From the NCBI GenBank assembly GCA_001604325.1, contig LVBF01000001.1, positions 1 through 34,646 of the forward strand: 34,646 nucleotides of DNA, in the 5' to 3' direction. Positions 1 through 34,646 of this stretch are shown one piece after another. The notes beneath the pieces are model-generated. The model was not told the DNA's origin. It did not search any database and worked only from the letters and a program-made list of their open reading frames with translations. The translations under genes and the position numbers were made by a program. Source of the stretch: Spirochaetales bacterium Spiro_04. Its GTDB lineage: Bacteria > Spirochaetota > Spirochaetia > Sphaerochaetales > Sphaerochaetaceae. Position 1 is the stretch's first letter. The number at the start of each line of letters is the position of its first letter.

Positions 1-1443
1 CTCATAGATGATGACGTTGGTGTCGACGGCCATGCCGAGGGTCAGGATCAGACCGGCGATGCTGGTCAATGTGACGGTGAAGTTGAAGGCACTGAGCACG
101 CTGACCATGATGAAGAGGTTGAGCAGCAGTGCCAGGTCGGCGACCAGACCGCTGATATGGTAGTAGCCGAACATGATCAATATGACCAGGGCGAAGCCGA
201 TGATGATCGCCTTCAAACCGGTCGAGACCGCATCCTCTCCGAGGGTCGCCCCGACCGCCTGCTGGCTGGAAACGATCAACTCGATCGGGAGGGCCGCGGT
301 GCGCAGCACGATGGCCAGGTCGTTGGCCTCCTGGGCGTTGAAGCCGGAGATCTGGACGCTGGAACGAATCCCTTCGTTGATGGTGGCCATCGCCTTGACC
401 TTGCCGTCCATGACGACGGCCAGCGTCTTGCCGACGTTGGTGGAGGTCAGCTTGTAGAAGATATCGCCGCCGAGGCTGTCCAGGTGGAAGTTCACCACCG
501 GGCGCCCGGTGATGCCATCGGTGCCGGTCGTGGCGCTCTCCAGGTGGGTTCCATCGAGGCCGATCTCCTCTTCGATGACCACATAGCGCTCAAGCTCGTC
601 GATGCCGTAGTCGTCGCTGACGTAGTAGCCAGCCGCGATCTTGCCGGCGGGGAGGAACTCGGGCTGCTTGAGGGCACCGGTGTCGGTGTAGACCTCACCG
701 GGGTTGGCTGCGTAGTACGCGGCCAATTGGGTGGTCAGCTCGGTGTCGACCATCTTGAAGACCAACGAACCCTTGCCACGGAGGAAGGAGTTCACCCGCT
801 CCGGGTCGGCCGCGCCGGGGATCTCGATGAGGATCTGGTCACTGCCCTGGAGCCGGATCACCGGCTCGCTGACGCCGAACTGGTCGATCCGCTTCTCCAG
901 AATCTCGATGTCCTGTCGAATCGCCGCATTGATTTCACTTGAGGAGGCGGCGGAGCCCTTCTTCGCCTCGTAGGCGGCGGTGTCCGCCTCCAAGAGGATG
1001 CTCATGCCACCGCGCAGGTCGAGACCCAGTTGCAGGGCCTTGTTCCCCAACGCCTTGGTGTTGAGCAGCGAGGTTCGATAGTACTCCTCGATGGCGTCGA
1101 ACATCGCCTGTTCATTGTAGAAGCCGCCAAAGAGCGTCTCAACGGTCCATTTCTTGGGAGTCGAGCGCTTGGTCGCCTTATAGGTCGCCTTTGCGCTCTC
1201 CTTGAGGAAGGAGAACTTGGACGGCAAGGCTGCACCAGCATCGGACGCCACCAACTCCTTCAGCTCCCTCAGATCCCGAGAGGCCTGCCCACGGGCATAC
1301 TCCTTGATCTGTACATTTGAGCCTGTTGCAAGCTCCTTGGTCTGCTGTGGCACAAACCCATACCACTTGATTGTGGGATAGAGGAAGTAGCCGCACAACA
1401 GAGCGACCGCCACGACAATCAACAGACGACTGCGTTTATTCAT
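1..1443 (-). CDS. secD: Protein translocase subunit SecD (C-terminal part runs off the window start)
   Basis: Minus-strand ORF from ATG at 1443: MNKRSRLLIVVAVALLCGYFLYPTIKWYGFVPQQTKELA..., SecD-like N-terminal TM and periplasmic region; next to yajC. Absent from the ORF track because it is open at the window edge. Confidence 0.9.
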   Translation of the reverse strand, partial: MNKRSRLLIVVAVALLCGYFLYPTIKWYGFVPQQTKELATGSNVQIKEYARGQASRDLRELKELVASDAGAALPSKFSFLKESAKATYKATKRSTPKKWTVETLFGGFYNEQAMFDAIEEYYRTSLLNTKALGNKALQLGLDLRGGMSILLEADTAAYEAKKGSAASSSEINAAIRQDIEILEKRIDQFGVSEPVIRLQGSDQILIEIPGAADPERVNSFLRGKGSLVFKMVDTELTTQLAAYYAANPGEVYTDTGALKQPEFLPAGKIAAGYYVSDDYGIDELERYVVIEEEIGLDGTHLESATTGTDGITGRPVVNFHLDSLGGDIFYKLTSTNVGKTLAVVMDGKVKAMATINEGIRSSVQISGFNAQEANDLAIVLRTAALPIELIVSSQQAVGATLGEDAVSTGLKAIIIGFALVILIMFGYYHISGLVADLALLLNLFIMVSVLSAFNFTVTLTSIAGLILTLGMAVDTNVIIYE

Positions 1444-1464
1444 GATACTCTCCGCCTTGCCTTC

Positions 1465-1986
1465 TTACTGCTCTTCCGTGGTCTCGATCTCGGCTTCGAC
1501 CTCAACCACCGCCTCATCCTTCTTCGCCTCGGGTGCCTTCTTGGCTTCGACCGCCTTCTTGCCCTTCTTCGCTGCAGCAGGGGCCGCTGACGTCTCGTCC
1601 TTGGCCTCGACTTCACCGCTCTCCTTCTTTTCCCGCTTCTTGGCGGCGGGGGCGGCAGGGGCGACTTCGCTCTTGGGCTTCACGATGGAATTGATGGCTG
1701 TGCGGGAAAACTCAAGACGGGTGTTGTCATCAACCTTGACAATGACGGAGTTCTCTTTGACCACCATCACCGTCCCGTGGATTCCTCCGATGGATACGAT
1801 CTTGTCCCCCTTCTTGATGGAGGCGAGCATATCCTTGGTCTCCTTGTCCCGCTTGCGCTGCGGACGGATGATCAAGAAGTAGAAAATGGCGATGATCAGA
1901 CCAAAGGTGATGAAGGTCGTCATCATCGAACCACCGGAACTGCTTCCCGCCTCCGGGGAAGCCATGGCACTCAGCATTGAAAACAT
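1465..1986 (-). CDS. yajC: Preprotein translocase subunit YajC with long charged C-terminal tail
   Basis: FGLIIAIFYFLIIRPQRKRDKETKDMLASIKKGDKIVSIGGIHGTV is the YajC signature; SD GAGGATACCCCC-ATG; upstream of secD. Confidence 0.95.
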   Translation of the reverse strand: MFSMLSAMASPEAGSSSGGSMMTTFITFGLIIAIFYFLIIRPQRKRDKETKDMLASIKKGDKIVSIGGIHGTVMVVKENSVIVKVDDNTRLEFSRTAINSIVKPKSEVAPAAPAAKKREKKESGEVEAKDETSAAPAAAKKGKKAVEAKKAPEAKKDEAVVEVEAEIETTEEQ

Positions 1987-2073
1987 GGGGGTATCCTCTC
2001 TTTACACATTGAAATCGGATGCAGAAAAGAGGAGCAGCAGATGATGCATCCAATTTTGTTGGTCATTCCAACC

Positions 2074-3723
<1,650 letters not shown>

Positions 3724-3783
3724 TCATTAAAGAATATGCTCAGAATATCGGGCGTTGGAGCAACCAAACGCCTACCGACATGT

Positions 3784-3812
3784 AACATACAAAGAAAAAA
3801 GCGGAGAAGCAA
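3784..3812 (-). promoter_or_regulatory. Candidate sigma70-type promoter for groL (TTGCTT-N17-TATGTT)
   Basis: Minus strand: TTGCTT (3807-3812), 17-bp spacer, TATGTT (3784-3789), about 75 bp upstream of the groL start. Confidence 0.4.
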
Positions 3813-3827
3813 GGGCAGGGAGAATAA

Positions 3828-4694
3828 TCAGGTAAGAATCGCCAAGAGCGAGCAGGCCAAGATGCTGGAGGAGGCATTGCTGAGCAGGTTCACCATATCG
3901 TTGTCGATCCACCTGATTCCTCGCTCCAGGCGCAGGGGCACCCCGTTTTTATGCGAATGCTCGGTCAACATCTCCCGCTCCTCATCCCAATAATGGGCCT
4001 GTACCGTCGCGCCGAGCACACTGTCGATCAGGCAGCCGAAGAAGGCGGCGGCGGCGATGACGCCCACCTCCTTCAGGCTCCCCCACACCGGGGGCAGGAG
4101 CAACGCCCAGGCGGTGAGGGCGATGAGGAGGGCGCCGAGCATCCCGCTGGCCAAGCCCAAGGGGCTCACCGCCCCGCTCAGGCCGCGCTTCATCGGTCGT
4201 CCGGTGATGATGGAGACCGGATCACGGCGACTGAGCACCCCGACATCGCCGGCAAAGGTATCGCTGGCTGCCTCAGCTACCGAAGCGGCGAACATCACCA
4301 GGTATGCCGGCTCCTGGCGATGGGCGTAGAGCAGTGCCCCGATGAGGGCGAAGAGGCCGTTGGCAAAGACCTGCATGGCATCGCGCCGCCCCCCCTTGGC
4401 TTGCATCGTCTCCATCTCTCTGCCCCGGATTCGTTTGGAGAGCTTGCCCAGCACCCCGGCGGCGATGAAGAAGAAGAGCAGGGTGAACAGAGCGCCGAAG
4501 CCCAGGATCCAGGTGGTGGAGAACCCCACCAAGAACGCGGCCAAAGCCCCGCTGAGGCTGAGTTGCCGGGCCCCATAGGCTGCGATCGCGATGAGGGCCA
4601 TGAGGGTGAGCAGGAGATAGAAGGAGATGGAGAGCGAGAAGAACCAGCTGTCGAGCAGTGCGGCCAGCGAGCCGTTGTGCGCCACCAGGTTCAT
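3828..4694 (-). CDS. DUF92 / VTE6-type membrane protein (phytyl-/isoprenyl-phosphate kinase-like)
   Basis: 288 aa multi-TM protein; GALAAFLVG..., SVAEAASDTFAGDVGVLS...PVSIITGRPMKRGLSGAVSPLG is typical of the DUF92 family; 4-nt ATGA overlap with the upstream gene. Confidence 0.8.
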   Translation of the reverse strand: MNLVAHNGSLAALLDSWFFSLSISFYLLLTLMALIAIAAYGARQLSLSGALAAFLVGFSTTWILGFGALFTLLFFFIAAGVLGKLSKRIRGREMETMQAKGGRRDAMQVFANGLFALIGALLYAHRQEPAYLVMFAASVAEAASDTFAGDVGVLSRRDPVSIITGRPMKRGLSGAVSPLGLASGMLGALLIALTAWALLLPPVWGSLKEVGVIAAAAFFGCLIDSVLGATVQAHYWDEEREMLTEHSHKNGVPLRLERGIRWIDNDMVNLLSNASSSILACSLLAILT

Positions 4695-5359
4695 ACGAGC
4701 ACCTCGATGAGGAGGGTCGCCAGCAGCGGGACGGTGAGGTTGTCCAGCCCAAAGGGGGTGAGCAACTCAACGACCGCGCTGATGAAGGCGACGGACAGCG
4801 CGATGAGGAGGAGGCGCAGCGGCGAAAGATCAGAGAAGAAGCAGAGCGCCACAGTGATGATGACCAGGCTGACCGCGAACATCGTCACGGTCCCGAGGTA
4901 CGACTTCTTGGAGACGTTGAACGGGATTTCACGCTTCCCCCACTTGGCTCCCACCAGCGCGGCCAGGCCATCGCCGTACCCCATGACCAGCACCCCGATG
5001 GTCGTCGAGAGCGGCCGTACCAGGCCCTGGTACTGCAGGATGGTCAAGATCACCAGCGTCACGGGAAAGTAGATCAGCCCCCAGTTGCGCTTGCGGTCAG
5101 AGAGACCCAACGCAGATCCCCAGTCGAGGAAGGTGAAGAGGCTGTTGAGGAGGATGAAGAGGATCGGGCCGATGAGGGCGTAGGAGAGGGTGTTGAAGTA
5201 ATGCAGAAGGATGAACCACCAGTTGGAGACGCCGATGTGGATGACTTTGCGCATCGACTCGCTTGAGATGGCGCACCACTTCTTCAGTGCGATGGCGAGC
5301 GCGATGACCAGGGCGAGGAATGGAAAGGAGATCAAGAGACCGACGATGTTGCTGTCCAT
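4691..5359 (-). CDS. Dolichol/phytol kinase-like (VTE5-type, CTP-transferase fold) membrane protein; start could be 5359, 5368 or 5371
   Basis: ESMRKVIHIGVSNWW (RKxxHI motif), VMGYGDGLAALVGAKWGK, KSYLGTVTMF typical of phytol/dolichol kinase-like proteins. The longest ORF reaches 5452 but its N-terminus looks non-coding. Confidence 0.75.
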   Translation of the reverse strand: MDSNIVGLLISFPFLALVIALAIALKKWCAISSESMRKVIHIGVSNWWFILLHYFNTLSYALIGPILFILLNSLFTFLDWGSALGLSDRKRNWGLIYFPVTLVILTILQYQGLVRPLSTTIGVLVMGYGDGLAALVGAKWGKREIPFNVSKKSYLGTVTMFAVSLVIITVALCFFSDLSPLRLLLIALSVAFISAVVELLTPFGLDNLTVPLLATLLIEVLV

Positions 5360-5439
5360 ACCCGACATCATGGTAGCGTTCGTCGGTAATTTCAAGCGGA
5401 GCGACGCCGTTTGAATCACAAAAGTGCACCGGCCAATAA

Positions 5440-5468
5440 TTGACAGCCACATGGGCCCGTGGTACCGT
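5440..5468 (+). promoter_or_regulatory. Candidate promoter of RRM gene (TTGACA-N17-TACCGT)
   Basis: Perfect -35 hexamer TTGACA at 5440-5445, 17-bp spacer, TACCGT at 5463-5468. Confidence 0.55.
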
Positions 5469-5623
5469 TTGGATGCTTTCGTTGTTGTGTTGCAGACCTC
5501 TTTTGCTTTGTGTTCGCCTGCGTTCGTTACTGGATGGATTTCGCTGACAGCTCAGAGTCCAAGACTGCTCCACCGAAAACAATATTACAAGACAGGCGTT
5601 GCAGTCTGCAAAGGATGCGTTGC

Positions 5624-5902
5624 ATGGCAAAGAAAATCTATGTTGGTAATATGAGTTACAAGACCAGTGAAGAGGAGCTGACGCAGCTCTTTGCCCAGTA
5701 CGGGACCGTGCTGAGCGCCAACATCATCATCGACCGGGAGACTCATCGGCCCAAGGGCTTTGGGTTTGTTGAGATGGAAGACGATGCCTCCGCTGAAGAG
5801 GCCATCGCACAGCTTGATGGAACGGAGTTTGGCGGACGGAACCTCCGGGTAAATGAAGCGATCGCGAAGAGCCACTCCGGTGGCGGTTCCTATCGTCACT
5901 GA
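5624..5902 (+). CDS. RRM-domain RNA-binding protein
   Basis: MAKKIYVGNMSYKTSEEELTQLFAQYGTVLSANIIIDRETHRPKGFGFVEMED...: RNP2 (IYVGNM) and RNP1 (KGFGFVEM) present; SD AAGGA at 5611-5615. The longer ORF start at 5459 is unlikely. Confidence 0.95.
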   Translation: MAKKIYVGNMSYKTSEEELTQLFAQYGTVLSANIIIDRETHRPKGFGFVEMEDDASAEEAIAQLDGTEFGGRNLRVNEAIAKSHSGGGSYRH

Positions 5903-5925
5903 CCCCTCGTACATCCAGTAACATC

Positions 5926-5952
5926 CGGGCTGCATCGCAGCCCGTTTCTTTT
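5926..5952 (+). terminator. Rho-independent terminator after RRM gene
   Basis: CGGGCTGC-ATC-GCAGCCCG (8-bp perfect stem) followed by TTTCTTTT. Confidence 0.85.
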
Positions 5953-5959
5953 GTCCGCC

Positions 5960-7819
5960 TCACCACGCCCCGCCGCCACCGCCTCCGAAGCCGCCGCCGC
6001 TGAAGCCCGACGAGCCGAAGGAGGAGTGGATGGGAGACCTGGTGCCACCCTTTGCGTGGCTGTAGACCGCCTTCTCCATGACCCCGGCGTGGAGGCGCGA
6101 CGAGAGGGCGCTGTAGAAGAGCGCATCGCTGATCGGCCGACTTGTCACGTACCACGAGGCCTGTTCGATGGCGATGCCCTTGAACTTCTTCGCCCACACG
6201 GTCTCCAGACCCAACACGATGGCGTAGCCGAGCACATGGTAGAAGAGCTGGGGGTCGCTCTCGACCATCAACTTCAGGCGCGGCTTCTCCACCGCCTTGA
6301 TGAACTCCATGTAGCCGGCGATCTGCTCAAGCTGCTGCTGGGCATAGGCGCTCCGCTTGGCGGTGACGGTGGTCAGCACCCCCAAGAGGAAGGGGGCCAC
6401 CACCTGAGCGAGGCTCATGACGGTGCTGAAGAACGCTCCTTGCCCCAAGAGCCAGGTATGGATGGCCAACGCGATCGCGAAGAGCGTGACGAGGAGCACG
6501 GCAGCGGCCACGTACTTGCTGATCCGCTTGACCTTCGAGCCGACCAGCCACGTTTGGCTGAGGCGGTGGGAGACAAGCAAGGCCATGGCGAAGCTGAAGA
6601 GGCCGAGACCGGCAAGCAGCACCAGCTCCCCCTCCCCATCGACGATGGAGGAGGAGAGAGCCAAGAGGATGGCGCTTGCGGCCCCGTAGAGGAGGGCGAA
6701 GGTACGCTTCTTCTCCGCGATGGGGTCACTCAGGCCCCGTTCGCCCTTGAAGAAAGCGCGCACCAGCTCCTTGACCTTCGTCATCGAGGCGGCGAAATTG
6801 CCCTTCTCCAGCTGCGAGAGCGTCACGGTCGTCCCATCGCCGGCGGCAAAGAATGCATCGAAGAGCTTCTTCTCATGTCCCTTCGCGCTCTTCAGCTCCT
6901 TGATCTTGGTGAAGGAGAAATCCTTCCGGCTTCGCTCCTCGATGGTCAGGTACCCCGCGTCGGCCCAGTAGAAGAGCATGCTCGTCAGATCCTTGTTGTC
7001 CACCACCCCATCGGCGAGGTAGCCGACCTCCAAGGGGCTGAGGCCGTCGGGGGCATCGTAGCGGACCACCGGCACGAAGAGCTCTTCGCGCCCATAGCGG
7101 AAGAAGAGCACCACGGCATGGGCCACCATCAGGGCGACGATGAGGAGGGCGGCGATCGAATAGAGAAGCGTGTGGTCAACGAAGGCTTCCACCTCGCTGA
7201 AGTACCCCTCGCTCATCTGCACCCGGAGGGTCAGCGCCTCGCCGGCCCTCAGGTTCTCCGCACTCCCCGTGATCGTACGCCCATCACTGCTGATGGTGTA
7301 TTGGCCCCGTTGCTTGGTCGAACCGTACGAGCCACCGGTGAGGAAGACCATCGATGGATCGACGGGCTTGGGGAAGGTCACGGTGAAGACAAACTCCTGG
7401 ACGGGGGCTTGCCACCCATCGCCGAGGAGGTTGTAGTAGAACTCATCGTATTCGTCGTTGCGGTCATCGCCGATGCGGTAGGTATAGGAGAGACGGTACT
7501 CCTGCAGCCCACTGACGGTCCGGTCGGCCGAGCCGAGGCGGAAGGTCACCCACCCACTGGAGACCGAGTCACGGGTGATGGGGTCGCTGCTCACAAGATT
7601 CTCGATCTCGGTTCTCACCTTGCCGAACTTGGTCGGGATCTCCCGATAGATACCGTGGTGCGGGGTGGAGAAGTTGGCCACGATCCGCTCCTCGATCCGG
7701 TAGCTGTTGTCCAGATCAACGGCTATGTTCACCCCAATGTGTTCAAAGCGGTAGTCCTGCGCCCCGAGGGAGCACAGGACCAGAACCAGCAGAGAGACAA
7801 GGAGCCGGGCTCGTTTCAT
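5960..7819 (-). CDS. DUF2207 family membrane protein
   Basis: 619 aa; signal peptide, N-terminal beta-rich domain (YREIPT...), TM helices, and C-terminal SSFGSSGFSGGGFGGGGGGAW tail characteristic of DUF2207. Confidence 0.9.
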   Translation of the reverse strand: MKRARLLVSLLVLVLCSLGAQDYRFEHIGVNIAVDLDNSYRIEERIVANFSTPHHGIYREIPTKFGKVRTEIENLVSSDPITRDSVSSGWVTFRLGSADRTVSGLQEYRLSYTYRIGDDRNDEYDEFYYNLLGDGWQAPVQEFVFTVTFPKPVDPSMVFLTGGSYGSTKQRGQYTISSDGRTITGSAENLRAGEALTLRVQMSEGYFSEVEAFVDHTLLYSIAALLIVALMVAHAVVLFFRYGREELFVPVVRYDAPDGLSPLEVGYLADGVVDNKDLTSMLFYWADAGYLTIEERSRKDFSFTKIKELKSAKGHEKKLFDAFFAAGDGTTVTLSQLEKGNFAASMTKVKELVRAFFKGERGLSDPIAEKKRTFALLYGAASAILLALSSSIVDGEGELVLLAGLGLFSFAMALLVSHRLSQTWLVGSKVKRISKYVAAAVLLVTLFAIALAIHTWLLGQGAFFSTVMSLAQVVAPFLLGVLTTVTAKRSAYAQQQLEQIAGYMEFIKAVEKPRLKLMVESDPQLFYHVLGYAIVLGLETVWAKKFKGIAIEQASWYVTSRPISDALFYSALSSRLHAGVMEKAVYSHAKGGTRSPIHSSFGSSGFSGGGFGGGGGGAW

Positions 7820-8367
7820 CAGAACTTCACCTCGACGCGGCTCTTGGCCTCTTCCTCGATGACCAAGTACTCCTTCTTGGAGAAGTGGAGGACCTTCGCC
7901 ACCAACGACGAGGGGAAGAGCTCGGTGAGGGTGTTGATCTGCTTGATGATGGCGTTGTAGTACTTGCGCGCACCGAGCAGCTGCTCCTCAATCTTCTGCA
8001 GCTGTTTCTGCAAATCGAGGAAACCTTGGTTGGCCTTCAGCTCCGGGTATGCCTCGCTGAGGGCGAAGAGGGAGCGCAGGGCCGAGGAGAAGGCCTTGTC
8101 CGCCTCATCGCGCGCCTCGAGCGTCGGAGAGGCGACCGCCTTGTTGCGTGCCTCGATGACCGCGGTCAGCGTCTTCTGCTCGTGAGATGCGTAGCCCTTG
8201 ACCGTCTCCACCAGATTGGGGACCAAGTCGTAGCGCTGCTTGAGGTGCGCATCGAGGGCCGAACCGGCCTCTTCGCTCTGGTTTTTCAACCGCACGTACT
8301 TGTTGTTCACCGAAATCACATAGAGGGCCAGCAGCACCACTATGGTAATGATAATGATAAGTGTCAT
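7819..8367 (-). CDS. LemA family protein
   Basis: 182 aa; single N-terminal TM, YNxLVRLKNQSEEAGSALDAHLKQRYDLVPNLVETVKGYASHEQKT is LemA-specific; SD CAGGAGG upstream; abuts the DUF2207 gene. Confidence 0.95.
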   Translation of the reverse strand: MTLIIIITIVVLLALYVISVNNKYVRLKNQSEEAGSALDAHLKQRYDLVPNLVETVKGYASHEQKTLTAVIEARNKAVASPTLEARDEADKAFSSALRSLFALSEAYPELKANQGFLDLQKQLQKIEEQLLGARKYYNAIIKQINTLTELFPSSLVAKVLHFSKKEYLVIEEEAKSRVEVKF

Positions 8368-8442
8368 CGTACTACCTCCTGATACACGTCACCGTTAGCA
8401 TGATACACCCCCTCTTCTCGGTCAAGTAGATACACCCACTTC

Positions 8443-8471
8443 TTGCTTTCGGTTCAATTCTGCTGTATCTT
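8443..8471 (+). promoter_or_regulatory. Candidate promoter of argR (TTGCTT-N17-TATCTT)
   Basis: TTGCTT 8443-8448, 17-bp spacer, TATCTT 8466-8471. Confidence 0.5.
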
Positions 8472-8500
8472 TATTCGTGTCCAACGCATATTTATTCACC
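8462..8500 (+). promoter_or_regulatory. Two tandem ARG-box-like sites (candidate ArgR operator)
   Basis: Compared with the E. coli consensus WNTGAATWWWWATTCANW: GCTGTATCTTTATTCGTG (8462-8479) and AACGCATATTTATTCACC (8483-8500), separated by 3 bp. Confidence 0.5.
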
Positions 8501-8515
8501 GAGGAGAAAGATACC

Positions 8516-8986
8516 ATGAGGGAACGACACAACCGACTTGCTGTTGTCAAGGAGTTGATCAAAAACAACCGGATCGACAACCAGGACATGTTGCTGGAGA
8601 TGTTGCGGGTCGAAGGGTACAGCGTGACCCAGGCGACCTTGTCACGGGACCTGAAGATGCTGAAAGTAGGCAAGATCAGCGACGGCTGGTCGGGCTACTA
8701 CTACAGCCTCCCGGACAGCGATCTGGTCAGTGAGTCGGAGAAGAGCTACATCCAAGATGTACGGCGCGGCATCCTCTCCATCGAGTTCAGCGGCAACTTC
8801 GGAGTGATCAAGACGAGGCCTGGCCACGCCAACTCGGTGGGCATCGCCCTGGACATCCTGGCGATTCCTGAGATCCTCGGCACCCTGGCAGGCGATGACA
8901 CGATCTTCATCATCCTGCGCGAGGGGATGAGCAAAGAGGACCTGCAGGAGAGCTTCAAGACCCGGATCCCCGAGATCGAGGAGTAA
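8516..8986 (+). CDS. argR: Arginine repressor family regulator ArgR
   Basis: MRERHNRLAVVKELIKNNRIDNQDMLLEMLRVEGYSVTQATLSRDLKMLKVGK (ArgR wHTH; SxTQATxSRDL) plus C-terminal hexamerization domain (GTLAGDDTIFIILRE). SD GAGGAG at 8501-8506 supports this start over 8477. Confidence 0.93.
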   Translation: MRERHNRLAVVKELIKNNRIDNQDMLLEMLRVEGYSVTQATLSRDLKMLKVGKISDGWSGYYYSLPDSDLVSESEKSYIQDVRRGILSIEFSGNFGVIKTRPGHANSVGIALDILAIPEILGTLAGDDTIFIILREGMSKEDLQESFKTRIPEIEE

Positions 8987-8989
8987 CGC

Positions 8990-10558
8990 ATGGAATTCCA
9001 AAACCTGGACCGCATCGCGGCGTTCAACGAGCTCAAAGCCCTCAAACCAGCCTCCCTCAAGGAGATCCTGACACCCTCCCGCATCGCCTCCTCGTGGGTG
9101 GAGGCCGGTGCGTCACTCCGCTATAACTGGGCGGCGATGCCGGTGGGTGAAGAGCACCTGGCGGTGTTGCAGGGTCTCAGTGATGAAGCCTCCCTCATCG
9201 AAAAGTACCGCCTCCTCCTCAGCGGAGCGGTGATGAACACCGGCGAGAAGCGGCAGGTGCTCCACCACCTCGCCCGAGCTGCGGAGGGCGACCCGGTCAT
9301 CGTCGACGGTGAGGACAAGCGCGCCTTCTATGCCGGTGAGCTGGCAAAGATCAAGGCCTTCAGCGAACAGGTGCGCAACGGCACGGTGCTCGGCTCGACC
9401 GGCAAACGCTTCACCACCGTCGTGCAGATCGGCATCGGCGGCAGCGACCTCGGTCCTCGTGCCCTCTACCTCGCCCTCAAGGGGTGGGCCGCCCATGCCC
9501 ATCTTGTTACCCTCGATGCCCACTTCATCAGCAACGTCGATCCCGATGATGGGGCCCAGATCCTCAGCTGCCTCAATCTGGAGCAGACGCTCTTCGTCCT
9601 CGTATCGAAGAGCGGCACCACCCTTGAGACCCTCACCAACCAAGCGTTCGTCTCTGAGGCGATGCGGGAGGCCGGCCTCGACCCGTCTCGCCACATCGTG
9701 GCGGTGACCAGCAAGAGCAGCCCGCTGGCGGCAAGCGACGAGGTGCTTGACGCCTTCTTCATCGACGACTACATCGGGGGGCGCTACAGCTCCACCAGCG
9801 CAGTCGGCGGGGTGATCCTCTCGCTTGCCTTCGGGTATGAAACCTTCGGCCTGCTGCTCGACGGCGCCCACCAGGCGGACCGGCAAGCGCTCAATCCATC
9901 GATCGGTGAGAACGCCGCCCTGCTCGACGCCCTCATCGGCGTCTACCTGAGGAACGTCCTCCGCCTGCCATCGACGGCGATCCTCCCCTACTCGCAGGCC
10001 CTCAGCCGCTTCAGCGCCCACCTGCAGCAGCTGGACATGGAGAGCAACGGCAAGAGCGTCAACCGCGATGGAGAGGCGATCGACTACCCCACCGGGCCGG
10101 TGATCTTCGGAGAGCCGGGCACCAACGGGCAGCACTCCTTCTACCAGCTGCTCCACCAGGGCACCGACATCGTTCCACTCCAGTTCATCGGCTTCTTGCA
10201 CTCCCAGTATGAGAGGGATGTCACCGTCCAAGGCTCGACGAGCCAGGAGAAGCTCAACGCCAACCTCGTGGCCCAGATCGTCGCCTTCGCCCGGGGCAAG
10301 GAGGATGAGAACGCCAACAAGAAATTTGCAGGCGAACGTCCCTCAAGCCTCCTCTACAGCGAACGCCTCACGCCCGAAGTGCTCGGGGCCCTGCTGGCCC
10401 ACTACGAGAACAAGGTGATGTTCCAGGGCTTTTTGTGGAACATCAACAGTTTCGACCAGGAGGGAGTACAGCTCGGCAAGGTACTGGCCACCAGCGTGCT
10501 GAAGGGCAGCGAGGAGGATCCCACCCTCAAGGCGTGGGCAGAGATCTTCGCACTCTAA
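8990..10558 (+). CDS. pgi: Glucose-6-phosphate isomerase
   Basis: 522 aa; VQIGIGGSDLGPRALYLAL, VSKSGTTLETLTNQ, GGRYSSTSAVGGVILSLAFG, QLDMESNGKSVNRDG; starts 3 nt after the argR stop. Confidence 0.97.
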   Translation: MEFQNLDRIAAFNELKALKPASLKEILTPSRIASSWVEAGASLRYNWAAMPVGEEHLAVLQGLSDEASLIEKYRLLLSGAVMNTGEKRQVLHHLARAAEGDPVIVDGEDKRAFYAGELAKIKAFSEQVRNGTVLGSTGKRFTTVVQIGIGGSDLGPRALYLALKGWAAHAHLVTLDAHFISNVDPDDGAQILSCLNLEQTLFVLVSKSGTTLETLTNQAFVSEAMREAGLDPSRHIVAVTSKSSPLAASDEVLDAFFIDDYIGGRYSSTSAVGGVILSLAFGYETFGLLLDGAHQADRQALNPSIGENAALLDALIGVYLRNVLRLPSTAILPYSQALSRFSAHLQQLDMESNGKSVNRDGEAIDYPTGPVIFGEPGTNGQHSFYQLLHQGTDIVPLQFIGFLHSQYERDVTVQGSTSQEKLNANLVAQIVAFARGKEDENANKKFAGERPSSLLYSERLTPEVLGALLAHYENKVMFQGFLWNINSFDQEGVQLGKVLATSVLKGSEEDPTLKAWAEIFAL

Positions 10559-10579
10559 AAGTTGCGAGAAGCGCAGATG

Positions 10580-10602
10580 GGGCCCGGTTCTGTGCCGGGC
10601 CC
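10580..10602 (+). terminator. GC-rich hairpin after pgi (possible terminator, no U-tract)
   Basis: GGGCCCGG-TTCTGTG-CCGGGCCC 8-bp perfect stem, followed by tggttctgtc rather than a T-run. Confidence 0.35.
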
Positions 10603-10661
10603 TGGTTCTGTCAATTCCTAAATAATACACAGAGATGACGACCCGTTTCCCTCTGCTCTGG

Positions 10662-10690
10662 TTGTCCGTCACACAAAACTTCACTATCAT
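10662..10690 (+). promoter_or_regulatory. Candidate promoter for ABC exporter operon (TTGTCC-N17-TATCAT)
   Basis: TTGTCC 10662-10667, 17-bp spacer, TATCAT 10685-10690; 36 bp upstream of the ABC gene start. Confidence 0.45.
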
Positions 10691-10726
10691 TGGACAGAGT
10701 CTGAGAATAATTAGGAATCATACTAC

Positions 10727-12457
10727 ATGTTTCGTGAACTGAGAAAAAACATACAAGGGACACTGCTGCCCACCGTCTTGACGATGGTCTTCGTCACGCT
10801 GGAGGTGGTCATGGACGTGACCATCCCCTACCTCATGGCGCACCTGCTCGACCTGGGCATCAGCGCCGGCAACATGGGTGAGGTCTACAAGTGGGGCATC
10901 ATCCTCCTCGCCTGCTCTGCCTTGGCGCTGGCGCTGGGGGTACTCGGAGGCCACTTTGCCGCCCTCGCCTCGACCAAGTTTGCAAGGAATGTACGCCAAA
11001 GCCTCTTTGGCAAGATACAAGGCTTCTCCTTCTCCAACATCGACCACTTCTCCACTGCGAGCCTGGTGACCCGGATGACAGGAGACGTCACCAACGTCCA
11101 GCGCTCCTACCAGATGATCACCCGCATCGCCGTGCGCAGCCCCGCGATGCTGATCTTCGCCTTCTTCATGGCGTTGAATCTCAACTCGACCCTCTCCCTC
11201 ATCTATATCGTATCAATTCCTGTTCTGGGAATCGGACTCTTTCTCTTGATCAGGTCCGTCTACCCGCTCTTCGGCAAGGTCTTCAAGACCTACGACCGCC
11301 TCAACCTTGTCGTGCAGGAGAACATTCGCGGCATCCGCGTGGTCAAATCTTTTGTCCGTGAGGAGCACGAGACGGAGAAGTTCAATGCGGTCAGCGACTC
11401 GATCTACCGCGACTTCTCCAAGGCTGAGAAGACCATGGCGCTCAACAGCCCCCTGATGCAGTCGACGATGTACTTCAGCCTCATCGCCATCTTCTTCATC
11501 GCTGCCCGCCTCATCGTCGCAGACCGGATGACGAACGGACAGCTGATGAGCTTCGTCTCCTATACCTCCCAAATCCTGATGAGCCTCATGATGCTCTCCA
11601 TGGTCATCGTCATGCTGACCATCAGCCGGGCTTCAGCGGTCCGCATCGAGGAGGTGCTCGCAGAAGAGAGTGATATCGGTGCCAACGAAGCGGGGCTTGC
11701 CACCGTCGCCGACGGTTCGGTGGTCTTCGAAGACGTCTTCTTCAGCTACACCAAGCAGAAGGGCAGTTGCTGCCTCAAGAACATCAACCTCACGATCGAG
11801 AGCGGGCAGACGGTGGGCATCCTTGGAGCCACCGGCAGCGGCAAGACCTCGCTCGTCCAGTTGATCGCCCGCCTCTACGACACCACCGAGGGAACGGTGA
11901 AGGTCGGCGGACACGATGTGCGTGACTACCAGACCAAGGCCCTGCGCGAGGCGGTGGGCGTGGTGCTGCAGAAGAGCATGCTCTTCAGTGGCACCATCGC
12001 CGAGAACCTGAGATGGGGCAACAGTGAGGCGAGTGACGAGGAGTTGGTATGGGCCGCTTCCATCGCCCAGGCTGACTCGTTCATAAAAAGCTTCCCCCAC
12101 GGCTACGACAGCTACATCGAACAGGATGGCTCGAACGTCTCAGGGGGGCAGAAGCAGCGTCTCTCCATCGCCCGGGCATTGCTCAAACGTCCCAAGATCT
12201 TGATCCTCGACGACTCGACCAGCGCCGTCGACACCAAGACCGACGCCAAGATCCAAGCGGCGCTGAAGCATGAACTCGCCGACTCGACCAAGATCGTCAT
12301 CGCCCAACGGGTGAGCTCGGTCATCGAAGCCGACCAGATCATCATCCTCGACGAGGGGGCGATCCACAGTGTGGGGACCCATGAGGAGCTGTTGGCCTCC
12401 TGTCGCCTCTACCAGGAGCTCTACGCGAGCCAAGGACACAAGGAGGCACTGTCATGA
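10727..12457 (+). CDS. ABC exporter half-transporter with degenerate NBD catalytic residues (TM287-like)
   Basis: 576 aa TMD-NBD; Walker A GATGSGKTS, signature VSGGQKQRLS, Walker B ILILDDST (Asp where Glu is expected), H-loop IAQRVSS (Gln instead of His). Confidence 0.95.
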   Translation: MFRELRKNIQGTLLPTVLTMVFVTLEVVMDVTIPYLMAHLLDLGISAGNMGEVYKWGIILLACSALALALGVLGGHFAALASTKFARNVRQSLFGKIQGFSFSNIDHFSTASLVTRMTGDVTNVQRSYQMITRIAVRSPAMLIFAFFMALNLNSTLSLIYIVSIPVLGIGLFLLIRSVYPLFGKVFKTYDRLNLVVQENIRGIRVVKSFVREEHETEKFNAVSDSIYRDFSKAEKTMALNSPLMQSTMYFSLIAIFFIAARLIVADRMTNGQLMSFVSYTSQILMSLMMLSMVIVMLTISRASAVRIEEVLAEESDIGANEAGLATVADGSVVFEDVFFSYTKQKGSCCLKNINLTIESGQTVGILGATGSGKTSLVQLIARLYDTTEGTVKVGGHDVRDYQTKALREAVGVVLQKSMLFSGTIAENLRWGNSEASDEELVWAASIAQADSFIKSFPHGYDSYIEQDGSNVSGGQKQRLSIARALLKRPKILILDDSTSAVDTKTDAKIQAALKHELADSTKIVIAQRVSSVIEADQIIILDEGAIHSVGTHEELLASCRLYQELYASQGHKEALS

Positions 12458-14364
12458 TGGGACCCGGCGGTGGCGGACGAGGGGGAAGGAACTACCCCTC
12501 AAAATCGTCCAAACTCGATACCAAGACCTTTTCCCGCCTCATGGCGATGATCTACAAGGAGCACAAGGGGCGCCTCGCCGTCGTGGTGGTCGCCATTTTG
12601 GTCAGCAGCCTCGCCTCGGTTGCCGGCTCGGTCTTCCTGCGCATCCTCATCGACTCCTACATCACCCCGATGGTCGGTCAGGGACCGGGGGTCTCGTTTG
12701 CCCCCCTCATCGGGGCCCTGTTGAAGATGGCCTTGATCTACAGCTGCGGCATTGTGGCCACCTACACCTACAACCGCCTCATGGTCACCGTCTCCCAGAG
12801 AACGCTCAAGTCGATCCGCGATTCGATGTTCGCCCATATGCAGGGTCTTTCGATCAAGTACTTCGACACCCGGCAGCACGGTGACTTGATGAGCCTCTAC
12901 ACCAACGACACCGATACGCTGAGGCAGATGGTCACCCAATCGATCCCCAACTTCATCAGCGCGATCGTCACCGTCACGGCAATCTTCATCGCCATGCTGG
13001 TCACCAGCTGGCAGCTGACCATCGTCGTCGTTTTCTCCCTCGCCTCGATGCTCTTCATCTCCAGCCGGATAGCACGGAGGAGCGGATCGCACTTCATGGC
13101 CCAGCAGAAGGCCATCGGGACGACCAACGGCTACATCGAGGAGATGATCAACGGACAGAAAGTGGTGCAGACCTTCACCTACGAGGATCGGGCGATCGAT
13201 CGCTTCTCCGTCCTCAACGAGGAGCTCTTCTCCAGTGCCTTCAACGCCAACCGCTCTGCCAACATCCTCATGCCGATCATGGGCAACATCAGCTACATCC
13301 AGTATGTGCTCGTCGCCATCATCGGCGGCACCCTCGCCCTCAGGGGCCTCGCCCCATTGACGTTGGGGGCCATCGCATCATTTCTCCAGCTGTCGCGGAC
13401 CATCAACCGACCGATCAACCAGATGGCCCAGCAGCTCAACTCCGTGGCGATGGCACTGGCCGGCACCAAGCGGATCTTCGATCTTCTCGATGAGAAGCCT
13501 GAGCCAGACCTGGGGTACATCACCCTCACCCACGCCACCAGGAGCGAAGATGGGACCCTGCTGCCCACCTGTGACTCTTCCAGTTGCCTCTGGGCATGGC
13601 GCGACGACAAGAAGGGCACATTGACCCCACTGGAGGGCCATGTGCAGCTCCTGAATATCGACTTCGGGTACACCGAGGGGACGCTGGTGCTCAAGGATGT
13701 CTCCATCGACGCCCTGCCGGGCAAGAAGGTGGCCCTCGTCGGGGCTACCGGGGCCGGCAAGACGACGATCACCAACTTGATCAACCGCTTCTACGACCTC
13801 GCCGACGGCAAGATCCGCTACGACGGCATCAACATCAACCGCATCAAGAAAGGCGAGCTGCGCAAGAGCCTTGGGGTAGTCCTCCAGGACGTCAATCTCT
13901 TCAGCGATACCGTCATGGAGAACATCCGCTACGGGCGCCTGGATGCCACTGATGAGGAGGTCATCGAGGCGGCGAAGATGGCGAACGCCGACTTCTTCAT
14001 CACCCACCTCCCCCACGGCTACCAGAGTGAGCTCGAAGGGGGCGGCGCCTCGCTCTCCCAGGGCCAACGGCAGCTCATCTCCATCGCCCGGGCAATCGTG
14101 GCAAACCCCCCGGTTCTTGTCCTCGATGAGGCGACCAGCTCCATCGACACCCACACCGAGGCGGTGGTCCAGCAGGGCATGGACGCCCTGATGGCCGGAC
14201 GCACCGTCTTCGTCATCGCCCATCGTCTCTCGACGATCCGCAACGCGGACATGATCATGGTCCTTGATGAGGGACGGATCATCGAAGCGGGGACCCATGA
14301 GCAGCTGATGAAAACCGAAGGCCAGTACTGGCGCCTCTACACCGGAGTCTTTGAACTGGAGTGA
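12454..14364 (+). CDS. ABC exporter half-transporter with canonical catalytic residues (TM288-like)
   Basis: 636 aa; Walker A GATGAGKTT, signature degenerate LSQGQRQLIS, Walker B LVLDEATSS, H-loop IAHRLST; 4-nt overlap with the preceding gene. Confidence 0.95.
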   Translation: MMGPGGGGRGGRNYPSKSSKLDTKTFSRLMAMIYKEHKGRLAVVVVAILVSSLASVAGSVFLRILIDSYITPMVGQGPGVSFAPLIGALLKMALIYSCGIVATYTYNRLMVTVSQRTLKSIRDSMFAHMQGLSIKYFDTRQHGDLMSLYTNDTDTLRQMVTQSIPNFISAIVTVTAIFIAMLVTSWQLTIVVVFSLASMLFISSRIARRSGSHFMAQQKAIGTTNGYIEEMINGQKVVQTFTYEDRAIDRFSVLNEELFSSAFNANRSANILMPIMGNISYIQYVLVAIIGGTLALRGLAPLTLGAIASFLQLSRTINRPINQMAQQLNSVAMALAGTKRIFDLLDEKPEPDLGYITLTHATRSEDGTLLPTCDSSSCLWAWRDDKKGTLTPLEGHVQLLNIDFGYTEGTLVLKDVSIDALPGKKVALVGATGAGKTTITNLINRFYDLADGKIRYDGININRIKKGELRKSLGVVLQDVNLFSDTVMENIRYGRLDATDEEVIEAAKMANADFFITHLPHGYQSELEGGGASLSQGQRQLISIARAIVANPPVLVLDEATSSIDTHTEAVVQQGMDALMAGRTVFVIAHRLSTIRNADMIMVLDEGRIIEAGTHEQLMKTEGQYWRLYTGVFELE

Positions 14365-14373
14365 GGGAAGAGA

Positions 14374-14395
14374 GGCCACGGCAACCGCCGTGGCC
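14374..14395. terminator. Hairpin between convergent ABC and hppA genes (possible bidirectional terminator)
   Basis: GGCCACGGC-AACC-GCCGTGGCC, 9-bp perfect stem; no T-run on either side. Confidence 0.4.
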
Positions 14396-14403
14396 GATGA
14401 AGT

Positions 14404-16482
14404 CTAGAACAGCGACATGGTCAAAAAGGCCGAGGCCATCAGCGAGGAGACCAAGGAGACAACGGTGATCTGCGTGTTGATCGACGGACCAGCGGTATCC
14501 TTGAAGGGGTCTCCCACCGTATCGCCGACGACGGCCGCCTTGTGGGCCTCCGATCCTCGCCCGCCGTGGTTGCCCGCCTCGATGTACTTCTTCGTGTTGT
14601 CCCAGAGCCCTCCTGCATTGGACATGAAGAGCGCCAGGACCAGACCGCTGACGATGTTGCCCACCAAGAAACCTCCGATGGCATGCACCCCGCCGATGAA
14701 GCCGACGGCCAGAGTGGAGACGATGGCCATCAGGCCGGCGGGGATGAGCTCCTTGAGAGCCCCGACCGTGGCGATGTCGATGCACCGGTCGTATTCGGGG
14801 ACCACCCCCTCGACGCCCTCACGCAGCCCCACGATGGTCTTGAACTGCCGGTGGATCTCAGCGATCATGCGCTGGGCGTTGCGTTCCACCCCGAGCATCA
14901 GCATGGCCGAGAAGACCGCCGGGATGGCGGCGCCCACCAAGAGACCGAAGAAGACATGGGGGTTCATGACGTCGAAGCCGTTGAGGAATTGCTCGCCCAT
15001 GCCGAGGGCCAGAGCCGCATCGTTGACCTCGCTCATGAACGCTCCGAGCAGGGCGATGATGGTCAACCCCGCCGCGGCGATGGCGAAGCCCTTGGTCACC
15101 GCCTTCACCGTATTGCCCGCACTGTCGAGCGAGTCGGTCACATCCAGCGCCTCCTCCCCCAGATGGGCCATCTCGACCAAGCCGCGGGCATTGTCCACGA
15201 TCGGTCCGTATGCGTCGTTGGAGATGATCATCCCAACGATGGAGAGCATCCCGACCGCCGACATGGCGATTCCGAACATCGCAAACCCCTCTCCGAGCGG
15301 ATCGCACACGAGATAGGCGGCGAAGGCCGCCAACGCAATGCCCACCATGGCGGGAAGCACGCTGAGCATCCCGTAGGAGACGCCGCCGAGGATCGTGAAC
15401 GCCGCCCCGCTCTGTGATGAGTCCGCCACGTTGCGCACCGGTCGCTTCTCATCGTTGGTATAGTAGTCGCTGGCGATCCCGATGATGGTCCCGACCAAGA
15501 GTCCGATGATGGCCGCCGCATAGAGACGCCAGGGGAAGGCGAAGATCCAGGTGGCCGCTGCGGTGAGGAGGGCGTACAATGCCGTCGTCACGTAGGTGCT
15601 GCTGTTCAGCGCATGGGTGGGGTTGTCCTTCTTCCCCATCCTCGCGGTGGAGACCCCGATGATCGAGGCGAAGAGGCCAAGGGCGGCGAAGCAGAAGACC
15701 ATCGCCACATTCTTGCCCCCGGTCGCCCCATCGAGGGAGAGGGCCACCACCAGTGCGGCGGCGAGGCTGGCGACGTTGGAGTCGAAGAGGTCGGCTCCCA
15801 TGCCCGCCACATCGCCGACGTTGTCACCGACGTTGTCAGCGATGACGGCGGGGTTGCGCGGGTCGTCCTCCGGGATACCGAGCTCGACTTTGCCCACAAG
15901 GTCGGCGCTGATGTCCGCCGTCTTGGTGAAGATGCCGCCGCCGGCTTTGGCGAACAGGGCGAGGGAGCTCGCCCCGAAGCTGAAGGCGAGAATCGTCGTC
16001 GCGTCCTCGGTGAGCAGGTAGACGATGGTCACGCCCAAAAGGCTGATGCCGACCACGGCCATGCCCATGACCGCCCCACCGCGGAAGCCGGTGAGAAAAG
16101 CGGGGCGGATGCCTCTCTGCGCCGCTACCGCCGTCTTGCGGTTGGCGATGGTGGCGACCTGGATGCCCACCTTGCCGGCGAGGGCTGAGAAGACCGCGCC
16201 TGCCAAGAACGAAATGGCCATGATGATGTTCTGGATCGACCCCTTCCAGATTGGAGTCGGGATGAAGAGAAGGATGAGAATCGCCATAATACCGGAGAAG
16301 CGGGCGAGGATTGAATATTCGCGCTTCAGGAATGCATTGGCGCCCTGCTCGATGATGCGCCCGATCTGTTCAACCCGTTCATGTTCAGATTTCTGGGCCT
16401 TGACCCATCTGTAGAGCCAGAAGGCCATGACGAACGAGCCGACCGCTATGGCGATTGAAGAGAGTTGGATAATGGTACTCAT
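14404..16482 (-). CDS. hppA: Membrane-bound ion-translocating pyrophosphatase, K+-independent type by motif
   Basis: MSTIIQLSSIAIAVGSFVMAFWLYRW...; GIPEDDPRNPAVIADNVGDNVGDVAGMGADLF; GNTVKAVTKGFAIA; AHKAAVVGDTVGDPFKDTAGPS. Start assigned to the Met at 16482 (ORF track extends to 16542). Confidence 0.95.
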   Translation of the reverse strand: MSTIIQLSSIAIAVGSFVMAFWLYRWVKAQKSEHERVEQIGRIIEQGANAFLKREYSILARFSGIMAILILLFIPTPIWKGSIQNIIMAISFLAGAVFSALAGKVGIQVATIANRKTAVAAQRGIRPAFLTGFRGGAVMGMAVVGISLLGVTIVYLLTEDATTILAFSFGASSLALFAKAGGGIFTKTADISADLVGKVELGIPEDDPRNPAVIADNVGDNVGDVAGMGADLFDSNVASLAAALVVALSLDGATGGKNVAMVFCFAALGLFASIIGVSTARMGKKDNPTHALNSSTYVTTALYALLTAAATWIFAFPWRLYAAAIIGLLVGTIIGIASDYYTNDEKRPVRNVADSSQSGAAFTILGGVSYGMLSVLPAMVGIALAAFAAYLVCDPLGEGFAMFGIAMSAVGMLSIVGMIISNDAYGPIVDNARGLVEMAHLGEEALDVTDSLDSAGNTVKAVTKGFAIAAAGLTIIALLGAFMSEVNDAALALGMGEQFLNGFDVMNPHVFFGLLVGAAIPAVFSAMLMLGVERNAQRMIAEIHRQFKTIVGLREGVEGVVPEYDRCIDIATVGALKELIPAGLMAIVSTLAVGFIGGVHAIGGFLVGNIVSGLVLALFMSNAGGLWDNTKKYIEAGNHGGRGSEAHKAAVVGDTVGDPFKDTAGPSINTQITVVSLVSSLMASAFLTMSLF

Positions 16483-16569
16483 GCAAAAACCTACCTCTGG
16501 GGGTATGAACCCCTCTGCTGTTGATATGGAGCGGCGAGCCAACCGGCTCGCTCTTGAAGCGAATGAAGA

Positions 16570-16911
16570 CTATCGCTTCTTTCCATCTCGATTATGCATG
16601 CACACCAGAACGAACTGCCTGGGTGTAGGAATACCATACGTAGTGTATTTTTGTCGTTGATGAGTGATGAGCGTGGCCCTGGCCGTCACCCAGACGCCCA
16701 CGGCCACCACGAGCTCCAACAGGATTCTGCTCCCGAGTGACTTGACCACAGCAGCCGCCTGGACCACATGGGGAATTCTTTGGACAAGGGGAGCGCCGAA
16801 CGGCGAGTCCATGCCCCCAAAACCACTGAGGACAGGGGGATTCGGGAGGCTGAACAACAGAACGAGGGAGAGCAATACCAAAAGGGGAATCATTGGACGA
16901 AGCGTTCCCAT
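16570..16911 (-). CDS. Predicted small membrane protein of unknown function (113 aa)
   Basis: MGTLRPMIPLLVLLSLVLLFSLPNPP... with a second hydrophobic segment (ILLELVVAVGVWVTA); SD GAGGAGG 5 nt before ATG and a good promoter upstream. Confidence 0.5.
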   Translation of the reverse strand: MGTLRPMIPLLVLLSLVLLFSLPNPPVLSGFGGMDSPFGAPLVQRIPHVVQAAAVVKSLGSRILLELVVAVGVWVTARATLITHQRQKYTTYGIPTPRQFVLVCMHNRDGKKR

Positions 16912-16946
16912 ACGTGCCTCCTCTCACTCTCTCTGAACCTCCCTTG

Positions 16947-16976
16947 ATTGTAATCTTCTAGCCTGATTCACGTCAA
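16947..16976 (-). promoter_or_regulatory. Candidate promoter for the 16911-16570 ORF / hppA (TTGACG-N18-TACAAT)
   Basis: Minus strand TTGACG (16971-16976), 18-bp spacer, TACAAT (16947-16952). Confidence 0.6.
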
Positions 16977-17908
16977 GGAACGTCTCGAGAGTGCGTGACC
17001 AGCACGATCCCGGCCACCACCAGCGGCAACGAAACGAGGTACTCCAGACGCAGCACCGACTCGCCGAGGAAGAGGGCGGAGAGCAGCGTGCCGCTGACCG
17101 GGATCAAGAAGTTGAAGATCGTGATGGAGCTGACCTTGTTGTACTTGAGCAGCAGCGTCCACAGCGAGAAGGCGATGGCGCTGAGCGCGGCGAGGTAGCC
17201 GAGCAGCAGATAGCCGGAGGCCGTGCTCCTGGGAAACGGGGACCCCATGATGAGGCCGATGAGCAGGAGGAGGAAGCCACCGATGAAGAGTTGCAACGCG
17301 GTCATCAAGACCGGGTCGATGCGCCGGCTCAGCCGCTTGCTGAAGAGGGCGCTGAAGGAGTGGAGGAAGGCGGCGATGAGGATGAACCCCTCGCCGGTGA
17401 CCGTGAAGGAGAAGCCAAGCGAATCGTCGAGGTTGACGAGGATCACGGCGGCAAAACCAAGGAGGATGCCGATGGCTTTCTTGACGGTCACCTTGTCGTT
17501 GGTATAGGCGAAGTGGGCGAGCAGGGCGGAGAAGAAGACCGTCGATGCGTTGAGGATCGAGCTCTTCGCCCCGCTGATGTAGGAGACCCCGATATAGAAG
17601 AAGGTATAGTGGACCGTGGTCTGCACCAACGAGAGGGCGCCGATCTTTGTCCAATCCTTGCCGTCCAAAGAAGAGAGCGGTTGCTTCTCTCCCCGCTGGA
17701 AGGCTCGGAAGAGGAAGACGAGAAGCCCGCTCACGACAAAGCGCAGGCCGGCGAAGGCCATCTTGGCCGCGGTATCGTCACCGCCGACGGAGAAGAGGGT
17801 ATACCCGCTCTTGATGGCGGGGTAGGCACTCCCCCAGAGAATCGCGCAGAGGCTCGCCAAGAGAGCGGCCACCACCGGGCGGGCCAAAAAAGACCGTTTT
17901 TGTTCCAT
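16973..17908 (-). CDS. EamA/DMT-superfamily transporter
   Basis: MEQKRSFLARPVVAALLASLCAILWGSAYPAIKSGY..., two EamA repeats (ISGAKSSILNASTVFFSALLAHF). Start at 17908 just after the upstream stop. Confidence 0.9.
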   Translation of the reverse strand: MEQKRSFLARPVVAALLASLCAILWGSAYPAIKSGYTLFSVGGDDTAAKMAFAGLRFVVSGLLVFLFRAFQRGEKQPLSSLDGKDWTKIGALSLVQTTVHYTFFYIGVSYISGAKSSILNASTVFFSALLAHFAYTNDKVTVKKAIGILLGFAAVILVNLDDSLGFSFTVTGEGFILIAAFLHSFSALFSKRLSRRIDPVLMTALQLFIGGFLLLLIGLIMGSPFPRSTASGYLLLGYLAALSAIAFSLWTLLLKYNKVSSITIFNFLIPVSGTLLSALFLGESVLRLEYLVSLPLVVAGIVLVTHSRDVP

Positions 17909-17910
17909 AT

Positions 17911-18633
17911 TCAGAGATGCTCCTTGCAAAAGCGTTGAAAATCATGAAAGCTCCCGCTCCTCAGGCCCTCGATGCTGGCCCCCCTGCCATTGATGAGGCA
18001 ATCGGTGACGAGGTAGGTACTCATGCCGAGCTGGAGGGCCACCATATCCTCATCCACGTCGTTGCCGACCATCAGGCACTCCTCGGCCTTCCGGCCGATC
18101 TCTTCAAGCAGGTCCTCGTAGTAGGAGAGGTGGGGTTTGGTATAGCGGCACCTCTCATAGGTCGTGATGGTCTTGAAGTGAGCGGGCTCAAGACCCGCCC
18201 AGCGTATGCGCTCATGGGTAGCCTGCCACGGAAAGAGCGGGGCGGTGGCCAAGACCAGCTCATAGCCTTTGTCATCCAGGTATTCAACCACCTCGATGGC
18301 ACGTTCGCTTCTCGTCGCCGCACGCTCCAGCTGATTGAATTCCCCACGATAGAAGGAAGTGAAGCGGGCATTGAAAGACTCGCTGTCAATGCCACTGACT
18401 GCAGAGAACGCGCGATCGAAACGCTCTTTGTTGGTCGACGTGCCCTCGCCCTCAAAGATCATCGCCTTCATCCCGGCGAACATGCCTTCAATGGCCGCCT
18501 CCACCTCGTAGCCAAGGGACGCACAGTGCTTGCCAAAGAGGTCGAAATAGCCGTGTATGAACGCGTCATGGTCGAGGGGCAGAAGCGTTCCGTCCAGATC
18601 GAAGAGGATGGTGGTGATGGCACTGAAATTCAT
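17911..18633 (-). CDS. HAD-superfamily hydrolase
   Basis: MNFSAITTILFDLDGTLLPLD (motif I DxDGT), VLATAPLFP (motif II), KPHLSYYEDLL ... CLMVGNDVDEDM (motifs III/IV). Confidence 0.92.
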   Translation of the reverse strand: MNFSAITTILFDLDGTLLPLDHDAFIHGYFDLFGKHCASLGYEVEAAIEGMFAGMKAMIFEGEGTSTNKERFDRAFSAVSGIDSESFNARFTSFYRGEFNQLERAATRSERAIEVVEYLDDKGYELVLATAPLFPWQATHERIRWAGLEPAHFKTITTYERCRYTKPHLSYYEDLLEEIGRKAEECLMVGNDVDEDMVALQLGMSTYLVTDCLINGRGASIEGLRSGSFHDFQRFCKEHL

Positions 18634-18742
18634 CCCCTGATGGTAGGATAATAGCGGGGAAGGGTCAACCAAGGGTTAGGAGGCCGCGTTCACGGCATCC
18701 TGCACGATTGAAGGAGCACACAATACAGATACAGCATACCTG

Positions 18743-19828
18743 TTACCCAAAATCATACAGTTTTTTCTCTTCTGCATAGAGGTGATAAGAGAGATGTGCA
18801 TCCCGTTGCAGCCGTCCGATCAGGATGAACGGTGGCAGATCAAGCGTTGCTGAAAACCGCCGGATGCTCTCCAACGAAAAATCTCCGGCGTGGACAAATT
18901 GAGTATACGAGACGGCGTTGATCAGTACATTCGACGCGTATCGATCAGCGTCCCACTCCCCTCTATCGTCCAAGGATTCATAATCGATGAGTCTGTCGTT
19001 CATGTCGTTGTTGATGATATGTCCGATTTCATGGAAAAACGTAAACCAAAAAATGTCGGCAAACCGCCGTCTATTGGTCATGACCAAACTCAGGGTAGCA
19101 TCTGCATGCTTCTGTATAACCCCTTGTACTGGTGCCCCTTTGAAGTACCTGACGATTGAGAAACGGATCCCGCACTCACCGAGATGCTCCTTGAGAGCTA
19201 ATTCAATCTCGTCAGCCTCTTTGAACATGAGTTTCTTAAACTCTGGTATTTTGCGTTTCAGCGCGTTGATGTCCAACACGGGGGCAACCTGTTGCCCAGC
19301 GGTAATCAACTCACTCATCCTCAGCCACGTGAACAACACATATGGCTCGGTGTGAGGAGCAGTTGCCAAGCGATACGCCCCTGCTCGGGCCATATCTGGG
19401 ATTCTTACAAGATTACTGAGATTCAACAATCGTCGTAGTTCAATCACCAGAAATGAATCAAACGCCTGCCGATCCAAGAGCCCAAGACTCTTCAAATAGT
19501 CGATAATGACATGAATCTTCCGCACAATAGCAAGCTCATCTTGTGAGATGTTGTTCATCTCTTTTATTTCTGAGACTTCCATATCGTAATTTGCCTGTAA
19601 ATTAATCCAAAACCCAGAGCGAATGCCCAAGGCATATTCAAGCTTTTTGGCAAATCCAACTGATATTGCTTTCTGCCCGCGTATGACCTTACTCACATGT
19701 GTTTCGCTGACATCGGTTCGTATTGCCAGCTCCTTCTGGCTCATCTGTCTTTCATCCAGAATCTCTTTTATGGTCTCTCCCGGGTGAATGATGAATTCAC
19801 GGGATAATCCATTCAATTTTGGTGCCAT
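18743..19828 (-). CDS. HigA-type XRE antitoxin fused to ImmA/IrrE-family metallopeptidase domain
   Basis: N-terminal HTH (HPGETIKEILDERQMSQKELAIRTDVSETHVSKVIRGQKAIS) and C-terminal HExxH peptidase motif (FFHEIGHIINND ... EWDADRYASN). Confidence 0.9.
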   Translation of the reverse strand: MAPKLNGLSREFIIHPGETIKEILDERQMSQKELAIRTDVSETHVSKVIRGQKAISVGFAKKLEYALGIRSGFWINLQANYDMEVSEIKEMNNISQDELAIVRKIHVIIDYLKSLGLLDRQAFDSFLVIELRRLLNLSNLVRIPDMARAGAYRLATAPHTEPYVLFTWLRMSELITAGQQVAPVLDINALKRKIPEFKKLMFKEADEIELALKEHLGECGIRFSIVRYFKGAPVQGVIQKHADATLSLVMTNRRRFADIFWFTFFHEIGHIINNDMNDRLIDYESLDDRGEWDADRYASNVLINAVSYTQFVHAGDFSLESIRRFSATLDLPPFILIGRLQRDAHLSYHLYAEEKKLYDFG

Positions 19829-20144
19829 GATAGTCCACTACCCCTTCTATTGTTATTGTCTTACATTTTCCTAATGAAACGGAATCGAGCTGTTCAACTC
19901 CGGGTTTGACGATAAGGCGAATATTCCCCGTCACGCTGATTCCGTACCTTCCTTTAAGATTTGCGGCCAGTTGATGTGGCTTTCCCAATCCGAGACTGAG
20001 AAAATCGAGAAACGTATCGGCTGCCCGTAATTGGTCAAAGCGCCTTTTCACCGCTTTGGCCATATCCATACCTCTTTTCTTCCCCATCAAGCCAAAGTCC
20101 ATGAAATATCTGCTCACTGCCTTGTTGGCATACTCGATTTCCAC
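19797..20144 (-). CDS. HigB/RelE-type toxin-like protein (GTG start)
   Basis: 115 aa; MEIEYANKAVSRYF...KRRFDQLRAADTFLDFLSLGLGKPHQLAANLKGRYGISVTGNIRLIVKP, HigB-like; overlaps the antitoxin ORF by 32 nt. Confidence 0.8.
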   Translation of the reverse strand: MEIEYANKAVSRYFMDFGLMGKKRGMDMAKAVKRRFDQLRAADTFLDFLSLGLGKPHQLAANLKGRYGISVTGNIRLIVKPGVEQLDSVSLGKCKTITIEGVVDYHGTKIEWIIP

Positions 20145-20176
20145 ACTACAAATCCAATGTCCATATTATCATTTAA

Positions 20177-20196
20177 AATTAACCAATTGGTTAATT
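20177..20196. promoter_or_regulatory. 20-bp perfect palindrome, candidate TA operator
   Basis: AATTAACCAATTGGTTAATT, self-complementary over all 20 bp, 33 bp upstream of the toxin start. Possible -35 TTGAAT / -10 TTAAAT (minus strand) flank it. Confidence 0.6.
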
Positions 20197-20339
20197 CAAT
20201 CCTATTACATTCTTTTGAATCATGCAAGCAGAATCTCGAACAGGTCGAGCTCAGACGTACGCACCGATAGTCCTGAACGTACAATCCGAGATGAAAGATG
20301 TCGTGAGTTGGGTGCTGATTTGAACGCATCGCACCAGAA

Positions 20340-20379
20340 AAGAAAAACCCCCAGGGAAAAGGAGGTTAAACCCTGGGGG
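20340..20379 (-). terminator. Rho-independent terminator (minus strand)
   Basis: Minus strand CCCCCAGGG - TTTAACCTCCTTTT - CCCTGGGGG followed by TTTTTCTTTTC. Confidence 0.85.
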
Positions 20380-20394
20380 AACAAAAGGAGGTTA
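20357..20394 (-). repeat. Duplicated 12-mer AAAAGGAGGTTA (plus strand; TAACCTCCTTTT on the transcript)
   Basis: Copies at 20357-20368 (terminator loop) and 20383-20394 (just 5' of the terminator in the transcript). Confidence 0.9.
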
Positions 20395-20459
20395 GAAAAA
20401 TCCGATTTCGTTGCCGGCCAACCTATGGAAGGCAGCATGTCGTTCTCTTTCTGAATCAG

Positions 20460-20488
20460 ACAGTACCGAAACGAGGAAAAAACGTCAA
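20460..20488 (-). promoter_or_regulatory. Candidate promoter of the sRNA (TTGACG-N17-TACTGT)
   Basis: Minus strand TTGACG at 20483-20488, 17-bp spacer, TACTGT at 20460-20465. Confidence 0.5.
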
Positions 20489-20582
20489 GCAGTTTTCTTG
20501 TTTTTTTAGAAGTTTTTTCCTCTTTTTAATTACATTGTTACAACTTAGCAAAAAGGAACAAAAATTCTAAAAATCCTTCACA

Positions 20583-21923
20583 TCAATCGAAGTCAAAATT
20601 CTTCATCGAGAGCGGCTGGCGGGTGTTCTCCAGCACGTCCCGCCACAACGCCCCTTCCAAATCCACGTGGTTGCGCTTGGACACCGCCACATTGATGGGC
20701 AGGTGGATGAACCGGTTGTGCAGCTGCCCGATGAGCAGCTGGGTCTTTCCCGCCATCGCCGCATGCACCGCATGGGCGCCCAGGCGTGCGCAGTAGATTG
20801 AATCGTAGGAGTCGGCCGGTGCACTGCGGATGATGTAGGAGGGGTCGATGTACTTCACGTTCGCCTCGATGCCCTCTCTCTTGAAGTATGCGCTGATCTG
20901 TTCCTTGAGGAAGACCCCGATGTCGTGGAACTTGATGTTGCCCGAAGCATCGGTCTCGGTGCTCTTGGGCAGCAGGTCCTGCCCCGCCCCCTCGCTGACC
21001 AGCACGACGGCGTGTCCACGGTCGAGGATCCGGCGTCGAAGGTGTTCCAAGAGCCCGTTGGGTCCCTCCAAGTCGAAGGGGTTCTCCGGGATCAAGCAGA
21101 AGTTCACATCACTCTGGGCCAACGAGGTGTTGGCGGCGATGAAGCCGGACTCACGGCCCATGACCTTCACCAGACCGATACCGTGGATTGAGTTCCTCGC
21201 CTCGACGTGGGCACCCCGGACCACCGGGACGGCCATCTGCACCGCGGTGTCGACCCCGAAGGAGGATTGGATCAGGGAGAGGTCGTTGTCGACGGTCTTG
21301 GGGATCCCGATGACCGCGATCTTCAATCCCCGCTTCTTGATCTCCTCAGAGATATCATAGGCGCCGCGCAGCGTCCCATCCCCCCCGATGGTCACGAGGA
21401 TGTTGATGTTCATCTTCATCAGCGAGTCGACGATCTCCTCGACCTGCTTGCCGCCGCCGCGTGCCGAGCCGAGGATCGTGCCGCCCTTCTCCTGGATGTC
21501 GTCCACCAGATCCGGGTCGAGCGGGATGACCGGCCACGGGCTGTTCTCCAACAGCCCCTGGTAGCCGTACTGGATCCCGCTGATCCGCCTGACTCCGTAG
21601 CGATACCAGAAGCAGCGCACCACCGCCCTGATGACGTTGTTCAAACCGGGACAGATGCCGCCGCAGGTACAGATGGCCGCATGGACATGCGGGGGGTTGA
21701 AGTAGATCTTCTCCCGCGGTCCGGCAAGCTCGAGCGTCTCCTCGTGGCGCGGGATCGGGTGCCCGTTCTCATCGATGTCGGTGTCGATGCCAAAGAGGAT
21801 GTGGTCGTCATCGCTGACGTAGGCGGCCTGTCCATCGTTCTGCGTCGTGCTCATCAGGATCGGGTTGGCGATCTTCGCCTCCCCGAGGCTGGCAATGGTG
21901 AAGTCCATCTTCTCACTGTTCAT
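20583..21923 (-). CDS. pfkA: 6-phosphofructokinase, plant/trypanosome-like long form, probably ATP-dependent
   Basis: GPREKIYFNPPHVHAAICTCGGICPGLNNVIRAV, GGDGTLRGAYDI, GIPKTVDNDL, MGRESGFIA. Confidence 0.93.
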   Translation of the reverse strand: MNSEKMDFTIASLGEAKIANPILMSTTQNDGQAAYVSDDDHILFGIDTDIDENGHPIPRHEETLELAGPREKIYFNPPHVHAAICTCGGICPGLNNVIRAVVRCFWYRYGVRRISGIQYGYQGLLENSPWPVIPLDPDLVDDIQEKGGTILGSARGGGKQVEEIVDSLMKMNINILVTIGGDGTLRGAYDISEEIKKRGLKIAVIGIPKTVDNDLSLIQSSFGVDTAVQMAVPVVRGAHVEARNSIHGIGLVKVMGRESGFIAANTSLAQSDVNFCLIPENPFDLEGPNGLLEHLRRRILDRGHAVVLVSEGAGQDLLPKSTETDASGNIKFHDIGVFLKEQISAYFKREGIEANVKYIDPSYIIRSAPADSYDSIYCARLGAHAVHAAMAGKTQLLIGQLHNRFIHLPINVAVSKRNHVDLEGALWRDVLENTRQPLSMKNFDFD

Positions 21924-22302
21924 CGTCTCTCTCCTCAGTATTGTCGTATTGATCGATCAGGGCGCCAAGATCGGCCTTGAAGGCCTCATAGGAGGTCTCG
22001 GTACTCCGCTTTGCCTCTTGCTCAAAACTGCGGTAGCGTGTGATGAAGTCGTGGCCGAAGGGGGTGAGTGTCGCCCCGCTGCGCTGCGCTCCCCCCTTCT
22101 GGCGGTTGAGGACAGCGATGCCCAGCTCCCGTTCCAGGTTCTGCACCATGGCCAGTGCCTTGGTGTACGAGATGCCGAGGCTCATCGCGGCTTTGCGCAA
22201 TGAGCTGTGCTCGGCTACTTTCTCCAGGAGCCAGAGCACCCCGATGCCCATGAACTTTTCGCTCTCCTCATCAATGAGGTAGAGCTTCACCTTCAGCTCC
22301 AT
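21913..22302 (-). CDS. ModE-type (LysR-like wHTH) regulator without TOBE/Mop domain
   Basis: LLEKVAEHSSLRKAAMSLGISYTKALAMVQNLERELGIAVLNRQKGGAQRSGATLTPFG; only 129 aa. Confidence 0.85.
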   Translation of the reverse strand: MELKVKLYLIDEESEKFMGIGVLWLLEKVAEHSSLRKAAMSLGISYTKALAMVQNLERELGIAVLNRQKGGAQRSGATLTPFGHDFITRYRSFEQEAKRSTETSYEAFKADLGALIDQYDNTEERDDEQ

Positions 22303-23591
22303 ACCTCCCCTGCCGCTCGGTGGACCAAGTCCACCAGCTCCTCAATCTTATCACACTCCACCGAGCAATAGGCAAGGCGGAGGGTGACATTTGCGATGTT
22401 GATGCACCCCACCTGATAGTGCTCCAGGAGGTAGCGCCGCAATACCTCGGCACTCCCCTTGGTCTTGAACGCCATGAAGTAGCCGCTGTTGAAGGGGTAC
22501 GGAATGAGCAAGTCGTTGCCCTCGTGCTTCTTCAGCGCCCTTCTCAGTACATCATACCGCTTCTTCATCTCGCTGAACACCGCCTGCTTGTCCGCTGCAT
22601 AGCGCTTCCCGTTCTGCATCGCCTCCACCAACAACGACTGGCCGGGCTTGTCACAGTTGGAAACGGTGGAGCGGATGATGCCGAGCGTCCGTCGGTTCAG
22701 CGCATCGAGGTGTGCGTCGGTGAGCTCCTTCGAGCCGTAGGTGACGAAGCCGATGCGGAAGCCCCAGACCAGCTCCTCCTTCGTCGCGCCATCGCACTTG
22801 ACGGCGAAGATGTTCTTGTGGGCATCACAGAGGGCGGAAAAGAGGCTCTCCTTGGCCGTCTCTTCCTCGAAGAAGAGGCCGAAGTATGCGTCGTCGCTGA
22901 TGACCATCAGCTCCATCCCCTCATCGGCGAGGGTGACCAGGGCATCGACGATGGCTTGGGCGTCGCCCTTGGTCGGCGTATAGCCGGTGGGGTTGTTGGG
23001 AAAATTCAAGAGGAGGCGCGCCCGCTTGGAGGGGATCGCACGCAGCGTGGCCACCATGGCCTCGACGTTGAAGGCTCCTGTCTCGTCATAGAGGGGGAAG
23101 CTCACCATCTCCCCTCCTTGCTGGTGGACGTAGATCAACTCGTAGTTGTCCCAGGCAAGGTCGGGGACAACGAGGGTGTCGCCCGGCTGGAAGAAGAGCA
23201 TGGCGATGATCGAGAGGCCGTGGGTGAGGCCGGCGGTGACGATCGGCAGGCTGAAGCGCTTTCCTTCAAGCGACGGATTCTTCTTGATCATCTCCTCCTT
23301 CCACATCGCGCGGAGCCGCGGATCGCCGCCTCCGGGAGCGTAGGCGAAGATGTCTGCGGGCTTGAAGGACGCAGTATCGAACTTGTTGTAGATATCACTG
23401 AGGTGCATCGGCTGCCCACCACTGGTGGACATGCCGACCGTGGCATTGAAGCGCTTGGCCTGCGATCCTGCCTCGGCGGCTTGGGCTACGATGCCCTTGG
23501 GAAAGAAGATTCTTCGTCCGATGTCACTGAGCATGGAATCGACGATGGTCCCGCTCAACGCTTCATTCAGTTCGACGGCTAATGGGTGCAT
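22293..23591 (-). CDS. PLP-dependent aminotransferase class I/II
   Basis: LLLNFPNNPTGYTPT, VISDDAYFGLFFE, WGFRIGFVTYG; SD AGGAGG upstream. Confidence 0.92.
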   Translation of the reverse strand: MHPLAVELNEALSGTIVDSMLSDIGRRIFFPKGIVAQAAEAGSQAKRFNATVGMSTSGGQPMHLSDIYNKFDTASFKPADIFAYAPGGGDPRLRAMWKEEMIKKNPSLEGKRFSLPIVTAGLTHGLSIIAMLFFQPGDTLVVPDLAWDNYELIYVHQQGGEMVSFPLYDETGAFNVEAMVATLRAIPSKRARLLLNFPNNPTGYTPTKGDAQAIVDALVTLADEGMELMVISDDAYFGLFFEEETAKESLFSALCDAHKNIFAVKCDGATKEELVWGFRIGFVTYGSKELTDAHLDALNRRTLGIIRSTVSNCDKPGQSLLVEAMQNGKRYAADKQAVFSEMKKRYDVLRRALKKHEGNDLLIPYPFNSGYFMAFKTKGSAEVLRRYLLEHYQVGCINIANVTLRLAYCSVECDKIEELVDLVHRAAGEVWS

Positions 23592-23647
23592 GGCAAATCC
23601 TCCTGAGATACCATTAGTATATACATGGATTCTTAGGGAAAGTCACG

Positions 23648-25729
23648 TTAAAAGAGTTCGCCCTGCTCTTTTGGCAAGTTTTCATCCTTTTTATTGAGTA
23701 ATGAGATAAAAGTCTCCTCATCAACCACCGTCACGCCAAGCTCGATGGCACGATCGAGCTTGCTCCCTCCCCCCGATCCGGCGAGCAGGTGGGTGGTCTT
23801 CGCGGTGACTGAGCTCACGGTCCGCCCTCCCCGTCGTTCGACCTCCTCCATCGCCTTGGAGCGAGGGGTGAAGTGTTCAAAGCTGCCGGTGACGCACCAG
23901 GTCTGGCCGGAAAAGCTGTCATCGGTGGTTCGCTCCTCGTCGCCCGTCGCCTCCATCGAGAGCCCCAATTCGGCCAGCGCGCTGATCCGCCTCCGCATCG
24001 CCGCTTCGGTGAGCGAGGCGATGTACAACTCGGCGCTGCGTTCCCCGATCTGCTTGATGGAGACGAGGCGCCCGGTATCGTTGGCATCGGCGACGGCGAG
24101 GAGCTTCTCCATCGAGTCGAGGCCCGCATCGAGGAGCACCTCCACCCCCTTCTTTCCGAGCTCGGGGATGCCCAACGAGACCAGCACCGTCTTGAAGGGG
24201 CGCGAGAGGCTCTCACGCACCCCCTCCTTGATGAGGGCGATCTTCTTCTCTCCGAAGCCCGGCGCTCCAGAGAGCGTCGCATCGTAGTCGATGCGGTAGA
24301 TGTCGTCGATGTCAGTGAGGACGCCCAACTCCATGAGGAAAGCGATGGTCTCCGGGCCGTAGTTCTCGATATCCATGCCCCCCTTGCCGGCGAAGAACTC
24401 GATGCGGCCGCGCACCTGGGCGGGGCAGTCGGCATTGGGACAGAAGGTGTGCGCCCCACTCTTGACCAGGGGGGTAGCGCAGACCGGACAGTGGGCGGGA
24501 AGATGCCAGAGCCCCCCTCCCTCTCCCTTCTCCAGCACCCGCTCGACCGCGGGGATCACATCGCCACGGCGCGAAATCTCCACCGTGTCGCCCACCCCCA
24601 GCTCGAGCATCGAGATGTAGTCCTGGTTGTGCAGCGTGACGTTGCTGATCACGGAGCCGGCGAGCTGCACCGGCCTCAGGCGGGCCACCGGGGTGACGCG
24701 TCCGCTGCGCCCGACCTGTACGTCGATCGCCTCCACCACCGTCTCCGCCTGCGGGGACTCGAACTTGTAGGCCATCGCCCAGCGGGGGTGGTGGCCGGTG
24801 TACCCCAGCTTCTCGCGCGCCTCGAGGGAGTTGACCTTCGCCACGAGGCCGTCGATCTCATAGGAGAGGGAGGCCCGCTGCGCCGTCTCCTCCTCGATGA
24901 ACGAGGCGAGGTCGGAAAAACTTCCGCTGGAGCCCGCCACATCGGCCGCCTGCAGCTCTGAGGCAGCCATCTCCCGGTCGGTGTGGAAGTAGGCGAGGTT
25001 CTTGTTGAGCCGGAATCCCCATGCGGAGAGCTGGCTGAGGATTTCGAGGTGGGTCTGCTGCCCCCCCTCCCAGAACCCCTCGTAGACGAAGATCTGGAGC
25101 GGGATTTTCGCGACCTCACGACTCTTGTTGCGCCGGATGGTGCCGGCGGCGAGGTTGCGGGGGTTGGCGTAGGGAATCTCCATCTCAGCGTTGATCTTGT
25201 CGAAGGAGGGCTTAGGCAGGTAGATCTCTCCCCGCACCGCCACCGAGGCGGTCGTGGGAATCGAGAGGGGCACGCTCGCGATGGTCTTCACGTTCTCGGT
25301 CACATCGTTGCCGATGAAGCCGTTGCCCCGCGTAAGGGCGCGGTCGAGCAGACCGTCTTCGTAGTAGAGGACGATCGAGATGCCGTCGATCTTCTCCTCG
25401 ATGACGATGCCGACCTCCTTCTCCCCCTTCTTTTCGGTCTTCTCAATCCACGAGAGCAGCTCGGAGGCGCTATACGATTTGTCCAAGCTGAGCACCGGGA
25501 TGGTGTGTTCGCGCTCGGCGAGCGAGGTGTCGAGGTCGCTGCCCACCCGCTGTGTCGGGCTGTCCGCCTCCCGCAGTTCCGGGTGGGACGTTTCCAAGGC
25601 GACCAGGCGGTCGAAGAGGCGGTCGTATTCGAGGTCGCTGACCTGGCTGTGTCCATCGATATAGTAGGAGCGCTGGTATTCGGTGAGGAGGGCGCTCAGA
25701 CGGATGATCTCTGCTTTGGCATCATGCAT
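23648..25729 (-). CDS. ligA: NAD-dependent DNA ligase LigA
   Basis: MHDAKAEIIRLSALLTEYQRSYYIDGHSQVSDLEYDRLFDRL..., active site VIEEKIDGISI, Zn finger CPVCATPLVKSGAHTFCPNADCPAQ, HhH and BRCT. ORF track extends to 25777; start at 25729 preferred. Confidence 0.98.
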   Translation of the reverse strand: MHDAKAEIIRLSALLTEYQRSYYIDGHSQVSDLEYDRLFDRLVALETSHPELREADSPTQRVGSDLDTSLAEREHTIPVLSLDKSYSASELLSWIEKTEKKGEKEVGIVIEEKIDGISIVLYYEDGLLDRALTRGNGFIGNDVTENVKTIASVPLSIPTTASVAVRGEIYLPKPSFDKINAEMEIPYANPRNLAAGTIRRNKSREVAKIPLQIFVYEGFWEGGQQTHLEILSQLSAWGFRLNKNLAYFHTDREMAASELQAADVAGSSGSFSDLASFIEEETAQRASLSYEIDGLVAKVNSLEAREKLGYTGHHPRWAMAYKFESPQAETVVEAIDVQVGRSGRVTPVARLRPVQLAGSVISNVTLHNQDYISMLELGVGDTVEISRRGDVIPAVERVLEKGEGGGLWHLPAHCPVCATPLVKSGAHTFCPNADCPAQVRGRIEFFAGKGGMDIENYGPETIAFLMELGVLTDIDDIYRIDYDATLSGAPGFGEKKIALIKEGVRESLSRPFKTVLVSLGIPELGKKGVEVLLDAGLDSMEKLLAVADANDTGRLVSIKQIGERSAELYIASLTEAAMRRRISALAELGLSMEATGDEERTTDDSFSGQTWCVTGSFEHFTPRSKAMEEVERRGGRTVSSVTAKTTHLLAGSGGGSKLDRAIELGVTVVDEETFISLLNKKDENLPKEQGELF

Positions 25730-25776
25730 GAACCAATTGTATGCGTTTGAGCACTCAGATTGCAAGAACCAACGCA

Positions 25777-25805
25777 TTGCCTTGATTGGGAGTGCATGGT
25801 ATCGT
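25777..25805 (+). promoter_or_regulatory. Candidate promoter for the XDH-like cluster (TTGCCT-N17-TATCGT)
   Basis: TTGCCT 25777-25782, 17-bp spacer, TATCGT 25800-25805. Confidence 0.4.
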
Positions 25806-25828
25806 TTGAGCTACGAACGAGGTTCATA

Positions 25829-27772
25829 GTGACAGAGAAACGACCCCCCATTGCAAAGCTCGGCATGCTCACCGGTCTGATCGTCCGCACGACGGTTGCA
25901 CGCGGCAAGATCCGCAACATCACGCTACCGACGCTGGACAACCGGTTCACCGTGGTGGGGACCCGGGATATCGGCGGAACCAACCGCGTCAAGGCGATCG
26001 TGAACGCCACGCCACTCTTCACCTCCTCGACCGTCTCCTACAAGGGACAGCCGGTCCTCGCCATCTTCGGTCCGGACAGCGAATCCATCGAGCTGGCAGC
26101 CCGGCAGGTGGTCATTGAATACGAAGCGGACGAAGCTGAAGAGGGGGGCGGCGCCACCCCGTACACCTGGGCATTCGGCTCCCTTGAGGAAGCGACGTCA
26201 GTGGAGGGGGCGCTGACGTTGGAGCGTACCTACCGGTACGGCAAGCTCGATACGGTCAACAGCACGCTCAGCCGAATCACGGTCGAGCTCATCGGCGGGG
26301 ACCTGCACATCTCGCTGCCCACCCAGTGGCCGCACCATGTACGGGAGACGGTGGCTGAGGTGACCGGATACCCGAAGAAGCGGATTTCCCTCCACACTGA
26401 AGTCTTTCACGCCCCCCATGATGAAATGCTCTTCATCCCCTCGATGCTGGCCGCCATCGCCGCCCTCGGCGCGCTCAAGAGCGGCACCTCTGTACAGCTC
26501 TTCTCTGTCATCTCCAACCGAAGGCCGGAGCTGACGATCAAGCGCAAGAGCTGGTACACCCCCGATGGACGGGTCCATGGGGAGAAGATCGAGGCCGAGG
26601 TGGACCAGGGTGCGGCCCTGCTCTTCAGTGATGAGATGGCCAACCACCTCATCGCCGGCCTCGCCCCGCCCTATGACCTGGAGGCGCTCTCGATCTCCAT
26701 CACCTTCCGCACCAGCGCCAAGGAGCCGGCCCACTTCCATGGGGACCTGGGGTACAGCGATGCGCAGGCGTGTACGGAAACCCACTACAACACCATCAGC
26801 AAGCTCGTCGGCTACAACCCACTCACCTGGCGGTTGAAGTTCCTCAGCGATGGAGGCAACAACGCCATCAAGACGGAGAAGTGCACCAAGCTCAAGGAGG
26901 TGCTGGAGGACGTGAGCGAGCGCTCGGGCTTTTTGCGCAAGTGCGCCGCCTATGAGATGCAGGGCCAGATGAAGGTCAAGCTCTCCACCTTCCTCAACTA
27001 CAGCCGGGGGACGGCCATCGCCTGTGCCCCGGGCATCAGCGGCTTCTCAAGCGAATGCCGCCAGATAACCCAGCAAGCGGTCCAGATCACCCTCAACGCA
27101 AACAACAAGGTCGAGATCAACACCTCGTTGCCGACGACCGGTTCGAGCGCCGAGGTCTGGAAACAGATCATCAAGAACGAGTTGGCCATCGACAAAGGGG
27201 ACATCACCTTCACCGAGGATTTCTCCCGCATCATCGACAGCGGACCGGTGGTCCTCTCGGTGGCGATCGGGCGGATGCCGCAACAGATCAAACGCGCCTG
27301 TGCCCTCATCAAGGAGAAGCGCTTCGTGCAGCCGCTCCCGATCAGCGAGAGCGTCCTCTCGCCGCGCCAAAGCGGCTCCAACACCGCCCTCTTCACCTCC
27401 AACACCTGGGTGGCCATCGCCTTGGAGCTTCAGATCGACGCCATCATGCTGCAGCCGGTGATCCGCTCGGTCTGGGCCACCATCACGATGCCCAAGGCCC
27501 CCAATGAGGAGATCGTGCGCAACAAGGCCCACCGCTCGATCGTCAGGGCGCTCAAGGAAGCGGGTGGAGAGCTCTCCTATACGAGCAACTTCGCCATCGA
27601 CATCAAGATCATCAGCGACGGGGAGCAGCTGCCCTCCTCCATCAGCAGCGCGGTGCGGGCGGCGGTGAACAGTGCCTTCCAGAGCGCCGTGGAGCAAGCA
27701 TTGAGCAGCGCGGTGACACGATTCCCCATCGACGGGAACGTCCTGCTCGCCTCCATCAAGGGGAAATCATGA
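25829..27772 (+). CDS. Divergent xanthine dehydrogenase-like molybdopterin-binding-subunit homologue (GTG start proposed; ORF open from 25760)
   Basis: Weak XDH large-subunit architecture (RTTVARGKIRNITLPTLDNRFTVVGTRDI..., YKGQPVLAIFGPDSESIELAARQVVIEYE); operonic with [2Fe-2S] and FAD-type subunits; SD ACGAGG at 25817-25822 upstream of GTG 25829. Confidence 0.75.
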   Translation: MTEKRPPIAKLGMLTGLIVRTTVARGKIRNITLPTLDNRFTVVGTRDIGGTNRVKAIVNATPLFTSSTVSYKGQPVLAIFGPDSESIELAARQVVIEYEADEAEEGGGATPYTWAFGSLEEATSVEGALTLERTYRYGKLDTVNSTLSRITVELIGGDLHISLPTQWPHHVRETVAEVTGYPKKRISLHTEVFHAPHDEMLFIPSMLAAIAALGALKSGTSVQLFSVISNRRPELTIKRKSWYTPDGRVHGEKIEAEVDQGAALLFSDEMANHLIAGLAPPYDLEALSISITFRTSAKEPAHFHGDLGYSDAQACTETHYNTISKLVGYNPLTWRLKFLSDGGNNAIKTEKCTKLKEVLEDVSERSGFLRKCAAYEMQGQMKVKLSTFLNYSRGTAIACAPGISGFSSECRQITQQAVQITLNANNKVEINTSLPTTGSSAEVWKQIIKNELAIDKGDITFTEDFSRIIDSGPVVLSVAIGRMPQQIKRACALIKEKRFVQPLPISESVLSPRQSGSNTALFTSNTWVAIALELQIDAIMLQPVIRSVWATITMPKAPNEEIVRNKAHRSIVRALKEAGGELSYTSNFAIDIKIISDGEQLPSSISSAVRAAVNSAFQSAVEQALSSAVTRFPIDGNVLLASIKGKS

Positions 27773-28296
27773 AGATAGATTGCACCATCGACGGCAAGGC
27801 CCTCTCCCTCTCGGTCAACTCCAACAAGCCGCTCTCGTTGATCCTGATGGAGGACCTTGAGAACCAGAGCCTCACCAGCTACTGTCGGGGAAGCGCCTGC
27901 GGAAACTGCCTCGTCCTGGTGAACGACGAGGCGGTCCTCAGCTGCCTGGTCCCCGCGTTCCGTATCAGGGGGGCGAAGATCAGGACCTTCGAGAGCTATC
28001 AACGGAGCCGCCAATACCGGGATATCGAGCGCGCCTACAAGGCAACCGGCATCAGGCCATGCCCCGCGTGCTACAATGCGCGCACGATCATCATCGAGTC
28101 GATCCTCCAGGATCTCACCGATGGCAAGCAGCAGGATGGCACCCCCATCGCCCGGGACGTGAAGCTGGACAACGAGAAGATCATCCGTGAGTTGAGCCTG
28201 AACACCTGCCAGTGCATGGACATGGCTGAGCTCATTCAAATCGTCGAGATCGCCTTGGGCTATCGCAACAGGAGGCGCCGTGTTCGAAGGAGTTAG
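27769..28296 (+). CDS. [2Fe-2S] iron-sulfur subunit of XDH-like enzyme
   Basis: CRGSACGNCLVLVNDEAVLSC (C-x4-C-x2-C-x11-C) and CPAC...CQC second cluster motif. Confidence 0.88.
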   Translation: MKIDCTIDGKALSLSVNSNKPLSLILMEDLENQSLTSYCRGSACGNCLVLVNDEAVLSCLVPAFRIRGAKIRTFESYQRSRQYRDIERAYKATGIRPCPACYNARTIIIESILQDLTDGKQQDGTPIARDVKLDNEKIIRELSLNTCQCMDMAELIQIVEIALGYRNRRRRVRRS

Positions 28297-29164
28297 GTCC
28301 CCACTCATCTATACCCCCCGCTCACTGAGTGAGTTTGCCACCGTCATCGGCCGCCACCCCCAGGCGATCCTCTGGGCAGGCGGCACCTACCTGATGAGCC
28401 GGAGCGACTACTATCCCACAGAGGCGAGGGATGGAATCATCGACCTCTCCTACATGGAGGAGCTGAAACGCATCACCCGAACCGACCGCTACGTCGAGAT
28501 CGGGGCGATGGTCACCGCTCGCCAGCTGCTGAGCGCCGGCAGGTTGCTCCTCCCCCCGATCCTCCAACAAACGCTGAGTTCGATCGGCACCCAGATCGTC
28601 CGTCGCCAGGTCACCGTCGGCGGCTCGCTCTGCATCAGCGACGCACGCTTCTCCCTCTCCACGACGCTGGCCATCCTCGCCGCAACCGCCGAGGTGAAAC
28701 GGTATGACAATGGGAAGGTGACCACCCACTGGATTCCCATCGCGAAGCTCTACGAGAAGGATGGAAAGCTGAACCTCGGCGCAAAGAACGCCCTGCTGAC
28801 CCGGATCAGGATCGGCCTGGAGTTCGGCGATTTCCAGCGCTTCGTGGTCTTCGGCGACCCTATCCGAAGAAGCGACGAGTGTGGTATAGTGGCGCTTCAA
28901 GCCAAGCGGGAGCAGAACGGCCTCTCCAAGGTCCAGTTCTGCGTCACCTTCCCGGGCAAAGCCTTCCACATCAGCAAGGACATCGAGTCCAAGCTGTCGG
29001 GTTCGGCGCTGCCGATTCATCCGGAGAAAGTCAACATCCTCAGCCATGAGCTGGTGGCTGAATTGACAAAGATGCACAGCACGATCAGCGAGCTGCAACT
29101 TGAACGGGCCAGGCGGATCTTCGAATCCTTCCTCCACGACCTGAACAGCCAATCGCTCTTGTAG
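28280..29164 (+). CDS. FAD-binding subunit of XDH-like enzyme (GTG start)
   Basis: YTPRSLSEFATVIGRHPQAILWAGGTYLM; IGTQIVRRQVTVGGSLCISD; SD AGGAGG; overlaps the [2Fe-2S] gene by 17 nt. Confidence 0.85.
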   Translation: MFEGVRSPLIYTPRSLSEFATVIGRHPQAILWAGGTYLMSRSDYYPTEARDGIIDLSYMEELKRITRTDRYVEIGAMVTARQLLSAGRLLLPPILQQTLSSIGTQIVRRQVTVGGSLCISDARFSLSTTLAILAATAEVKRYDNGKVTTHWIPIAKLYEKDGKLNLGAKNALLTRIRIGLEFGDFQRFVVFGDPIRRSDECGIVALQAKREQNGLSKVQFCVTFPGKAFHISKDIESKLSGSALPIHPEKVNILSHELVAELTKMHSTISELQLERARRIFESFLHDLNSQSLL

Positions 29165-29186
29165 CGGTGCATACGACAGGGGTCTT

Positions 29187-32639
<3,453 letters not shown>

Positions 32640-32659
32640 CGGCATAAGGGAGGAGAATC

Positions 32660-33301
32660 ATGCACTATACCACGTACCCGACCATCGCACAGACCTCCGG
32701 CGGCAGCACGTTCTTCATGACCCTCGCCTCCATCCTGGCGAGCCTCCTCTCCTTCTACTCCCTGCTCATCTGGCTGCGGATCGTCATCACCTGGATCCGC
32801 ATCCCACAAAACCCGCTCTCCCACGCCCTGGCGAAGATCGTCGACCCCTACCTCGACCTCTTCAAGTCCATCACGGCGCTCAAGCGGGAGCGCTTCGACC
32901 TCACCCCGCTCGCCGCGCTGGCCGCCCTCTCGGTGGTCCAGTCGATGCTGCGCCTCTACGGCAGCTACGGCACGATCACGCTGGGCATGGTCCTGGCCCT
33001 GCTGTTGCAGACGCTCTGGTCGTACCTGGCCAGCCCGATCTTCTGGTTCCTCCTGATCCTCTTATCTGTCCGCCTCTACTTCTGCTACCGTCCCAGCCCC
33101 CAAACGATCAGCTACATCGCCATGCTCGACTCGCTCGTCGGCTTTCTGCTCAACTGGGTACAGCGCCTCTTCTACCCCGGCAAGAGCGTCAACGATCGAC
33201 GCCTCGTGACCACCACCTTGATCTTCGTCCTCGTCCTCTACCTCACCAGCTCCGCCCTCATCAAGGCCCTGGTGACGCTCGTCTCCCGACTCGGGTTCTA
33301 G
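32660..33301 (+). CDS. YggT family membrane protein
   Basis: 213 aa; two YGGT-like halves (LLSFYSLLIWLRIVITWIRIPQNPLSHALAKIVDPYLDLFK). Confidence 0.85.
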   Translation: MHYTTYPTIAQTSGGSTFFMTLASILASLLSFYSLLIWLRIVITWIRIPQNPLSHALAKIVDPYLDLFKSITALKRERFDLTPLAALAALSVVQSMLRLYGSYGTITLGMVLALLLQTLWSYLASPIFWFLLILLSVRLYFCYRPSPQTISYIAMLDSLVGFLLNWVQRLFYPGKSVNDRRLVTTTLIFVLVLYLTSSALIKALVTLVSRLGF

Positions 33302-33302
33302 C

Positions 33303-34646
33303 ATGCCGCGCTTCCTCAGGGGCTTGGATGAATCGGTTTCGACCCTCCCCGGGGTGGGCCCGGCCGCCAAGGCCGGGTACGCCGAGCTGGGCATCGAGAC
33401 GTACAGCGACCTCCTGCTCCTCGCCCCCCGCACCTGGGAGGACCGCTCGTCCATCATGGCCGTGGGCTCGGTGGGCGACGGCGAGAATGCCAACACCATC
33501 GTCGAGGTCCTCTCCCACTCCTGGTTCGGCTTCAAGAACGCCAAGAAGCGAACGCTGAAGATCATCGTGCGCGATGTCTCGGGCGAAGGGGATGGGCGGC
33601 TGAGCCTCCTCTGCTTCGGACGCAATTTTCTGGAGAAGACGATCCGGGTGGGCAAACGCTACTACCTCTGGGCGCAGGTGCACACCCACATGGGTGAGAA
33701 GCAGAGCTCCCAGTTCGAGGCCTACCCCATCGGCGACGACCTCTCCATGCCCCCGCAGTTCGGCGCCATCCTGGCCATCTACCCACTGCGCCTCTCGCTC
33801 ACCCAACGGCTCATCAGGACCAACATCAAGGCGGTGCTCGACCGAGTCGACAGCTTCTACGATGAACTTCCCCCCTCCCTCAGGGAGCGGCACGACCTCC
33901 TCTCCACCGACGAGGCCATCCGGACCTACCATGCGCCTTCTTCGCTTGCCGCCCTCGAGCAGAGCCGGAGGACCCTCGCCTTCAGCGAGCTCTTCTACCT
34001 CCAGCTCGCCACCCGACGGAGGCAAGAGGTCAGGGAGCGGATAGCCCCCGCCAAAGCCGCTCCCACCAAACTTGAACTCGCCCTCATCGAGCGCCTCCCC
34101 TTCACCTTGACGGGGGACCAGATCACCGCCTTGAAGGAGATCCGCCTCGACTTGGCGCGGGTGGAGCCGATGAACCGCCTGCTCCAGGGCGATGTGGGGA
34201 GCGGCAAGACCTTGGTGGCGTGGATCAGTGCGCTCTACGCCCTCGGCCGAGGCGGCCAGGTCGCCTTCATGGCCCCCACCGAGCTGCTGGCGCGCCAGCA
34301 CGCCGAGAGTGCGGCGTCCCTCTTGGGGAACCTCGGCATCCGCCTCGCCTTCCTCACCGGGAGCGTGAAGAACAAGGAGCGCAAATACCTCTTGGAGGCG
34401 GTACGGGAGGGGGAGGTCGACATCCTCATCGGCACCCATGCCCTCTTCTCCGCCGAGGTGGTCTTCAAGGACCTGCGCTACGTCATCATCGACGAGCAAC
34501 ACCGCTTCGGCGTCGAGCAGCGCCTCGCGCTGCTGGCCAAGGCGACGGTGCCCGACCTCCTCCTGATGACCGCCACCCCAATCCCCCGCACCCTCAGCCT
34601 GACGGTCTTCGGCAACCTCAACATCTCCACGCTGAAGACGATGCCC
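33303..34646 (+). CDS. recG: ATP-dependent DNA helicase RecG (N-terminal part, runs off the window end)
   Basis: MPRFLRGLDESVSTLPGVGPAAKAGYAELGIETYSDLLLLAPRTWEDRS...; NRLLQGDVGSGKTLVAW, APTELLARQH, YVIIDEQHRFGVEQR, LMTATPIPRTL. Open at the window edge, hence missing from the ORF track. Confidence 0.97.
   Translation, partial: MPRFLRGLDESVSTLPGVGPAAKAGYAELGIETYSDLLLLAPRTWEDRSSIMAVGSVGDGENANTIVEVLSHSWFGFKNAKKRTLKIIVRDVSGEGDGRLSLLCFGRNFLEKTIRVGKRYYLWAQVHTHMGEKQSSQFEAYPIGDDLSMPPQFGAILAIYPLRLSLTQRLIRTNIKAVLDRVDSFYDELPPSLRERHDLLSTDEAIRTYHAPSSLAALEQSRRTLAFSELFYLQLATRRRQEVRERIAPAKAAPTKLELALIERLPFTLTGDQITALKEIRLDLARVEPMNRLLQGDVGSGKTLVAWISALYALGRGGQVAFMAPTELLARQHAESAASLLGNLGIRLAFLTGSVKNKERKYLLEAVREGEVDILIGTHALFSAEVVFKDLRYVIIDEQHRFGVEQRLALLAKATVPDLLLMTATPIPRTLSLTVFGNLNISTLKTMP

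Follow-up and report, generated by a model that had tools for sequence, protein, structure and literature searches.

The minus strand of contig LVBF01000001.1 from Spirochaetales bacterium Spiro_04 contains, between pfkA and a TA-like gene pair, a stretch for which a first-pass annotation proposed a promoter, an intrinsic terminator, and an orphan small RNA of about 115 nt. This raises the question of whether the stretch is a gene in its own right and, if so, what its RNA would do. The window analysed here, a stretch of 34,646 nucleotides, carries both proposed signals. The sigma70-like promoter (TTGACG-N17-TACTGT) lies on the minus strand at 20488-20460, with the -35 hexamer TTGACG at 20483..20488, the -10 hexamer TACTGT at 20460..20465, and a 17-bp spacer between them, and the terminator has the 9-bp perfect stem ascribed to it. 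The evidence from this single sequence is weak, since the promoter matches the consensus at 8 of 12 positions, which is under the threshold of the scanner, and a scan of the 4-kb region found seven terminator-like sites against 3.2 expected; by consensus alone, neither element is exceptional. The predicted promoter and terminator are raised above chance by comparison across genomes, and a conserved small RNA gene at this site is very probably real.

The RNA stretch is present in 24 of the 26 genomes of the same genus, Sphaerochaeta (23 matches of at least 87 bits and one truncated where its contig stops; the best match after these scores 26 bits), and the gene is single-copy per genome in the genus. 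In an alignment of 23–24 same-genus sequences, mean identity is 0.71 over the 40 bp upstream, 0.93 in the -35 hexamer, 0.65 in the spacer, 0.91 in the -10 hexamer (23 sequences for both hexamers), and 0.61 over the next seven bases; it then rises to 1.00 in the first 14 transcribed bases, the linker, and the terminator loop, and is 0.41 downstream. Such a profile is the expected footprint of a promoter plus its RNA, and not of a passive 3′ UTR. The first-pass annotation had proposed checking relatives for loss of the promoter and terminator, and the check found both conserved. The predicted RNA, of about 112 nt (20341..20452, minus strand), starts at A20452, where conservation sets in sharply at AGAAAGAG, and ends inside the T tail, at 20341 give or take a few bases; a like fold is found in 23 genus members. 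The idea of a discrete RNA gene is thus retained, with its 5′ end corrected from near 20453 to 20452 and its length from about 115 to about 112 nt. As had been claimed, no credible ORF lies between the promoter and the terminator, and no ORF is conserved among genus members; a small ORF considered as a candidate was rejected.

The predicted transcript begins with an invariant 5′ element, AGAAAGAGAACGAC (20439..20452, minus strand; 14 of 14 columns invariant), the first 7–8 bases of which pair, in the consensus fold, with UUUUU(U)CU immediately 5′ of the linker; alignment and folds place this 3′ partner, UUUUUCU, at 20394..20400 on the minus strand. Between the two lies a variable internal hairpin region (20401..20438, minus strand) with covarying apical pairs, three of the four showing double changes. 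This region contains the GTTG-GCCGG-CAAC hairpin, which had been correctly recognised and which turns out to be the least conserved part of the RNA. The single-stranded linker that follows, AACCUCCUUUUGUU (20380..20393, minus strand), had also been described; it is among the most conserved parts, with 14 of 14 positions invariant in the genus and its CCUCC kept across families in sequence comparison. In the thermodynamic model, the unpaired probability of the linker is 0.58 in the copy of the window and 0.48–0.98 in the genus. The terminator consists of the 5′ arm CCCCCAGGG (20371..20379), the 14-nt loop UUUAACCUCCUUUU (20357..20370; 14 of 14 positions invariant, unpaired probability 0.96), the 3′ arm CCCTGGGGG (20348..20356), and the T tail TTTTTCTTTTC (20337..20347), all on the minus strand, the arms being placed by covariation and the tail by its sequence and the terminator scan.

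What the first-pass annotation overlooked is that the linker carries an anti-Shine-Dalgarno (anti-SD) sequence that is repeated in the terminator loop. Seed 1, ACCUCCUUUU, occupies 20392-20383 within the linker, and seed 2, again ACCUCCUUUU, occupies 20366-20357 within the loop, both on the minus strand, so that the predicted RNA would present nearly the 3′ tail of 16S rRNA twice. The 16S tail GGCTGGATCACCTCCTTT was confirmed by pattern search in seven of eight class genomes, and the pattern is absent from the draft genome of the window itself.

RNAalifold, applied to 23 sequences, yields a 5′ domain closed by the pairing of AGAAAGAG with UUUUUUCU, followed by the unpaired linker and the terminator; the domain encloses a small hairpin in which double changes occur. 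Folding each of the 23 genus members singly gives this arrangement every time, with both seeds outside helices in the minimum-energy structure. The consensus pairs are formed at 98.9% in register, against at most 65% when the columns are slid by 1–3 positions. Over 54 diverse copies, double changes affect 46 cells of the terminator stem, where shuffles give 8.6; 95% of its cells are paired, and its covariation score is 0.383, whereas slid controls reach 0.140 at most. The 5′ helix (AGAAAGA-UUUUUUCU) never varies among copies, and for this reason covariation is silent on it, arguing neither for nor against the modelled pairing.

The core of the RNA extends well outside the genus. A covariance model of the core matches, at E <= 0.001, 152 of 395 sampled genomes of the class Spirochaetia in 52 of 133 genera, usually with one copy, and a second model found 79 in-class genomes and three weak out-of-class matches among 393 phylum genomes. 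The out-of-class matches (G410, G463, and G438) retain no more than a CCUCC in either the terminator loop or the linker and were not counted as family members. The copies of family f24 (L090, L318-L321) have both seeds and are probably from Treponema, given a nearby TD-1 RNA. In many other families, seed 1 lies within a small hairpin (CAUC-GACCUCCUUUU-GAUG) and the terminator-loop seed is retained; the upstream part of the RNA differs from lineage to lineage. In several families, weak matches show the terminator-loop seed only; they could be paralogues or separate RNAs, or else copies that have degenerated. At L093, L094, L096, L089, L091, L326, and L327, additional copies, or versions consisting of the terminator alone, were observed with the loop UUU(A)CCUCCUUU, and some genomes contain 2–4 core matches; these findings suggest that Spirochaetia have a broader family of terminators carrying an anti-SD sequence in the loop. 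L330 (at about 1970-2065) contains two tandem hairpins, each with CCUCC in its loop, with a T run after the second. In a search of named genomes, the double-motif pattern also matched non-spirochaetes; the matches inspected there are without stem and T tail, look like repeats or chance occurrences, and were set aside. Outside Sphaerochaetaceae, TGTAAC(C/T) or TGTTAC occurs about 50–65 bases upstream of the core, at a near-fixed distance, in nearly every tested copy (including L068-L087, L090, L318, L321, and L324), and GGTTT or GTTTA often follows some 22 bases later. This element was counted at 27 of 47 loci, where shuffles would give 3.6, was found in none of the tested Sphaerochaetaceae copies, and is possibly a regulator site or another type of promoter.

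The conserved upstream neighbour of the RNA is pfkA (phosphofructokinase; 20583..21923, minus strand; PF00365, E = 2.3e-63). A co-oriented pfkA lies upstream within 3 kb at 31 of 53 loci from nine families, a convergent pgi lies downstream at 20 of 53 loci from 11 families, and 17 of 53 have both, counts that are lower bounds, as several loci end at contig ends or are weak matches. This pfkA–RNA–pgi neighbourhood, like the class-wide spread, had escaped the first-pass annotation. In the window, pgi is about 10 kb from the RNA, and the TA-like pair and other genes intervene. Directly downstream of the RNA lies the pair itself (18743-20144, minus strand), made up of a small toxin-like ORF of 115 aa, which has no match in Pfam, and a 361-aa HTH protein (PF01381); in many relatives, pgi directly follows the RNA.

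The frequency of a same-strand pfkA upstream (31 of the 53 loci) fits another explanation, namely that the RNA is merely the tail of the pfkA mRNA, its 3′ UTR with the terminator, serving as a stability element or being processed into a small RNA, and that the promoter is incidental. Transcripts of pfkA probably do end here, because the scan found no minus-strand terminator-like site from the pfkA stop (20583) down to the promoter of the RNA, and the double use of the terminator that had been suggested at the outset may well occur. However, the promoter hexamers are kept while the spacer drifts, and invariance starts about 7 nt past the -10 hexamer. The core also persists at L067, L074, L075, and L086, from several families, despite an adjacent upstream gene on the opposite strand, an arrangement that excludes pfkA read-through as the source of the RNA at these loci and requires a dedicated promoter there. 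It is likewise present at L065, L077, L108, and the probable Treponema locus L090, where pfkA was not found adjacent. An origin solely in the pfkA 3′ UTR is accordingly unlikely, and the conserved promoter and the divergent upstream genes favour the independent RNA from a dedicated promoter that had been proposed originally.

The remaining explanations concern what the conserved sequence does. An in-frame ATG...TAA in most genus members could encode a tiny 16-aa protein, usually MLLHPLGRLATKSDFF, but the start is TTG, CTG, or AAG in near-identical sequences, L001 (the window), L002, L021, L022, L023, and L024 have a disrupted frame, and the region is missing from other families; such a protein is highly improbable. 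Still less credible is the notion that the AAAAGGAGGTTA copies are ribosome binding sites of plus-strand genes: the motif on the plus strand is a textbook SD sequence, but it is followed by neither a start codon nor an ORF conserved on that strand, and the T tails, the stem covariation, and the promoter all indicate the minus strand. Somewhat more weight, though still little, is due to a decoy, in which the RNA would mimic the 16S tail to titrate a protein recognising the 3′ end of 16S rRNA (S1 or Era, for example) or would act globally on initiation. The closeness of the seed to the 16S tail, its duplication, and the scarcity of perfect mRNA complements in the genus are in keeping with a decoy, whereas known small RNAs of like layout pair at ribosome binding sites, and no protein partner is indicated.

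The reading that we hold to be likely is that this small RNA, about 112 nt long, is independent and acts in trans, having its own promoter and terminator and silencing mRNAs through its anti-SD seeds. Conservation, structure, synteny, the absence of coding potential, and the near-identity of the seeds to the 16S tail are computational results; expression, mechanism, and target set are what we infer from them. The RNA would be transcribed from its own sigma-70-type promoter and would end at its own intrinsic terminator. Its 5′ domain would fold shut, leaving two 14-nt segments open, the linker and the terminator loop, each presenting ACCUCCUUUU, which is nearly the 16S rRNA 3′ end. Either seed could then pair with the SD sequence of chosen mRNAs and block ribosome binding, and the duplication of the seed may provide redundancy or two-site binding. 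This action would not need Hfq, and the RNA is probably Hfq-independent. A profile search, which a very divergent Hfq could escape, detected Hfq in only one of 26 genus genomes; the sole match (G004:C20:2187-2375, 95.6 bits) is in one draft genome, where contamination or a rare gain is possible.

The usual site of the gene between pfkA and pgi suggests a role in carbon or sugar control. An exact 12-mer search of the genome of the window and of G002 found the extended complement AAAAGGAGGTTA only at the RNA locus itself, which implies that there is no large class of perfectly matched targets and that pairing would involve 7–10 nt; hardly any other copy of the exact 12-mer occurs in the genus, and AAAAGGAGGT ahead of start codons is rare, near the control level. 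The exact 12-mer and strong-SD searches gave few sites and no target set, and no target emerged as conserved genus-wide. A gene for an ABC sugar-binding protein in G018 has the SD sequence UAAAAGGAGGUUAC, of which its orthologues keep AAGGAGGTT, making it a weak lead as a candidate target. Among the Sphaerochaeta genes with the strongest SD sequence (AAAGGAGGTT; L287-L306), read by eye, sugar or organic-acid transporter-like, UspA-like, and GntR-type regulator genes recur. The recurring sugar-binding ABC, UspA-like, and GntR-type genes may serve as a lead to targets and no more, because highly expressed transporters tend to have strong SD sequences anyway. A bolder proposal, that this is an ancient single-copy RNA, kept through much of Spirochaetia next to the upper-glycolysis genes, whose double mimicry of the 16S tail makes it a general Hfq-independent regulator of translation initiation, coupling sugar flux to the initiation of many mRNAs, is speculative and unlikely.

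No published description of the RNA was found in the open-access literature. Annotated small RNAs number six distinct ones in spirochaetes, compared with 345 in Proteobacteria (table, PMC9029176). A class-wide RNA with a clear seed, fold, and synteny would open the study of small RNAs where Hfq is mostly undetectable by profile, as in this genus, and cultivable Sphaerochaeta make the small RNA directly testable. At the gathering threshold, Rfam 15 has no match in the window, and in 13 related loci there was none at the RNA locus, the only match being TD-1, elsewhere in L090. The best sub-threshold Rfam match of two Sphaerochaeta copies is LhrC (RF00616), at 33.3 and 30.9 bits; these scores are far under the gathering score of 110 bits, and LhrC was not among the Rfam hits of a copy from another family. 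Membership in LhrC was rejected on that score, and LhrC was retained as an analogue.

LhrC1-5 of Listeria resemble the Sphaerochaeta RNA in length (about 111 nt) and in having redundant CU-rich seeds in a single-stranded linker and a terminator loop, with GGUUUACUCC-CUUUUCC in LhrC where the Sphaerochaeta RNA has GGUUUAACCUCCUUUUCCC; LhrC acts on lapB without Hfq (PMC4132741). In contrast to the two ACCUCCUUUU seeds in one copy at pfkA, LhrC has three UCCC-type seeds and is multicopy and LisRK-controlled. NfeR1/alpha-r14 ("cuckoo") of Rhizobiales, of about 115 nt, has redundant ultraconserved anti-SD motifs in open regions together with variable stems, and pairs at translation initiation regions of targets that include periplasmic transporter proteins (PMC10746234). 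This alphaproteobacterial RNA has three hairpins with CCUCCUCCC in each, unlike the two segments with ACCUCCUUUU here, and no Rfam similarity connects them. AbcR1/AbcR2 (alpha-r15), which silence transport and metabolic mRNAs (PMC8844928), have two anti-SD seeds, one of them between stem-loops. However, their seeds are unlike each other, CUCCUCCC in the 5′ hairpin loop and UUCCCCUC between the stem-loops, with none described in the terminator loop, and they belong to another phylum, with no sequence relation or Rfam match found here. The C-rich Gram-positive small RNAs RsaE, FsrA, and RNAIII, cited in PMC4132741 for UCCC-type seeds that cover SD sequences, differ in having shorter C-rich seeds, and no Rfam similarity to them was found here. 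In LhrC, NfeR1, and AbcR1/2, redundant CU-rich or anti-SD seeds have been found experimentally to block translation initiation (PMC4132741, PMC10746234, and PMC8844928). By analogy, the Sphaerochaeta RNA most likely works like LhrC, NfeR1, and AbcR while belonging to none of them; it would form a new family of a functional type that is already known, the anti-SD-seed silencing small RNAs, to which we infer that it belongs by function, and its layout looks like another independent arrival at the redundant anti-SD seeds of LhrC and NfeR1.
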